Part shown: in pieces, positions 1 through 64,000 of the stretch
Layout: the number at the start of each line of letters is the position of its first letter
How positions within the stretch are numbered: position 1 is the stretch's first letter
Assembly (NCBI GenBank): GCA_022563535.1
Contig: JADFNE010000010.1
Coordinates: forward strand, 1 to 64,000
From: Myxococcales bacterium
Lineage (GTDB): Bacteria > Myxococcota_A > UBA9160 > UBA4427
Reading direction: 5' to 3'
DNA: 64,000 nucleotides
Position numbers and translations under genes: made by a program
Notes under the pieces: model-generated
The model's input: the letters and a program-made list of their open reading frames with translations, nothing else
Database searches by the model: none
Told to the model about the DNA's origin: nothing

Positions 1-583
1 TGCATGGCTGTCTCCCTTCGAAACGATGGTCTCAGACGTTGATCGTCGCTGGCTCTCCTCGGAGTATTTTTTGGTGGTCTCGGGCGCGGGGTCGAAATCC
101 GTTGGGCAGCGATTTCGCCACTGCGACATGATCATTCTAACAGATATGGGTTTGGAAATGGGAACTCCGTGGGTCGCCCCGGGCCCATCGCCTGCAGTTC
201 ATCACGTTTCGCTAGGGTATTCCCCCCGGGCGAACTGCTGAAGTGACGACGCCCCGACTGGTGACTCGCGTCGCGGATGGCTGCGCATCTTCAGGGGTGA
301 CACAAAATAACGTCACCTCGATTCGAACCGGTGCCTGGATCTGGTGCCAGACCCCGCCATGAAAGAAGTGTTTTAGAATTCCAAGCCCCGATGTCGGGTA
401 TTGGCTTGTGGTAGCGTGTTGATTCGCGGAGCACTGGGGGGCGAACGGGTGGTGAAGTTGAGGTCGGATGGCTGTTCGGTCGCCGTGCCGAGAAATATCT
501 CAAAGCAATCAGAGATTCCCACGGCGAGCGCAGCGAGAAAGAAAAACCTGAGGGCAACGCTCCGCGCGAGATTCACGAGTCGG
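1..583. other. No supported gene; leader of the exporter operon
   Basis: I see no convincing gene in this stretch. The open frames are short, have no recognisable motif and no good ribosome-binding site. The part just before the adaptor gene is open in the adaptor frame from about base 401, so some of it (from GTG 449 or GTG 485) may belong to that protein's N-terminus. A T-loop-like string near 320-329 on the minus strand is not part of a foldable tRNA. Confidence 0.5.
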
Positions 584-1606
584 ATGTTGGCGAGCCTTGT
601 CTTGGCTGCGACGGCCTGCTCCCCTGGGGATACCGAGGGTCCACCGCCAAGTGTAGCCGTCGCATTGGGCACCCTTGAACGCATCGTAGTCGCCACCGGA
701 ACCCTCGAACCCGAGCGCATGGTGGACGTCCGCCCCCGCATCTCGGGGATCGTTCAAAAAATCTACGTTCAAGACGGTGATCTGGTGAAGGCAGGGCAGA
801 TACTTGTCGAGATCGACAGCGACTTGCTGGAAGTCCGCCTGCGAGAGGTTCACGCCGATCTTGAAACCTCGAAGATCGAGATGCGCTATGCGGCGCTGGC
901 GCAGAGTCGCGCGGATGTGCTGAAGCAGGCCGGAACGATGCCGGATCAGGAGTACGACGATACGAATGCGCGCAACGAGCGAGCGGTTGCCTCGGTTACC
1001 CGCTCCAAAGCCTTGGTATCGCGCCTGGAGGTCGAGCTGCGCTATGCGACAGTGCGCGCGCCCATGGACGGAATCATCCTGGAGATACCGATCGAAGAAG
1101 GCAGCGCCGTCTCTTCGGTGCTCGCTGTCACCGGCGGAACATCGCTACTGACCCTGGCCTCGACGACGGCCCTTCATCTAGAAGGCCAGGTGGATGAAAA
1201 CGAAATCGCGCGGGTTGTCGTCGGGCAGCCAGCAAGAATCCGTACCGAAGCATTTGGTTCAATCAGAACCTTTGCGGGCACCGTTCGACGTATCTCTCCA
1301 ATTGGAACGCGAGTGCAGAACGTCACGTACTTTGAAGTCGAAGTTGAAGTCGATGACGTGGATGCCCGGGGTCTACTGCCTCGGATGTCCGCGGATGCAG
1401 ATATCGTGACAGAAATCGCGACCGATGTGCTCTGGGTCCCGGAGACGGCGTTGCACTACGAGGGAGACGAGATTTACTTGAGCCGCGCCCCGACGGAAGC
1501 TGAGAATCCGGGAGGTCGTTTGAGCGTGAAACTTGGAATCGTCGAGGGCGATCGCGTTCAGTTGTTGAGCGGCGCTGCCGAGGGCGATCTCGTTCTGCTG
1601 CGATGA
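584..1606 (+). CDS. Periplasmic adaptor (HlyD/MacA-like membrane fusion protein)
   Basis: Adaptor subunit of a tripartite efflux or export system, linking an inner-membrane ABC transporter to an outer-membrane channel. The order of domains is typical of the family: a hydrophobic N-terminus ending in a Cys (LAATACSPG, probable lipoprotein), a first half-lipoyl segment (EPERMVDVRPRISGIVQKIY), a helical hairpin rich in Ala/Arg/Glu, the second half-lipoyl segment (RAPMDGIILEI), then beta-barrel and membrane-proximal parts. The first ATG is at 584, but the short N-terminus before the Cys has no positive charge, so translation may begin upstream at GTG 485 or 449. The stop overlaps the ATPase start (ATGA), so the two are translationally coupled. 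The substrate cannot be read from the sequence. Confidence 0.88.
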   Translation: MLASLVLAATACSPGDTEGPPPSVAVALGTLERIVVATGTLEPERMVDVRPRISGIVQKIYVQDGDLVKAGQILVEIDSDLLEVRLREVHADLETSKIEMRYAALAQSRADVLKQAGTMPDQEYDDTNARNERAVASVTRSKALVSRLEVELRYATVRAPMDGIILEIPIEEGSAVSSVLAVTGGTSLLTLASTTALHLEGQVDENEIARVVVGQPARIRTEAFGSIRTFAGTVRRISPIGTRVQNVTYFEVEVEVDDVDARGLLPRMSADADIVTEIATDVLWVPETALHYEGDEIYLSRAPTEAENPGGRLSVKLGIVEGDRVQLLSGAAEGDLVLLR

Positions 1607-2298
1607 CCGCCTCCGTAGTTTCGCTCAGGAACGTCAGCAAGGTTTATTCGAGTGGTCGGGTCGAGGTGCGCGCGCTCGACGATGTAAGCCTCGAGATATT
1701 TTCGGGGGAGTTGCTCGCCATCATGGGGCCTTCCGGTTCCGGCAAGACAACCTTGATGGAAGTACTCGGATGTCTGATGCAACCGACGTCCGGCAGCTAC
1801 TACTTCAACGGTCGCTCGATCGAAAGCTTTGCGCCGGACGAGCTGGCAAGTCTGCGGGGTGAAGAAATCGGGTTCATCTTTCAGGCTTTCAACCTGCTCC
1901 CCCGCTTGAATGCGATCGAGAACGTTGAACTGCCCCTGAGTTACCGAGATGTGCGTCGCAAGCAACGTCACGAAAGGGCGAGAGAGGTTCTGGTTCGCGT
2001 CGGTCTCGAGGCGCGGATGAAACACTTGCCTTCGGAACTCTCGGGTGGAGAACGACAGCGCGTCGCGATTGCGCGCGCCCTCGTCAATCATCCCAGTTTC
2101 ATCCTGGCCGACGAGCCCACGGGAAATCTCGACTCGAAGACCGGGGGTGAGATCATGGATCTGTTGCACGAGCTCAGGAGCGCGGGAAGCACGATCGTGA
2201 TGGTGACCCACGACGAGCGGCTCGGTGCAGCGGCCGAACGGCGCTTGTTCATTCGCGATGGTCAAGTCCAATCCGAAGCAGAACCACTAGAGGCGTAA
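1603..2298 (+). CDS. ABC transporter ATP-binding protein, MacB/LolD type
   Basis: Nucleotide-binding subunit (231 residues) of the exporter. Walker A (GPSGSGKTT, residues 42-50), the signature [14 protein letters not shown] (about 146-159) and Walker B with catalytic Glu ([11 protein letters not shown], about 167-177) are intact, as is the H-loop (VTHDE). This is the family that powers MacB, LolD and related mechanotransmission transporters. In MacB the ATPase is fused to the permease, while here it is separate. It overlaps the adaptor by 4 bases and lies 3 bases before the first permease, so it is clearly in one operon. Confidence 0.93.
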   Translation: MTASVVSLRNVSKVYSSGRVEVRALDDVSLEIFSGELLAIMGPSGSGKTTLMEVLGCLMQPTSGSYYFNGRSIESFAPDELASLRGEEIGFIFQAFNLLPRLNAIENVELPLSYRDVRRKQRHERAREVLVRVGLEARMKHLPSELSGGERQRVAIARALVNHPSFILADEPTGNLDSKTGGEIMDLLHELRSAGSTIVMVTHDERLGAAAERRLFIRDGQVQSEAEPLEA

Positions 2299-2301
2299 GC
2301 C

Positions 2302-3546
2302 GTGGATTTGTTCGAAGCCCTTCGCAATGCCTTTCGAACCCTGCGCGCCCAGCGCATGCGCACGGTTCTCACGCTCTTTGGTCTGGTCTGGGGGACCGCC
2401 TCTGTCATCCTCCTGATGTCCTGGGGCGCGGGAACCAAACAGATGATCGAGAACGGCTACACGAAGGTCGGCAAGAATATGTTGCAGATCTGGGCCGGAC
2501 GAATTGGCGAAGACTTTACGCCCGCGGCAGATCGAAGACATCTCTGGCTTACCCCCAAGCACGTGACGATTCTGCGCCAACGCGTACATCTCGCCAATCT
2601 CGTCGTGGGTGAAGTTTCGAGCAGTTACATCGCCAACTATGGCCAGAAATCCCTCCATACCAATGTTCGGGGAGTTGAGCCCGTGACGATGGAGATGCGC
2701 GGAGTTTCGATTTCTGCGGGCCGCTTCATTCAAGAACGCGACGTCGAAAGGCGGCGACATGTGGCCGTCCTGGGTGCTGAGTCTCGCCGCGACCTGCTCG
2801 GTCCAAAGGGAAAGCTCGGGTCATGGATTCGCATTCACGGCCAATCGTATGAGGTGGTGGGCTTTCTGGACGAGGTCGGGACCCAGTATTGGCAGGACGG
2901 GGGAACCCCGATCGACCAGCAAATCTGGGTTCCCATTTCGACGCTTCTGTCGATCACTCCCGACTGGGGAACGGGTGATCAAATTCTGACGACGATTTTG
3001 CTGCGGCTACGGAACCGCGAAGACTTTGACGCTCTTCAGGTGGAGATCCGCAGCGTCCTGTCTTCGGTGCTCAGGGTGTCGCCAACGGACGAAGAGGCGG
3101 TCTTGATCGGGAGTCCGATCAGTGCCCTGCGCAAAATACCATTGGCTGGGATGGACATCGTATTGTTCATTCTGAGCGCAACGACCCTGGTCATAGGCGG
3201 GATCGGCATTTTGACCATGATGCTCGACGCGGTACAGGAACGACAACAGGAAATTGGAGTGCGTCTTGCCGTTGGCGCCCGACGTCGGGACATCCTGCTG
3301 CAGTTTTTCCTGGAAACGTTCGTGATCGCCATCGCCGGGGGCGCGATTGGCGTAGGACTGGGAGTCTTGCTTTGTCGCGTTGTCGACGCTGTAGCAGTCC
3401 CGGAAAAAATTCCCGCACCTATTCTGACCATCGAGGTCGTGACGGTGGCGGTCGTCACCATGGTTCTGGTTGGAATCGTCTCGGGGACGGTTCCCGCCTG
3501 GCGTGCATCCCGAGTCGATCCGTCTGTGACACTGCGCGCAGAGTAG
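2302..3546 (+). CDS. ABC transporter permease, MacB/FtsX type (first of two)
   Basis: Permease of 414 residues starting at GTG 2302, just after the ATPase stop. It has the MacB layout: one N-terminal membrane helix (about residues 20-42), a large periplasmic domain (about 43-280), then three helices in the C-terminal FtsX domain. The segment QERQQEIGVRLAVGAR, typical of the cytoplasmic loop of the family, precedes the third helix. With the next gene it probably forms a heterodimeric permease, since two non-identical copies follow a single ATPase. Confidence 0.9.
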   Translation: MDLFEALRNAFRTLRAQRMRTVLTLFGLVWGTASVILLMSWGAGTKQMIENGYTKVGKNMLQIWAGRIGEDFTPAADRRHLWLTPKHVTILRQRVHLANLVVGEVSSSYIANYGQKSLHTNVRGVEPVTMEMRGVSISAGRFIQERDVERRRHVAVLGAESRRDLLGPKGKLGSWIRIHGQSYEVVGFLDEVGTQYWQDGGTPIDQQIWVPISTLLSITPDWGTGDQILTTILLRLRNREDFDALQVEIRSVLSSVLRVSPTDEEAVLIGSPISALRKIPLAGMDIVLFILSATTLVIGGIGILTMMLDAVQERQQEIGVRLAVGARRRDILLQFFLETFVIAIAGGAIGVGLGVLLCRVVDAVAVPEKIPAPILTIEVVTVAVVTMVLVGIVSGTVPAWRASRVDPSVTLRAE

Positions 3547-3577
3547 ATGAGCGCCGAGTGAAGGCAGAATTCCATCT

Positions 3578-4816
3578 ATGATGTGGTCCGAACTCATGAC
3601 CGATACTTTCCGAAATGTGCGCGCACACTCGACGCGCTTCGGTCTTACTTCGCTTGGTGTTTTCTGGGGCGTCCTGATGCTGACGTTCTTGTCCGCCACC
3701 TCAACGGGATACGATCAACACTTTGGAGCGATGGTGAGCAAGATCGGGCCGCGCATTGTCTATCTCTTCTCGGGCGCCATCACGAACGACACCTCGGGTC
3801 AACGCGCAACGAGAAACGTGGTGTTCGAGAGGGAGGACATCGAACGGATCTCCAAGATCGGTTCGATTGATCACGCTGCGGCGAACCTCTGGCTCAGCTT
3901 CAAGCTCGTTCGAGCGGGCAAGCGCAGCAAATTGATCGCGATGAGCGGCGCCGACGAAAACACGGTGAAAATTCGAAACTACGAAATCGCCGTCGGCCGG
4001 TCGATCAGCCGGGGCGATGTCCTCGACAGCCGTGAGGTCGTGTTCCTGGGCTTCGTCGCTGCACAGCGAATATTTGGAGACACGCCGGCGGTAGGCCGAA
4101 GGATCACAATCGAGTCGATTCCCTTCCGAGTCATCGGGGTGTCGAAGGAAAAGGGAGACCAAATCGTAAACCTTGGAGTCCAGGACGACGAACTCGCGTT
4201 CATTCCCGTGACTACTGCTCAGCGCCGGTTCACCCACGACGATAGTGTCGGCACCATCATCTTCGAACCCCGGACCCGGGAGATCAGTTGGAGTGCGATC
4301 GACGTGGCGCGAGCAGTGCTCGGACTCCATCAGGGATTTGATCACGACGATACGAGCGCGGTGGGATCGTTCAACATTCACGAAGTGATGACACTGCTCG
4401 AAGGGATCCTGAGTGGCTTGAAAATCTTCCTCGCCGGCGCAAGCTTGATCACACTCTTCGTCGGCGGCGCCGGCGTGATGAACATCATGCTGGTTGTCGT
4501 GACCGAAAGAACCCGGGAGATCGGCCTGCGCAAGGCAATCGGTGCATCGAACTCGGCAATCTTCACCCAATTTCTCTGCGAGAGTCTGTGCGTGACAATG
4601 ATTTCCGGCACAATGGGTGCAGCCATCGGAACCGGCTTGATTTTCGTCATGGCAAATTGGGTGAGGAACAGCACCCTCGGCGCTGTCCCGCCAGTGTTCG
4701 TCCCCGCCAGTTTGATCGTCATCTTCTTCGTGATCGTAATAGTCGGCGTAGTTTCGGGTTTGCTTCCGGCGGTAAGGGCTTCAAGGATCGAACCGGCTAT
4801 TTCACTTCGGGGATAG
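3578..4816 (+). CDS. ABC transporter permease, MacB/FtsX type (second of two)
   Basis: Second MacB-like permease, 412 residues, related to but clearly different from its neighbour. One N-terminal helix (LTSLGVFWGVLMLTFLSA), a periplasmic domain, and a C-terminal three-helix FtsX domain with the conserved loop TERTREIGLRKAIGAS. It is the last gene of the adaptor-ATPase-permease-permease operon. The convergent transposase gene starts its 3' end about 120 bases further on. Confidence 0.9.
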   Translation: MMWSELMTDTFRNVRAHSTRFGLTSLGVFWGVLMLTFLSATSTGYDQHFGAMVSKIGPRIVYLFSGAITNDTSGQRATRNVVFEREDIERISKIGSIDHAAANLWLSFKLVRAGKRSKLIAMSGADENTVKIRNYEIAVGRSISRGDVLDSREVVFLGFVAAQRIFGDTPAVGRRITIESIPFRVIGVSKEKGDQIVNLGVQDDELAFIPVTTAQRRFTHDDSVGTIIFEPRTREISWSAIDVARAVLGLHQGFDHDDTSAVGSFNIHEVMTLLEGILSGLKIFLAGASLITLFVGGAGVMNIMLVVVTERTREIGLRKAIGASNSAIFTQFLCESLCVTMISGTMGAAIGTGLIFVMANWVRNSTLGAVPPVFVPASLIVIFFVIVIVGVVSGLLPAVRASRIEPAISLRG

Positions 4817-4939
4817 GTTTGGATGTTGCGGGGCTTCCTTTGACCGGACTTGGTTGCCCGTTGGGCGGTTAGAGAAAAGGGCGGTTTGGTAGTGCGGACG
4901 GGGTGGGCACCGGCGAGAGGATTGGGTGGAGGAGAGTTC

Positions 4940-5650
4940 TTAGCCCGGTATTGCGGAGAGGTCGATTAGACCGCGTCTGCGCCAGCCTTTGCTGAGGAGC
5001 CAGCTTGCTGCCTTGGCCACTCCTACTTCTTCCTGGGTGGATGCCTTCACGCGCAAGCTCTCGGAGCTTGCGCGCCAGCCGTCGAACCGGCTACCCGAAG
5101 AGGCCTCATCGATCTTCACCGGCGGCGCATGGCCGGTTCTCTGTTTGAAGTGCTTTCGAATATTGAGAAGCACGTAGCGAAGCGCGTTTCGCACCTGGGT
5201 GGGTGAAGTAAGAAGCTGAACGTGATAGCGACCTGCAATCACCTTACCGGTTCGCTTAAAGACACGATTCACAGCCAATGCAAACCGAGCAGCAATCGAC
5301 TTCATGCCCCGAGAGAGGGCATCTTGAGACTCGGCCTCAACGATCATGTGAAGATGATTGTGCTGGATGGAATACTCAACCAACCGAAAGTCGCCGCGCT
5401 CCCACCCCTTGGCGAATGTCTTCCGCACTTCCATCACGAGTGATCGTCGCCGAAGGTTCGAGAGCCCCTTTACAACACGCAATGTCACATGGGCGGGAGT
5501 GAGTTCATTGAAATCAGATCGTTGTCGATGAGGCACCTGGCCCCGCCCAACTCGCTTGGCCCCAGCCCCTTTGCGCGGACCCCCATGTCCAGAGGTCATG
5601 CGCTTCTGCAAGACATAGTCAGCAAGTTCGAGCTGCTTGATTACTGCCAT
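4940..5650 (-). CDS. REP-associated tyrosine transposase (Y1/IS200-like, RAYT)
   Basis: Single-strand DNA endonuclease of the Y1 transposase superfamily, 236 residues. The HUH motif is visible as H99-L100-H101 within QHNHLHMIVEA, and the likely nucleophile is Y159 in ALRYVLLN. The N-terminal GGPRKGAGAKR segment is typical of RAYTs. An inner ATG at 5599 (MTSGHGGP) would also fit the family. I did not find paired REP-like hairpins flanking the gene, and there is no tnpB or second IS gene, so it looks like a single-copy domesticated or orphan RAYT rather than an active insertion sequence. Confidence 0.85.
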   Translation of the reverse strand: MAVIKQLELADYVLQKRMTSGHGGPRKGAGAKRVGRGQVPHRQRSDFNELTPAHVTLRVVKGLSNLRRRSLVMEVRKTFAKGWERGDFRLVEYSIQHNHLHMIVEAESQDALSRGMKSIAARFALAVNRVFKRTGKVIAGRYHVQLLTSPTQVRNALRYVLLNIRKHFKQRTGHAPPVKIDEASSGSRFDGWRASSESLRVKASTQEEVGVAKAASWLLSKGWRRRGLIDLSAIPG

Positions 5651-5877
5651 GCCTCTACTGTAGCAGGAACCATCGCCCTTATCAACCCAATAATGCGTCA
5701 GATAAACAAAATAAACACAACTACAATTCGCAAACTAAAATTCACCCCCTGTCCGCGCCACCGCAATGCCCATCAATAACTACCACCCCCGAAAACCCCC
5801 CTTTCCCTCATTGCCCAAATGGCAACACGCCCAGTACAGCAAGACCCCCCGCCTCACCCCCAAAGCCTCGCAACACG
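5651..5877. other. Intergenic spacer, no gene seen
   Basis: Short spacer between the transposase and the dioxygenase. It contains an AT-rich stretch (about 5690-5750) followed by C-rich tracts. I see no coding potential, no clear hairpin and no repeat worth naming. Confidence 0.4.
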
Positions 5878-6681
5878 TCACCCCCCCACACCCCGAACAC
5901 TTTCCTGCTGCCAGCGCGCCAAGCCACCGGGCTGATAGGTGAGCAGCAGCAGCCTCCGCTCCTCCTGGGTCTTGTTGCCCTGCGAGCCATGAACAATATC
6001 GCCGTGGAAGTACACGACCGAACCCGCCGGTAGGTCGATCGGCACGGGTTCGTTCAGATCGTGACGATCGATGTCGGTGTATAGACGGCCGACGTTGCCC
6101 CGGTCTTCGAAGCATGCGAGGGCTCCGTGTTTGTGGCTTCCGGGGATCAACCAGAGGCAGCCGTTGTCGGTGTTGGAGTCGTCGAGGATGATGGCCACGC
6201 TTACCAGTTGATCGAGGTGGTTGCACAAGAATGCCCAATAGGGGTTGTCCTGATGCCATGGGAAAGGGGCGCCGCCGGGGCGCTTGAAGTTGAGCTTGTC
6301 GCTGAACAAACTGATGTCGTTGCTCTTGACGATTGCCCGGGCCGGACCCCAGAGGCGGATGTCATCGATCATCTGATTGAGGGTCGCGTCGAGATGGTGA
6401 TAGGGTTCCATGGTTCGGATTTCTTTCGAACCGTCCCGCCATTCCCATTGGACACTCGACCCGAGTACATTTTGGTAGCGCTTGCCGTCGATCAAGCGAG
6501 GTGCTTTGACGTCCGCGGCTTCGGCGGCCTGCTCGATTTTGCGGTGGATGGCTTCCACGCCGTCGCACAGGGGCTTTAGTTCGATTTCATCAAAGACCGA
6601 CGAGCGCGCGAAGTATCCGTCGCGCTCGTATTGGGCGAGTTCAGACTGCGTCGCCTGATCACTGAACCGGGTGGCCGTCAT
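5878..6681 (-). CDS. Phytanoyl-CoA dioxygenase (PhyH) family protein
   Basis: Probable Fe(II)/2-oxoglutarate-dependent oxygenase, 267 residues from the ATG at 6681, which follows a GGAGAG site. The metal triad is visible: HQD in PFPWHQDNPYW supplies His and Asp, and the distal His is in GDIVHGSQGN. The Arg of EERRLLLLTYQPGG probably binds 2-oxoglutarate. The family hydroxylates phytanoyl-CoA and many unrelated small molecules, so the substrate is unknown. It is transcribed in the same direction as the upstream S9-like gene, separated by about 160 bases. Confidence 0.85.
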   Translation of the reverse strand: MTATRFSDQATQSELAQYERDGYFARSSVFDEIELKPLCDGVEAIHRKIEQAAEAADVKAPRLIDGKRYQNVLGSSVQWEWRDGSKEIRTMEPYHHLDATLNQMIDDIRLWGPARAIVKSNDISLFSDKLNFKRPGGAPFPWHQDNPYWAFLCNHLDQLVSVAIILDDSNTDNGCLWLIPGSHKHGALACFEDRGNVGRLYTDIDRHDLNEPVPIDLPAGSVVYFHGDIVHGSQGNKTQEERRLLLLTYQPGGLARWQQESVRGVGG

Positions 6682-6842
6682 CTCGAAGTGCTCTCCAACA
6701 ACCCGTCGCGTCAGCGACGGGCCGCAAGAACACACGTTAGCAGGAGGTATGCCCTCTCAGCAGGTCAGACAGAAGCGCGCGCAGGATTCATCTCCTCCCA
6801 CGGGGAGTCCACAGCTCAGGATCGCCGAGAAAGATGGACCGC

Positions 6843-8873
6843 TCAGTCTGCTGGCTCGGCGATGGGTTCTGCGAGATCGTCGGTTGCTTCTGCTGGCGCG
6901 TCCATCGGTTGCGCCGTCTCCGAGATTTTCGCCGGTGCCGGCGGTGGGGTGCTGGCGGCCAGGTTGGTTTCAAAGAAACTCAAGAGCTGCGAATAAAAAT
7001 CGATTCGACTGCTCTCGAGCACCAGACCCTCAGCGTCGTCGGCGTACTCCAGGTACTTGACGTTCTTTCCCGCAGCTTCGAGGGCCTGCTTGAGCTTGCG
7101 AGCGTGATCGACTGCGACGCGGGAATCCCTGGCACCGTGCCCCAGCAACACCGGAACCTGGATTTCATCGATGTTGCGAAGAGGAGAATTCATGCGCACC
7201 CCTCCGCCGTCGTCGCCGGAGGTGTCGAGACCGGTAATCCCCGCGAAACTCGCACCCGCGCGATAGAGCTTCGGTGTCGTCACGAGCCCCATCAATGCCG
7301 AATAGCCTCCGAAGCCCGTACCAAAAATCCCAACTCGATCGGGATCGGCAATTCCCTCACGGATTGCCCACTTGACGCCATCGGCGATGTCTTCCTGGAT
7401 CACGCGACCCCAGTCCTCGTTTCCGGCGAGCCGAAACTCGCGTCCAAACCCGCTGCTACCGCGATAGTTCACCTGCAGAACGGCGAATCCGCGGTTGGCA
7501 AAGAACTGGACCACCGGGTTGTAGACCAGTGCATCGCGAGCCGACGGTCCGTCGTGGGGGAGCACGATCATCGGGAGCTTGTCGCTCCCGGGATCCGTCG
7601 GGAGCGTCAGATAGCCGGGTATGTTGCTTCCGTCCCGTGCCGCAAAATTGATTCGCTTGACCTCGGCCAGTTGATCGACAGGAATGTCCGGGTGTTGCTC
7701 GAAGATGAAGTTGATCTCTTTCTTCGAACGATCGTAGGCGTAGTAGACGGGAGGTTGAACGTGGTTTCCCACTTCGATAATTGCAAGGTTTCCGTCGGCA
7801 GTCGCACTGACAATTCGATTACTCGTCCTGTGCCCTTGAACCGTGAGCAATGACTTATCGACCGCCCCTTGTTCTCTCTCCTCGTCTGCATCGAAGAAGG
7901 CGATTTCCGGCCCGTCAGCCGTGAAATTGGCTCCCACGATTTTCTGACGCGCTTCGCTGTACTGCGCACCGGTGACATCGAACTCAGGGTGAGCGAACAC
8001 GAGGTCGCCCAAGGAACGGCTAGCGATATTGAACTCGAAGAGCGCATCCCGCCCCTCGTGATCCGCAATCACATAAAGCAGATTCGAGTCTTCGTGAAAT
8101 CCGGCGAACCGGAATCTGTTGTTTCGATGATCTTCCGCTTCAAAGACCGGTTCGAGTTCTTGACTTACCTGACTACGTGCGAGCAGGGTATAGCTCTTGC
8201 CATCCGCTGCTTGATCCGAGGCCTCGGCAGCTCGCACGTTGCCTTTCTGGTCCACGTACCACTCGCCGATACCCTGGCTGGCGGCGTGCTGTAGACGCAG
8301 CCGGCCAGAAACGATGTTCAACCGGCTGACACTCGGAATCTCCTCCCCACGTTCAAGATGAGATACCAACACGTAGTCTCGCTCGGAGGGCAGCAGGCTG
8401 ATGACCTTGTCTTCGAAGTGGTCTTGCCGCGCAGATTCTCCTTTCCTCCATTTTTCTCCGAGCCACTTTAAATTCGGTCGGTCGCGATTGACGCCGTACA
8501 ATCGAGTCTTCGAGGGATTGACTTCTCGCGCGTCGGGATCGGACACCGACGTGCTCAAGAGCAAGCGACGCGAATTTGCCCATTCGATCGAATCGAGCCG
8601 CACCTCTTGCATCGGAAACACGGCGAGACCCTCAGGGTCGCTCCCGACGACCTTGCGAACAAAGACGCGCTGAATATCGTCATTCGAGAATACAAACGCG
8701 ATGTGCTTCCCGTCGGGCGAAAGCGTCGGCTGGCTCATGGTGGGGTTTCTGAAGAAAACATCGACGGCAATGGTTGCTGGGGGTTCGGCAACAATCGCTG
8801 GGGGTTCGGCGGTCGCACTCGCAACCGTCAAAAAACACGCGATCGCGCTCGATAGTCCAATGCGAAGCATCAT
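6843..8873 (-). CDS. S9 prolyl-oligopeptidase-family protein, apparently catalytically dead
   Basis: Exported protein of 676 residues: signal peptide (about residues 1-22, cleaved near ATAEPP), an N-terminal beta-propeller-like region with TLSPDGKHIAFVF-type strands, and a C-terminal alpha/beta-hydrolase domain (from about 410). The fold landmarks of S9 peptidases are present (NYRGSSGFG, DIADGVKWA), but the nucleophile elbow reads FGTGFGGYSA with Gly520 where the family has Ser, and the usual HGF near the C-terminus reads AEGL with Glu615 in place of His. Asp583 (HGARDSR) is kept. A Pro/Ala/Glu-rich tail follows the hydrolase domain. It is probably a non-catalytic binding or scaffold protein. 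Confidence 0.82.
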   Translation of the reverse strand: MMLRIGLSSAIACFLTVASATAEPPAIVAEPPATIAVDVFFRNPTMSQPTLSPDGKHIAFVFSNDDIQRVFVRKVVGSDPEGLAVFPMQEVRLDSIEWANSRRLLLSTSVSDPDAREVNPSKTRLYGVNRDRPNLKWLGEKWRKGESARQDHFEDKVISLLPSERDYVLVSHLERGEEIPSVSRLNIVSGRLRLQHAASQGIGEWYVDQKGNVRAAEASDQAADGKSYTLLARSQVSQELEPVFEAEDHRNNRFRFAGFHEDSNLLYVIADHEGRDALFEFNIASRSLGDLVFAHPEFDVTGAQYSEARQKIVGANFTADGPEIAFFDADEEREQGAVDKSLLTVQGHRTSNRIVSATADGNLAIIEVGNHVQPPVYYAYDRSKKEINFIFEQHPDIPVDQLAEVKRINFAARDGSNIPGYLTLPTDPGSDKLPMIVLPHDGPSARDALVYNPVVQFFANRGFAVLQVNYRGSSGFGREFRLAGNEDWGRVIQEDIADGVKWAIREGIADPDRVGIFGTGFGGYSALMGLVTTPKLYRAGASFAGITGLDTSGDDGGGVRMNSPLRNIDEIQVPVLLGHGARDSRVAVDHARKLKQALEAAGKNVKYLEYADDAEGLVLESSRIDFYSQLLSFFETNLAASTPPPAPAKISETAQPMDAPAEATDDLAEPIAEPAD

Positions 8874-8897
8874 CTTCCTTTTTCCTTAGCTTACAAA

Positions 8898-8922
8898 CGA
8901 ACTGGCAATCAATGCCAGTTCG
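8898..8922. promoter_or_regulatory. Perfect 10-5-10 inverted repeat upstream of the S9-like gene
   Basis: CGAACTGGCA and its exact reverse complement TGCCAGTTCG are separated by ATCAA. The repeat ends 24 bases before the S9-like start codon (minus strand) and lies in the divergent spacer shared with the luciferase-like gene. It could be an operator for a dimeric repressor or a hairpin in the 5' leader. There is no T-tract, so a terminator is unlikely. Confidence 0.6.
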
Positions 8923-9115
8923 CGCTGACCCGCACGACGTCGCAACGAGGCGCCTCGACCCGCGATGCGATCTCGCACATAATGCAGCAGTGCAATCCGA
9001 CGATCCGTGGGCTCATGTATCGGTAAAATACAGCCCCACATTCGAAATACTGACTACTCAAAGCAAATCGCACTGACTCATCACATATACGGCGATTTGT
9101 CTGGAGACACTTGAC

Positions 9116-10183
9116 ATGGGGATAAAAGTCGAGACCGTGATTCTCGGCCCCGATACCGAGCAGTATGCCGGCAAGGGACAACCGGTCACCAACATCCGTC
9201 ACATCGCCGACATCTCGCAGCACATGGAATCACTGGGCTTTGATGGGATCACGGTGCCCGAAGCCGGCCACGATCCCTTCCTGCCCATTCCGCTGATCGC
9301 CGAACACACCGAGAAGATCAGCATCGGAACCAACATTGCGGTCGCCTTCCCGCGCAGTCCGATGGTAACCGCCCAGATCGCATGGGATCTGCAACAGCTT
9401 TCGGGGGGTCGCTTTCGCCTGGGTCTCGGGACCCAGGTCAAAGCCCACGTTACGCGACGCTACGCGACACCTTGGGACAGTGCCCCGGGACCTCGCCTGC
9501 GCGAGTACCTCGAGTGCATGCGCGCCATGTTCGCGACGTTCCAAGAGGAGAAGCCCACGTATTTCGAGGGTGAGTACTACAATTTTTCACTGATGAATCC
9601 GTTCTTCAACCCGGGACCCATCGACTTCGACCCGCCCGAAGTCCTGATCGCCGCGGTGAACCCCTACATGGCGAGACTCGCCGGAGAATTGTGCGACGGC
9701 TTGCGCCTGCATCCGATCGCGACTCTGAGCTTCACCGAGAAGTGCGTCATCCCGGCCATCGCCCAGGGAGCTCTGAAGGCGGGGCGGTCGCTCGGGGAGA
9801 TCGACGTGATCGGAGCACCGTTCCTGTGCCTGGCCAAAGACGAAGCAGGCCTGCGCGCCGCGATGGAAGAACAGAAACAACACATCGCGTTTTACGCTTC
9901 AACCCCCACCTACCATTCGGTACTCGAGCACCACGGCTGGATGGACACCGCGCAGGAACTGCATCGCATGACCCGCGAGGGCAAGTGGAGCGAACTCCAT
10001 AAGTGCATCAGCGATGACATGCTCGAAGAATGGGCGATCATCAGCCTCTGGGACGATTTCCCGAGCAAGTGCCGAGAGCGTTGCAATGGTATCTTCGACA
10101 CGGTGCTACTCGACTTGCCTGCGGAGGCTCGCGCCGACGAAGACTTCGTTAAATCGACCGTTGCGGCGCTACAGCAAAAATGA
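9116..10183 (+). CDS. Luciferase-like (LLM class) flavin/F420-dependent oxidoreductase
   Basis: TIM-barrel oxidoreductase of the bacterial luciferase superfamily, 355 residues. The N-terminal strand and the segments ESLGFDGITVPE, GTNIAVAFPRSP and LSGGRFRLGLGTQVKAHV are characteristic, and the last matches the cofactor-phosphate loop. I think it belongs to the F420-dependent group rather than FMN monooxygenases, but the cofactor cannot be proved from sequence. It has a good ribosome-binding site (GGAGACAC). Its neighbour downstream is an enoyl-CoA hydratase, which suggests a role in acyl-CoA or lipid oxidation. Confidence 0.82.
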   Translation: MGIKVETVILGPDTEQYAGKGQPVTNIRHIADISQHMESLGFDGITVPEAGHDPFLPIPLIAEHTEKISIGTNIAVAFPRSPMVTAQIAWDLQQLSGGRFRLGLGTQVKAHVTRRYATPWDSAPGPRLREYLECMRAMFATFQEEKPTYFEGEYYNFSLMNPFFNPGPIDFDPPEVLIAAVNPYMARLAGELCDGLRLHPIATLSFTEKCVIPAIAQGALKAGRSLGEIDVIGAPFLCLAKDEAGLRAAMEEQKQHIAFYASTPTYHSVLEHHGWMDTAQELHRMTREGKWSELHKCISDDMLEEWAIISLWDDFPSKCRERCNGIFDTVLLDLPAEARADEDFVKSTVAALQQK

Positions 10184-10251
10184 AACAACAGAAATGAAAC
10201 AACTCGACTAAAAGACTCAGCACGATACGAGACCACAAGGGAGCGGGAATC

Positions 10252-11073
10252 ATGGACGTGCAAGATCAATTTACCTTTGAGATCAAAGATGGCATCGGCA
10301 TCCTCACCATCGACCGTCCGGACCGCTTGAACGCCGTCAACTGGGAGTTGTGTGAAGCCATGGCGGCATTGCTTTCCGATCTTCGCACCAACGACGAGGT
10401 TCGCGTGATCGTCCTCACAGGCGCGGGTGGTGCCTTCTCTTCCGGGGGCGACGCCGAGTTCTTGAGCGGAAAATCCGCGCGAGCAATTCCCGGACTGTCC
10501 GATCGGCCCCTCGAGCGTTTTCAACGCAAGCATCCAGCGGGGATGTTCGCGGAGTTCACCCGCATGATCATTGCAGTAGACAAACCGGTCATCGCGGCGA
10601 TCGAAGGACCGTGCATGGGCGCCGGACTTGCCTACGCGCTGGCTTGTGATCGACGCTTCGGTTCGAAGACGACCCGCATGAGTGCGGCAATGGTGCGCCT
10701 CGGCTTCGCACCCGACTGCGGGATCAGCTACTTCCTTCCCCGGGTCACCCGCCTGCCTGTAGCCCTCAACATGATTACCACGGGCTGCATCCTCGAAGCT
10801 GACGAGTGCTACAAGGAAGGCTTGATCGACGAACTCGTCGAGGAAGGCGAAGCCCTGGGCGCGGCCATGGACTACGCCCGCAAGTTGGCCCGGGGACCCA
10901 GCGTCGCAATCGACCTTGCCCGACACTTCATCTACAAATCACTCAACTCGACCCTCGAAGACATGCTCCGCTACGAGGGAGTGGCAGCGGTCATGTCAGC
11001 AATGACCGAGGACGCCAAAGAGGGAACAGCCTCTTTCCTTGAAAAGCGCCGCCCCAACTATCGCGGACTCTAA
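10252..11073 (+). CDS. Enoyl-CoA hydratase/isomerase (crotonase) family protein
   Basis: Crotonase-fold protein of 273 residues acting on an acyl-CoA. The oxyanion-hole segments are visible (GAGGAFSSGGD and AIEGPCMGAGLAYALACD). At the catalytic positions the first acid of classical hydratases is Ala (MSAAMVRLG), while an Asp is kept in FAPDCGISYFLPR, as in PaaG-type isomerases. An isomerase or other crotonase activity is therefore as likely as hydration. It follows the luciferase-like gene by about 70 bases in the same direction and has its own GGGAG site. Confidence 0.86.
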   Translation: MDVQDQFTFEIKDGIGILTIDRPDRLNAVNWELCEAMAALLSDLRTNDEVRVIVLTGAGGAFSSGGDAEFLSGKSARAIPGLSDRPLERFQRKHPAGMFAEFTRMIIAVDKPVIAAIEGPCMGAGLAYALACDRRFGSKTTRMSAAMVRLGFAPDCGISYFLPRVTRLPVALNMITTGCILEADECYKEGLIDELVEEGEALGAAMDYARKLARGPSVAIDLARHFIYKSLNSTLEDMLRYEGVAAVMSAMTEDAKEGTASFLEKRRPNYRGL

Positions 11074-11252
11074 CTCCCCCAAAAAAACAACGAACCGTCG
11101 CCGTTTATTTCCATTCTCATTCCCAAACCGAGACCCCACCCCCTCACCCCGGGGTGGCCCCAATCGCGCTTCATCTGTCACCATCTCTCCCCTCGCGTGG
11201 CCGCTTTTCGAGTTCATCTCTCGACGAACAGGTACTCGCCAGGAGTCGCACG

Positions 11253-12773
11253 ATGGAACAACTCACCGGTCTCGACACCAGCTTTCTCAACATGGAAACC
11301 CGGACGACCTATGGGCACGTCTGCGGGCTCGCAATCTTCGACCCGACAAGCGCCAAGGCCCCGATCACCCTCGACGAAGTCAAGCGCGTCATCCGAGAGC
11401 GTTTGCATTTGCTGCCGCCGTTTCGCCGCCGTCTGGTCGAGGTTCCATTCGGGCTCGACCATCCCTACTGGATCGAAGATCCCGAGTTTGATCTCGACTT
11501 TCACGTTCGCCACATCGGGCTTCCGCCCCCGGGCGATCAGCAGCAGCTCGCCGAACTGGTGTCGCGTATCGTCGCGCGGCCCCTCGACCGCAGCCGGCCG
11601 CTATGGGAACTCTATTTGATCGAGGGCCTCGAAGGCGGCCTGGTGGGTCAACTCACCAAGATTCACCACTGTGCGGTCGATGGTGTCTCGGGTGCAGAGA
11701 TCTTGACGACCCTCCTCGACCTCTCCCCCGAGCCGCGCAAGATCGGAGCGCCGCGCAGGGCCTGGCGACCCGAACCCGTGCCGACCCAGATCGAGATGCT
11801 GATGCGTGGGGTCTGGGGAATCGCGGGCGCACCCCGCAAGGGTTTTCGACTCGCCCGAGAATTGGTCCGCAATTTTCCGGCACTCGCCGCCTCGTTCGGT
11901 TTCGAAGAAGTGCCGGGCGCCTCACTCATCAATCAACTGCTCGGTCGCAAGCCCGACCCAATGCTCTCTGAAGCCTCGACCCCAACACCGCGCACATCGT
12001 TCAACGACCGCATCAGTCCCCATCGACGCTTCGCCTTCGGCTCGGTTCCTCTCGATGCCGTGAAGGAAATCAAGACCACCTTCGGCGTCAAGGTCAACGA
12101 TGTGATACTCGGCATTTGCGCCGGAGCCCTGCGCCGTTATTTGCAGGAGCGTCACGATCTGCCCCGCGATCCATTGATCGCGATGGTCCCGGTCTCTGTG
12201 CGGACCGGAGAGCAACAGGGAAACTTCGGCAACCAGGTGTCGGCGATGACCACATCGCTCCACACGCACGTCGAAGACCCCGGACAAAGACTCCAGGCGA
12301 TTCATCAATCGATGCGCGTCGCCAAGGAACAACATGAAGCCCTACCCGCTTCGCTGCTCCAGGACTTTGCCCAGTTTGCGCCACCCGCAGTGGCCGCGCG
12401 CGCGGCCCGGGTGATCGCTCGAGCCACGGTGGCCAACCTCGTCGACCCGCCCTTCAACGTGGTGATTTCGAATGTACCCGGACCACAATTTCCGATCTAC
12501 AGCGTCGGCACCCGGCTCGTAGCCATCTATCCGGTGGCAGCGATCAACGATGGGGTGGGACTCAACATCACTGTGCAGAGTTACAACGGCGCCCTCGACT
12601 TTGGTCTGGTCGCTTGTCGAGAACTCATCCCCGACCTCTGGGATTTGATGGACTACATCCACGGATCACTCGACGAGTTGGGCGAAGCGGCCCAAAAAAC
12701 GGCTTCCCTAGTCGAGACGAAGCGAAACAAGAGATTGAAATCTAGCTCGAACGCTTGCGCGAAAGCGGACTAG
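11253..12773 (+). CDS. Wax ester synthase / diacylglycerol acyltransferase (WS/DGAT)
   Basis: Acyl-CoA-dependent acyltransferase that makes wax esters or triacylglycerol for storage. The 506-residue protein starts at ATG 11253 after an AGGAG site; an upstream in-frame extension is not protein-like. The active-site motif HHxxxDG is present as HHCAVDG (His138, His139, Asp143). The N-terminus (LTGLDTSFLNMET) and C-terminal NVVISNVPGP segment are standard for the family. The gene converges on and overlaps the SDR gene by 4 bases. Confidence 0.93.
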   Translation: MEQLTGLDTSFLNMETRTTYGHVCGLAIFDPTSAKAPITLDEVKRVIRERLHLLPPFRRRLVEVPFGLDHPYWIEDPEFDLDFHVRHIGLPPPGDQQQLAELVSRIVARPLDRSRPLWELYLIEGLEGGLVGQLTKIHHCAVDGVSGAEILTTLLDLSPEPRKIGAPRRAWRPEPVPTQIEMLMRGVWGIAGAPRKGFRLARELVRNFPALAASFGFEEVPGASLINQLLGRKPDPMLSEASTPTPRTSFNDRISPHRRFAFGSVPLDAVKEIKTTFGVKVNDVILGICAGALRRYLQERHDLPRDPLIAMVPVSVRTGEQQGNFGNQVSAMTTSLHTHVEDPGQRLQAIHQSMRVAKEQHEALPASLLQDFAQFAPPAVAARAARVIARATVANLVDPPFNVVISNVPGPQFPIYSVGTRLVAIYPVAAINDGVGLNITVQSYNGALDFGLVACRELIPDLWDLMDYIHGSLDELGEAAQKTASLVETKRNKRLKSSSNACAKAD

Positions 12774-13651
12774 AAGACCAGTTCCGGAACCGTTGCCGGC
12801 GCGGGCCATTCGTCCATCGACTTGCGAATCTGCTGGCCAATTTCAGCAACATCCCAGGCGGCCTCTTTCCCGTCCCGCTCGGCGATCTTGAAACCCGCCT
12901 GGTAGAGCAACGTGACTCGGTTGCCGCTGATGACGAACTGGCGCCCAGTGATGTCTTCCGCTTCGTCGGAACACAACCAGACGATCGCCGGCGAGACTTT
13001 CTCGGGTGCGTAACGCTCCTCCGAGCCCTCGGGAAACAGATTTGCGGTCATGCGCGAGTATGCGTTGGGTGCGAGCACGTTGACCGTCACCCTTGCCTTC
13101 ACGGCTTCGATCGCCAGACAGCGCATGAACCCGGCGATGCCGGCCTTCGCCGCCCCGTAGTTCGTCTGGCCAAAATTGCCGATCAAACCCGAGGTCGAGC
13201 TGGTCATGATGATCCGCCCGCCGGTGCCCTGCTCGATCATCTGAGCAAAGGCTGCCTTGGTGGGATGATACGTTCCCTTCAGATGAACCTCGATGACGGG
13301 GTCCCACAGATCGCTTGTCATCTTCTTGAAGGACTTGTCGCGCAGGATGCCGGCGTTGTTGATCAGGATGTCGAGCTTGCCGAAGGACGAGACGGCCTGG
13401 GCGACCATCGCCTGTGCATCGGCTTCGCTGGTCACCGAACCAAAGTTCGCGACCGCTTCACCTCCCGCGTCCTTGATTTCCTTCACGACGTTTTCGGCGA
13501 CCCTGGACCCATCGCCAGATCCATCGAGCGCACCGCCGAGATCATTGATGACGACCGCAGCCCCTTCCTTTGCCAGCAACATTGCGTGCGCGCGCCCCAA
13601 TCCGCCTCCTGCGCCGGTGACGATTGCAACCTTTCCATCCAAGAGTCCCAT
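12770..13651 (-). CDS. Short-chain dehydrogenase/reductase
   Basis: Classical SDR of 293 residues starting at ATG 13651 after AGGAAGG. The cofactor loop TGAGGGLG (about 12-19), the NNAG motif (ILINNAGILRD), and the catalytic Ser-Tyr-Lys (MTSSTSGLIGNFGQTNYGAA followed by K) are intact. The N-terminal part with NDLGGALDGSG resembles the hydroxyacyl-CoA dehydrogenase domain of peroxisomal-type multifunctional enzyme 2, so beta-oxidation of an acyl-CoA is plausible. NAD(H) preference is suggested by the Asp after the second strand. Confidence 0.88.
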   Translation of the reverse strand: MGLLDGKVAIVTGAGGGLGRAHAMLLAKEGAAVVINDLGGALDGSGDGSRVAENVVKEIKDAGGEAVANFGSVTSEADAQAMVAQAVSSFGKLDILINNAGILRDKSFKKMTSDLWDPVIEVHLKGTYHPTKAAFAQMIEQGTGGRIIMTSSTSGLIGNFGQTNYGAAKAGIAGFMRCLAIEAVKARVTVNVLAPNAYSRMTANLFPEGSEERYAPEKVSPAIVWLCSDEAEDITGRQFVISGNRVTLLYQAGFKIAERDGKEAAWDVAEIGQQIRKSMDEWPAPATVPELVF

Positions 13652-13920
13652 GTTGATTCCTTCCTGACATGAATGCCGACGTGCTACGCGCCTGCTTCGT
13701 CCGCACCTGATTTGAGATCGTAGAGCGAATTGCGCGGTGCCGCGAAACCCTCGCGCAATGGCGCGAAGCACTATAGCGGGAATGGCGAAGTTCACCCCCG
13801 GCGAAGTGCCCAGGGACGAAACAGTGGGCGCGCCCGACACGAGGGTCGCTTCTACTGCTTCTGCGGAGAGATGTTTCTAAAGAACCCCGCCCGAGGTCAA
13901 AGCCTCTGCGAGCTCGGGTT

Positions 13921-14313
13921 TCAACCCGTTTCGGGCATCGACACCAGCGCGGTCACATCGTCGACCCAACGTCGAATTTCGTCGTCGACAACATCGTAGG
14001 TCAGTACGAAACCCGTATCGGTGTGCCGTACCACAGTGCCGGTCAGTTCGAACGGCGCGACAGGCTGAACAAAAATGTAAAGCGTGACCTTGGTGTCGAT
14101 GGGTGGACGCATCGACGTCTCCGCGAGCCGCGCTCCGGAATACGAGATTTCGGCGAGCACCCCTGCACCTTCTTCCTGCTCGGCCGACACCAGCGAATCG
14201 AATCGCGTGATGAATCTCGGACTGCCTCTCTTGTCCACTTCTGCGGTCTCCCGTTGATGTTCCGTCCCTATCGTCGGGTTCGAGAAAACGCTTGAGGCGA
14301 CCTTTGCCCCCAC
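13921..14313 (-). CDS. PilZ-domain protein (putative c-di-GMP effector)
   Basis: Small soluble protein of 130 residues with a single PilZ-like domain. The RxxxR motif is seen as RGSPR and the second motif as EISYSGARL. The first position of the second motif is usually Asp or Asn, but here it is Glu, so nucleotide binding may be altered. The start is a GTG at 14313; a second GTG at 14238, with GGGAG eight bases ahead, would give a shorter protein starting right before the PilZ motif and may be correct. Divergent from the His-rich gene. Confidence 0.75.
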   Translation of the reverse strand: MGAKVASSVFSNPTIGTEHQRETAEVDKRGSPRFITRFDSLVSAEQEEGAGVLAEISYSGARLAETSMRPPIDTKVTLYIFVQPVAPFELTGTVVRHTDTGFVLTYDVVDDEIRRWVDDVTALVSMPETG

Positions 14314-14406
14314 GGGGACCGACCTTCAAGTGAATCAAAGAACAGCCTCTCACGTCGAATTCGGTGAGCCCGCACAACGACTCAACGCGGGCCAGAGGAG
14401 GCTCCA

Positions 14407-14946
14407 ATGAATCGAAATTCTGGGCTCCAAGCCGCGCTGACACAGACACAGAAGACCCGCCCCGAACGCAAATGCCGCACGCGCGCGGCAGGTCTCGCGA
14501 TCGGGTTCTTGTTTTGGGCGGGATCTGCCCAGGCCAACGACAATTTTGAATCAGGTTTCGAACACGAACTTGGACACATTACTGCCCAACACATCGCGGC
14601 AGTGACCCAACTCTTCTTCTTTGGACTTCACTCGCAACACCACGTGGTACATCAGCACCATGCTGGTTGTGGACACGGGCACTATGGCAGTCACCACAGT
14701 GGCCACCGTTATCGTCACAATCGTCACCACAATGTTCATTACGGTGATCGACACAGTTACCGCCACAGCGATCGACACAGTTACCGCCACAGCGTTCGCC
14801 ACGATACTCACACGAAAGTTGTCCATCACAACACTCGCGACCACCGCAGGAACAACGATCGACACGTCGGCCGTCACACCAAGCGGGTGCGACACCACGA
14901 CCGCAACCGAAGCGATCGACGCCGCCATACGCGATCTCGCAGTTGA
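14407..14946 (+). CDS. Exported histidine-rich protein, unknown function
   Basis: A 179-residue protein with a strong ribosome-binding site (AGGAGG) and a signal peptide (hydrophobic core AAGLAIGFLFWAGSAQA, cleavage near residue 43). The mature part holds about 32 His, many Arg, Ser and Tyr, and only one Cys. Two perfect copies of an eight-residue unit (DRHSYRHS) sit in the middle. No known domain is recognised. His-rich exported proteins often bind Zn, Ni, Cu or haem, so a metal buffer in the periplasm is the simplest idea, but that is inference. It converges with the thiolase gene 16 bases away. Confidence 0.7.
   Translation: MNRNSGLQAALTQTQKTRPERKCRTRAAGLAIGFLFWAGSAQANDNFESGFEHELGHITAQHIAAVTQLFFFGLHSQHHVVHQHHAGCGHGHYGSHHSGHRYRHNRHHNVHYGDRHSYRHSDRHSYRHSVRHDTHTKVVHHNTRDHRRNNDRHVGRHTKRVRHHDRNRSDRRRHTRSRS
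14746..14793 (+). repeat. Perfect 24-bp tandem duplication in the His-rich gene
   Basis: Two exact 24-base copies (14746-14769 and 14770-14793) that keep the reading frame and encode DRHSYRHS twice. A recent in-frame duplication, consistent with the repeat-driven growth of low-complexity metal-binding tails. Confidence 0.9.
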
Positions 14947-14962
14947 GGGAACAGCAGCTTGC

Positions 14963-16141
14963 TCAGACGCGCAGCACCGTCGCCGTGGCGTTTCCGCCGA
15001 GTCCCAGACTCTGGGCGAGGCCGATCTTGGCATTTGGGACTTGTCGCGCTCCGGCATCACCCCGTAGCTGCGAAACAACTTCGACAATCTGCCAGAGGGC
15101 CTGGGCGGTGGTCGCTTCCCCGAAACTCTGAAAGCCTCCACTCGGGTTGATCGGCAGCTTGCCCGTGGGCATGGTTTCACCCTTGGCAACCCATTGCTCA
15201 GCGGTTCCCGGCTCGATGAACCCCCACTCTTCGGGAAACGCGAGTTCGTAGTAGACGGTGTTGTCTTGCAATTCGATCAGATCCACATCGCCCGGCTCAA
15301 TCCCGGCCGCTTTCATCGCTTTCGATACAGCGATCTTCGCTTCGCTGTGGTGCGGATTTCCTTCGCCGATCGTGCAGGCGAGTTGGCGCGGAAGCCCGTC
15401 GTCGAAGCTAGCCGTCGCCACCACACTCGAGCCCACCCAAACCGGCTTGCTCGCCATCTTCTTGGCGATCTCCGCTGAACACAACACCACTGCAGCAGCA
15501 CCGTCACTCACAGGGCAGATTTCGTACAGGCGCAGGGGAAAGTTCACCATTGCCGAGTTCAGCACCTGGTCCATCGTGAACTCGCTGCGGAAACGCGCAA
15601 ACTCGTTGAGCGCGCCGAGCTTGTGAGCCTTCACCGCAATCGCCGCAAGGTCTTCTTCCGTGGTTCCGTACTGCGCCATGCGCTGGCGACATAAAATTGC
15701 CCAGAAGCCTGGCCCCGGCAGACCCACACAGCGCTGTCGCAGATATTCGGGGTCGGTTACGTCATCCAGTCCTGAGGTCTGGACAAATCCTTTGGGCATT
15801 TTCTCTCCGCCCATCACCAGCACCAAATCGTGTTGGCCGCTCGCGACCAGCATATGGCCCACGTTGAACGCGTTGGCGCCCGCGGCACAACCAGCGGACA
15901 TGTTGTAGACGGGAATGCCCGTAGAACCCATGTCTTCGACGATGTCGTTTCCGTTGAGCCCCCAGCCCTTGCCGCCGGAGAAGCGCGAACTCGCCGCAGC
16001 CACCGCCTCGATCTGCCGCCACTTGATCCCCGCGTCGGCCAGCGCCGCTTCGACCGCCGTGCGGCACAACTGGGTCACTGGAATGTCCGGAAACTTGCCC
16101 CAAGGATGAAGTCCTTGGCCGAGAATGGCGACATCTCTCAT
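14963..16141 (-). CDS. Thiolase-family protein (lipid-transfer/SCPx type)
   Basis: Thiolase-fold protein of 392 residues, start at ATG 16141. The nucleophilic Cys is present (MSAGCAAGANAF, Cys85). In the C-terminal half the usual GHP motif reads NPSGGFQSFGEATTAQ, so the catalytic His is missing, and the final CxG motif also lacks Cys (SLGLGGNATATVL). This pattern is common among SCP2-thiolase-like proteins that pair with DUF35 partners, some of which act as aldolases or retro-aldolases. The DUF35 gene lies directly upstream in the same operon, supporting a two-protein complex on a CoA thioester. Confidence 0.82.
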   Translation of the reverse strand: MRDVAILGQGLHPWGKFPDIPVTQLCRTAVEAALADAGIKWRQIEAVAAASSRFSGGKGWGLNGNDIVEDMGSTGIPVYNMSAGCAAGANAFNVGHMLVASGQHDLVLVMGGEKMPKGFVQTSGLDDVTDPEYLRQRCVGLPGPGFWAILCRQRMAQYGTTEEDLAAIAVKAHKLGALNEFARFRSEFTMDQVLNSAMVNFPLRLYEICPVSDGAAAVVLCSAEIAKKMASKPVWVGSSVVATASFDDGLPRQLACTIGEGNPHHSEAKIAVSKAMKAAGIEPGDVDLIELQDNTVYYELAFPEEWGFIEPGTAEQWVAKGETMPTGKLPINPSGGFQSFGEATTAQALWQIVEVVSQLRGDAGARQVPNAKIGLAQSLGLGGNATATVLRV

Positions 16142-16185
16142 TGCGCTCTCCTCCGCGGGACCCAAACCGGGCCGTCAAGTCGGCC

Positions 16186-16608
16186 TTAGACCGGTCGGAA
16201 CTGCCAGGAAATGACTTCGCTACCACTGTGATCCCTGCCCAACGGCGCCAGGATCAACTCCACCGCATCCCCGACCGCGACCGATTCGGGATCGTCCGAA
16301 ACGATGCGCCCCAACACCCGCAAACCTTCAGGCAAGTCGATCATCCCGACGGCAAAGGGTTGAAACGGATCGTCACACACAACCGGAGGCGGCGGTGGAT
16401 AGTTCTGAATCGTGACACCCCAGATCGTTCCGCTGGGGCCAAAGGTGGTGTCTTCCATCTTTGAAAGGTCGCAGTCGGGATGGTGACACCCGGCACTGCG
16501 CGGAAAGTACGGTGTCTTGCAGGTGGTACAGACCGAACCGAGCAACCTCGGCCCGTCCGGGGTATCGACAAAGAGCCCCTCCGCGCTCTCAATGGAATCA
16601 ACAGACAT
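16186..16608 (-). CDS. Zn-ribbon/OB-fold (DUF35) partner of the thiolase
   Basis: A 140-residue protein with an N-terminal rubredoxin-like zinc ribbon (CTTC, then CHHPDC) and a C-terminal OB-fold segment. DUF35 proteins form complexes with thiolase- or MaoC-like partners and bind acyl-CoA. It sits between etfA and the thiolase gene with short gaps, so I infer it is the obligate partner of the thiolase downstream. Confidence 0.87.
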   Translation of the reverse strand: MSVDSIESAEGLFVDTPDGPRLLGSVCTTCKTPYFPRSAGCHHPDCDLSKMEDTTFGPSGTIWGVTIQNYPPPPPVVCDDPFQPFAVGMIDLPEGLRVLGRIVSDDPESVAVGDAVELILAPLGRDHSGSEVISWQFRPV

Positions 16609-16644
16609 GTCGAACCTCCTGTCGGGATGCTAGCGAATGGGGAG

Positions 16645-17622
16645 TCAGCCCTTGGCCGCGCGGATCAGTTCCGGTAGCAACTCCAACGCGTCTCCGACGA
16701 TCCCGAAGCGCGCGTGCTTGAAGATGGCCGCCTCCGCATCCTTGTTGATCGCGACAATCGCGTTGGCCGCGCCGCATCCCGCCATATGCTGGCTGGCACC
16801 CGATATGCCGATGGCGACGTACAACGTGGGCTTGGTGATCTTGCCCGTGAGTCCAACTTGGTGACTCGAATCGACCCAACCTTCGTCGATCAGCGGCCGT
16901 GACGCGCCCGCCATGCCCCCCATGGCCTCGGCCAATTCGCGGATCAGCTTGTAGTTTTCGACCGCGCCGAGCCCGCGCCCCCCAGACACGATGATCTCGG
17001 CGTCTTCGAGGCGTGGTCCTTCGGACTTTGCGGCCTCGACGACCTTGATTCGCTCTTCGACGGATGTGAGATCGACCGCAACGCCCTCCCTCGCCGGGCT
17101 TGTGCCGGCGTCGGGGGATTCGGCAGTCACTGCGTTCGCGGACACGGAAACCACCAGCGTTCCCTCCCCGGCCCATTCGTAGAGCACCCGGGTGTCACCA
17201 CCATAAGCGGACGCTGTAACTTGAAGCGTACCGGCGTCGTCGGTGAGTTCCGTTGCATTCATGATCACCGTGCCGGCAATTCGACCCGCCAGCCGCGGCG
17301 CAATGGTTCGCGTGGCCGCGGCCTGGTTGAACATCACCACTCGCGGCGAAACCTGTTCGCAATACTGGGCCAGCGCCTCGACGGCTGCGTCCGAGGGAAT
17401 CCCGGTTAGTTTCGGATCGTCGATCTGCTGCAGCGTCGCGACCCCGTATTGTGCGGCGATGTCGGCGATCCCCGGGGCCGATTCACCGAGGGTCAACCAG
17501 TTCAGTTCGACGTCAAGGGAACGGCTGAGATTGCTGCCCAACGTGAGAACTTCTTCCGCACCGGCGGGCAGTCCCGTTCGATCTTCGCCCCAGGTGCAGA
17601 TCACAATGGCATTTGACGACAT
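16645..17622 (-). CDS. etfA: Electron transfer flavoprotein alpha subunit
   Basis: FAD-binding subunit of ETF, 325 residues. The C-terminal FAD domain is clear: SGGRGLGAVENYKLI, GASRPLIDEGWV, QVGLTGKITKPTLYVAIGIS, and GDALELLPEL at the end. ETF accepts electrons from acyl-CoA dehydrogenases and hands them to the quinone pool. It follows etfB by about 40 bases. No ETF-quinone oxidoreductase or acyl-CoA dehydrogenase is in the window. Confidence 0.94.
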   Translation of the reverse strand: MSSNAIVICTWGEDRTGLPAGAEEVLTLGSNLSRSLDVELNWLTLGESAPGIADIAAQYGVATLQQIDDPKLTGIPSDAAVEALAQYCEQVSPRVVMFNQAAATRTIAPRLAGRIAGTVIMNATELTDDAGTLQVTASAYGGDTRVLYEWAGEGTLVVSVSANAVTAESPDAGTSPAREGVAVDLTSVEERIKVVEAAKSEGPRLEDAEIIVSGGRGLGAVENYKLIRELAEAMGGMAGASRPLIDEGWVDSSHQVGLTGKITKPTLYVAIGISGASQHMAGCGAANAIVAINKDAEAAIFKHARFGIVGDALELLPELIRAAKG

Positions 17623-17663
17623 GGTTTGCGTTCTCCTATCGATCTCGACAGCGATCTCCCTCG

Positions 17664-18467
17664 CTATGACAGCAAGTTCTCTTCGCGCAGCCGCGCGATC
17701 AACTTTTCCGCTTGCTCGGCAGGAGAATCGCCCTCGACGAACTCACAGTTGCCTTGAATGGTCGGCACATATTGCTTTACGAGCCTGGCACGTGGGACGA
17801 GATCTGCCTCGCTGAGCCCGAGATCGGCAGGACTCAGCTGATCGGGCTTCACCTTGCGAGCTTTGATCTTCGACGCGGCGGTGGGATAGCGCGGATCCCC
17901 GAGTTCGTTGCTCACAGTCACCACCGCAGGACAGGCGACTTCGACTCCTTCGTTGCCGTCGGGCATGACCCGGATGATCTTCAGGGTCTCTCCGGAAGCC
18001 TCGACGGACCGGGCAAAGGTCACCAGCGGCATGCCGAGCTTCTCGGCGATCAAGGCGGGAACCACACCTTGGTCGTCGTCCGAGGCCTGGCGACCGCACA
18101 ACACCAGATCGGCGCCGCCAGAGTTTTCGATTTGCGCGGACAGAATTGCAGCGGTGCCGTGACAGTCCAGCTCGGAAGTCTGCAGCTTGATCGCCACCAG
18201 TGTATCCGCACCCAGCGCAGCGCAGTGCTTCAAGATCTTGCTCGGGTCCTCGCCGATCGAAACGACTGAGATCGTGCAGTCGACACCGGCGTCCTTGATG
18301 CGAAGTGCGGCCTCGATCGCCTGCTCGTCAAAACCGTTGATCAGCCGGGGAATCGCGGTCTGGGTCAGACTCACGCCGTCTTCGCCGATCTCCAGGCGAC
18401 CCGCGATGGCATAGTTGTTGACTGCGTCGGGGTCGAGCACCTCTTTGACGCAGATCGTGATGCGCAT
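17664..18467 (-). CDS. etfB: Electron transfer flavoprotein beta subunit
   Basis: AMP-binding ETF subunit of 267 residues, starting with MRITICVKEVLDPDA. The GRQASDDDQGVVPALIAEKL segment and the downstream TVSNELGDPRYPT are classical for EtfB. First gene of the minus-strand operon etfB-etfA-DUF35-thiolase, divergent from the acetone-carboxylase genes, so the two operons share a 423-base control region. Confidence 0.94.
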   Translation of the reverse strand: MRITICVKEVLDPDAVNNYAIAGRLEIGEDGVSLTQTAIPRLINGFDEQAIEAALRIKDAGVDCTISVVSIGEDPSKILKHCAALGADTLVAIKLQTSELDCHGTAAILSAQIENSGGADLVLCGRQASDDDQGVVPALIAEKLGMPLVTFARSVEASGETLKIIRVMPDGNEGVEVACPAVVTVSNELGDPRYPTAASKIKARKVKPDQLSPADLGLSEADLVPRARLVKQYVPTIQGNCEFVEGDSPAEQAEKLIARLREENLLS

Positions 18468-18890
18468 GAATTCACTCTCCTTGTTCCGTTCGCGAGAAAC
18501 CTGAAGCGGGCTCCATGTTCAGGAGATCTGCCCGGCGCTGCACCCCACCTTAGACGACGACCGAGAAGCTGTCAGCGCCGGGTATTCTGCTTGCATTTTC
18601 CGCAGCCACCACGGTTCGTGTACCGAACATTCCGTGACTCTGAAGCTTGCGCAGGCGCCGTGGGGCGAGAGAGTGTCGGTGATGGTGTGTGCGCAGACCC
18701 GGTTCCCTGTCTGGACTTCCACCACAGTGTGTGCGTCGAGAACCGGCACAGGCGTGGCGAGCCGGGCCGGGAGTTAGATACAGTCCTCGCGAGGTTTTGT
18801 GCGACAGGGTCCGCTAGATCGAACTGGAAGCCACGAGCTTGAACCGCAGCACGACCTGGCTGCGCAATCGCTCAGGAGGAACTGTTTTCG
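18468..18890. promoter_or_regulatory. Divergent control region between etfB and the carboxylase operon
   Basis: No gene is seen in this 423-base spacer. It holds an inverted repeat with perfect 5-base arms, GTTCG and CGAAC, around TGTAC at 18614-18628, which could be an operator. Acetone carboxylase operons are often driven by sigma-54; I looked for the TGGCAC-N5-TTGC pattern and did not find a good match. An AGGAGGA site precedes the carboxylase start. Confidence 0.45.
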
Positions 18891-21041
18891 ATGTCCCGCT
18901 ATCTCGTAGCGTGCGATGCCGGCGGCACCATGACCGACGTCATCGTGGTCGATGAAGAAGGCAACACCGTCATCGGCAAAGCGCCTACTTCCCCCCAGGA
19001 CGAGAGCATCGGCTACATGGAGTCCTTCTGGGAAGCCCTGGAGTTCATGGGGATCTCTCAAGCCGAAGGAAAGGATTTCGGCAAGCAGATCGAAACCGCC
19101 ATCTACACCGGCACCTCGATGCTCAACACCGTCATCAACATGAGCGGCTACAAGACGGGCATCCTCGTCAACAAGGGCTTCGAAGACATCATCGCTCAGG
19201 GCCGAGGTTCCCAGACGTTCATCGGTGCGCAGTGGAGCGAGATCACCCATATGCAGTACCGCAAGCACCGCACGCCGTTGGTTCCGCGCCGGCTTGCGCG
19301 GGGCGTCACCGAGCGTATCGACATGTTCGGCCAGGTCATCATCCCGATGTACGAGTTTGAAGTTCGCCAGGGCATCCGCGAATTGATCGTCGACGAAGAA
19401 GTCGAGAGCATCGCGATCATCTTTCTTCAGTCGTACACCAACCCCCAGCACGAGCGTCGCGCGGGAGAGATTGCTCGCGAGGTGATGAAGGAAGTGGGCC
19501 GGGAGGTCGTGCTCGAGCTTTCGAGTCTGGTGGCACCGACCACCCGGGAAATTTCCCGGGCCAACGCCACGGTCTTGCAGGCCTACGCGTCGGATTCCGC
19601 GCGCAAGCAGCTCTTTCGAATCGAAGAAGAGCTGATCAAGACCGGTTACCAACACAGCCTCAAGACAGTGCTCGGATACGGAGGCATCACGAACATTCGC
19701 TATCCGCGCCTGTTCGAAGCCGCAATGTCCGGACCCGTCGGCGGCCTGATGGGCGCGAAGTACCTGTCGACCGTGATTGGCGAGGAGAACATCGTGTGCT
19801 CCGATGTCGGAGGCACTTCTTTCGATGCGGGCACCATCACCGCGGGCATCGTGCCGATCGAGCGGGAGCCCGGCTTCCAGGGCATGTACGTGAACGTGCC
19901 GATGCTGGGCATCACCTCCATCGGTGCGGGCACCGGCACCTACATTCGCGTGGATCCCCTGACCAACCGCATCAAGCTCGGGCCCGATTCGGCGGGGGGC
20001 ACGCCCGGACCGACGTTCATGGACGCGGGCAACGAGATCCCGACCATCAACGACGCCAATCTGCTGCTGGGCATTCTGAGCGAGACCAACTACCTCGGCG
20101 GCAAGGTCAAGATCAACAAGGACACATCCTATAAGTTCTTCAAGGAGAAGGTCGCCGAACCGCTGGGCATGGATGTCTACGTGGCGGCCGAAACTTGCCT
20201 GGAGCTGCTCAACGTGATGATGCGCGAGCATCTCGTGCAGAGCCTGATGGTCGGACACGACCTGCGCGAATACGTGCTGCTCGCTTATGGAGGCGCCGGG
20301 CCGCTGCACATGCTGGGCTATGCCGGGGACTATCCGTGGAAGGCCGTCTGCACGGTCCCGTTTGCGGGTGGCTTCTCCGCCTGGGGCGGCGCGTGCATGG
20401 ATTATTCGCATCGCCGGCACAAGAGCATCGCTTCGGCGCTCACTTCGGCGATGGACGACACCACCAAGCTCGCATACCTCGCTCCGGTCGCCCTCGCCTG
20501 GGACGAACTCGAAAAGGAGTTGATCGACGAACTCAAGGCCGAGGGCTTTGAGGAGAGTCAGATCACGACGAGTCGGGTGGTCTACATGAAGTTTCTGGGC
20601 CAGCTCCACGACATCGAAGTCGAGTCACCGGTCGACACCCTCGCAACCGTGGCGGACATGAACAAGCTCATCGCCCACTTCGAAAATGTCTACACGACCA
20701 TGTTGACGATGGCGGCCAAGCCCGACACCCAGGAATACCAGCTGACCGAAGTCTGCGTCATCGCCAAGGTAGACACGGTAAAACCCAAGCTCAGAAAGCA
20801 CGAACTGCAGGGCAAAGAGCCCTCCAAGCAAGCCTTCAAGGGCAAGCGCCAGGTCTTCCAACGCGGTGCGTGGCACGATGCGGACATCTGGGACATGGCG
20901 AAGTTGGTGCCCGGCAACGAGATCAACGGCCTCGCGGTCGTCGAAGCCTCCAACACCACACTGTTCGTCCCCCCGGAATGGCACGTGCGCATCGATGAAC
21001 ACGAGATCTATTGGCTCGAAAGGGTGTCGAATCATGACTGA
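18891..21041 (+). CDS. acxA: Acetone-carboxylase-type beta subunit (hydantoinase A/oxoprolinase family)
   Basis: ATP-binding subunit of a three-part ketone carboxylase, 716 residues, close to the usual length of AcxA (about 717). ASKHA-type phosphate-binding loops are visible at the N-terminus (CDAGGTMTDVIVVDEEG) and in the middle (CSDVGGTSFDAGTI). It would activate bicarbonate or the ketone with ATP for carboxylation of acetone to acetoacetate. The start at 18891 follows AGGAGGA. The stop overlaps the alpha-subunit start by 8 bases. Acetophenone carboxylase and hydantoinases are relatives, but the presence of an AcxC-like third gene favours the acetone-carboxylase group. Confidence 0.88.
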   Translation: MSRYLVACDAGGTMTDVIVVDEEGNTVIGKAPTSPQDESIGYMESFWEALEFMGISQAEGKDFGKQIETAIYTGTSMLNTVINMSGYKTGILVNKGFEDIIAQGRGSQTFIGAQWSEITHMQYRKHRTPLVPRRLARGVTERIDMFGQVIIPMYEFEVRQGIRELIVDEEVESIAIIFLQSYTNPQHERRAGEIAREVMKEVGREVVLELSSLVAPTTREISRANATVLQAYASDSARKQLFRIEEELIKTGYQHSLKTVLGYGGITNIRYPRLFEAAMSGPVGGLMGAKYLSTVIGEENIVCSDVGGTSFDAGTITAGIVPIEREPGFQGMYVNVPMLGITSIGAGTGTYIRVDPLTNRIKLGPDSAGGTPGPTFMDAGNEIPTINDANLLLGILSETNYLGGKVKINKDTSYKFFKEKVAEPLGMDVYVAAETCLELLNVMMREHLVQSLMVGHDLREYVLLAYGGAGPLHMLGYAGDYPWKAVCTVPFAGGFSAWGGACMDYSHRRHKSIASALTSAMDDTTKLAYLAPVALAWDELEKELIDELKAEGFEESQITTSRVVYMKFLGQLHDIEVESPVDTLATVADMNKLIAHFENVYTTMLTMAAKPDTQEYQLTEVCVIAKVDTVKPKLRKHELQGKEPSKQAFKGKRQVFQRGAWHDADIWDMAKLVPGNEINGLAVVEASNTTLFVPPEWHVRIDEHEIYWLERVSNHD

Positions 21042-23223
21042 ACTGAGTCTGAAGCAGCAGTTGGAAGCCAACGAAGAACTCTTCAAAAAGACCGGGCACC
21101 TTTTTGGTTACGAGAAGCTCGCGCGCAAGGAGAGTGACCCCGGCACCTACGAAGCCGTCTGGCACATACTTTCGAACATTTGCAACGCCGCCTGGTCGGT
21201 GGGCTGCATGGCCTCCACATCGCCAGTGGCCGCGGAGGGCGGTGACGCACTCTGGGCCCTGCACACACCGACGGGTGACGCCATCTGCGTGTCTCGGGGA
21301 ATTACGGCGCACCCGGGCCTGCTCGCCGACATGATCAAGAACTTCATCCGGCTCGGCTACGAGGACTACCCCGGGTTCAACAATGGGGACATCTTCGAAA
21401 ACAACGACCCGCACTACGGCGGCATTCACACCCCCGACTTCGACATGTGCATGCCGATCGTATACGAAGGCAAGCTGATCGCCTGGGCGACTTCCGTCAC
21501 CCACGTCAACGACGTCGGCATGGCGCAGGCCGGTTCGATCGGCTTCCTGAATCCGAACGTGTTTGCAGACGGTCTGACCTTCTCGATGGAGAAAGTCGGC
21601 GAAAACGACAAGTACTTTCCCTGGTATGCCCTGCGCATCAAATCTCGCACGCGGACACCCGACTACGTGCTCGGCGATGCGCGCGGACGGCTCGCCGGCT
21701 GCATTACGATTCGAGAGCGGTTGTTCGAGGTGATCGAAAAGTACGGGCTCGACTTCATCCTCGACGCTTCGAAAGAGTATGTCGAGGACAGCCGACGCTA
21801 TGCGGTTTCGCGGGTCCGTACCCAGGCGATCCCCGGACGGATTCGCAAATCCCAGTTCAAGGACCTGGCGATGAAGGGCAAGCGCGTTCTGGATCCGATT
21901 CAGGACATCGACTGCCTCTTCAACCTGCCGATGGAGATGACGGTCAACGCCGACGCCACGGTGAAGCTTTCACTGCGCGGCGCGAGCGCCACCGTGCCCT
22001 TCGGTGAGAACATCAGCCCGACCGCACTCAAGAGTGGTCTGCTCAACGCCTACTCCCACATCGTCGGATTCGACATGTTCAACTCGGGCCCAACCGCATC
22101 GTGGGAAGTCGAAACACCGCCGAGCGGTTCCTGGGCAAACCCCTTCGAGAAAGACTTCTTCGCATCGAGTGGTGTGGCCTGGGCACCCGCCGTGATCTGG
22201 ATGAGCAGCCTCTACGAAGTCTTTGGCCGGCTCTTCCAGATGCGCGGCTTCGTCGAAGAAATGGCGGCGGGCGCGGCGACCACCATGACGGCAGAGTTCG
22301 CCGGCCAGACCCAACTCGGGATGTACCTCGCGAGCCTCACTCTCGAACAAGCCAGCAACGGCTCACCCGCTCGTGGCTACTCGGACGGCGAGAACAGTGC
22401 CTGGTGCATCTACACCCCCAACGCCGACTTCGGCTCGGCAGAGGTGATCGAAGGCTACCTGCCGATCATGTATCTCGGCCGCAACATCGAGCCGGACTCC
22501 GGGGGCTACGGCCAGTTCCGCGGCGGCCTCGGGCACACCGCCGTGTGGATGATCTACGGGACTACCGGGATCGACTATCAATGCGGCTGTGCGGGTATTC
22601 GCAGCAAGGTACTGCCGAACCACGGCATGTACGGCGCCTATCCCACCTGGCCCGATCGCCCGAGTTACGCGCACGATACGAACCTGAAGGAGTTGATCGA
22701 CAACCAGCAGCCGCTGATCCACGAACGGGGACCGGCAGAGGATCCGACGATCACCAAGATTCTGAAGGCGCGGCAGATGGAAGCGGCAGCGGTGGCGCCC
22801 TTCGTGACGCCGGAGCCGCTGCAGAACTACGACGTAATCCTGCATCCGGTATCGGGGGCCCAGGCCATGGGAGACCCCATTTCCCGCAACCCAGCGAGCG
22901 TCGAAGAAGACCTCAACAAGGGCTGGACCAGCCGCCGGATAGCAGAAGAAATTCACGGACTGGTGGTGAAACAATCAGGCGAGAAAGACTTCACCGTCGA
23001 TGTCGCGGCCAGCGAGAAGCGACGCAAGGAAATTCGCAAAGAGCGAATCAAGAAGGCGGTGCCGTTCAAGGAGTGGTGGGCAAAAGAGCGCAAGAAAATC
23101 GAAGCGAGAGAAAACATGGACGAGGCCGTGCTCCACATGTGGCGCACATCCATGGATCTCTCTCCGGATTACGGTGACGAGTTACGTGCGTTCTGGAAAC
23201 TTCCAAGCGACTTCGTTTTCTAA
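21034..23223 (+). CDS. acxB: Acetone-carboxylase-type alpha subunit (hydantoinase B family)
   Basis: Catalytic subunit, 729 residues, starting at ATG 21034 inside the end of the beta-subunit gene. HyuB hallmarks include NNDPHYGGIHTPDFD and SVTHVNDVG. His132, Asp135 and His157 have the same spacing (+3, +22) as the Mn ligands I recall for the Xanthobacter acetone carboxylase alpha subunit, so a metal site is probably intact. The C-terminal part is rich in Lys/Arg/Glu. It is somewhat shorter than the roughly 776 residues of the characterised protein. Confidence 0.88.
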   Translation: MTELSLKQQLEANEELFKKTGHLFGYEKLARKESDPGTYEAVWHILSNICNAAWSVGCMASTSPVAAEGGDALWALHTPTGDAICVSRGITAHPGLLADMIKNFIRLGYEDYPGFNNGDIFENNDPHYGGIHTPDFDMCMPIVYEGKLIAWATSVTHVNDVGMAQAGSIGFLNPNVFADGLTFSMEKVGENDKYFPWYALRIKSRTRTPDYVLGDARGRLAGCITIRERLFEVIEKYGLDFILDASKEYVEDSRRYAVSRVRTQAIPGRIRKSQFKDLAMKGKRVLDPIQDIDCLFNLPMEMTVNADATVKLSLRGASATVPFGENISPTALKSGLLNAYSHIVGFDMFNSGPTASWEVETPPSGSWANPFEKDFFASSGVAWAPAVIWMSSLYEVFGRLFQMRGFVEEMAAGAATTMTAEFAGQTQLGMYLASLTLEQASNGSPARGYSDGENSAWCIYTPNADFGSAEVIEGYLPIMYLGRNIEPDSGGYGQFRGGLGHTAVWMIYGTTGIDYQCGCAGIRSKVLPNHGMYGAYPTWPDRPSYAHDTNLKELIDNQQPLIHERGPAEDPTITKILKARQMEAAAVAPFVTPEPLQNYDVILHPVSGAQAMGDPISRNPASVEEDLNKGWTSRRIAEEIHGLVVKQSGEKDFTVDVAASEKRRKEIRKERIKKAVPFKEWWAKERKKIEARENMDEAVLHMWRTSMDLSPDYGDELRAFWKLPSDFVF

Positions 23224-23259
23224 TTCCGATTCATTCGACGAGCGCCCAGGAGAGTAGAA

Positions 23260-23796
23260 ATGGCCGAGTTTCACAAAGCCGACATCGAAAAGCTGATCGA
23301 CGGGGTGCTCCCCTGGCCAGCGACCCAAGACATGCTCAAAAGCGCCAAGGACCTGGACCGCTTCGACAAGTATGTCGAGATCATGCAGGAGCGGGTCGAG
23401 TTCAAGGATACGATCCTGCTGCCCTTGACCCCGATGCTCTTCATCGTGGATGCGGATGGCGAACGCGTCGTGAAATGTCGCTGCGGTCAGAACTTTGGTG
23501 ACTACCGCGTCAACTGGAAGCTGTCGTCCCTGATTCATGTACGCGACGACGAGGCGTCCCTCGGCGAAATCTACAAAGGGCGCGAGATGCCCGACCCGGC
23601 CTGGACCCAGCTCCGGGAATACATCTGCCCCGGTTGCGGCAGCCAACTCGAAATCGAGGCCGTGCCCCGGGGTTGCCCCCCGGACTTCGAATTCTTGCCG
23701 GACCTCGACACCTTCTACAGTGAATGGTTGGGACGCCCACTCCCGGACTCCGTCGAGCTGAAAGATCTCACCCTCGACGTCGTTTCAAAGTGGTAA
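23260..23796 (+). CDS. acxC: Acetone carboxylase gamma subunit
   Basis: Small third subunit of 178 residues, the expected size for AcxC. Two Cys pairs suitable for zinc are seen, KCRCGQNFGDYRVNW and ICPGCGSQLE, with CPPDFEF downstream. The gene has its own AGGAGAG site and lies 36 bases after the alpha gene. The gamma subunit separates true acetone carboxylases from hydantoinases and oxoprolinases, so it is the best evidence for the identity of the complex. Confidence 0.88.
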   Translation: MAEFHKADIEKLIDGVLPWPATQDMLKSAKDLDRFDKYVEIMQERVEFKDTILLPLTPMLFIVDADGERVVKCRCGQNFGDYRVNWKLSSLIHVRDDEASLGEIYKGREMPDPAWTQLREYICPGCGSQLEIEAVPRGCPPDFEFLPDLDTFYSEWLGRPLPDSVELKDLTLDVVSKW

Positions 23797-23814
23797 GACG
23801 GAATCAGTAGTCAA

Positions 23815-25005
23815 ATGAGTTCGGCACTCGAGGGTGTGGTTGTCGTCGACTTGACGACGGAGTTCTTCACCGGGATCACCGCCGCATTGCTGGGTGATTT
23901 TGGTGCGAAGGTCATTCGGGTCGAGAACATCGGCGTGCCCGAGCCGGTGAGCAATCGCGATGGCATGCATCCCGCCGAGGCTTGGGATTCCCACGCCGAA
24001 CTCGCTCATCGCAACAAACAGAGCGTGGCGCTGAATCTCGAAGTCTCCACGGGGCGAGCCGTCCTCGACAAGCTGCTCGCCAAAGCGGACATCCTGATCA
24101 CCGACCTGCCCTTCAAGACCCTCGAAGCCAAGGGCCTCGATTACGACTCCCTTTGTGGCTTGCGCGCCGACATCATTCTCGCCCGGGGTTCGGGTTTTGG
24201 ACCGCTTGGTCCCGACCGCGACCTCCCCGCACTCGACGAACTCGCCGCCGCGCGGGTCGGGCTGATGTCGACCCTCGGCGAACCCGGCCAGCCTCCCGTC
24301 TACAGCGGAACCGGCCAGATGCATACGGCCGTGATGCTGGCTTTTGGGACAATGCTCGCGATGGTGCATCGCGAAGAGACCGGCGAAGGCCAGATCGTCG
24401 ACGCGTCATTATTCGCGGGCAACATGTACGCCGCAAGTCTCGACCTGCAGGCCTACCTTGCCGTGCGGGCGGACCGCATTCTCGAGTCGGTATCGCGCCT
24501 CGACATGGGCAACCCGATGAGCGGCCCATCCTATCCCTGCGCCGATGGTCGTTGGGTCACCCTGGCCATGCCCGACACGGACCGATGGTGGCCCGTGTTT
24601 TCCGAAATTGTCGGCCTCAGCATCGACGACCCGCGCTTTGACAGCCACGAGAAACGCTGCGGAACAAACCGCCTCGAGATGATGCAAGCACTGGACGAGT
24701 TGTTTTCGAAGCAGCCCGGCGCGTATTGGGAAAGATTGTTCGCCGAGAAGCAGGTTTCGGCGGACTTGATCGAAAGCTACGCATTTCCGGCTGACGATCC
24801 CCAGGCCCGGGTGAACCGCTATGTGATCGATCTCGAGCATCCGAAACATGGCAAGATCAAGACCCTCGGCTTCCCCATTTACATGAGCGAAAGCCCGGCA
24901 GCTTTGCGAAGCGTGGCACCCGACAGAGGCCAGCACACCGAAGAAATCACGCGGGACCTGCTCAGCATGAGCCAAGCAGAAGTTCTTGCCCTGGAAACGG
25001 GCTAG
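23815..25005 (+). CDS. Family III (CaiB/BaiF) CoA-transferase, copy 1
   Basis: CoA-transferase of 396 residues that would move CoA between two organic acids through an aspartyl-CoA adduct. The catalytic Asp is in GEGQIVDASLFAG. The N-terminus (EGVVVVDLTTEFFTG) and DFGAKVIRVEN are the normal nucleotide-fold start. It follows acxC by 18 bases, so it is probably co-transcribed. One plausible job is activation of the acetoacetate made by the carboxylase, but the substrate is not known. Confidence 0.87.
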   Translation: MSSALEGVVVVDLTTEFFTGITAALLGDFGAKVIRVENIGVPEPVSNRDGMHPAEAWDSHAELAHRNKQSVALNLEVSTGRAVLDKLLAKADILITDLPFKTLEAKGLDYDSLCGLRADIILARGSGFGPLGPDRDLPALDELAAARVGLMSTLGEPGQPPVYSGTGQMHTAVMLAFGTMLAMVHREETGEGQIVDASLFAGNMYAASLDLQAYLAVRADRILESVSRLDMGNPMSGPSYPCADGRWVTLAMPDTDRWWPVFSEIVGLSIDDPRFDSHEKRCGTNRLEMMQALDELFSKQPGAYWERLFAEKQVSADLIESYAFPADDPQARVNRYVIDLEHPKHGKIKTLGFPIYMSESPAALRSVAPDRGQHTEEITRDLLSMSQAEVLALETG

Positions 25006-25015
25006 GGAGCGGAGC

Positions 25016-26227
25016 GTGTCCAAGGCACTCGCAGGCATTCGCGTTCTCGACTGCACGGTCTGGTTCCAGGGACCCGTGAGTTCACAATATCTGGCCGATT
25101 TTGGCGCGGAAGTCATTCACATTGAGCGCCCGGTCAGAGGCGATCCGGCGCGCGGCGTTCGCAGCATCAAAGCACTCGAGATCGGCGATTGGAACCAATA
25201 CTTCCTGGTGATCAATCGCAACAAAAAGAGCCTGGCCATAGACCTGCGCAAACAGGCTGGACAAGATCTCTTCTACAAGTTGGTGGAACAGGCCGACGTC
25301 TTCCTGTGGAACCAGGGCATGGACAACTTGAAGAAGTGGAATCTCACCTACGAGAAACTCAGCAAGATCAATCCTCGCATCATCCACGTCACCAATACCG
25401 GGCACGGACAACAGGGCAGCATGAACAAGCCCTCCTTCGACATCAACGTGCAGGCCCTGACGGGGATCATGACGAGACAGGGTGAACCCGGTCAACCGCC
25501 GATCTATCTGGGCATGGGAAGTGGCGACGCATACGGCGGGATCATGAGCGCCTTCGGAATCATGTTGGCACTCTACCAACGCAAGAAGACCGGGCGCGGT
25601 CAAGCAGTCGACGCATCTCTCTACGGCGCACAACTCTTCATGGGTGCACCGACGCTCCAACCCTACTTGGCGACGGGCAAAGAATTCTATTCGGCACAAC
25701 AATCTCGCACTCGAGCCCCGAACCCACTTTGGAACCGCTATCGCGCCCAGGATAAATGGATCTTCCTGTGCCAGGAAAACAGCGACGAAGGCTTTGCTGC
25801 GCTCTGCAAGATTCTCGGGACCGAGGAGTTGGGCAACGATGCGCGGTTCACAACTGCTGCGCTGCGGGAGCAGAACAACGCCGCGTTGATCGCAGAGTTC
25901 GACACCCGATTCGCCCTGGGCACGGCGCAAGACTGGACCGACCGCTTCAAGGCCGCGGGCATCGACGCGGCCCCGATCCAGAGCTTCAAAGAACTCAGCG
26001 AGGATCCCCAAGCCTGGGAGAACGACTACTTGCTCAAGACCCACTGCAGCGAAGTCGATCGCGAAGTTGAAATCCGCGGCCTGCCCATCACCCTCAGCAA
26101 GACCCCCGGCCAGGTCGACACCCTCGGACCCGAACTCGGGCAGGACACCGAGATCGTGTTGATGGAACTGCTCGGCATGGAGTGGGATCAGATCGAAGAA
26201 CTCAAGGCCCAGGAAGTCATCCCCTAG
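25016..26227 (+). CDS. Family III (CaiB/BaiF) CoA-transferase, copy 2
   Basis: Second CoA-transferase, 403 residues from GTG 25016, which has a GGGAGCGGAG site just ahead. The core start is SKALAGIRVLDCTVWFQGP. The catalytic Asp is in GRGQAVDASLYGAQ. It lies 10 bases after copy 1 and differs from it throughout, so the two may form a heteromer or act on different acids. An upstream in-frame ATG at 24986 lies inside copy 1 and is less likely. Confidence 0.87.
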   Translation: MSKALAGIRVLDCTVWFQGPVSSQYLADFGAEVIHIERPVRGDPARGVRSIKALEIGDWNQYFLVINRNKKSLAIDLRKQAGQDLFYKLVEQADVFLWNQGMDNLKKWNLTYEKLSKINPRIIHVTNTGHGQQGSMNKPSFDINVQALTGIMTRQGEPGQPPIYLGMGSGDAYGGIMSAFGIMLALYQRKKTGRGQAVDASLYGAQLFMGAPTLQPYLATGKEFYSAQQSRTRAPNPLWNRYRAQDKWIFLCQENSDEGFAALCKILGTEELGNDARFTTAALREQNNAALIAEFDTRFALGTAQDWTDRFKAAGIDAAPIQSFKELSEDPQAWENDYLLKTHCSEVDREVEIRGLPITLSKTPGQVDTLGPELGQDTEIVLMELLGMEWDQIEELKAQEVIP

Positions 26228-26308
26228 CCCGGCGCAAAGTTTCCGGTCGCCGCGCTACGCTCGGGGCGTCGCGAGCAGAACCGCCCCACACGAGGCCAGA
26301 GAATTCAG

Positions 26309-27541
26309 ATGAGAAAAGCCTCGCAAGACCTTGCCGCTGGGCCACTTTCGGGGATCCGTGTCCTCGATATCGCGAGCATGCTCGCCGGCCCCTACGCCGC
26401 GACCCTGCTCGGGGACATGGGCGCCGATGTAATCAAGGTGGAGTCCACGTTTGGCGACGACAGCCGTCATCTCGGCCCGCGCCGGGGCGATCAACGCACA
26501 GCGTTCATGAGCCTCAACCGGAACAAGCGCGACATCGTGATCGACATGGATCGGGGCGAGAAGGCCCAGCAGGTGCTGGGCAAACTTGTCGCGACTGCAG
26601 ACATTCTGATCACGAACATGCGAGGCGCCGCGCTCGAGAAACTCGGACTCGGCTATGACGAAATGCGCAAGCACCGCAAAGATCTCATCTGGATCAGTGT
26701 CACGGCCTTTGGTTACGACGGCCCCTACGCGGGACGACCTGGAATCGATTTTCTCGCCCAGGGCTACGCGGGACTGCTCGCCCAGAATGGAGAGCCCGAT
26801 GGCGCGCCGGTGCGACTCACGGTGCCCTTGATCGACGTGATGACCTCCGAACTCGTCTGCAGTGCGGCACTCGCTGCAATCATCGCCCGGGGCAAGACCG
26901 GCGAAGGTCAGCGCATCGAAGTCTCTCTCCTCGACGCCTTGACCCACGCCATGTCGAATCCGATTGGCGCCTACCAGAACGCGAACTTCGATACGCCGCG
27001 CACTGGAAATCGCAGTCTCTACTTTGCACCGTCGGGTATCTACAAGTGCAAGGACGGCAAGCTGGTGATCACCTGCTTCTCGCAAAAATTCTTCGTCAAG
27101 CTTTGCGAGACTCTCGATCGCGACTGGGTGTCGGACCCGCGCTTCGCGACGATTGACGCTCGCAGGGAAAACGAAGATGAACTCGATCGCGAACTCGAAG
27201 CGCGCTGCATGGATTTTGCTCGCGACGAGCTGGTCGAGATCCTGGTGGCCGGTGATCTGCTGACCGCGCCGATCAACGAGATGCCCGACGTCGTCAACGA
27301 TCCCCAGATCCGCCACAACGAGATGATCGTATCCATCGAACACGCGACCCAGGGTACGATTGATGTCACCAATATTCCGATCAAATTCTTCGGGACTCCC
27401 GGCGGCGTCCGCCTGCCGCCCCCAACCCTGGGACAGCACACAGACGAGATTCTTTTGGAGTTGGGCTACGGTGCGGACGAAATCGAATCTCTCGCCGAAA
27501 GCGAAATCGTCTGGAGCCAGCAAAAACTCGCAGCCCGCTGA
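26309..27541 (+). CDS. Family III (CaiB/BaiF) CoA-transferase, copy 3, Asp-to-Glu at the active site
   Basis: Third CoA-transferase, 410 residues. The N-terminus SGIRVLDIASMLAGPYAATL and GDMGADVIKVE are classical. At the catalytic position the motif reads GEGQRIEVSLLDA, so Glu204 replaces the Asp that forms the acyl-enzyme. Glu might still work, or the protein may have a changed rate or be non-catalytic. It is about 80 bases downstream of copy 2, in the same direction, and is followed by an MFS transporter 18 bases on. Confidence 0.85.
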   Translation: MRKASQDLAAGPLSGIRVLDIASMLAGPYAATLLGDMGADVIKVESTFGDDSRHLGPRRGDQRTAFMSLNRNKRDIVIDMDRGEKAQQVLGKLVATADILITNMRGAALEKLGLGYDEMRKHRKDLIWISVTAFGYDGPYAGRPGIDFLAQGYAGLLAQNGEPDGAPVRLTVPLIDVMTSELVCSAALAAIIARGKTGEGQRIEVSLLDALTHAMSNPIGAYQNANFDTPRTGNRSLYFAPSGIYKCKDGKLVITCFSQKFFVKLCETLDRDWVSDPRFATIDARRENEDELDRELEARCMDFARDELVEILVAGDLLTAPINEMPDVVNDPQIRHNEMIVSIEHATQGTIDVTNIPIKFFGTPGGVRLPPPTLGQHTDEILLELGYGADEIESLAESEIVWSQQKLAAR

Positions 27542-27559
27542 AGAACCCAAGGAAGTAGC

Positions 27560-28888
27560 ATGCCGCCGGAGCCGAGCACGCAGCAGATTGAATCTGACGG
27601 TGAAATATCGCCGAGCTACGCCAACTACGTAGTCGGCGTGCTGTTCATCGTCTACGTCTTCAATTTCATGGATCGCCAGATCCTGTCGATCGTGCTCGAA
27701 GAAGTCAAAGCGGACATTCAGCTTTCCGACACCTACATGGGATTCCTGGGCGGCTTTGCATTCTCGTTGATGTACACCTTCGCCGGAATTCCGATCGCCC
27801 GCTACGCCGACCGCGGCTCCCGTCGCAATGTCGTGACCCTCGGCCTGCTGGTCTGGACCGGCTTCACCACACTGACCTCCTTCGTCACGAGTTTCGGACA
27901 GCTTTTTGTCGCGCGAATTGGGGTCGGGATTGGAGAGGCCGCGGGTTCGCCGCCCTCCCACTCGATCATCAGCGACTATTTTCCCGCGCACAAACGCGCC
28001 ACCGCCCTTTCGTTCTACGGAATGGGGATCTTCGTCGGGATCGCTTGCGCGATGATCTTCGGCGGCTACATCGCCGACAACTTCGGCTGGCGCTCGGTCT
28101 ATCTCACGGTTGGGCTCGCGGGCATCCCCCTCGCCGTGTTGGTTCGATTTACCGTGCGCGAATTGCCCCGGGGCTATTCCGATCGAAGCGAGGGCATTGC
28201 AGTGCCGGTCGCCGAACAACCTCCGCTCATGGACGCCATCAAGGGGATCCTGGGTGTATCAGCGATGAGATACATCATCGCTGGAACCGCGGTGCAATCC
28301 CTGGCGGGCTATGGCCTCATGCTCTGGGGCGCAACGTTTTTGCGCCGGGTACATCACATGAGCCAAACCGACGCTGGACTTGCCCTGGGGCTGATCTTTG
28401 GGATCGCGGGTTGTGGTGGTGTGTATTGCGGCGGATTGTTGGCCGATCGCCTCGGTCGACACGATGAACGTTGGTACATGCGCTTGCCCGCGCTCCAGAC
28501 CGTCGCGAGTCTTCCCCTGCTCGTGGGCTTCTTGCTGATCGAAGACACCACTCTTGCGCTCTGCTGTTTTGCACTCTTCTACTTCATCGCAAACATGTAC
28601 ATCGGCCCGATGTTTGCCATGACCCAGGGCCTAGTGCCCCCGAGCATGCGCGCTACAGCTTCTGCGATCAACTTGTTCATCGTCAACCTGGTCGGCCTCG
28701 GACTCGGCCCGTTCTTGATGGGATTCTTGAATGACGCCCTCGCGGCGCAGTACGGTGACATGTCCATCCGCTACTCGCTGCTGAGCGTGGGTTCCGTTGG
28801 GGGCACCGCTCTATACTTCTTTTGGCAGGCCAGTCGAACCCTGCCGCGCGACCTGGCCGCCGCGCGACAAGCCGCAAAGGCCGTGTGA
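27560..28888 (+). CDS. MFS transporter (spinster-like)
   Basis: Major facilitator of 442 residues with about twelve hydrophobic segments. The helix 2-3 loop motif is visible as PIARYADRGSRRNV and the N-terminal helix as YVVGVLFIVYVFNFMDRQILS, like spinster-type carriers. The second-half loop reads GGLLADRLGRHD. It ends the carboxylase/CoA-transferase series and overlaps the ABC ATPase by one base. I infer uptake of the pathway's substrate, though the sequence does not say what that is. Confidence 0.88.
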   Translation: MPPEPSTQQIESDGEISPSYANYVVGVLFIVYVFNFMDRQILSIVLEEVKADIQLSDTYMGFLGGFAFSLMYTFAGIPIARYADRGSRRNVVTLGLLVWTGFTTLTSFVTSFGQLFVARIGVGIGEAAGSPPSHSIISDYFPAHKRATALSFYGMGIFVGIACAMIFGGYIADNFGWRSVYLTVGLAGIPLAVLVRFTVRELPRGYSDRSEGIAVPVAEQPPLMDAIKGILGVSAMRYIIAGTAVQSLAGYGLMLWGATFLRRVHHMSQTDAGLALGLIFGIAGCGGVYCGGLLADRLGRHDERWYMRLPALQTVASLPLLVGFLLIEDTTLALCCFALFYFIANMYIGPMFAMTQGLVPPSMRATASAINLFIVNLVGLGLGPFLMGFLNDALAAQYGDMSIRYSLLSVGSVGGTALYFFWQASRTLPRDLAAARQAAKAV

Positions 28889-29568
28889 TGCTTTTGTCAA
28901 TCAAAGAGGCCTCGAAAGAATACGGACCCTCCCGAGGCCTGTACCCGACAAGCCTCGATTTTGAGCGGGGAGAAATCGTGGGGCTGCTGGGGCCGAACGG
29001 CTCGGGCAAGACCACGCTCTTGCGTCTGGCCGCGGGACTCCTCGCCCCCACGAGCGGCGAAATCCGGATCCAACACGAGCCCCCACGCCAACAACAACAC
29101 CTGTTCGCATTTCTATCGACCCAAGGCGTATTTCCCGAATGGATGCGCGCCGACGATGTCGCGCGATTCATGTCCGGGCTGTTTGCCGACTTTTCGGTCC
29201 TGCGCTTCGAACGACTGCTCGAGCAACTAGAGGTGACGGACCGCAACTTCAAGGCGCTCTCCCGGGGCAACCAGACCAAATTACTGCTCGCCGCCACCCT
29301 GGCCCGGAAAGTCTCCCTTTATTTGCTCGACGAACCACTGTCGGGGATCGACTTCATGTCACGGGAAGCCATCATCGACGCGGTGCTCTCAGAGTTTCGT
29401 TCCGACGCCACCGTGATCATGAGCACCCACGAAGTCAAAGACGCAGAAGCCTTGTTTGACCGCATCGTCATTTTGCGAGAAGGCAAGGTGCTACTCGACG
29501 AGCGCGCCGAGAACCTGCGATCGGCGGGCAGCAGCGTGGTCGAAACGTACCGGAGCAACATGCGATGA
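28888..29568 (+). CDS. ABC transporter ATP-binding protein
   Basis: ATPase subunit of 226 residues, start ATG 28888 overlapping the MFS stop (TGATG). Walker A is GPNGSGKTT, Walker B LYLLDEPLSGID, H-loop STHEVKD. The signature is degenerate (LSRGNQTKLLLA instead of LSGGQ), as often seen in the CcmA/YtrB-type group of small exporters. It overlaps the permease start by 4 bases. Confidence 0.9.
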   Translation: MLLSIKEASKEYGPSRGLYPTSLDFERGEIVGLLGPNGSGKTTLLRLAAGLLAPTSGEIRIQHEPPRQQQHLFAFLSTQGVFPEWMRADDVARFMSGLFADFSVLRFERLLEQLEVTDRNFKALSRGNQTKLLLAATLARKVSLYLLDEPLSGIDFMSREAIIDAVLSEFRSDATVIMSTHEVKDAEALFDRIVILREGKVLLDERAENLRSAGSSVVETYRSNMR

Positions 29569-30638
29569 ACGCACTGCCGACCTTGCTCTGGCTCGAGTTC
29601 AAGCGAACCGCCTGGGTGATCTATGCAGCCCTGATCGGGCTTGCAGTGTTTGCGCTGATCCTGCTCTCGCTGCCCGGAGTGGTGACGGGTCTGGACGTCA
29701 TGAATCTACCCCTCGCCAGCGCCACAAGCGAAAGCGAAACGGATTGCATACCCCCGGACTGCGTGAGTTCTGGCCGGTCGAGCGCTCGGATGAGCCGTGA
29801 AAGCCGCGACGGCAGCTCGTCGTTTAGTTGGAGTTTCTCCCGCACCTGGGGGAGTGAATCTGAACCTGGCTCCAGACCTCCCGTCGCTCAAGCACAGGTC
29901 GATGACGATCCGGCCGCAGCGCCATCCGTCATTCCGGTTGCGATCCCAGAAGAACTCCAGTTCGCAGTTCGCCCGCGACAGGCCGTAACCGCCGCAACGA
30001 CCGTAGGGCTCACCGGGCTCATGCTGTTGGGCTTTTGGATCTCACACGCTCGCGAAGCGGATCGCGGCGAAATGGTCATGCTCTACCAGTCCCCGGTATC
30101 CGGCGAGGTCCAACTCTCAATTCGCTTTCTCTACATGGGAGGCACTGCGACCGTCGCATTGCTCATGGTGCTCGCGATTTACTGGACGGTTCAAACCTCT
30201 CAGTCGCTGGCCCCACTCGCCCCCATTGTCGAAGCCTTCGGCGCCCGAGTCCAGCTCCACTGGGGCAGCCTTGCCCTGACGGTTCTCACCACCTGTATCC
30301 TTCCCAACACCGCGTTCGCCCTACTGTTCATTCAGATGCGAAACGCCTATGACCTGCTGGGCGGAAGGCGACTGATTGGGTTCGTACTCGTGCTGTCGGC
30401 ATTGGCCTTGAGCGCGCGGTCTCTCTTCCGAGCCGCGCTCGACCCCAAACCGCCCGGGGCCGTGCTCCACGTCATGAGCGTCGTGAGCAACCCCACCCTC
30501 GACACGGTTGTCCCCGACTTCGCTCCGGGCCAGCTCCGCCTCGACGTCCCCCTCGAAATCATCGCCATGGGTGCGGGCATCTCGGTCTTGATGCTGATCC
30601 TTTCCGGGCGCATCTGGCGGGAGGTCGAGTGGTCATGA
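29565..30638 (+). CDS. ABC transporter permease with a large hydrophilic insert
   Basis: Membrane protein of 357 residues coupled to the ATPase just upstream. After a first helix (about residues 14-38) comes a roughly 90-residue hydrophilic, Ser/Pro-rich region with no clear fold, then five hydrophobic segments (about 145-162, 190-210, 235-260, 270-290, 335-352). ABC-2-like exporters commonly have such an extracytoplasmic loop after helix 1. I cannot name a family more precisely. It is followed by an overlapping 47-residue membrane protein. Confidence 0.78.
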   Translation: MNALPTLLWLEFKRTAWVIYAALIGLAVFALILLSLPGVVTGLDVMNLPLASATSESETDCIPPDCVSSGRSSARMSRESRDGSSSFSWSFSRTWGSESEPGSRPPVAQAQVDDDPAAAPSVIPVAIPEELQFAVRPRQAVTAATTVGLTGLMLLGFWISHAREADRGEMVMLYQSPVSGEVQLSIRFLYMGGTATVALLMVLAIYWTVQTSQSLAPLAPIVEAFGARVQLHWGSLALTVLTTCILPNTAFALLFIQMRNAYDLLGGRRLIGFVLVLSALALSARSLFRAALDPKPPGAVLHVMSVVSNPTLDTVVPDFAPGQLRLDVPLEIIAMGAGISVLMLILSGRIWREVEWS

Positions 30639-30778
30639 TCTCGACCTTCGACGCGGTGTTGCTGGTGATGTTCGCCTGGACGGGTTACCGACTGTGGTCG
30701 GGGACCACGAGTCATGCGGCACGCGGCGTGTCGATCTTGTCGCTGCTGCTACTGGCGTGGAGTGTCGTCGGGCCTTGA
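30635..30778 (+). CDS. 47-residue two-helix membrane microprotein
   Basis: Short reading frame whose ATG overlaps the permease stop (ATGA), the same coupling used by its two upstream neighbours. It encodes two hydrophobic segments (TFDAVLLVMFAW and GVSILSLLLLAW) joined by a short polar turn (GYRLWSGTTSHAAR). No family is recognised. The position suggests a small subunit or regulator of the ABC transporter. It is too short for a firm call from sequence alone. Confidence 0.5.
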   Translation: MISTFDAVLLVMFAWTGYRLWSGTTSHAARGVSILSLLLLAWSVVGP

Positions 30779-30792
30779 TCGGGTGCGAATTC

Positions 30793-30818
30793 GGAGACGA
30801 CTCGGGTACTACGTCTCC
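30793..30818. terminator. Possible hairpin between converging genes
   Basis: GGAGACG and CGTCTCC form 7-base arms with a 12-base loop between the microprotein and the end of lnt, overlapping the last lnt codons. There is no T-tract on either side, so a terminator role is weak. Confidence 0.25.
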
Positions 30819-32479
30819 AGACGCGAGCGCCACAGCCAGTTGACGAAACCCAGGATCGCCACCAACTGACATAGATGCGGGAACATCCATCCGAAGCGCG
30901 CATACACGGTTGGATTCCGCGCGGTATTGCGCGCCAGGGACAGGGTCTCGACCAGCAACTCGGGGGGGAATTCTTCGAGGTTTTCGGGCGTCACCGGACG
31001 CAGTGGAACAAAGGAGACGACCCGGCCATTGGCGTCGATCACCGCACTCACCCCAGTGCTCACGCTGCGCACGATGGGGACGCGATGTTCCACCGCGCGA
31101 AACTGCGCCAGTGCAAGGTGTTCCCAGGGTTCAGCCGTGTCTCCATACCACGAATCGATCGTCAGATTTACGAACAAGTCGACTCCGCCCGTTTGAGCAG
31201 CGGCCAGGCGAACATAACCTGGGATGATGTCTTCGTAACAAATCAGCGGTGCAAACGAGATCTCCTTCGGATCGACGTTTGCCAGACCAGCGGGCCCGCG
31301 CGCTCGTCTGGGGAGCACGAACCGCGCCGGTGTATCTCCGGCCAGGCGGTGTCCGATCTCGGGGATTCGCTCGGTTACCCAAGCGGGATCGATGATCGGG
31401 ATCGACTCGCCAAGGGGAACGAGGTTGACCTTGTCGTAGGCACCCAACGCGCGGCCAGCGCCATCGATGAAATACGCACTGTTGTAGTTGAAGCGAGCCC
31501 CCGGATCGCGAGACCTCGCTCCAAAGACCGTGGGCGTTTTGTGCCGGGCAAGCACCCGGCTACGCGCCTGGTTCGAGTCCCCGGTAAATGGTCGACTGAT
31601 GAGATACGGGTAGGTCCCGGCCTCCGGCCACACGATGAGTTCCGCGCCCTGCTCTTCTGCGCGCAGCGAGGTTTCCGTCAGACGCTGCATTTTCTGTCCG
31701 CGCGAAACCGAATGGATTCCGAGGTTGGGTTGGATGATTCCCACCCGGAGCTTGGGCGCGTTCTCGGCTTCGCGATCGATGGCCTGCATTCGCAAATCGC
31801 CGCCGACGTACAGAAGCAGGGGCGCGATCGACCAGAGCACCAGGTTGCCGATGCGAGACCGCCAGCCCCGCGCCACGATCCCGCGAGCGAGGAACACCGA
31901 TGCGGCCACGACCACGGCCTCGATTCCGTGAACCCCCAACACCTCGGCGAGTTGCATCATCGGAGGCGTCTCGGCAAAGCCGAGGATCGGAGAGTATGGA
32001 AAGAGAACCGGCCACGAATACTGCACGGCTGCAAACAGCGCCGCCGGCCAGAGCCAACCCGGCAAGCCCCGTCGCGGACCCAGCCTGAGTCCAGCCGCCC
32101 AGATTCCGTAAGGGATTGCCATCCAGGCCGAGAACAGCAACACCCCGAGGCAACCTACGACGACCGGCACTCCGGCGAACTTCACGAGCATCTCGCCGAT
32201 CCATGGAAAGCCGCCGAGCCCGATCCCGAGTCCCCCCGCGAGACCCATGGCTGCCGCTTCTTTTGTACTTACGGCGTCGCGGGTTGCCATCAAGATCAGC
32301 GGAACGAAGCCCACCCAGTTGGCAAATCGCAAGCCGTCGGGAGGCGCCCCCAGTGCGATCACGAAACCACTGGATGCTGCGATCAATAGACTGGGAAGAA
32401 GTCCGAGTTGCTCGAGACGCCTGGCCACTGCGCCGCCGAAACCATCGTCGATCGGGTCCCTCTCGGGCAACTCGGCCAT
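30809..32479 (-). CDS. lnt: Apolipoprotein N-acyltransferase
   Basis: Inner-membrane enzyme that adds the third acyl chain to lipoproteins, 556 residues. It has an N-terminal group of six to seven membrane helices and a C-terminal nitrilase-like domain. The Glu-Lys-Cys catalytic set is visible: IVWPEAGTYPY, AYDKVNLVPLGE and LICYEDIIPG. It lies 7 bases after tlyA and is the last gene of the minus-strand housekeeping operon. Confidence 0.93.
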   Translation of the reverse strand: MAELPERDPIDDGFGGAVARRLEQLGLLPSLLIAASSGFVIALGAPPDGLRFANWVGFVPLILMATRDAVSTKEAAAMGLAGGLGIGLGGFPWIGEMLVKFAGVPVVVGCLGVLLFSAWMAIPYGIWAAGLRLGPRRGLPGWLWPAALFAAVQYSWPVLFPYSPILGFAETPPMMQLAEVLGVHGIEAVVVAASVFLARGIVARGWRSRIGNLVLWSIAPLLLYVGGDLRMQAIDREAENAPKLRVGIIQPNLGIHSVSRGQKMQRLTETSLRAEEQGAELIVWPEAGTYPYLISRPFTGDSNQARSRVLARHKTPTVFGARSRDPGARFNYNSAYFIDGAGRALGAYDKVNLVPLGESIPIIDPAWVTERIPEIGHRLAGDTPARFVLPRRARGPAGLANVDPKEISFAPLICYEDIIPGYVRLAAAQTGGVDLFVNLTIDSWYGDTAEPWEHLALAQFRAVEHRVPIVRSVSTGVSAVIDANGRVVSFVPLRPVTPENLEEFPPELLVETLSLARNTARNPTVYARFGWMFPHLCQLVAILGFVNWLWRSRLET

Positions 32480-32486
32480 TGCGAGC

Positions 32487-33215
32487 CTAACTCCTCAGCC
32501 AAAGAAAAATCTCTCGGTTTCCCTTGGGCCCACTCACCCGACTATCCACCCGCCCCAACTCCTCGTAACCCAACTCCCGAGCACAGGTGGAAATCTTCTC
32601 CACCGCCCCCGCCCGCAACGCATCATCGGTCACGACCCCACCCTTGCTCACCTGACCCCTGCCGACTTCGAATTGCGGCTTCACCATCAAGAGCAATTCT
32701 GCCCGGGGCGCCACAGCCTGTATCGGCTTCAGCAACAACTCGAGCGAAATGAACGAAACGTCGGCCACCACCAGATCCACCGGCTCGGGCAAATGCTCTG
32801 GCGCAATCTCCCGCGCGTTGACCTTCTCGAGAACGTGCACCCGCGCATCCCGCCGGATCGTGTCGTGCAACTGCGAATGCCCGACATCCAGCGCGACCAC
32901 CCCTCGCGCCCCGCGCTGCAACAGGCAATCGGTAAATCCCCCGGTGCTCGCGCCGATATCCAGGCAATACAATCCCGTCGGATCGATCCCCAGATCATCG
33001 AGGGCGCCGGCAAGCTTGTCCCCGCCCCGCGAAACATAGGTTCTCGCTTCACCCTTGATCCGGATTTTTGCTTCAGCCTTGATCTGTGTCCCGGCTTTGT
33101 CCACCGGAAGGTCGTCGACGAGAACCTTCCCTGCCATGATCAGCGCCTTGGCGCGAGAGCGCGTCTCGGCCAGTCCCTCTGCTACCAAGAGTTCGTCAAG
33201 GCGTTTGCCCTTCAT
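32487..33215 (-). CDS. tlyA: TlyA-family rRNA methyltransferase
   Basis: S4-domain plus FtsJ-type methyltransferase, 242 residues, start at ATG 33215. The S4 RNA-binding domain (KRLDELLVAEGLAETRSRAK) is followed by the SAM-binding motif CLDIGASTGGFTDCLL and the KPQFEVGRGQVSKGG segment. The family methylates ribose 2'-OH of cytidines in 16S and 23S rRNA. A longer frame upstream overlaps dxs and is not needed. Sits 41 bases after dxs. Confidence 0.92.
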   Translation of the reverse strand: MKGKRLDELLVAEGLAETRSRAKALIMAGKVLVDDLPVDKAGTQIKAEAKIRIKGEARTYVSRGGDKLAGALDDLGIDPTGLYCLDIGASTGGFTDCLLQRGARGVVALDVGHSQLHDTIRRDARVHVLEKVNAREIAPEHLPEPVDLVVADVSFISLELLLKPIQAVAPRAELLLMVKPQFEVGRGQVSKGGVVTDDALRAGAVEKISTCARELGYEELGRVDSRVSGPKGNREIFLWLRS

Positions 33216-33256
33216 CCGGGTGGGCCTCTTTCGTGGGGATGGGACTCGGCAGGAGG

Positions 33257-35137
33257 TCAGTCCGAGCGAAGAAATTCTTGCACGCTCTTTGCAATGCCAG
33301 CAGCGTCGAGACCGAAGTCCTCGAGCGAGTGACCGTGCTCGATGATCCCGGCTGGGAGCGCGAGGCAAAGCGTCTGAACGTGCAAACCCGATGCCGAGAG
33401 CGCTTCGAGCACCGCACTGCCAAAACCACCGGCACCGGTGTGCTCTTCTACGGTCACGACCATCTTGCAGCGTTCCGCCAGCGCGATCAGCCGGTCGGTA
33501 TCCAACGGGCAAATGAAGCGCGCGTTGAGCACCGCAGCGGAAACGCCTCGACTGCTGAGTTCGTTGGCAGCTTCGAGCGCGGGGTGCACCACGCTGCCCA
33601 CCGCGGCGATCAATACATCATCACCATCGCGCAAGACCTCGGCTTCGCCCAGGGAGATGGCCTTGATGTCGGGATCCATCGGCACGCCCAGGCCCGATCC
33701 GCGGGGAAAGCGAATGGCGGCGGGTCCCGGATAATCAATCGCGGTGGCGAGCATGTGTTGCAGTTCGTTTTCGTCTTTGGGCGCCATCACGACCGTGTTG
33801 GGGAGCGAGCGGAGGTACGTGTAGTCGTAGAGACCCTGGTGGGTGGCCCCATCGGCGCCCACGAGTCCGCCTCGGTCCAGGACAAAGGTGACGTCGAGAT
33901 TCTGCACACAGACGTCGTGCACGACCTGGTCGTAAGCGCGCTGCAAGAAGGTCGAGTAGATGGCAGCGACGGGCTTCATCCCTTCTGCGGCCAGGCCTGC
34001 GGCAAAGGTCACGGCGTGTTGTTCGGCAATGCCCACATCGTAGAAGCGGTCGGGGAATTCCTTTTCGAAGCGGTCGAGCCCGGTTCCCGGGGCCATGGCC
34101 GCGGTGATCCCGATGATGCGCTCGTCTTCTCGGGCCAGGCGGATCAAGGTGTCGGAAAACACGCGAGTATAAGACGGAGGGCCACTCTTCTTGGGGGCGA
34201 ACTGTCCGGACTCGACGTCGAACTTGGTCACTCCGTGGTACTTCAGCGGGTCGCGCTCGGCGGGCTCGTAGCCGTGACCCTTTTCGGTCAACGCGTGGAT
34301 CAGGATGGGGCCGTCTCCGGCGGCGATCATCTCTTTGACGTTTTCAAAAGTCTCGAGCACGACATCCATGCGGTGCCCTTCGATCGGGCCTACGTAGTGG
34401 AAGTTCAGCGCTTCAAAGAGCAAGCCCGGTGAGAAGAATACCTTGATGGATTCTTCAGCCTTGCGCGCCCAGTGGAGCATGTCGCCGGGCATGCTGGTAA
34501 TCAAATCTCGCACCCAGCCCTTCATGCGACGCGCCAGCGGGGCGGAGAACTTGCGCGACAAGTACGAAGACAGGGCACCCACGTTGGGGCTGATGGACAT
34601 CTCGTTGTCATTCAAGATCACGATCAGGTTCTTTGCCTGAATGTGACCAGCGTGGTTGAGCGCCTCGAAGGCCATCCCTGCGGTCATGGCACCATCGCCG
34701 ATGAACGCGATGGCGAGGGCGTTTTCTCCCCGGTGGCACATGCCGCGCGCCATGCCGAGGGCCGCCGAAATGGAAGTGCCGGCGTGCCCCGCACCAAAGG
34801 TGTCGTAGGGAGATTCGCTCCGGCTCAAGAACTTGGAGATGCCATTTAGCTGGCCGATGGTATCAAAATCGTTGCGCCGGCCCGTGAGCATTTTGTGGGG
34901 GTAACCCTGGTGGCCCACGTCGAATACGACGCGGTCGGTGGGGGTATCAAAGACGTAGTGAAGTGCAGTAATGAGTTCTACCGCGCCAAGGCTCGAAGCC
35001 AGGTGGCCGCCGGTCTGCGAAACCCGCTGCAAGATCTCACTGCGGATCTCGTCCGCGACCTGCTCGACTCGCTCCCTGGGGAGCTTGCGAAGATCCGCTG
35101 GGCAATCAATCGAATACAACAATATTTCGTCGCTCAT
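33257..35137 (-). CDS. dxs: 1-deoxy-D-xylulose-5-phosphate synthase
   Basis: First enzyme of the MEP isoprenoid pathway: pyruvate plus glyceraldehyde 3-phosphate to DXP, using thiamine diphosphate. The 626-residue length is normal. The TPP motif GDGAMTAGMAFEALNHAG with downstream NDNEMSI, the HQGYPHKMLTGR segment, and the DRGGLVGADGATHQG segment are all clear. It overlaps ispA by 4 bases (ATGA), so prenyl precursor synthesis and elongation are coupled. Confidence 0.96.
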   Translation of the reverse strand: MSDEILLYSIDCPADLRKLPRERVEQVADEIRSEILQRVSQTGGHLASSLGAVELITALHYVFDTPTDRVVFDVGHQGYPHKMLTGRRNDFDTIGQLNGISKFLSRSESPYDTFGAGHAGTSISAALGMARGMCHRGENALAIAFIGDGAMTAGMAFEALNHAGHIQAKNLIVILNDNEMSISPNVGALSSYLSRKFSAPLARRMKGWVRDLITSMPGDMLHWARKAEESIKVFFSPGLLFEALNFHYVGPIEGHRMDVVLETFENVKEMIAAGDGPILIHALTEKGHGYEPAERDPLKYHGVTKFDVESGQFAPKKSGPPSYTRVFSDTLIRLAREDERIIGITAAMAPGTGLDRFEKEFPDRFYDVGIAEQHAVTFAAGLAAEGMKPVAAIYSTFLQRAYDQVVHDVCVQNLDVTFVLDRGGLVGADGATHQGLYDYTYLRSLPNTVVMAPKDENELQHMLATAIDYPGPAAIRFPRGSGLGVPMDPDIKAISLGEAEVLRDGDDVLIAAVGSVVHPALEAANELSSRGVSAAVLNARFICPLDTDRLIALAERCKMVVTVEEHTGAGGFGSAVLEALSASGLHVQTLCLALPAGIIEHGHSLEDFGLDAAGIAKSVQEFLRSD

Positions 35138-35976
35138 ACCATCCTCTGCACTGCAAATCGGGCCAGTTCACGCAGGGGAGCCGCAGGCTCACCCATGTCA
35201 TCAATTCGTCCCAAAGCACTTGACAACAACTCGGTGGCTCTCGCGGCAGCGCCTTCGTGGCCCAAGGCTTTTGCGAGTGAACACTGATCTTCTTCGTCTT
35301 CGTCCAGCAGGTCGTCTGCGATTTGAAAGGCCACCCCGACTTCCAGGCCAAACTCCTCGAGTTGGGACACCTGTTCTGCGCTCCCCCCTGCCAACAGTGC
35401 GCCACCCGTGATCGAAGTCGCGATCAGGGCCGCGGACTTTCGGGCATGAACGCTTTCGATCCGGGTTGGGTTCACGTCGCCTGAATCGTAGGCCAGATCG
35501 TCCGCCTGGCCCCCCGCCAATTGCCGGGAGCCCGCTGTCGCGGCCAGGCCGCGCAAGGCCTGGGCCACAGCTTCGGCATTGCCGGGATTTGCCGCACTGG
35601 CGAGGACCTCGAATGCGAGGCTCTGCAGCGCGTCGCCCGCCAATACGGCGATCGCTTCACCGTAGAGAACATGAACCGTGGGTCGGCCCCGGCGCAGGGC
35701 GTCGTCGTCCATGCAGGGCAAATCGTCGTGCACCAGGCTGTAGCTGTGAATGAGTTCAACGGCGCTGGCTATGGGCAAGGCGTCTTGGGGCGAGCCACCG
35801 ACAGCTTCGGCCCCCGCCATGGCCAGAATCGGGCGAAAGCGTTTGCCACTGGGAAAGAGCAAGTGGCGCATCGCGGCGTGAAGCGCGATCGGCGGTTCTT
35901 CGGCGCCGGGCAGCAGCTTTTCCAGTGCGGCGTCAACCAATGGGACGCGATCTCGCATGTATTCCTGAAGATCCAC
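35134..35976 (-). CDS. ispA: Short-chain polyprenyl diphosphate synthase (farnesyl/geranylgeranyl)
   Basis: Trans-prenyltransferase of 280 residues. The first aspartate-rich motif is HDDLPCMDDDALRRGRPT and the second QIADDLLDEDEE. I chose GTG 35976 because GGAG lies nine bases ahead and the resulting N-terminus (DLQEYMRDRVPLVDAAL) matches the family; ATG 35958 is an alternative. The extra residues between the two Asp pairs of the first motif are typical of bacterial type II FPP synthases. It lies between xseB and dxs. Confidence 0.92.
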   Translation of the reverse strand: MDLQEYMRDRVPLVDAALEKLLPGAEEPPIALHAAMRHLLFPSGKRFRPILAMAGAEAVGGSPQDALPIASAVELIHSYSLVHDDLPCMDDDALRRGRPTVHVLYGEAIAVLAGDALQSLAFEVLASAANPGNAEAVAQALRGLAATAGSRQLAGGQADDLAYDSGDVNPTRIESVHARKSAALIATSITGGALLAGGSAEQVSQLEEFGLEVGVAFQIADDLLDEDEEDQCSLAKALGHEGAAARATELLSSALGRIDDMGEPAAPLRELARFAVQRMV

Positions 35977-35978
35977 CC

Positions 35979-36302
35979 TCAACGCTCCTCGTAGTCGCCG
36001 TCATCAACCCCGTCGACCCCTGTATCCTCGAAGGGCCTGGTTAGCCACTCGCCACCTTCTCGTACGAGTTGCTCAACCTTGCGTTCCGCGGATTCGAGCT
36101 TGGCCGCACACTGCTTCGAGAGCGCGACGCCTTGTTCGAACACGCCGAGGGACTCTTCGAGTTCGAGATCGCCGTCTTCCAGCCGGTCTACCAGACCTTC
36201 CAGTCGTTCGAGCGCCGCTTCGAAGCCGAGGGCCTCGGCAGGTTCACTACCGTTGCCGTCTTTTGCGGCTTTGCTGGCTTTGGCTTTTTTGCGGGCTGCC
36301 AT
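35979..36302 (-). CDS. xseB: Exodeoxyribonuclease VII small subunit
   Basis: A 107-residue protein with the XseB core FEAALERLEGLVDRLEDGDL followed by ESLGVFEQGVALSKQCAAKL. Several small subunits bind the coiled-coil arm of XseA and stabilise it. There are short extra tails: a Lys/Ala-rich N-terminus and an acidic C-terminus. The gene order xseA-xseB-ispA-dxs is widespread in proteobacteria. Confidence 0.93.
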   Translation of the reverse strand: MAARKKAKASKAAKDGNGSEPAEALGFEAALERLEGLVDRLEDGDLELEESLGVFEQGVALSKQCAAKLESAERKVEQLVREGGEWLTRPFEDTGVDGVDDGDYEER

Positions 36303-36510
36303 GTGTTTTGGGTGCCGTCTCTCTACTCACTACTCACTACTCAACATGCTCATGCCGCGGTCGAGGTTGCTTGCCTCAGGGGAACGCGCGCTAAGCGCTG
36401 GCGGGCATCGTACCTGAGGGGCGCGACCGCTGCCATCGCGGAGGGTATCCAAGCTATCGCTTTCATTGGGTTTCCGGACACCGGACCGACAATCTCGGCC
36501 GCTCGCTCGA
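36303..36510. other. Intergenic spacer inside the operon with a short tandem repeat
   Basis: About 208 bases between xseA and xseB, unusually long for this tightly packed operon. It contains a small tandem of ACTCACT-like units around 36321-36344. I see no gene. Confidence 0.45.
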
Positions 36511-37746
36511 TCAGCGTACCGGGAGCTTTCGCACCTGATCCACGGTGGCGTCCAACTCGATCTCCGCCAGCCGAATCGCCAGTGAATCCCCCGCGTCCAC
36601 ATCCTCGGCGCGACGCACAATGCTCCCGTCGACGCCACGGCGGACCAGCGCGTAGCCCCGGCCGAGAACAGCCAATGGCGACAGCGAATCGAGCCGTGCC
36701 GCCTGGGCAGCCAGCAACCCGCGACCCCCAATGTGCAGACTCCGCCCCAAGCGGCCGAGCGCCCGGGCGGCCGCGACGAACCTTGCGCGTTGGGCAGCCA
36801 CCCGTGCAGTTGGCGCGAGCATGCGCAGGGCGTCTCTTTCTTTTATGTGCCGACTGCGGGCCGCTTCAATCAATCCGGTCATGCCGTTGACCAGGCGACG
36901 AATGCTGCCCGACAGTCCCGCCGCCAACGCTTCGCGGTCCGGCAACGCGAGTTCTGCGGCGGCCGAAGGCGTCGGAGCTCTCAAGTCGGCGACCAGATCA
37001 CAGATGGTGACGTCCGTCTCGTGCCCCACCCCGCTGATGATCGGAACCGTAGAACGCGCAACCGCCCGGGCAACGACCTCACTGTTGAACGCCCAAAGAT
37101 CTTCTAGCGATCCCCCACCTCGCACGACGAGGATGACGTCGACATTGCCATGGGCGACCAACGCGTCGAGGGCTGCAACAATTTCGTTTTCCGCGCCCTC
37201 TCCTTGCACCCGGGTTGGGGAGATCAAGAGCGTGGCTTCCGGAAAGCGGCGGCCGCTGACATCGATGACATCACGCACCGCTGCACTCGTGGGCGATGTC
37301 ACGACACCCACGCGCCTCGGGATCTCGGGCAAAGCCAGCTTGCGATCTGCCTCGAAGAGCCCCTCGCTTTCGAGCTTGCGTCGCAATTGCTCGAAGGCCA
37401 GCTGCAGCGCCCCAAGGCCGACGGGTTCGACGTTCTTGACGATCAACTGCAGGTCGCCGCGGGCTTCGTAAACCCCGACATCCGCGCTCACGATGACTTC
37501 GGTGCCTTCTTCGAGTTCGAAACGCAGTCGCCCTGCTGCGCCGCGAAACAACGCCGCCCGCAGCTGGCCGCGATCGTCCTTCAAGGTGAAGTAGCAGTGA
37601 CCGGAAGAAGCGCGGTGGAGGTTGCTGATTTCCCCCTGCACCCACACGCGGCCGACTCGGTCCTGCAGCAGACCGTTGATCCCCGCGAGCAGCGCACCGA
37701 CTGAATAGATCTTGCGGGCAGATGCTCGGCTTTCGGGTTCAGCCAT
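36511..37746 (-). CDS. xseA: Exodeoxyribonuclease VII large subunit
   Basis: Catalytic subunit of ExoVII, 411 residues, which degrades single-stranded DNA from both ends. An OB-fold N-terminal domain (VWVQGEISNLHRASSGHCYF) is followed by the catalytic domain with RRVGVVTSPTSAAVRDVI, VVRGGGSLEDLWAFN and ISGVGHETDVTICDLVAD. The helical arm and the C-terminal VLGRGYALVR segment are present. The start overlaps the end of the S41 peptidase gene by 8 bases. Confidence 0.95.
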   Translation of the reverse strand: MAEPESRASARKIYSVGALLAGINGLLQDRVGRVWVQGEISNLHRASSGHCYFTLKDDRGQLRAALFRGAAGRLRFELEEGTEVIVSADVGVYEARGDLQLIVKNVEPVGLGALQLAFEQLRRKLESEGLFEADRKLALPEIPRRVGVVTSPTSAAVRDVIDVSGRRFPEATLLISPTRVQGEGAENEIVAALDALVAHGNVDVILVVRGGGSLEDLWAFNSEVVARAVARSTVPIISGVGHETDVTICDLVADLRAPTPSAAAELALPDREALAAGLSGSIRRLVNGMTGLIEAARSRHIKERDALRMLAPTARVAAQRARFVAAARALGRLGRSLHIGGRGLLAAQAARLDSLSPLAVLGRGYALVRRGVDGSIVRRAEDVDAGDSLAIRLAEIELDATVDQVRKLPVR

Positions 37747-39154
37747 GCTGCGGCGGATCGGTCGCGGGATCAGCGGATTTGCGCAGGTGATCGAAGTAGC
37801 GCCAGGTCTTCAGGACTTCGAGACCGCGGTCGAGTTGTCGGTCTGGCCTGTCTGCGGAATCGTCAGATTCACCGCTGCCAGCCGACCCTTCGCTTTCCGG
37901 ATCGGCTTCTTCCTGGGTGAAGTGTCCCTCGAGATCCCGTTCTCGCACCCGTCGGGGCTGCACCACCATTTCGTCCGACTCTGGGGGTTGTTCGACGACG
38001 ATGTCGGGTTGGATCCCGGTCTCCTGAATCGAGCGCCCAGAGGGCGTGTAGTAGAGCGCTGTCGTGAGACGCAACGCGGCCCCGCCTTCCAGGGGATACA
38101 CGGTCTGCACCGAACCTTTGCCGAATGTCTCTACCCCGAGCACCAGGGCTCGCTGATGATCCTGCAACGCGCCCGCCACGATCTCCGACGCGCTCGCGCT
38201 TCCTTCGTTTACCAGCACCACGATCGGATAGTCCGGTTCGGTGCCGTCGAGACTCGCGATGTAGTCCTCGCGCTGGGTTACTTCACGCCCCTGGGTGTAG
38301 ACGATCACTCCAGCGCTCAACCAGGTATCGGAAACCTTCACCGCCTGATCGAGCAGTCCGCCCGGGTTGTCTCGCAGATCGATCACCAGACCTTTGAGGA
38401 CGCCCACACCTGCTTTGGACTCGGGATCGCTGTGCGCTGCGGCCGTCTCGCGGTGAATCTTTTCGAGCGCATCGCGCATTTCTTCGTCTGTTCGCTCCTG
38501 GAATGCGCTGATTCGCACGTAGCCGTAGCCCGGCTCCAGCAACCTCCCCTCGACACTATTGAGTTTCACCACATCCCGCGTCAGCGTAAAGGGTCGCGGC
38601 TCGTCGAAATCCTTGCGAAAGATGTGAATCGTGATTTCGGATCCCTTGGGTCCGCGCATCAAGTGCACGGCTTCGAGAAGCGACATGTTCTTGGTGCCAC
38701 GACAGTCTTCGCTCCAATCGTCGGGACGCTCGGTCGGGCAGATCGTCACGATGCGATCGCGCGCGTGAATGCCGGCTCGATCTGCGGGAGTTCCGTCGAT
38801 CGGGGAGACGACCTCGATCGGTTCTCCTTGTCGCTTGGTGATCTCGATCCCCAGACCGTGAAACTCACCGCGGGTATCGACCTGCATTTCTCGATAGGCC
38901 TCGGAGTCGAGAAAGGCAGAATGCGGATCCAGTTCGCGCAACATGCCGTTGAGCGCGCCGACCAGCAAATCGTGTTCGTCGACGGCTTCGACATAGTTCC
39001 CGCGAACGTGGGTCAAGACGGTCGAAAAGAGCGCGAGATCCTCGTAGCGAGAACTCGCCGCCGTGACGCCGGCCGCCACGATGCAAAGCAGCGATACCGT
39101 CAGCACGCAGCCGAGAATGAAAGAACGCCAAGAATGAGAAACGCCTAGCGACAT
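37739..39154 (-). CDS. S41 family C-terminal processing peptidase
   Basis: Periplasmic protease of about 471 residues from ATG 39154 (a GTG at 39175 is possible). An N-terminal signal anchor (ILGCVLTVSLLCIVAAGVTA) is followed by a PDZ domain (GLGIEITKRQGEPIEVVSPI) and the protease domain. The Ser-Lys pair is seen in VNEGSASASEIVAGAL and ETFGKGSVQTVYPL. Family members trim peptidoglycan hydrolases and other envelope proteins, which fits the position next to envC, ftsX and ftsE. The last 70 residues are acidic and of low complexity. Confidence 0.92.
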   Translation of the reverse strand: MSLGVSHSWRSFILGCVLTVSLLCIVAAGVTAASSRYEDLALFSTVLTHVRGNYVEAVDEHDLLVGALNGMLRELDPHSAFLDSEAYREMQVDTRGEFHGLGIEITKRQGEPIEVVSPIDGTPADRAGIHARDRIVTICPTERPDDWSEDCRGTKNMSLLEAVHLMRGPKGSEITIHIFRKDFDEPRPFTLTRDVVKLNSVEGRLLEPGYGYVRISAFQERTDEEMRDALEKIHRETAAAHSDPESKAGVGVLKGLVIDLRDNPGGLLDQAVKVSDTWLSAGVIVYTQGREVTQREDYIASLDGTEPDYPIVVLVNEGSASASEIVAGALQDHQRALVLGVETFGKGSVQTVYPLEGGAALRLTTALYYTPSGRSIQETGIQPDIVVEQPPESDEMVVQPRRVRERDLEGHFTQEEADPESEGSAGSGESDDSADRPDRQLDRGLEVLKTWRYFDHLRKSADPATDPPQHG

Positions 39155-39257
39155 CACACCTACCCCTGTTGACACCTACCCTGTTGACAATCCAGCGTTG
39201 GGCGAGAAAAACTAGCAGCTGATCGAAGAACCAACACCTCAGCCGGGTTTAGTCGGG

Positions 39258-40454
39258 TTACTGCAGCCACTCGACTGGGTCGAGTGGCTCACCGCCCCGG
39301 CGCACCTCGAAATAGAAGCTGGGTCCCGAAAGCGAACCCGACTCACCGGCGGTCGCCAAGGTATCACCCCGGTCGACCGTCTGGCCGACTTCGACGAAAA
39401 TATCGGCGAGATGACCCGAGACGGTGAAGTAACGGTCGCCGTGATCGAGAATCACGATCTTCCCATAACCGAGGAACCAACCCGCGTAACGCACCTCGCC
39501 AAACGCCACGGCGTGGATCGAGTCGCCGAGTGCGACGCCGAACTCGATGCCTTTATTGAAGGTCTCGGTGCGGTACTCGGAATCGATCACCAGACCAAAC
39601 GCAGAGGTGGCCTCGCCCCGGACCGGAGCGGGGAGCTTCCCCTTCTGGGCCTCGAAGTGCACATTGTCGAGTCCCGATGCCCCGGGACGACTGGATTCGC
39701 CAAGCGCGACTAGTTTTTCTTCGAGAGCTCGCGCCGCGCGTTCGAGTTCCACCAACATCGCCCGTTCCATTGACCGATCGCTTCGTACCCGAGCTAGCAA
39801 TGTGGTCTTGCTGCCGCGCTCTTCTCTCAAAGCGACACTGCGATGTTCCAGTTCTCGTGCCGTCTCGTCTCGCCGTTGCGCTCGGCGCTGCGCCTCACTG
39901 CGCACTGCCTCCAACGCTCGATGTTCGCGATTGAACCGTTCGACCAGGTCGGTGTCGTGTTCGAGCAGCTTGCGCAAGAACGACGCCCGGCTGATCAGTT
40001 CGGGCAATGAGCTCGAAGAGAACAGCACCCGCAGAGGTCCGACTTCCCCGGTTTTGTATAGACCGACGACCCGCTTGCTCATGGCGTCGCGAGTTCGGTC
40101 GAGTTTTGCTTGCGCCCGGGCCTCATTTTTCAGGCTCTCGGCCAGGGCCACTTGCGCGCTTTCGGCGGCGATCTTGGCAGCCGCGACCTTGCGGGTCAGC
40201 GCATCGACTCTGCGGTCGATCTCTTCGAGGCGGCCAAAGATCTCGCGCTCTTTTTCTTCCTTCTGTCCGACGCGTTTCCGGGCATCGAGGATCTGCTCAC
40301 GAAGTTCGTTGAGCAGTCCGCCCTCGGATTCATCAACCTCTTCTTGTGCTCGAGCCCCAGTCGCGGAGGTCAGGGCTGCGACGAGAACCAATGCACTGGC
40401 AGCCCTTCGAAAATAATCAGCCTTCGCGAGACGAGAGCAATCCCGGGCGGACAC
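39258..40454 (-). CDS. envC: EnvC-like murein hydrolase activator (degenerate M23/LytM)
   Basis: Exported protein of 398 residues: a signal peptide (AASALVLVAALTSATGARAQ), a long coiled coil (about residues 40-250), and a C-terminal LytM domain (about 280-398). The zinc ligands of active M23 enzymes are lost: the first site reads NKGIEFGV instead of HxGxD, and the last HxH reads SFYFEVR. E. coli EnvC has the same kind of degenerate LytM domain and activates amidases under FtsEX control. The ftsX gene lies 3 bases upstream, so the gene order supports this role. The start codon is GTG. Confidence 0.88.
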   Translation of the reverse strand: MSARDCSRLAKADYFRRAASALVLVAALTSATGARAQEEVDESEGGLLNELREQILDARKRVGQKEEKEREIFGRLEEIDRRVDALTRKVAAAKIAAESAQVALAESLKNEARAQAKLDRTRDAMSKRVVGLYKTGEVGPLRVLFSSSSLPELISRASFLRKLLEHDTDLVERFNREHRALEAVRSEAQRRAQRRDETARELEHRSVALREERGSKTTLLARVRSDRSMERAMLVELERAARALEEKLVALGESSRPGASGLDNVHFEAQKGKLPAPVRGEATSAFGLVIDSEYRTETFNKGIEFGVALGDSIHAVAFGEVRYAGWFLGYGKIVILDHGDRYFTVSGHLADIFVEVGQTVDRGDTLATAGESGSLSGPSFYFEVRRGGEPLDPVEWLQ

Positions 40455-40457
40455 GAC

Positions 40458-41366
40458 TTAACCCGAGTTTCCGCGCCATCCCAGCAGCGCAGCCAGCGAT
40501 CCAATGGCTCCAAGTGTCGCCCCGCCCAGCACCAGACTCATCAACTCGCCAAAGTCGAAGAAGCGGGGTTTCGCGCTACCCAGAAAGAAGGAAAGGCCGA
40601 ATTGAATTTGAGGAGCAAAGAGTTCGAAAGCGATATAGAGCAGGAGCACGGCAAGCAACCCACCGGCCATGCCCTGCAGCGTTCCCTCCAACAAGAAGGG
40701 CACGCGAACGAAGGTGCGGGACGCCCCGACCAGGGAAAGAATCTCGAGTTCGTCGCTCCGGGAGTAGATCGCGAGACGAATCGTATTGGCGACAATCATC
40801 AGCGCCGAAATCGCCAACACGGCGCCCAGGCCCACGGCGATGAAGCGGACCAGCGCTGCAGCCCGAGTGTATCCGCCAATCCATTCCTGCCCCTTGGCAA
40901 GTTCCGCAATTCCGGGCAGGCCTTCGAGAGCCTCTGCCACGATCTGGAGACCCTGCTCGGTGCGATGCTCGGGCAGCAGTGATATTTCGATCGACGTCGG
41001 CAGCGGGTTGCTGTCCAGGCCTTCGAGCATGGCTGCGGCACCTGCGGTCTTTTCGAAGCGAGCCATGGCTTCTTCCGGCGATACCAGGCTCACGGAATGG
41101 ACGCCTTCGACCGTCGCCACCCGGACGGCGATCAGGCGCGCTTCCTCCATGTGAAGATCGGGTTCGAGGTAGGCGGTGACCTGGAGATCTTGGCCGATTC
41201 GCTCGAGCATCCCGCTCATATTGCCCACCAGCAACGCGAAGGCTCCCACCAGGACCAGGGTTACCGCGATCGTCACGATTGCGGCAATGCACGTCACACC
41301 GCTCGAGCGCATGCCGCGAAACGCGGTCCGGATCAGGAGAAAAATGACTGTCCGGACTCGACTCAC
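40458..41366 (-). CDS. ftsX: Cell-division ABC permease FtsX
   Basis: FtsX of 302 residues: a cytoplasmic N-terminus, one helix (VTCIAAIVTIAVTLVLVGAFALLVG), an extracytoplasmic domain (about 60-165) and three C-terminal helices. The extracytoplasmic domain contains YLEPDLHMEEAR-like and VTLVSPEEA-like strands seen in bacterial FtsX. It transmits ATP hydrolysis by FtsE to a periplasmic hydrolase activator, here EnvC. The start is GTG, overlapping the ftsE stop (GTGA). Confidence 0.92.
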   Translation of the reverse strand: MSRVRTVIFLLIRTAFRGMRSSGVTCIAAIVTIAVTLVLVGAFALLVGNMSGMLERIGQDLQVTAYLEPDLHMEEARLIAVRVATVEGVHSVSLVSPEEAMARFEKTAGAAAMLEGLDSNPLPTSIEISLLPEHRTEQGLQIVAEALEGLPGIAELAKGQEWIGGYTRAAALVRFIAVGLGAVLAISALMIVANTIRLAIYSRSDELEILSLVGASRTFVRVPFLLEGTLQGMAGGLLAVLLLYIAFELFAPQIQFGLSFFLGSAKPRFFDFGELMSLVLGGATLGAIGSLAALLGWRGNSG

Positions 41367-42088
41367 ACAATACGCCCAGTGGCGGGGATATCCTCGACGA
41401 CGCGACCTGCTTCGAGACGCACCACCCGCTTGCCGTAGCGCTCGATCAAGTGCATGTCGTGAGTGGCGACGATCACGGTGGTACCGCGGGTCGCGGAATC
41501 GACGATCAGATCCATGATTTCGAGGGTGAGCTCCGGGTCGAGATTTCCCGTGGGCTCGTCTGCGAGCAGGATTTCGGGTTGGTTCACCAGCGCCCGGGCG
41601 ATCGCGACCCGCTGCTGCTCACCTCCCGAAAGCGAAAGCGGATGATGGAAACGCCGGTGCTGCAGCCCCACTTGTTTGAGCACCTGAAAGGTTCGGTTGC
41701 GGGTTTCGCGGCGGGGCGTGCCGAGAACGTCCAACGACATCCCGACGTTTTCTTCGAGGGTGCGATTCTGCAGCAGTTTGAAGTCCTGGAACACGACTCC
41801 AATGCGACGGCGCAGATAAGGAATGGCCGCCCCCTCGAGCCGGGCGATGTTGCGACCGAGCACCAGGATCTGGCCTTCGCTTGGACGTTCGGCGGCGAAC
41901 AAATGCTTGAGCAAGGTGGTCTTGCCCGCGCCGCTGGAACCGGTGAGAAATGCGAACTCGCCGCGCTTGAACTCGAGGCTCACGTCGTGCAGCGCAAACG
42001 TACCCGCCGAGTACGACTTGGATACGTGATACATCCGCACCGAAAGTTCGTCGCTCGAGCCCTTACGCATGGGCTCTCGCAGCGTCAC
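41363..42088 (-). CDS. ftsE: Cell-division ATPase FtsE
   Basis: ATPase partner of FtsX. Walker A is GSSGAGKTT, signature [17 protein letters not shown], Walker [15 protein letters not shown]. The start is uncertain: GTG 42088 gives a GTGA overlap with the upstream gene, as used elsewhere in this operon, while ATG 42070 or 42034 gives shorter N-termini closer to typical FtsE. Up to 241 residues. It heads the FtsEX-EnvC division module. Confidence 0.92.
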
Positions 42089-42621
42089 TTTGGCGGACGC
42101 TTGCGCTTACGTGCGTTATCGACGAGAAAATCGAGTACGACTTCGTCCAAGGGTTTCTGTGACACCACACCGTCACCGAAGGCGCGGGTCAGCTGCTCCT
42201 TCGCCGACTCGGGCTCTGTTCCATTGGAAGGCGCTGCACCTGCGGGCGTCTCCTCTGAAGCCTTGGTCGCAACCGGGCTTGGCTCGACGATCTCCGGCGG
42301 AGGAATAGTAACATCGGTGTCCGGCCCCTTCTCGTCGTCAAAAATATTGGGGCCCAGACGCGAAACGATCGCTTCGTCGTGTTCTCCCCTGGTCAGACCG
42401 CGCAGCATGGTCTTGTGCTGGTTTTCCATCATCGATCGGACTTGTTGATCGAGATCATCCGCTCCGAGCATGTCGGCGTACTCGCCCTTCATGGAGGCGA
42501 GGATGTCTCCGCCTTTGAACAAGTGCGTGAGGATGTGCGGGTTGCTGACACCACTCGCCTCACTCTGGACGTGGAAGAGAACGCCGCGGTGGCGAATGTT
42601 CGTGTTGAAACCGGAAACCAT
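42085..42621 (-). CDS. Conserved protein of unknown function, deltaproteobacteria-like
   Basis: A 178-residue protein starting at ATG 42621. Its N-terminal segment NTNIRHRGVLFHVQSEASG followed by NPHILTHLFKGGDILAS recalls a conserved protein I associate with deltaproteobacteria, always of unknown function. A helical middle (DLDQQVRSMMENQHKTMLRGL) is followed by an acidic, Pro-rich linker and a basic C-terminal helix. It is the first gene of the long minus-strand operon and overlaps ftsE. I do not assign a function. Confidence 0.75.
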   Translation of the reverse strand: MVSGFNTNIRHRGVLFHVQSEASGVSNPHILTHLFKGGDILASMKGEYADMLGADDLDQQVRSMMENQHKTMLRGLTRGEHDEAIVSRLGPNIFDDEKGPDTDVTIPPPEIVEPSPVATKASEETPAGAAPSNGTEPESAKEQLTRAFGDGVVSQKPLDEVVLDFLVDNARKRKRPPK

Positions 42622-42941
42622 TCCCAACTTTTGTCCTTCAAAACCGAAAGTTCGACCCGCGTGAAGCCCCGCCACGCTTCGAGGCTCCGATAGTACGGAA
42701 TTTCGCACGCACACATTGGCGCGCGACACCGAACACATCACAAACCGGCAAGCACGGATTTTCTATCGGGAATTTTGGGTTCGACCTGAACTCCACGGAG
42801 GCCATCGGCCAATTAAACCCGAAGTCCATGCGGTGTTAATTCCCCTCATTCTAGAGATGGCTCGGGTTCCGGCTGAACCCAACCCGACGGAACCATTGCA
42901 AAGGCCTGTCGCGTCGCGGGTTTGCCCGCCCGGGCGGGGGT
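42622..42941. other. Intergenic region with a GC-rich hairpin after the dipeptidase gene
   Basis: No gene is seen in this spacer. Just past the dipeptidase stop (minus strand) lie overlapping GC-rich hairpins: GCGGG-TTTG-CCCGC at 42916-42929 and the palindrome CCCGCCCGGGCGGG at 42925-42938. They could help end transcription of the dipeptidase, though no T-tract follows. The promoter of the operon that begins at 42621 should also be here. Confidence 0.4.
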
Positions 42942-44102
42942 TCATCCTGCGGGCAGTACTTGTCGCATGACCCGCAAAATATTTCCACCCAAAATTTTTG
43001 CGATGGATGCATCGGAGAGCCCGGCGTCGATCATGGCCTGGGTGAGCACGGGCAACTGACTGGTATCGAAGGCGACGGTGGTCGAACCGTCGTAGTCCGA
43101 GCCCAGAGAAACGTGCTCGTCTCCCACCAGCGCGATGATGTGGAGCATCGCGGCGACAATCTTCTGGGGCGACGTCCCACAGACCGCCGTCACCCAGTAC
43201 CCCACTCCGATCACCCCACCGCCCTCAGCGATCGCGCGCACCTGTCGATCGGAAAGGTTGCGGGGGTTGTCGCAGGTTCCCTTGACTCCGGTATGGGAAA
43301 CCACCGTTGGAACCTTCACCATGGCGAGCACTTCATTTATGGCCGTAGGCGAAACGTGCGCGAGATCGATCATGATGCCCCGGTCGACCATGCCCGCCAC
43401 CAACTCGCGACCCAGAGGCGTGAGCCCGCCTTTTTCAATTCCGTGGGCCGAACCCGCATAGGCGTTGTCGAAAAAGTGCGTGAGACCGATCATCCGAACG
43501 CCAGCGAGATCAAAGCGCGCCAAATCTGTTGCTGGATTCTCCAGAGCCTGCGCGCCTTCCAGTCCGAGCAGGGCTCCGATCCGGTTCTCGTTTCTGGCGC
43601 GCGCGTCGAGCAGCGCCTCGAGATCTGCACGCGTCCGGATCAAGACCAGTTGGCCCCGAGAGAGTTCGACCGTGCGACGGATCCGGGCTCCCTGCAGCAT
43701 TCCCCGTCGGTACGGACTCGACAGACCAGACGGGCCCCGCTGTGCGAACTCCATCAGGGTCAACAAGTCGAGGTCGTTGCCGTCGGTTGCGTGAATATCA
43801 GAGGACAGCGGAACCTGGGTCGGCGCAGTAAAGAACTGCAGCCCGACGCCGCCCTCGACCAGCCGAGGCAAATCGACATGGCCGACCTCCGAGCGTTCGA
43901 GCAAGTCGCGCCCCGTCAGCGAGGAGTCTGCGTGCAGGTCGACCACGAACGATGACCGATGCAGCGCCCGAGCGTGTTCACTCACGACTGGAAGTGGAAG
44001 CGGCTCGACCCGATTCATGAAACGTTCGAAGTTGGCCCCGAGCGCGAAGAACGAAAACGTAAGCGCCAGGCACGCCACCAGCCCGTAGAGCACCCACTTC
44101 AT
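42942..44102 (-). CDS. Membrane dipeptidase (peptidase family M19)
   Basis: Zinc dipeptidase of 386 residues with an N-terminal membrane anchor (VLYGLVACLALTFSFFALG). The metal ligands of the family are visible: HxD in VVDLHADSS (His57, Asp59), the bridging Glu in LGLEGAQAL, and His in DLAHVSP and VSHTGVKG. The C-terminal GSDYDGS segment, which closes the barrel, is also present. The family hydrolyses dipeptides, including D-residue peptides and some beta-lactams. Confidence 0.92.
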   Translation of the reverse strand: MKWVLYGLVACLALTFSFFALGANFERFMNRVEPLPLPVVSEHARALHRSSFVVDLHADSSLTGRDLLERSEVGHVDLPRLVEGGVGLQFFTAPTQVPLSSDIHATDGNDLDLLTLMEFAQRGPSGLSSPYRRGMLQGARIRRTVELSRGQLVLIRTRADLEALLDARARNENRIGALLGLEGAQALENPATDLARFDLAGVRMIGLTHFFDNAYAGSAHGIEKGGLTPLGRELVAGMVDRGIMIDLAHVSPTAINEVLAMVKVPTVVSHTGVKGTCDNPRNLSDRQVRAIAEGGGVIGVGYWVTAVCGTSPQKIVAAMLHIIALVGDEHVSLGSDYDGSTTVAFDTSQLPVLTQAMIDAGLSDASIAKILGGNILRVMRQVLPAG

Positions 44103-44319
44103 CTGCTTCTTCTCCCTCCCAAACCCGCGATCGCACCCGATGCCGAGCTGTCATCTCAGCGCACGATAGCGCTCCCCTTTCCGGTTTCGATCAACCCCAC
44201 AGCAGCTCACCTTCGGCTCCGGACAAGCGACGTGGAACAACACAACGGCTAAACTGGGTGACAGGTCACCGGCCGGCGAGAGCACGATCCGGCAAACCGA
44301 ATTTACCCAATGAGGCTCA

Positions 44320-44805
44320 ATGATAAAGAACATCACCATCGCGGAGCTCGTCGGGCCCGCAATCGCCAAGTACAGCTCCCAAGATCAACGTATATTCGCA
44401 GCGCTCGCCGAAAGAATCGCCGCCTCGCGTTATCGCGCCTGGGCGGAAGCCATCGGCGATGAGGACCAGCGCAGTACCCTGCTCGGCTGCGCCGGGCGCG
44501 AAGAAGAAATCGCTCAGCGGGTCGAATCCCTGGAGCCCGACGCGGCGGCGATGCAGGAACAGATGCTAAAAGACAATCCACAGCTGCAGCACCAGTATCT
44601 GGGCCTGTTCGATGGGCTGGCGCTGCCGGATCAGTTTGCGCTTTAGGCCGAAGCAGAACTCGCGGGTGCGGCGGCATGGCGGGCCTTTGCCGACGCGTGT
44701 TCCAACCCGGGTGAAGCGGAGAAACTGCGCTCGTGCGCTCCGCTCGAAGAAGCGAACGCAGCCGACCTGAAACAGATCATCGCATCGATGACCACCGGAC
44801 GTTGA
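44320..44805 (+). pseudogene. Small gene interrupted by an in-frame TAG (44644-44646)
   Basis: The frame from ATG 44320, with a GAGG site just upstream, encodes 108 residues (helical, rich in Ala/Glu) and stops at TAG 44644. The same frame then stays open for another 52 codons to TGA 44803 and keeps the same composition: AELAGAAAWRAFADACSNPG, then EAEKLRSCAPLEEANAADLK. I think the original protein had about 161 residues and the TAG is a recent nonsense mutation, a sequencing error or a recoded codon. No family is recognised. If the short form is real, only the first 108 residues are made. Confidence 0.55.
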
Positions 44806-45079
44806 GATCCGATGATCGATCTCGCCCGGATCTCGGCCAAGATGGAGAGCGCTCCCCGTGGCGGCGGGGATCGAGTAAGTCCCCCGATCGGCTCGATGTT
44901 TTGCATATGCTCGCTAAAGTGGGGCGCGCCCGGGAGAGATTCGCTCAAAGGCGTGTTCTCTCCGTGATTTAGGCGAACTACTTCCAGTGCTGTGGGTGTC
45001 AAAGGCTGTACACCCCCAAACAGATAACTGCCGTACAAAGCGAGTAGGCTCCCATGCCCGCGTTTAGAGAGACTGGTCG
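44806..45079. other. Upstream region of the two-partner secretion operon
   Basis: No gene is seen. A short inverted repeat (GGGTGT at 44994-44999 with ACACCC at 45010-45015) lies about 65 bases ahead of the transporter start. The promoter of the surface-protein operon should be here, but I cannot point to clear -35 and -10 boxes. Confidence 0.3.
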
Positions 45080-47125
45080 ATGAGCCGGGTCTGCCCCCCT
45101 GGGTTCCCGACGCGCCCCCCATTCCGCAACCGCGGACGTCTCGTCCTGTTCGCCGTTTTGTACAGCATTTTCGTGAGCTTACCGGCATTTTCGGAAACCC
45201 GGTCGGAAACCGGTGCCGACGGCCCGGTGTTCGAGGTGGACGGCTTCGCCCTCAATTACCGCGAGCCCCACCCCGACCATCCCTGGCTGGTGCATATTTT
45301 CCCCCACACAGTCGATCTCCAACCCACAGCCAGCGGATATGTTGCTCCCCGCCCAGGCGCTGAAATCGAGCGCGTAACCCTCACGGGTGATCCGCAGCCG
45401 CTGGCCCGCTTTCACGCCAGTGCGCTGGCGACAATTTCTCGCTCACTGTTGCGCGCGACTCATCAACTCGGCCTGTTGGGCGTCTACGTCCTGCCCGACC
45501 CGCTCGACATCGATCCGCGCAGCGAAAAGGATCTGCGCGTCAAATCCGAGCACGAACCGCGGCAGCTGCTGAGATTTTTGATATCGACCGGGCGAATTCA
45601 CGAAGTCCGCACCATCGCCGTGGGCGACCGTATCCGGGGTGACTGGGTGGTCGATCACAAATACCACAACGAGATTCGCGATCAGTCTCCTCTGCAACCC
45701 CTGATCTACGCCGGCGAGGGAACCACGGATCTGATTCAAAAAGACGTGCTCGAGGACTATCTGTTTCGGCTGAATCGACATCCCGGTCGCCATGTAGAGG
45801 CAGCGCTCGCAGCTTCTGAAGACGGCACCGGCGTGGCGTTGGACTATCGAGTTCACGAGGCACGCCCCTTTACCGCATACCTGCAGGTTGCAGACACCGG
45901 CACCGCACGCACCAACAACTGGCAAAGTCGCCTGGGGTTCATTCACCGCCAGCTCACCAATCGTGACGACATCCTCAATCTCGAATACCTGAACGCCGGC
46001 TTCGACAATCTCAATGGCATCAACGGTTCCTACGAATTGCCCTGGTTCGGCGAGCAGCGCCCGCGTTGGATGAAGAACAGCGGCTTCGAGCCGGGATGGC
46101 GGAGCTGGATCAACCGAGACAAGATTCCGTGGTGGGGAAGTGACCGTCTGCGTTTGCGCGCATCGGGAGGATTTAGCCGAGTCGCCATCGGCTTCGGTGA
46201 ACCCGAACTCTCCCAGGTCGACAAGGCGATCACCACGGACTGGAACCTCGCTGGCGAACTGATCTACGAAACTTGGCAGCGCAACAATTTGTTCATCGAC
46301 ACCTTTGTCGTCGCCAAACTTCGCCGAGTGGAGTTCAAGAACACAACGCTCGGCAACAAGGGAAACCTCGACCTTTCGACCGGAACCTTTGGTGCCAAAA
46401 TCGAGCGCGTCAACGAGTACTCGAGCCTGCGCAGTCGTCTGAGCGTCGAGGTGGGCAGTGCGAAGGGAAGTAACGAAGACTTCAGTGCCCAGAGTCGCCC
46501 GGATGCCGCCAAAGATTGGGTCGCGCTGCACTGGAACATCGGGATCAGCCATTATCTCGAACCGCTGCTCAACCGCGAGGCCTGGGCCGATCCCACGACG
46601 GCCGAGAGTTCGACCCTCGCACACGAAATTGCGCTCAGCATTCGCGGCCAATACGCCTTCAACTACCGCCTGATCCCGCAGATCTCCCAGCTGATCGGGG
46701 GCCTGTACAGCGTGCGGGGCTTTGAGCAAGGCGCGTCGGTCGGCGACTCCGTCTATATAGGTAGCGTCGAGTATCGCTTCCACTTGCCCCGCGCCCTGTC
46801 GATCCGACGGCAACCCCTGAGCGTCCCCCTGATCGGCGACTTTCGCGCAAGCCCCCAGCAAGTGTATGGCCGACCTGACTGGGATCTGGTGCTTCGCGGC
46901 TTTTTCGACGTCGGGTACAGCGACCGCAACGGCGGCGAGGGTGTTTTCGAAACCGACCAACTATTGATGTCCGCTGGTGTAGGGTTGGAAACGACGTTCA
47001 AGGGAAACATGCGCCTGCGCGCCGACTGGGCCCGGGGCATCGTGGAATCGCACAGCAACTCGGCTGGCCGGGTCAAAATTGACCCGAAGGGTAAGTTTCA
47101 TTTCCTCTTCAGCATCATGTACTGA
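45080..47125 (+). CDS. TpsB-like outer-membrane transporter (Omp85 superfamily)
   Basis: Two-partner secretion transporter of 681 residues. A signal peptide (LVLFAVLYSIFVSLPAFSE) precedes a periplasmic region with POTRA-like segments, then a beta-barrel (from about 260) with alternating strands. The Omp85 barrel motif region GGLYSVRGFEQGASVGDSV is clear, and the protein ends in the aromatic strand FHFLFSIMY. It would secrete the large exoprotein encoded 94 bases downstream. Longer than typical FhaC (about 550), mainly in the region before the barrel. Confidence 0.82.
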   Translation: MSRVCPPGFPTRPPFRNRGRLVLFAVLYSIFVSLPAFSETRSETGADGPVFEVDGFALNYREPHPDHPWLVHIFPHTVDLQPTASGYVAPRPGAEIERVTLTGDPQPLARFHASALATISRSLLRATHQLGLLGVYVLPDPLDIDPRSEKDLRVKSEHEPRQLLRFLISTGRIHEVRTIAVGDRIRGDWVVDHKYHNEIRDQSPLQPLIYAGEGTTDLIQKDVLEDYLFRLNRHPGRHVEAALAASEDGTGVALDYRVHEARPFTAYLQVADTGTARTNNWQSRLGFIHRQLTNRDDILNLEYLNAGFDNLNGINGSYELPWFGEQRPRWMKNSGFEPGWRSWINRDKIPWWGSDRLRLRASGGFSRVAIGFGEPELSQVDKAITTDWNLAGELIYETWQRNNLFIDTFVVAKLRRVEFKNTTLGNKGNLDLSTGTFGAKIERVNEYSSLRSRLSVEVGSAKGSNEDFSAQSRPDAAKDWVALHWNIGISHYLEPLLNREAWADPTTAESSTLAHEIALSIRGQYAFNYRLIPQISQLIGGLYSVRGFEQGASVGDSVYIGSVEYRFHLPRALSIRRQPLSVPLIGDFRASPQQVYGRPDWDLVLRGFFDVGYSDRNGGEGVFETDQLLMSAGVGLETTFKGNMRLRADWARGIVESHSNSAGRVKIDPKGKFHFLFSIMY

Positions 47126-47219
47126 ACGGCAATCTCGAGCGAGTTTGCAGGCGGGTTTCGGTTGAATGTGGAAGACGAAATGAAGGCGGGAGCAAGCAGA
47201 AACGGATGAGTGGTTGGCA

Positions 47220-50200
47220 ATGAGAGATTGTAATTTCAAACGCGAGGGTGGTGTCCGGAGCCGGGGAGGCAAGTCTTCCCCTCGCCTGGCAGAGCATCTG
47301 CGCGTGCGCAACGGCCCGTGGAAGCGCCGGGTTGCCTGGCTCACCTTGTTCAGCTTCTTCGTGAGCCCCGCCAGCGTGAGCTTCGCGAACGAATCCACCG
47401 CAACCGCGATCGGCAACGCAACGACCCAGGACGGGGCCTTCACCGAAAACACCCAGACCCACACGACATTCGAGCAGGATACGAGTCGGGCGGTGATCCA
47501 TTGGGACGTCATGGATCAGCAAGCCGACAACACCCTGACGTTCATTCAGAACCAGGGTGATAGCGTGCTCAATCAGGCGCAGGGGATTTCACCTTCGGTG
47601 TTTCGCGGGCGGATCGACTGCGAGTCATGCGTGTTCGCCAACGAAGCGGGAGTGACCTTTGCCGACGGATCCTATATCGATGTGACGCGCCTGGTCACGA
47701 TCGCGGGCAACGTTTCAGTGCAGGATTTCCGGGCGGGAGATCTCCACGCCGAAAACATCAACGGCGAAGTGCACAACTTCGGCCAAATTCACGCCGACAG
47801 CGCGCTGCTGATCGGTGCCCGCATCACCAACGGCGGAGAGATCTACATCGCCGACGGCACCTTGACCGCCGTGGTGGGCCAAGAGGTTTGGTTGCGCGAA
47901 CACGACAGCAACGTGGTGATCCACGCGCAACTCCCCGACCCAGGCCGACTGAGCGATGCAGGAGAGTTCGACGAACTCCCGGCGATCGACAACTCGGGGA
48001 CGATCGACGCTGGAACGGGGAGCGTGCGTTTGCTGGCCGGGGACATGCTCTCCTTCGCCATTCGCAACCAGGGGCGCATTCGAGCCCGTGAAATCAGACT
48101 CGAAGCGGGGGAAGGCAGTCTGGTCGAAGTCTCCGGTGGCGGGATACTCGACGCAGGAAACTCCCAGGTAGGCGGTGTCGGGGGAACCATTGCCGTTCTC
48201 GGCGACTACGTGGCCATCGCAGACGAAGCCGTGCTGGACGCATCCGGGCACTCCGGCGGAGGCGAGATCCTGGTCGGCGGCGATCGCGGCGGAGCAGCCG
48301 GCACCCGGACGTCGAAGAGCACTTACGTCGGCAAGCACACCCTGTTGCGGGCGGATGCCACGCACTCGGGCGACGGTGGCAAGATCATCGTGTGGTCGGA
48401 CGGGGGTACGCGCAGCTACGGCACGATCTCTGCGCTCGGCGGAGTCGATTCTGGTAATGGTGGCTTTGTCGAGACCTCGGGGCTCGAGCATCTCGACGTG
48501 TTGAGCAGTCCGCTGATTTATGCGCGCAGTGGCAACGCGGACGATCGCGGTGGGGAGTGGTTGCTCGATCCATTCAACATTGACATCGTGGCGATTTGCA
48601 CGACGACTTGCCTGGACGACGATCTCATCGAAGACGGGAGCTATGACCCCGATCTAGTCTTCACTACTACGGTGTTTGGCAGTTCTAACCCCTCTGAGAT
48701 TCAAGTCGACCTGCTCAAGGAAGTTCTACTGAGCGGTGCGAACGTCACCATCACGACCCAGGGCGAAGGGAGTGATGCGGGTGACGAGGTTGGGAATATC
48801 AACTTCAAGGCTGACCTGATTTTTTCGGGCGGCGCCCTGTTCGACACCAAAGCTTCGCTGTCCCTGTTCGCCGCTGGCGACATCACGATCAGCAACACGA
48901 TCAGCAACAACGACAGCAATCTGACTCTCGACCTCGACTTCCGAGCGAACGACTCGGGTCAACCCGAACTCGAACACGAGACGATCAACTACGCGTTGCT
49001 GGGTGACCTCACGATCGATGCGCTGATCGAAACCGGCGGCGGCTCGGTGTTGCTCAGCGGCATCAACGTTAATCTCAATGCCACAAAGACGATCGACACC
49101 GATGGGGGGAATATCGATTTATTCGGCGCCGACGTCAGCGTCGCTGGAACCCTCGATTCGGGGGGCGGGGACGTATTTGTCCAGGCGGTCCGAACCCTCA
49201 CCGTCAGCGATGATGGCAGCAGCTTCAGCGAGGCCGGCGGGAAAGTCGAGATTGCAACGACTGGGGTCATCGTCACCGATGGAGGCAAGGTCGACCTCGT
49301 TGCATTCACGGATGCCATCACGAGCCCCGGCGGGGACGGAGAGACCCTCGTCAATATCTACGGCGAGATCGACACGGAAAATTCCGACAGCGATTTCGTA
49401 GGCGGCGATATTACCGTAACGGTCGTGGGTGATGCTCGGGGCGTTGAGATCATTGACCGTCGGAGCGTAACGACGGATCCCATGCTGAAAACCGGCGGCG
49501 GAGACTTCGTCGTACTCAGCGACTCGAACGTGACGATCGGCGAAGCCACGATCGATACTCGCAACACGAGTAGCGACCCCGACGAAGATGGCGATATTAC
49601 GATCGCCGCGCGCCTGTTCACAAGCCTCCAGGCGACAGGCACCAGCGGCATCAAACTGCTCGCCGACAGCCGGATCAATATCTCAGCGGGGGCCGATCGC
49701 GGTCAGAATTTGAGCATCGACAGCACATTCGGCTCGATCGAACTGGCCGCTGACCAGATCAATCTCACTGCGGGGGACGGCACTGGAGCCTTTGCAACCT
49801 CAGAGGTCGTTCTCACGGGTGGCGGGTTGCAATTCGCTGATGGTGCCGGCACCGCGAACCCGGAAGAGCTGACGATCAGCCAAGATGCCACGATCGACGG
49901 CAACAACGCGCCCGTCACCACCCAGTTCATCGTTCCTGCAACCGCTTTGGATCAGCTCACATTGCGATCCTTCGACAAAGACATTCAACTCACGGGTGTC
50001 AATCTGGCGCTCAGCGACGAGTTGACCCTCTCTGCAAAAGAAGACATCAACTTCACCGGCAGCACGTTGAACGTGGAGTCCAGCCTGAACCTCGAAGTTT
50101 TCGATGCCTTCGCGGTGGGGAGCACCCTCGCCAGCGAGATCAACGCCGCCAGCGTCGCCCACCCCATTGACCTCAGCATTACGGCGGGGGCCTTGGGGAC

Positions 50201-53200
50201 ACTCACAAACACCGATGAGGCGGGACTCTCGATCGACGCCGACTTGACGCTCACCAGTAGCGCTTCGATGTTGCTGCGCGGGGGCGCCGGGGGCGCTGGA
50301 GACCTCACGTTCAACGGCGCTTCGACGCCGACCCTTACCGCGAACGAAATCACCCTCTGGGCCGGAAGCGGAGCCAGCGGCGGAAGCCTGGTCGATGCAC
50401 CCCGGGTCCTCGCGCTGGATGCGGCCGGTATGGTGGAGCAGGTCAATTTCGATCTCATGGGTAGCTCGACCGCATTCACACTGCGGCAGTCGGCTTCCAT
50501 CACCGACGCAACCATCCCCAACAACACCACTCAGTTCGTGTCGGGTGTCGCCGGCGTAAACTACGCCCTGCGCTCGGATGCTGGGGGGATCGGCGGCGTC
50601 GACGAGATTGCCAACAGCAAGCTGGAAGACACATCCCTCTCGCTTCACGCGTTCGGCACGATCGACCCGGTGTTCACCGGCGGTAGCCTTCAGGTACAGA
50701 ACCTCGATATCGGCGGTCTCGATTCCTTCGCCTATACCCGGGATCTCAACAACGAGTTCAAGGTTGACGCCGGCGGGGTGCTGGTGATTCGCGCAGGCAT
50801 GTCGGGAACCGGCGACCTCAGCTTCGATGGAAGCTTGGACGGGAGTGAAACCGATACGAGCTTCAACATTGACGCAGACGAAATCCGCCTGGTGGCCGGC
50901 GATGGCCTGGCGGGGCAAATCGAATCGCGGGTCATACTCGACAACAATGCAGCTGCTGAAAACCGGCCGACTTTCCGGGGAGCGGGTGGAGACACCGTGC
51001 CGGTCACAACATTCGTCTTCCGCCAGGACGACGCCATCGCGCAGAACAACCTTCCTTTGATTGATAAGTTCTTCAACGGCGTCGCACCGGATATCTATGT
51101 CGTCCACTCGGACCACGACGGCAGTCTATTATTTGCACCGCCGCCGAGCATCTTGATCACCGACTTCGACAACCTGCCGTTGGCGACCAACCGCCTCATC
51201 CTCTCGGGAGAACACGTCACAATCGCGCGTGATGACAATCTCGATCTCGTTTCCGACTTCGCACAAGGAAACGCTTCGTTCAATCTGGAAATCCGGGCGA
51301 ACACGATCGAACTCCGCGCCGATGACCTGCTCGATACCGAGGGTTCGGTCCCGCTCAGCATCTCGATCTACGACTTCGCCAGCGAGAATGTGCCCACATT
51401 TACCGACTTCGAGCGCAGCCAGGACGACGACGCTTCAGAACTCTTCACTCCCGCTCTGATTGACTTCGCCAGCTCGCCTGCGACTACGCCCATTGCCATT
51501 TTGCTTTCCCAAGAGGCAGACATCACGAAAGATGTTCTGGAAGAAATTCGCGACAGCCTTGGCGCCCCGCTCCTGACGACCCACGACGATCCCGACGACG
51601 ATTCCGCCCTGCGCCTCGAGCTCGACACTTTCGAGGGAAATGTGGAACTCAATAGCGCAGCACAATACGTCGAATTCATGGATCTGCGAATTGTGCTGCG
51701 CGCGGACGACGCCATGATCGACTGGAATCAATCCTCGGGCTCGTCGACTACCTACAACCTGGCAAACCTGGTCATCAACGCGAATCATTCACTCGTCATT
51801 GGCGACGCGACGAGCGTGGACAACTTCGAAATCGTTTCCGAAACCGGAATTGAGATAAACGCCGGAAACGCGGGCTCCGACGGCGACCTGAGCTTCGGGC
51901 AGCTTGTGATCCTCACCGCCAACGCGATCAGACTTCGCGCGGGCGTGGATGGCCAACTCGCGGGCAACGGTGAAACTCCTGCTGTCGACGTGACCACCAA
52001 CTCGACGGAGTTCAATTTTGTCGACACCGCCGATTCCGGCGACCCGCCCGACACTGTATTCGAGATCCGCCAGGACGCGGGCTTCGTCGATAATTTGGGC
52101 ATCGCCATAAACGGTGAAAGCTTGATCGCCGGGTTGATCCAGATCCAAGGGCCGAACGAGATCGGAACCCTCCGCCTGGTTTCGGATGCTGGGAACATCA
52201 CGATTACGGATCTAGCGGCAACGTTCGTTCCCTACTTCCCAGGCACCGCCGGTTCGGTCGCTCAGCTCGAGCTGACGGCCGGAGCCGCCGACCCCCTCGG
52301 CCAGGGAACCGTCACAATCCAGGACGTAACCGCGACCGACACGGACCTTACCGCCTACGACAGCGTGGACATCACCGCCGACGAGATCATCCTCGCTGCC
52401 AACGGGAGCGGGATCGTAAGAGCGAGCGATCTGGACGTAATTTTTCACAAGGGGGAATCGGGTCCCGCGCTCGATCCCCTGCGCTTCACGATTCGCCACG
52501 ATAGTGCCGACATCTGCGAAGGCGCCGTAGATTGCGCGATGGCTTCGCTCGATGCGCTCCCGGATCTGAGTCAATTCGATTTGCGGAGCAGTTTTCCATT
52601 GCTCCACTACACCCTCGAATCGATTGCTGGGTATGTCGAGCTCACGACCCAGATCGCCTCGAAGATGTTGGTCGGCAGCGACCCGTTCCTGCAGGGGGTA
52701 GACCTCACCTTGCTCGGCAAGGGCGGAGGCGATTTCGACGTCAAAGTCAGCGCCGACCTGCCGGACCGCGACGCTGACATCCAGCTCAACTCCCTCGTCA
52801 TTGGAAAGGTCAATGACCCGCTGAGTATCCGCATCACGGATGTCCATCTGGCCACGATCACAGACCAGACGTATTACGGAACGGTGGAAATCGAAAACAC
52901 GGCCGAGCTGACCGGGGACACCCTGCATTTCACCGAAGATATCTCAGCGGTCATGGCGGGCAAGGATGAAGACCTCACCTTGAACGTGCGCGAGCACCTG
53001 CGGATCGACGGCGATATCGATCTGCTGACAACGGGCAGCTTGAGGATCAACCTGGATCCTACGTCAGCAGATTTCCCGCGCGTCGAATTTGGCGGCGACG
53101 GTGCAATACAGATGGTGCGCGCCGACAGTGTCGAGATCTTCGCGACTCCCGAGGCAGATCTCGACGGGTTCAGCGGCGAGATCCCCGTGACGGAACGCGC

Positions 53201-54308
53201 CTCGACCACCGCGACGATCGGAAAGCGGAGCGGGGATTTGGTTTTCGACGTCAACAAATTTGCCATGTCCGAGGGCGAGAAGCTCTCGGTAGGGGGTGCG
53301 CTCACGATCGGAAAGCCAGGCGCACTGGAAGCCTTGATCGGGGATCTGTCGGCGGTCACGATCGATGTCATCGCCGCCCGAATCGCCATCGTGCTGCGCA
53401 GCGCCGGTCGTTACCTGGGCCTCGACGGATCGCTCGCGAGTGATGCGGGCGTCGACCTCGTCGCCAATACGATTCACCTCAACGGCGCAATCGAACTCAT
53501 TGGCAGCGGAAAGACAGCGAGCTTTGGCCTGCTCAATCCGTATACGGCAGACGCAAACCTGGCGTCGTTTCCCGTCGCGGGCTTGAACGCCAACAACCGC
53601 GCCATCGCGGCCGCTGACTTCGATTGGACTCTGGCCGACGCCCCTCCCGACCTGCACCCCACCGGTGCGACCCGGGACGATTTTTCGAGCGTATTCTTTG
53701 GCAAGGAAATCGTGCCGGCACCCACGGCCTGGCGCGCAGAACCCTTCATGCCATCGGACGAAGCCCTGCTGGCGCGACTCGAGATCGAGGCCCGCACGGA
53801 CTCACCTCGGGCCATCCACGGCCGCCTCGATGGCGCCGGCATCATTGATGATGTCGGCAGTGACCTGCCCGACCGGTCATCCGACCGGGTCACCGTGTCG
53901 ATTTCGCGCGTCCTCGCACGGGACGCGGAAGCCGTGGCCGATCGCTTCGATCGACTGTTCGGAAAGGATGGAAATCGCGCGGAGCATGTCCGCCAGGCCT
54001 TGCAGGCGGCATTGGACGACTACTTGGCTACCAGTACTACACGCCGGGTACTGGGCTTCGAGTTCCGCCGCTATTTGCGCAACCGACCCAATTCACAATT
54101 TGACGCCTACCAGGCGCTAGAAGATCTCGATCGTCTGTTCTCATACCATCGAAACCTCGGCTTGACGTCCGGGGAGTACAAACGCATTCAGCGCCGCTGG
54201 CTGCAAGACATCAAACCCGACGGAATCAGCCTGGAGCAATTGGCTGAAGCCATTCACCCGACGCGATTTGTTCGAGGGAGTGACATCCTCGAACTCTTCG
54301 GAGATTGA
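47220..54308 (+). CDS. TpsA-like giant exoprotein with filamentous-haemagglutinin N-domain
   Basis: Secreted beta-helix protein of 2362 residues, start ATG 47220 (an in-frame TTG lies two codons earlier). A long N-terminal signal (about residues 1-58, core VAWLTLFSFFVSPASVSFA) leads to the TPS domain: VIHWDVMDQQADN, QNQGDSVLNQAQG, and the NANL-like CVFANEAGVTFADGSYIDV. The rest is beta-helix-like. From about 49.7 to 53.5 kb, six or seven degenerate long repeats share a TANEIxLxAGxG strand followed by an FxLRQxAxI strand. The last ~200 residues are helical and charged, without a recognised domain. No ligand-binding or toxin domain is recognised. Confidence 0.84.
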   Translation: MRDCNFKREGGVRSRGGKSSPRLAEHLRVRNGPWKRRVAWLTLFSFFVSPASVSFANESTATAIGNATTQDGAFTENTQTHTTFEQDTSRAVIHWDVMDQQADNTLTFIQNQGDSVLNQAQGISPSVFRGRIDCESCVFANEAGVTFADGSYIDVTRLVTIAGNVSVQDFRAGDLHAENINGEVHNFGQIHADSALLIGARITNGGEIYIADGTLTAVVGQEVWLREHDSNVVIHAQLPDPGRLSDAGEFDELPAIDNSGTIDAGTGSVRLLAGDMLSFAIRNQGRIRAREIRLEAGEGSLVEVSGGGILDAGNSQVGGVGGTIAVLGDYVAIADEAVLDASGHSGGGEILVGGDRGGAAGTRTSKSTYVGKHTLLRADATHSGDGGKIIVWSDGGTRSYGTISALGGVDSGNGGFVETSGLEHLDVLSSPLIYARSGNADDRGGEWLLDPFNIDIVAICTTTCLDDDLIEDGSYDPDLVFTTTVFGSSNPSEIQVDLLKEVLLSGANVTITTQGEGSDAGDEVGNINFKADLIFSGGALFDTKASLSLFAAGDITISNTISNNDSNLTLDLDFRANDSGQPELEHETINYALLGDLTIDALIETGGGSVLLSGINVNLNATKTIDTDGGNIDLFGADVSVAGTLDSGGGDVFVQAVRTLTVSDDGSSFSEAGGKVEIATTGVIVTDGGKVDLVAFTDAITSPGGDGETLVNIYGEIDTENSDSDFVGGDITVTVVGDARGVEIIDRRSVTTDPMLKTGGGDFVVLSDSNVTIGEATIDTRNTSSDPDEDGDITIAARLFTSLQATGTSGIKLLADSRINISAGADRGQNLSIDSTFGSIELAADQINLTAGDGTGAFATSEVVLTGGGLQFADGAGTANPEELTISQDATIDGNNAPVTTQFIVPATALDQLTLRSFDKDIQLTGVNLALSDELTLSAKEDINFTGSTLNVESSLNLEVFDAFAVGSTLASEINAASVAHPIDLSITAGALGTLTNTDEAGLSIDADLTLTSSASMLLRGGAGGAGDLTFNGASTPTLTANEITLWAGSGASGGSLVDAPRVLALDAAGMVEQVNFDLMGSSTAFTLRQSASITDATIPNNTTQFVSGVAGVNYALRSDAGGIGGVDEIANSKLEDTSLSLHAFGTIDPVFTGGSLQVQNLDIGGLDSFAYTRDLNNEFKVDAGGVLVIRAGMSGTGDLSFDGSLDGSETDTSFNIDADEIRLVAGDGLAGQIESRVILDNNAAAENRPTFRGAGGDTVPVTTFVFRQDDAIAQNNLPLIDKFFNGVAPDIYVVHSDHDGSLLFAPPPSILITDFDNLPLATNRLILSGEHVTIARDDNLDLVSDFAQGNASFNLEIRANTIELRADDLLDTEGSVPLSISIYDFASENVPTFTDFERSQDDDASELFTPALIDFASSPATTPIAILLSQEADITKDVLEEIRDSLGAPLLTTHDDPDDDSALRLELDTFEGNVELNSAAQYVEFMDLRIVLRADDAMIDWNQSSGSSTTYNLANLVINANHSLVIGDATSVDNFEIVSETGIEINAGNAGSDGDLSFGQLVILTANAIRLRAGVDGQLAGNGETPAVDVTTNSTEFNFVDTADSGDPPDTVFEIRQDAGFVDNLGIAINGESLIAGLIQIQGPNEIGTLRLVSDAGNITITDLAATFVPYFPGTAGSVAQLELTAGAADPLGQGTVTIQDVTATDTDLTAYDSVDITADEIILAANGSGIVRASDLDVIFHKGESGPALDPLRFTIRHDSADICEGAVDCAMASLDALPDLSQFDLRSSFPLLHYTLESIAGYVELTTQIASKMLVGSDPFLQGVDLTLLGKGGGDFDVKVSADLPDRDADIQLNSLVIGKVNDPLSIRITDVHLATITDQTYYGTVEIENTAELTGDTLHFTEDISAVMAGKDEDLTLNVREHLRIDGDIDLLTTGSLRINLDPTSADFPRVEFGGDGAIQMVRADSVEIFATPEADLDGFSGEIPVTERASTTATIGKRSGDLVFDVNKFAMSEGEKLSVGGALTIGKPGALEALIGDLSAVTIDVIAARIAIVLRSAGRYLGLDGSLASDAGVDLVANTIHLNGAIELIGSGKTASFGLLNPYTADANLASFPVAGLNANNRAIAAADFDWTLADAPPDLHPTGATRDDFSSVFFGKEIVPAPTAWRAEPFMPSDEALLARLEIEARTDSPRAIHGRLDGAGIIDDVGSDLPDRSSDRVTVSISRVLARDAEAVADRFDRLFGKDGNRAEHVRQALQAALDDYLATSTTRRVLGFEFRRYLRNRPNSQFDAYQALEDLDRLFSYHRNLGLTSGEYKRIQRRWLQDIKPDGISLEQLAEAIHPTRFVRGSDILELFGD
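49740..53520 (+). repeat. Degenerate long protein repeats in the TpsA-like gene
   Basis: Units begin near 49749 (ADQINLTAGDG), 50336 (TANEITLWAGSG), 50872 (DADEIRLVAGDG), 51294 (RANTIELRADD), 51915 (TANAIRLRAGVDG), 52374 (TADEIILAANGSG) and a partial one at 53459 (VANTIHLNG). Most are followed by a strand of the form FTLRQSASI, FVFRQDDAI, FEIRQDAGF or FTIRHDSAD. The spacing varies, so these are old duplications. Confidence 0.7.
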
Positions 54309-54316
54309 GTACTGCG

Positions 54317-57300
54317 ATGAAGTTGACGTTGCTGACATCCAAACCTCGAGCCTGGCTCGGACGGCGCCCTGGCCTGCTGCTGGTCTTGTGCGCGGCGCTT
54401 TCGCTTTCGAGCGGAGCGTCGGCGCAGACGTTGTTTGTCGATGAAGGCGGCGTCACGGATCACGCCGGACACGTCCATAAATTTGAATCTATAGACGGGA
54501 TCCAAACAATCGGAACTCCATTTGATCTCGACATGACAGACTTCTCCTTTACCGACATCACCGACTCCGACTTCAACAACGCAATCTTGACGTCTGCAAT
54601 ACTCAACAATATATACATTCGACTCTCAATTTTCACGGACGCCGACTTCACCGGTGCCAAGTTCCAGCGAGCCATCGTACGCGCGGGAAACTTCGACGGA
54701 GCAATTTTCACGGGTACCAATTTCAGCAATACCCAGTTCAGTTGCGTCCCTGATCCAGACGGAGATTCATCCAGCGACTTTCCGGACATCTGTCCCTCGT
54801 TTGTCGAAACTGACTTCACGAACGCAATCTTTACCTCCACATACTTCGGTCCAGATACAGTGGGAGACCTGCTCGTCTTCTCGGGGGCCAATTTTCGAGG
54901 CGCCGTCCTCACCGGCGCCGTCTTCGCAGGCATCTCCGAACCCTGTTTGCTGTCTCCGACCCGGTGCATGCTTTGGGGCGACGACCCGACGGGGATGAAC
55001 CCGCTGGTTGAGGGCCTGACGATCCTGAGCCGCTCTGATCTGCGCGGCTCGGACATGCGCAATCTCGATTTTGAGGATGGGGATTTTTCCGACGTATTTG
55101 TCGCCGGGATCCGCTTTGAAGGCTCGAACTTTACAGACACGAAGTTCGATCTGATTGACTCCATTTGCGAGATCACCCCCGGTGACGCGGACGACATCGC
55201 TCTTTGCGCGGCTTTTGCCAGCGAGTATCCGGTCGGGATCAAGGCCGATTTCCGCAACACCACGATCACCGACTCGAGCTTTGTCCAGGCCAAACTCGGC
55301 GGCACCGACTTCACAAACGCAAGCTTCAGCAACGTCGTGCTCGATTTCGCCAACTTGGGTTGCACCACCAACGTAGGTGACATCGACAACTTCGCCGAAG
55401 ACTGTGGTGATTGCGCAAACTTTTCGGGGGTGTTCGTCGACACGGGTCTGGTCGCCGGCAAACACAACATTCGTATGCGCAGTGTCACCTTCGACAACAT
55501 ATTGGCGTGCTCGGCACTCAGCACGCTGGTCAATGACCTCAGCTACATGGACCTCGACAACGCCAGCTTCAGCGACGCAAACGTTGTAGCGGCCATGGTG
55601 GATTTCGTAGGGTCGAGCCTCGTCAGTGCCAACTTCAGCGGAGCGGTCATCACCGGTCTGGATTTCACCGGCGCCAACCTCACCTCCTCCAATCTATCCA
55701 ATGCCAGCATGGCCGGTGTGTACTTCAACGACGCGATTCTCGACGGCAGCAACGGCGGCGGCGGCACGTTCAGCGGTGCGACCTTCATCGGTACGTCTAC
55801 GTCTCTCGTGGGCGCCATGCTGACGTCAACTTTCTTCGACGGCGCGATATTCACCGACGCCGATCTCACGAACGCCAATTTCAGCAACGCCGATCTTTCG
55901 GGTGCGATATTCACCCGCGCCGATCTCACGAACGTCGATTTCAGCAACGCCGATCTTTCGGGTGCAGTCTTCTCGGTTTCCGATCTTTCTGGAGTGAACT
56001 TCACCGGCGCTCAGTTCGATAGCGCCACCCAACTCAACGGCGGCGGTGGTTCTCAACTCGACGGCATCATTTTGGCTGGCGTAGATCTCACGGGCTCTAC
56101 CAGCCTGTTCGAGGACACGGTTTCGTTCATCCCCGGGGCCGGTGAGACTGCGGCCGACGCACTGGGAGTGAATCTCGACTCGCAAGATCTCAGCAATTTC
56201 GACTTCACCGGAGTCACCCTGACCAACTGGAGTTTCGACAGTGCCAACCTCACGGGGGTCGACTTCACTGGGGCCACGTTGACGGGTGCCAAATTCACCA
56301 ACGTGCAGTTCGATGATTACTTCGATGGCCTCATCGGTACCAACACCACGATGTTCTCCGGAGTCGATCTCAGCGGCTCGGACCTGAGCGGCCTGGATCT
56401 CACGGGCTACGACCTGAGCGGTGCAGACCTCACCGGGGTTACGGTGACCAACACCAAGTTCGTCGATGCCGACCTGGGCAACACAACGCTCGATGGCCTC
56501 GTGAGCAGCTGCAACGGGGGCGTCGATTGCGCTGAGATCACTGGGGCAATGCTCGACTGTGCAGATATTTCGAATACGAGCTTCGCGTCCCTCGTCACCA
56601 CCGACATGCTGGGTGCACCCAACGCTGCTACCGAGCTCTTCCAATTCGTCGATCCCGACCTCAGCGGCATCAAGCTGAGAAGCGCAGATCTCCAGGACTA
56701 CAATTTTTCGGACAATTCCTCGAGCATCACTTTGACCGGTGCCGACTTCGAGGGCAGCGACGTCAGCGGTGCAGACTTCACCGGCGCGACCCTCGACGGC
56801 ATTCGCCTCAAGGACGCAACGATCTGCAGGACGGTCGATTCGGTCACCACCTGCCCCACTTTCTCCGCGACAAGTCTGGTGGGCAGCACCGACTGCAACG
56901 ACCAGGAGGCTGCTGATTTCAGCGGCACGGATTTCACCCAAGCCCCACTCGACTTATTCGCTGGGGGCGCGATCACCAACGCCAGCGCTGAGTGCGTGAA
57001 TTTCACCAATGCGAATCTCAGCCACACGTCCGTTACCCCGACCAGCGGGTTCGATTTCAATGCTCTCACACTCTGGAATGGAGCAGTTCTCGCGGGAGCC
57101 GATCTCAGCTACCAGAACTTCTCGGGGCTTCCCAACGACTTCTTCACGAAGCTGGGCCACGCAGCCGAGAGCCGCGACGACATCTGCACCAGCGATGACG
57201 ACAACGTCGCAACAATCGATCCGACACCCGACCTGAGGGCGACGATCTTCAGCTGCGCAAATCTCACGGGACAGCGACTGACCGGACTGGCGACGTCGGG

Positions 57301-59254
57301 CGCGGACCTGCGAAATGCCGTATTTGTCCGTGCCACGATCTCGGGGGCGACGTTTAGCCTGGACGCCTCCGAACTGGAAGGTGCCAACTTCACCAACGTG
57401 AATTTTGACGACGTGGATTTGGCCGATGTCTTTCAGGGAGTGGCGACCGTCAAGCAAGCCGACGGAGTTACGGAAGTCACCGACGATGAAACTCCCCCGG
57501 TCCCATACCCGAACCTCAAAGGTGTCTCCTTTGCCCACGCGACGCTAGAGATCGTGGGAGCGACCCTCGACCTTCACCATGTAGACATGACCGGCGCGGA
57601 TCTCGTGGGTGCGAACCTCAATGGGGCCGACCTGACGGATGCGATCCTCGATGAAATCCCTGATAGCAACGGAGAGGGCATCGGAGTTCTGTGCGGAACG
57701 GTTGCCGCTTCGCAAGATTCTTGTGCGCCACTCGAACAGACGACGGTGTCGTGTCTCACCCTCGTGGGAGCGAAGCTGGCTGGGGCAAGCTTCCAAAACA
57801 TCGACTTCACCGACCTGTTCGATGACACCTCAGCAGGCGCCACCCCACAAGACTTCTTTCAGACGATCGACGGACCCGACCTCACCCGCACAGATTTCAG
57901 CGGTGCCAACATCACGGGCATGAATATGAACGGCATCGATTTTACGGACGCGGAGTTGTTCTCCGTCGAGCCGTTCTGTGACACCGTAGGCTGTGTGACC
58001 TTTGAAGGCGCGACATTCGGAAGCAGCAACCCCGAGATCCTGATCAACTTCTCGGGACGCGACTTCATGACCGCCAACATCGCCGGCGCCACGTTCAAGA
58101 ACGTAAGCCTTGCGAGCACCGACTTTACCGAAGTGGTCGATCTGTGTATTCCCATGGGCGCATGCCTCAGCATCACCGGAACGAACTCGAGCCTGTCGAA
58201 CGCGGATCTGAGTGGTCTCGACCTCACTGTCGTCAGTTTTGGCACCGGTGCGGATAAAGTCATCGATTTTAGCGCCGCGCTCTTCATCAACTCCAATCTT
58301 TCAAATTTCGACTTCAGCGATCGAGACTTCTCCGGGGTGGATTTTACAGCGACTGATCTATCCGGTGTGATCTTCGAGAACGCTAGCTTGGTGTCTGCCA
58401 GAGCCGGCTGTCGCATCTTTGATGGCGTCGAGATCTGTACCAATTTCGAGGGTGCCAACCTGTGCGGCGTCGATGCACGAAGTGCATTGTTCGAAGGAAA
58501 CTTCGCAAACGTAGACACCTCTGCCACAATGACATGCACAACCTCTGCGAACTTCAGTGGCGCCCGATTCATCAACATCGACTTCGACAGCACTACGAAC
58601 TTCGCCGGCGCCAATCTCGACAACGCCATCTTCGATCCCACGGTAACCTTCTGCGCCACGCTCATGGACTGCCTGGACATCACCGGGGCAAGCCTGGTCG
58701 GCGCCACCCTGTCGGGCTTCGACTTCAACAGCGTGCCCGATGACTTCTTTACCACCGCTGCGAACAACGACCTGCGGCAGATCGACTTTTCCGCTTCGAA
58801 TCTATCGAGCAAGGATTTCTCAGCCGCGGATCTGGCTTTCGCGGACCTGAGCGAAACAGATCTGAGCGGCGCGAACTTTTCGAACGCAAACTTCAACAAG
58901 ACCCAGTTCGCGCTGGGCGCCGTCACCGACGGGACAACGTGCACGCTCGCCACGGGAGGCATCCCGACCGACCTGCGCGGTGCGGATATCTGCGATGCCG
59001 ACCTCAGCCGCGCGTTGAATTTTCAGCGAGGTTGCATTCTGGTCGACGCAACCACGTCCTACAATTCCGGTACTGAGTTCCCACCGGGCTTCGACCTTTT
59101 GGTGGAACTCGGTCCCCGTGGCGGGTGTTCGGACCCCCCCGGCGGAGTCATAATCCCCGAACCGAGCCACGTCCTGCTCCAGGGCACAGCCCTCGTCCTT
59201 CTCGGTTTGCTCGCCCAGCGCCGAAGAGTCCTTCGCGGACGACGGACCCATTAG
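54317..59254 (+). CDS. Giant exported pentapeptide-repeat protein with PEP-CTERM tail
   Basis: A 1645-residue protein starting at ATG 54317, 8 bases after the TpsA-like stop. A signal peptide (LLLVLCAALSLSSGASAQ) is followed by hundreds of residues of pentapeptide repeats of the A(D/N)(L/F)xx kind (for example SNADLSGAIFTRADLTNVDF), which should form right-handed square beta-helices. At intervals the coils are broken by loops holding a Cys pair, such as CNGGVDCAEITG, CDTVGCVTFEGATF, CIPMGACLSITG and CATLMDCLDITGASL. The protein ends in a PEP-CTERM sorting signal (IPEPSHVLLQG, a hydrophobic helix, then QRRRVLRGRR), so an exosortase should process it. No enzyme domain is seen. Confidence 0.88.
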   Translation: MKLTLLTSKPRAWLGRRPGLLLVLCAALSLSSGASAQTLFVDEGGVTDHAGHVHKFESIDGIQTIGTPFDLDMTDFSFTDITDSDFNNAILTSAILNNIYIRLSIFTDADFTGAKFQRAIVRAGNFDGAIFTGTNFSNTQFSCVPDPDGDSSSDFPDICPSFVETDFTNAIFTSTYFGPDTVGDLLVFSGANFRGAVLTGAVFAGISEPCLLSPTRCMLWGDDPTGMNPLVEGLTILSRSDLRGSDMRNLDFEDGDFSDVFVAGIRFEGSNFTDTKFDLIDSICEITPGDADDIALCAAFASEYPVGIKADFRNTTITDSSFVQAKLGGTDFTNASFSNVVLDFANLGCTTNVGDIDNFAEDCGDCANFSGVFVDTGLVAGKHNIRMRSVTFDNILACSALSTLVNDLSYMDLDNASFSDANVVAAMVDFVGSSLVSANFSGAVITGLDFTGANLTSSNLSNASMAGVYFNDAILDGSNGGGGTFSGATFIGTSTSLVGAMLTSTFFDGAIFTDADLTNANFSNADLSGAIFTRADLTNVDFSNADLSGAVFSVSDLSGVNFTGAQFDSATQLNGGGGSQLDGIILAGVDLTGSTSLFEDTVSFIPGAGETAADALGVNLDSQDLSNFDFTGVTLTNWSFDSANLTGVDFTGATLTGAKFTNVQFDDYFDGLIGTNTTMFSGVDLSGSDLSGLDLTGYDLSGADLTGVTVTNTKFVDADLGNTTLDGLVSSCNGGVDCAEITGAMLDCADISNTSFASLVTTDMLGAPNAATELFQFVDPDLSGIKLRSADLQDYNFSDNSSSITLTGADFEGSDVSGADFTGATLDGIRLKDATICRTVDSVTTCPTFSATSLVGSTDCNDQEAADFSGTDFTQAPLDLFAGGAITNASAECVNFTNANLSHTSVTPTSGFDFNALTLWNGAVLAGADLSYQNFSGLPNDFFTKLGHAAESRDDICTSDDDNVATIDPTPDLRATIFSCANLTGQRLTGLATSGADLRNAVFVRATISGATFSLDASELEGANFTNVNFDDVDLADVFQGVATVKQADGVTEVTDDETPPVPYPNLKGVSFAHATLEIVGATLDLHHVDMTGADLVGANLNGADLTDAILDEIPDSNGEGIGVLCGTVAASQDSCAPLEQTTVSCLTLVGAKLAGASFQNIDFTDLFDDTSAGATPQDFFQTIDGPDLTRTDFSGANITGMNMNGIDFTDAELFSVEPFCDTVGCVTFEGATFGSSNPEILINFSGRDFMTANIAGATFKNVSLASTDFTEVVDLCIPMGACLSITGTNSSLSNADLSGLDLTVVSFGTGADKVIDFSAALFINSNLSNFDFSDRDFSGVDFTATDLSGVIFENASLVSARAGCRIFDGVEICTNFEGANLCGVDARSALFEGNFANVDTSATMTCTTSANFSGARFINIDFDSTTNFAGANLDNAIFDPTVTFCATLMDCLDITGASLVGATLSGFDFNSVPDDFFTTAANNDLRQIDFSASNLSSKDFSAADLAFADLSETDLSGANFSNANFNKTQFALGAVTDGTTCTLATGGIPTDLRGADICDADLSRALNFQRGCILVDATTSYNSGTEFPPGFDLLVELGPRGGCSDPPGGVIIPEPSHVLLQGTALVLLGLLAQRRRVLRGRRTH
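55861..55980 (+). repeat. 60-bp near-identical tandem repeat within the pentapeptide gene
   Basis: Bases 55861-55906 and 55921-55966 differ at only two positions and encode four pentapeptide units each; the last 14 bases of each 60-base unit diverge. A recent duplication inside the repeat tract. Confidence 0.85.
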
Positions 59255-59275
59255 GAAGCTGGTCTACACCAAGAG

Positions 59276-59902
59276 CTACACCGCCGCAGAATACGGCGGT
59301 GCTGGGTCGTACTCCATCATGCGTTGGGTGTTGCGCGCGTGCTCGGGGCTGAACATCTGTCCCACCACCCAGAGCGACATGTCGATCCCGGCCGAGACTC
59401 CCGCCGAGGTGACCAGCCGACCATCGCGCACGTAGCGGATGCGTTCGAGTACTTCGCTGTCGACGGCGTGCTTGCGCAGTTCTTCGATACAACCCCAGTG
59501 GGTCGTAATTTGGCAACCCTTGGTGAGGCCAGCCTTGGTCAAGATCATCGAACCCGTGCATACGCTGGTCACCCAGCTGCAGGCCGGAGCAATCTCTTGC
59601 AGCCAGGCAAGCAGCGTTGGATTTTCCATTTCGCTGCGACTGCCCGCCCCACCCGGAACCACAACGACGTCGAGTGCGGGCGCGTCCTCAAAGGAATGGT
59701 CGGGAAGCACCCGCAGCCCCTTGGAACAGCGCACGGGATCCTTGCTTTGCGCGATGGTGACCACCTGCATTTGATCCTGGCCAAGCGCGGCCATGCTGAA
59801 CACCTCGTAGGGCCCCGCCCAATCCAGTTCTTCGGCGTCGGGATAGAGAACGATGCCCACTACGATGGTCTTGCTGCTCTCGCTCGTCGTCGAATCGGTC
59901 AT
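59276..59902 (-). CDS. DJ-1/PfpI family protein (isonitrile-hydratase-like)
   Basis: A 208-residue DJ-1/PfpI protein. The nucleophile elbow Cys is in VTSVCTGSMILTKAGL and the preceding strand is DVVVVPGGAGSRSEM. The THWGCIEELRK segment is shared with the amidase-like domain of GlxA proteins and with isonitrile hydratase. It overlaps the GlxA-type regulator upstream by 4 bases, suggesting that the regulator controls or senses the same small molecule. The substrate is unknown. Confidence 0.87.
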   Translation of the reverse strand: MTDSTTSESSKTIVVGIVLYPDAEELDWAGPYEVFSMAALGQDQMQVVTIAQSKDPVRCSKGLRVLPDHSFEDAPALDVVVVPGGAGSRSEMENPTLLAWLQEIAPACSWVTSVCTGSMILTKAGLTKGCQITTHWGCIEELRKHAVDSEVLERIRYVRDGRLVTSAGVSAGIDMSLWVVGQMFSPEHARNTQRMMEYDPAPPYSAAV

Positions 59903-60981
59903 GCTGTCTTCTCCTTCTGGTCGGTCTGGCCCGTGGCATTGCTCCGGAAACGGTCGCGGTACTCCGTGGGTGCCACGTGCAAGTTGCGCAGAAATGCTCG
60001 GCGCATGGTTTCGCTGCTGCCGAAACCACAGGCTTCGGCAATGACCTCGACGCCGCCGCGAGTTTCTTCGAGTCGCGTGCGTGCGGCTTCCACCCGGGTC
60101 GTTTCGACGAAGCGAGCCGGAGTGCTCCCGACTTCGGCGCTGAAGACTCGTGCAAAGTTGCGCGGGCTCATTGCACTGCGCGCAGCGAGGTTTTCGACAC
60201 TGAGATCGGCGTTCGGATGCTCGACGATATAGCTCTGGACTTCGCGCAAACTGTCTCGCTCCGCCAACTGGGCCGAAAGCTGCGCGCTGAACTGAGATTG
60301 GCCTCCCGGACGCTTCAAGAACATCACCAGGGTGCGCGCCACTTGGAGCGCCGTCTGGCGCCCAAAGTCTTCTTCGACCAGCGCGAGGGCGAGGTCCATG
60401 CCCGCGGTGACACCGGCCGACGTATAGACGTTGCCATCCTTGATGAAGATGGGCTCGGGATCGACGCGCAGGCCCGGGTAGAACTTCTCCAGGAGATCAC
60501 AGGATGCCCAATGCGTCGTGACACGCCGCCCCTCGAGCAGCCCGGCCCGGGCGAGCAAGAAGGTTCCCGAGCAAACCGAAGCAACCCTGCGCGCCCGGGG
60601 CGCCAACGCTTGAATCCAGGCGATGTGAGCCGGGTTCTGAACAGCGCGCTCGGTTCCCGTCCCCCCCGGCACCATCAGGGTGTCGATGGCAGCTTCATCG
60701 TTACACACGTCGTCGAGACTTCTGCGCGCCACCAACTCGAGTCCGGAAGACATACGCACGGGGCCGGAAGCCAGGGCTGCGAGTTCGATCGAGTATGCGG
60801 GACCGGAGATCTCTCCGGTCTCTGCCTCGCCCACGCTCGCTGCGGTAGAGAAGACTTCCAGCGGACCGGTGATGTCGAGGATCTGCGCGTCGTCATAGGC
60901 CAGCATGACGATGCGCCTGGGGCGCTTCGGATGCCCGTCGCTCGCGTCTCGCTTGAAACTGTCGTCAGGCCAAAAACCCAT
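59899..60981 (-). CDS. GlxA-type transcriptional regulator (DJ-1/PfpI + AraC HTH)
   Basis: Regulator of 360 residues from ATG 60981. The N-terminal DJ-1-like domain has DTLMVPGGTGTERAV and VASVCSGTFLLARAGLLEG. The C-terminal AraC-type DNA-binding domain has the two helix-turn-helix units, NLAARSAMSPRNFARVFS and VIAEACGFGSSETMRRAF, and then FLRNLHVAPTEYRDRF. It likely binds a small ligand and regulates the adjacent DJ-1 gene. Confidence 0.92.
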   Translation of the reverse strand: MGFWPDDSFKRDASDGHPKRPRRIVMLAYDDAQILDITGPLEVFSTAASVGEAETGEISGPAYSIELAALASGPVRMSSGLELVARRSLDDVCNDEAAIDTLMVPGGTGTERAVQNPAHIAWIQALAPRARRVASVCSGTFLLARAGLLEGRRVTTHWASCDLLEKFYPGLRVDPEPIFIKDGNVYTSAGVTAGMDLALALVEEDFGRQTALQVARTLVMFLKRPGGQSQFSAQLSAQLAERDSLREVQSYIVEHPNADLSVENLAARSAMSPRNFARVFSAEVGSTPARFVETTRVEAARTRLEETRGGVEVIAEACGFGSSETMRRAFLRNLHVAPTEYRDRFRSNATGQTDQKEKTA

Positions 60982-61140
60982 GGCCCGACACTGCCAGCCG
61001 GATGGCCTGTCAGCAATGACCAATAGCCCTCTTTTTCTGCCAGTTGTCGAAAAGCCCGAAATTCCTGGGTAAATCAGGCTGAATGGGGCGGATGTTGCGC
61101 CGACAGGGCGGCGTTGCACCGCCAACACGGTGTCGCTCCG

Positions 61141-61689
61141 CTAGGGCTTTGGAGTTACCGGAGCCACACCGAGGATTTGCCATCCCTCGCCCAGGCTGCC
61201 GAGCGCTCGAGCGCATGCCTCCTGGTCGTCGACCGCGCGGATCTCCAGGCTTCGGGTCCGGGGTGTCCCGGCGAGCGCTGCGCGCACGCAAAACGTCGCT
61301 GGCGTCGGCTCGCACGCCCCACCCTCTTCGGCAGTGGCCTGCGCGTTCGCCGCCTGATGTGCCATCGCGGGCACCAAATCCCGCATCAGGCGATCGTAAC
61401 CCTCACACGCTCCCTCGATCTCGAGCCCAAACCCTCCGTCCCCCATCACCTGGGCTGAGCGGTGCACCTTGCGCTTCCACACCACCCGGGCGGCGACGTC
61501 GGTGGAACGCGGCCCACTGCCAGGTGAGAGATGCAGCACGATCTTTGACCCCACCCGCGGTGTCACCCGCGAACTCAAGAACAAGCCGCTCTGAGAGACG
61601 TTCAGCACCATCCCGAGGTGGTGCCCCTGGTCGTCTTCGAATTCGCACGGGATGCGCTTCTTGTAGCGAGGATGATGTTGGGTCTGCAC
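61141..61689 (-). CDS. PilZ-domain protein with a C-terminal extension
   Basis: A 182-residue protein starting at GTG 61689, which has AGGAG six bases ahead; an in-frame ATG at 61743 would add 18 residues. The PilZ motifs are both intact: RYKKR and NVSQSGLFL. The PilZ domain spans about residues 8-110, and the remaining part is Ala-rich with several Cys and no known domain. Probable c-di-GMP receptor. Confidence 0.82.
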   Translation of the reverse strand: MQTQHHPRYKKRIPCEFEDDQGHHLGMVLNVSQSGLFLSSRVTPRVGSKIVLHLSPGSGPRSTDVAARVVWKRKVHRSAQVMGDGGFGLEIEGACEGYDRLMRDLVPAMAHQAANAQATAEEGGACEPTPATFCVRAALAGTPRTRSLEIRAVDDQEACARALGSLGEGWQILGVAPVTPKP

Positions 61690-61944
61690 GGCGATCTCCT
61701 GTCGGAGGAGGGAAACCACGGAAACTGGCGGCTTCGAGAACACATCGTCCGCGCGGTGGCCGGCCTTGAACGTCCAGCTCTCATGAGCCTCCGTCGTGCC
61801 GCCAGAGCGCTAAAGCGGCTCTGAGCCCAGTCGCGCGCGGCACTGGGTTTGTGGCGCCGTTCATATTGCCAAGCCAGTGTGCATGGGCGATCGTTGACCT
61901 CGATCAAGAGCTAGAGGGTGCCCTGCGAAGATTTGCGCGTTGAA
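61690..61944. other. Intergenic region upstream of the cobalamin riboswitch
   Basis: No gene is seen. The promoter for the riboswitch transcript should lie in the right half; I cannot identify its boxes with confidence. Confidence 0.35.
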
Positions 61945-62180
61945 ATTTTTGCAGGCGGTTCCCCGGTGCTTCGCGAATCACTGCGATGTTGCACCGGGAA
62001 ACTGCGGGAAGCCGGTGCAAGTCCGGCGCGAGCCCGTCGCTGTAACTGGGGACGATGAGCGGATCTGTGCCACTGGTCCTGTTTGCATTGCGCGCTTAAC
62101 GCAAATGGCAAATGAATGAAAGACGACTGGGAAGGCCCGCATCATCGAGTGATCCAGAAGCCAGAAGACCGGCCCTCTAT
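61945..62180 (+). ncRNA. Cobalamin riboswitch
   Basis: The conserved core is plain: GGGAAGCCGGTGCAAGTCC, then GGCGCGAGCCCGTCGCTGT, and the B12 box AAGCCAGAAGACCGGCC near 62158-62174. The outer limits are estimates. It lies on the same strand as the PEP-CTERM gene (62413) and the TonB-dependent receptor (63281), so adenosylcobalamin should repress both. The ~230-base leader between the B12 box and the first gene has no clear terminator; a small hairpin CCACG-GTGAAA-CGTGG is at 62189-62204. Confidence 0.93.
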
Positions 62181-62412
62181 GCGGGATGCCACGGTGAAAC
62201 GTGGTAAGTGCTTTACGACTCTTCGGAGCAGGAGTGTAGAGCGAGGTACCGGTCCGACATTTTGTCTACCGACCCGGCGCTTCGCCTGAACCCTGTCCAT
62301 CAGTCCTGCACTTCGCCGCAGCGCTTGCGATCCGGCAACGCCGTCGTTTCGACGTTGCCGTCGAGGCAACCCTGCGTCCGGGACGACGCACGATGGGAAG
62401 GGAACCGGAACC

Positions 62413-63273
62413 ATGCGATCCATGAAAGAACGAAGACGGCCCGCACGGGCCGCCGCGGCGCTCGTGTGCGCGATCCTCGCCGTGAATTCAATCAGCAAAG
62501 TTGCGAGTGCCGCGAACTGCACCGCGCCCGGATGCACCATCGCGGAGATCAATGCCTGGGCGACTGAGGTCGTCGAGTTGATCCGCGGTGCCATCAACAT
62601 CGATGTACCCGAAGCCGGGAACGTCACCTATGGCGATCCCGCAGACATCCTCGGCATCGCGTCGGGCGTCCCGACCGAAGCCGTATCCCTGGGCGATGCG
62701 GGGTCGGTCACCGTGAAGTTCGCCGATCCGATCTACGACGGCCCCGACTTCGATTTTGCGGTCTTCGAGAATGGCATCAGTTCTGGTGACCCCGCTCTGA
62801 TCTTCATGGAACTCGGCTTCGTGGAAGTCTCGAGCGACGGCATCAACTTCGCTCGCTTTGGCGCCCTCACCTCGCGCACGACCGCAGTGGCCAGCTTTGA
62901 AGAGACCGACCCCGACGACTACGACAACCTCGGGGGCAATCGTCTTGCGGGCACCGGCACGGAATTCGATCTGTTCGAGCTCAGCAATCACCCCCTGGTG
63001 ATCAGCGGCGACGTGGATCTCAATGCGATCCTGTACGTGCGCATCGAGGATGTCGTGGGCAACGGTTCCCGGAGCGATTTCATGGGCAATCCGATCTACG
63101 ACCCTTTTCCCACTCCGTTCATCACGGGAGGCTTCGACATCGACGCAGTCGGTGCGATCAACGTACCCGAACCCGGGACCGAGACCGGTTTGATCGCGGG
63201 AGCCCTCGGGCTCGCATGGCTCTCGCGCAGACGCGAACGCGGAAGCGTTTCAAGTCAACGACGACCGAGATAG
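62413..63273 (+). CDS. PEP-CTERM surface protein of a cobalamin-regulated operon
   Basis: An exported protein of 286 residues: signal peptide (ARAAAALVCAILAVNSISKVASA), a single acidic domain (about 35-255), and a PEP-CTERM tail (VPEPGTETGLIAGALGLAWL then SRRRERG). The domain has GDAGSVTVKFADPIYDGPDF, FAVFENGI and FVEVSSDGINFARFG, a pattern I recall from surface proteins next to B12 receptors in other phyla. Regulation by the riboswitch and the receptor gene 7 bases downstream suggest it helps bind or deliver cobalamin. The start follows GGAAGGGAACC. Confidence 0.8.
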   Translation: MRSMKERRRPARAAAALVCAILAVNSISKVASAANCTAPGCTIAEINAWATEVVELIRGAINIDVPEAGNVTYGDPADILGIASGVPTEAVSLGDAGSVTVKFADPIYDGPDFDFAVFENGISSGDPALIFMELGFVEVSSDGINFARFGALTSRTTAVASFEETDPDDYDNLGGNRLAGTGTEFDLFELSNHPLVISGDVDLNAILYVRIEDVVGNGSRSDFMGNPIYDPFPTPFITGGFDIDAVGAINVPEPGTETGLIAGALGLAWLSRRRERGSVSSQRRPR

Positions 63274-63280
63274 ACCGGCG

Positions 63281-64000
63281 ATGATTCGCAGAGCCAAACC
63301 TCACTGGGCTGCCCTGCTCGGAGCCGCATTCGCACTCGGGGCGAGTGCGCTGCCGCAGATTGCGACGGCACAAGTCACGGACCCGGAGGATGAGGCGATC
63401 GAGGAGATGATCGTCGTTGGGGTCAAGATGGGAGCGTTGCCCATGGACGCCACCTCTTTCTCCAGCGAGATCGATCTCCAACGCTTCGAGGGCGAGCAGC
63501 GCCGCCTCGAGGACCTGTTGGCACAAACCGTTGGCGTGCAACTGCGACGCTTTGGCGGACCGGGGGAGCGAGCCGAGATTTCCATTCGCGGTTTTGCATC
63601 GTCCCAGGTCGTGGTGCAACTCGACGGCATGACACTCAATAATGGAATGGGCGGCGGCGTAGACCTCTCGAGCATTCCACTGGCGCAGCTCGAAAGTGTG
63701 TCTGTCACCCGAGGCGGGAGTTCCCTGCGCGCCGGGAGCGGTGCCATGGGCGGCGTCGTCGAACTCCGAACCCGGCGGCCCGACTTTCCGTCCCAACTCG
63801 CCAGCGCCCAGGCGGGTTCTTTCAACACCTACGACGTCTCCTTCTACCGCACCCAGCCGGGCCGCGTGGCAGATCTGGGATTCGGATACAGCGGTTTCAG
63901 AACGGATGGAGATTTTGAGTTTGCTCGCGTCGAAACTCGACTTCCCAGTGGCCAGATCATTCTCCCATCAACCCCGAGTGCGACCCGCATCAACAACAAG
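63281..64000 (+). CDS. TonB-dependent receptor (BtuB-like), cut by the window end
   Basis: The first 240 residues of an outer-membrane receptor that continues past the window. A signal peptide (LLGAAFALGASALPQIATAQ) is followed by a TonB-box-like segment (AIEEMIVVG) and a plug domain with ISIRGFASSQVVVQLDGMTL and SVTRGGSSLRAGSGAMGGVV. The beginning of the barrel is seen. Control by the cobalamin riboswitch argues that the substrate is vitamin B12 or another corrinoid. It is open to the last base with no stop. Confidence 0.88.
   Translation, partial: MIRRAKPHWAALLGAAFALGASALPQIATAQVTDPEDEAIEEMIVVGVKMGALPMDATSFSSEIDLQRFEGEQRRLEDLLAQTVGVQLRRFGGPGERAEISIRGFASSQVVVQLDGMTLNNGMGGGVDLSSIPLAQLESVSVTRGGSSLRAGSGAMGGVVELRTRRPDFPSQLASAQAGSFNTYDVSFYRTQPGRVADLGFGYSGFRTDGDFEFARVETRLPSGQIILPSTPSATRINNK

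Follow-up and report, generated by a model that had tools for sequence, protein, structure and literature searches.

We propose that a group of genes at the end of the window (the whole stretch of DNA analysed here, i.e. positions 1 to 64,000 of contig JADFNE010000010.1 of an uncultivated Myxococcales bacterium, assembly GCA_022563535.1) forms an operon for acquisition of B12 (corrinoids), which is off when B12 is plentiful and which uses a BtuH-type capture protein delivered by exosortase. This reading is given a probability of roughly three in four; no binding or expression data are available. According to the proposed mechanism, scarcity of B12 would cause the riboswitch to permit expression of three genes, which would encode a secreted BtuH-type corrinoid binder, a TonB-dependent outer-membrane transporter and a possible BtuG-like protein of 544 amino acids. 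Following export by Sec, the BtuH-like protein would stay anchored in the inner membrane through its PEP-CTERM tail until cleavage by exosortase, which is inferred, as is its subsequent delivery to the cell surface or matrix. There it would bind corrinoids and hand them over to the receptor; binding, hand-over and the off-with-B12 logic are likewise inferences. The relevant features are as follows:

61939 to 62191, plus strand: cobalamin riboswitch aptamer (RF00174), complete, detected by cmscan
62192 to 62412, plus strand: leader from aptamer to start codon, expected site of the expression platform, none confidently identified
62413 to 63273, plus strand: BtuH-like PEP-CTERM protein, 286 aa (open reading frame; homologs behind B12 riboswitches; relation to BtuH)
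62413 to 62511, plus strand: predicted Sec signal peptide MRSMKERRRPARAAAALVCAILAVNSISKVASA, read from the sequence
62512 to 63171, plus strand: predicted BtuH-like domain (family alignment A2; profile match to PDB entry 8BLW chain B; hhalign)
62770 to 62772, plus strand: codon of Asn120 (VFENG), aligned with Asn399 of BtuH2 (combined alignment; contacts from PMC8941943)
63163 to 63234, plus strand: PEP-CTERM exosortase sorting signal (VPEP, hydrophobic stretch, Arg cluster; TIGR02595)
63281 to 64000, continuing to contig position 65302, plus strand: TonB-dependent receptor, N-terminal part (Pfam Plug; domains of the full gene)

The riboswitch matches RF00174 over its entire length (model positions 1–189 of 189) with 87.2 bits, as compared to a gathering score of 31.5 (E 3.8e-20), which bears out the claim of a B12 riboswitch in the earlier note. 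It is the sole Rfam match above threshold in the window and one of just two cobalamin riboswitches in the 4.63-Mb genome, the other one being located at C43:35030-35298. Riboswitch, PEP-CTERM gene and TonB receptor gene are co-directional, and merely 7 bases separate the two genes. Neither an intrinsic terminator on the plus strand nor a sigma-70 promoter could be assigned around the riboswitch, and the folding z-score of the leader (-1.8) was not decisive. Ligand-dependent control of the downstream gene by the riboswitch is thus an inference without expression data. On the minus strand beside the operon lie two overlapping genes of GlxA/DJ-1-type appearance (59276-59902 and 59899-61128), one of which has an AraC-like C-terminus.

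We searched 98 related genomes for homologs of the 286-aa protein and scanned the surroundings of 30 domain copies, from 29 genomes, for RNA families. A cobalamin riboswitch was detected upstream and on the same strand in 29 of the 30 copies, within 1.4 kb of the homolog in 28 of them; the single copy lacking it is that of genome G031. As the 61 relatives scanned possess only 0–2 cobalamin riboswitches per genome, this association cannot be due to chance. The earlier note had suggested looking for the same arrangement in other genomes and had stated that its idea would be refuted if the domain occurred mostly apart from B12 riboswitches; the arrangement recurs, and this refutation fails. All four genomes of the window's genus carry two riboswitches each, one preceding the BtuH-like and the other one the DUF4465 PEP-CTERM gene. 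Twelve loci with adequate flanks, that of the window among them, show the same order of capture protein, TonB receptor and 544-aa-type protein. In Persicobacter (Bacteroidota), riboswitch, BtuH-like lipoprotein, TonB receptor and a DUF5074 (BtuG) protein follow each other in the same order.

To which family the domain belongs was not apparent from standard models: no Pfam or NCBIfam model reached its cut-off with the window domain, and no family member had a significant Pfam match. A phmmer search of the PDB with the single 286-aa protein also yielded no match; only the family profile succeeded. This profile (A2), comprising 29 family members, detected residues 385-497 of 8BLW chain B (E 9.6e-5). 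The match corresponds to the H-domain of BtuG1 from Bacteroides thetaiotaomicron, the protein that forms this chain; the H-domain is homologous to BtuH2 (PMC10404256). Indeed, the H-domain segment of 8BLW matches 7BIZ, the BtuH2-B12 complex, with an E value of 2.5e-17. When aligned by hhalign with nine Bacteroidota-type BtuH domains, which were gathered from plasmid and fecal contig records, A2 scored 96.3% (E 1.5e-9), albeit over about 100 columns only, whereas the control alignment with DUF4465 reached 0.5%. Common ancestry of the window domain with DUF4465 was rejected on the basis of this control; the window protein also has no match to PF14717. A further PDB match of A2, the trefoil-knot entry 7SQ3, was regarded as chance because no single stretch passes. 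Judging from these alignments, the window domain is distantly homologous to BtuH, which binds B12, and to the H-domain of BtuG1. Modeling by AlphaFold with two sequences gave no usable structure (pLDDT 27), tblastn against plasmids found no relative of the window protein, and no relative could be confirmed in viral contigs.

At the level of residues, the relationship is partial. Asn399 of BtuH2, which contacts the phosphate of B12 (PMC8941943), corresponds to Asn in all 38 sequences of the combined alignment and to Asn120 in the window protein, and Phe401 is mostly kept. The position of Gln333 is occupied by Asn or Asp wherever it is aligned, and the region with His476, Tyr510, Trp511 and Trp577, in which BtuH2 contacts the corrin ring, has no counterpart in the myxobacterial proteins, or none that can be placed in the alignment. 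Therefore, the binding pocket as predicted from the alignment must differ, at least partly, from that of BtuH2.

A second line of evidence comes from DUF4465, to which the B12-binding proteins BtuJ1 and BtuJ2 belong (PMC12751083) and of which further divergent members bind B12 as well (PMC13398666). The other riboswitch of the genome fronts a DUF4465 protein (PF14717, 162 bits) that ends in PEP-CTERM, and a profile of the local DUF4465 proteins (A3) picks up three family members of known structure (9HMU, 9FCT and 9I2L). DUF4465 was detected in 27 of 95 relatives; 10 of 13 further DUF4465 loci adjoin a riboswitch, and most of the proteins end in PEP-CTERM. The window domain and DUF4465 are encoded in one ORF in ten genomes (G004, G006, G014, G015, G018, G022, G027, G028, G029 and G057) and by neighboring genes in four more (G024, G037, G053 and G077). 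The fused ORFs are found at loci L039, L040, L012, L041, L038, L015, L017, L019, L027 and L028.

The 286-aa protein possesses an N-terminal signal peptide and a C-terminal VPEP-TM-RRR arrangement. Its tail passes TIGR02595 marginally (16.3 bits, cut-off 16) and stays below the cut-off of the Pfam PEP-CTERM model (13.2 versus 20.7 bits), and the motif is retained by most close relatives. The designation as a PEP-CTERM protein, made in the earlier note, is therefore justified. Five exosortase matches (PF09721) were obtained in the genome, the best with 234.6 bits. The domain is encoded in a PEP-CTERM protein in 22 genomes, all of which have exosortases. Conversely, the three exosortase-negative genomes tested (G091, G094 and G096) encode homologs without PEP-CTERM, and lipobox-like N-termini occur in several of the homologs that lack the tail. 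Two genomes (G010 and G031) have exosortase and a homolog lacking the tail; G097 is outside this comparison. Co-occurrence of exosortase and tail gave p of about 0.003 in Fisher's test, which relies on approximate counts and cannot be taken as an independent sample since the genomes are related. Overall, comparison between genomes, though no experiment, supports the previously proposed link between exosortase sorting and vitamin uptake. As the homologs of exosortase-less genomes lack PEP-CTERM, the pattern suggests that the anchor, exosortase-dependent or lipid, may have changed whereas the domain for capture stayed the same. The window also encodes a 1649-aa pentapeptide-repeat protein with terminal PEP-CTERM (54305-59254), and a similar protein is encoded upstream in the same-genus locus L003.

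A variant that overlaps with our preferred explanation holds that the protein is not kept at the surface but released as a free, siderophore-like carrier of corrinoids. Such release has been proposed for ZepA, which serves the uptake of zinc, carries PEP-CTERM and was detected in the exoproteome (PMC10957091). However, the homologs from exosortase-less genomes do without PEP-CTERM, which, together with the lipobox-like N-termini of several tail-less homologs, argues that attachment to the cell is the shared property. Hence, we consider a free carrier possible but rather unlikely.

It might also be that the PEP-CTERM protein is a non-binding accessory of a B12 operon, while DUF4465 and other partners accomplish capture. 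Membership in the operon alone does not prove binding, because BtuK2 and BtuL, which are encoded in B12 operons of Bacteroides, did not bind B12 (PMC12751083), and most of the residues by which BtuH2 touches the corrin ring lack conservation, falling into a region that the window family does not have or that resists alignment. However, the invariant Asn at position 399 and the largely kept Phe401 speak against this idea. Moreover, DUF4465 resides at another locus in the window's genus, leaving the 286-aa protein as the only candidate for capture in the operon besides the product of the third gene. Taken together, a mere accessory role appears improbable, and we favor corrinoid capture by the 286-aa protein, a function that is inferred in the absence of binding data. 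The proposal of the earlier note that a PEP-CTERM protein captures B12 is hence backed by the riboswitch linkage, the homology to BtuH and the ten fusions with DUF4465, but the protein is BtuH-like rather than BtuG-like as had been suggested.

The receptor gene starts at 63281, is cut by the end of the window and continues to contig position 65302, encoding 673 aa. Its part within the window matches Pfam Plug with 75.5 bits, and the full protein contains plug and beta-barrel (PF07715, 73.4 bits; PF00593, 120.9 bits). A TonB-dependent receptor, as claimed before, is thus present, but its likeness to BtuB is generic: it scored 112 bits with the BtuB equivalog model TIGR01779, which demands 599.7 bits, ruling out a recognized BtuB, and slightly more with the heme model TIGR01785, again below cut-off. 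In the same-genus locus L003, the TonB receptor is split into two frames with a short gap (6651-8801), reflecting either decay or an assembly error. The gene for the 544-aa protein (65296-66930) overlaps the end of the receptor gene and lies beyond the window. The protein has no significant match in Pfam, NCBIfam or the PDB; hhalign with BtuG propellers gave 33% (E 4.5e-4) over just 91 columns, and several of its relatives have lipobox-like N-termini. It is plausible, though unproven, that it represents the BtuG counterpart. Its gene is in turn overlapped at its end by a gene resembling low-molecular-weight phosphatase/ArsC (contig 66927-67403), and similar phosphatase/arsenate-reductase-like genes are present 1–4 kb away in two relatives of the same genus.

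Cobalt and precursor genes are also controlled by B12 riboswitches, and the specificity of the receptor cannot be read from its sequence. As a rival reading, the operon could import a B12 precursor, another corrinoid (cobinamide, pseudocobalamin) or cobalt instead of B12. We give this little credence: the relatives of the BtuH and DUF4465 type bind complete cobamides (PMC8941943, PMC13398666), and the corrin-ring gene CbiC, the sole biosynthetic marker looked for, was not found in the genome, which is 97.9% complete. In addition, the genome encodes the activation domain of methionine synthase MetH, which binds B12, together with a single good FecCD permease adjoining a BtuF-like binding protein. 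As far as one marker can tell, these findings fit a bacterium that imports corrinoids instead of making the ring itself. Finally, the neighborhood might be due to chance, with the riboswitch acting on another target and no connection between the PEP-CTERM protein and B12. This idea has nothing in its favor beyond the absence of direct data and can be dismissed in view of the 29 linked copies, the tight spacing and the DUF4465 fusions.

Capture of B12 at the surface by BtuG, BtuH and BtuJ is established in Bacteroides, and ZepA provides the precedent for nutrient capture by a PEP-CTERM protein, in this case of zinc (PMC10957091). Our literature search, to which most subscription papers were out of reach, retrieved nothing linking PEP-CTERM or exosortase to B12 capture, and PEP-CTERM is not mentioned in the DUF4465 paper. 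What is new is thus the delivery: the task is known and the domain distantly so, but the sorting system had not been connected with B12 capture before, and B12 scavenging here seems to take another path to the surface. The function of exosortase substrates is known in only a few cases; here, a whole subset of these substrates gains a testable ligand. The data further suggest that B12 capture is the constant trait and that the means of surface anchoring, lipid or exosortase, can be swapped.

Tentatively, and with somewhat less than even confidence, this can be taken further: exosortase display would be a separate B12 route that replaces lipoprotein anchors in the lineage, and the fused BtuH-like/DUF4465 chains of at least ten relatives, each comprising twice a cassette of signal peptide, domain and PEP-CTERM, would be released as two sorted binders. 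In the fused proteins, the first domain is still followed by a sorting tail of its own (PEP motif, hydrophobic stretch, Arg cluster), although the motif has decayed to PEV/PEA in G004 and G015. In most of them, a second signal-peptide-like hydrophobic stretch precedes the second domain, and a final PEP-CTERM is located at the end. Several junctions lack Met, so that internal re-initiation at an ATG is not available there. The fused ORFs are possible tandem exosortase substrates, as far as can be predicted from their architecture, and would naturally lend themselves to testing if cleavage occurs at an internal PEP-CTERM. No paper combining PEP-CTERM and polyprotein was found.

Among known systems, BtuH and the H-domain of BtuG1 (PMC8941943, PMC10404256; 7BIZ, 8BLW) share the remote core homology and the conserved phosphate-contacting Asn with the window protein. 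The BtuH/BtuGH locus of Bacteroides thetaiotaomicron is likewise riboswitch-controlled and includes a TonB receptor and BtuG. In contrast, the window protein has an exosortase tail in place of the lipid anchor, lacks PKD and propeller domains as well as the corrin-contact region, and belongs to another phylum. As the BtuH domain was described from gut Bacteroidetes without known structural homologs (PMC8941943), its range is hereby extended to a further phylum. The DUF4465/BtuJ proteins (IPR027828; 9FCT, 9I2L, 9HMU), fused or adjacent to the window's family in 14 genomes, include the second riboswitch-fronted PEP-CTERM protein of the genome but not the window protein itself. Cyanobacterial ZepA is comparable in its PEP-CTERM, in capturing a scarce nutrient and in having TonB-dependent transporters nearby in the genome, but handles zinc under control of Zur rather than B12 under a riboswitch. 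BtuB is a TonB-dependent receptor behind a B12 riboswitch like the window receptor, which nonetheless stays far below the equivalog cut-off. The LIC_13355 family of Leptospira (NF033170), a lipoprotein family whose model states no function, matches the window protein weakly and below cut-off (E 0.003) and a distant homolog in L036 with E 2.6e-11. The latter, a LIC_13355-like lipoprotein encoded on the minus strand (L036:214-1017), is located behind a weak B12 riboswitch and ties the Leptospira family to the BtuH-like group.
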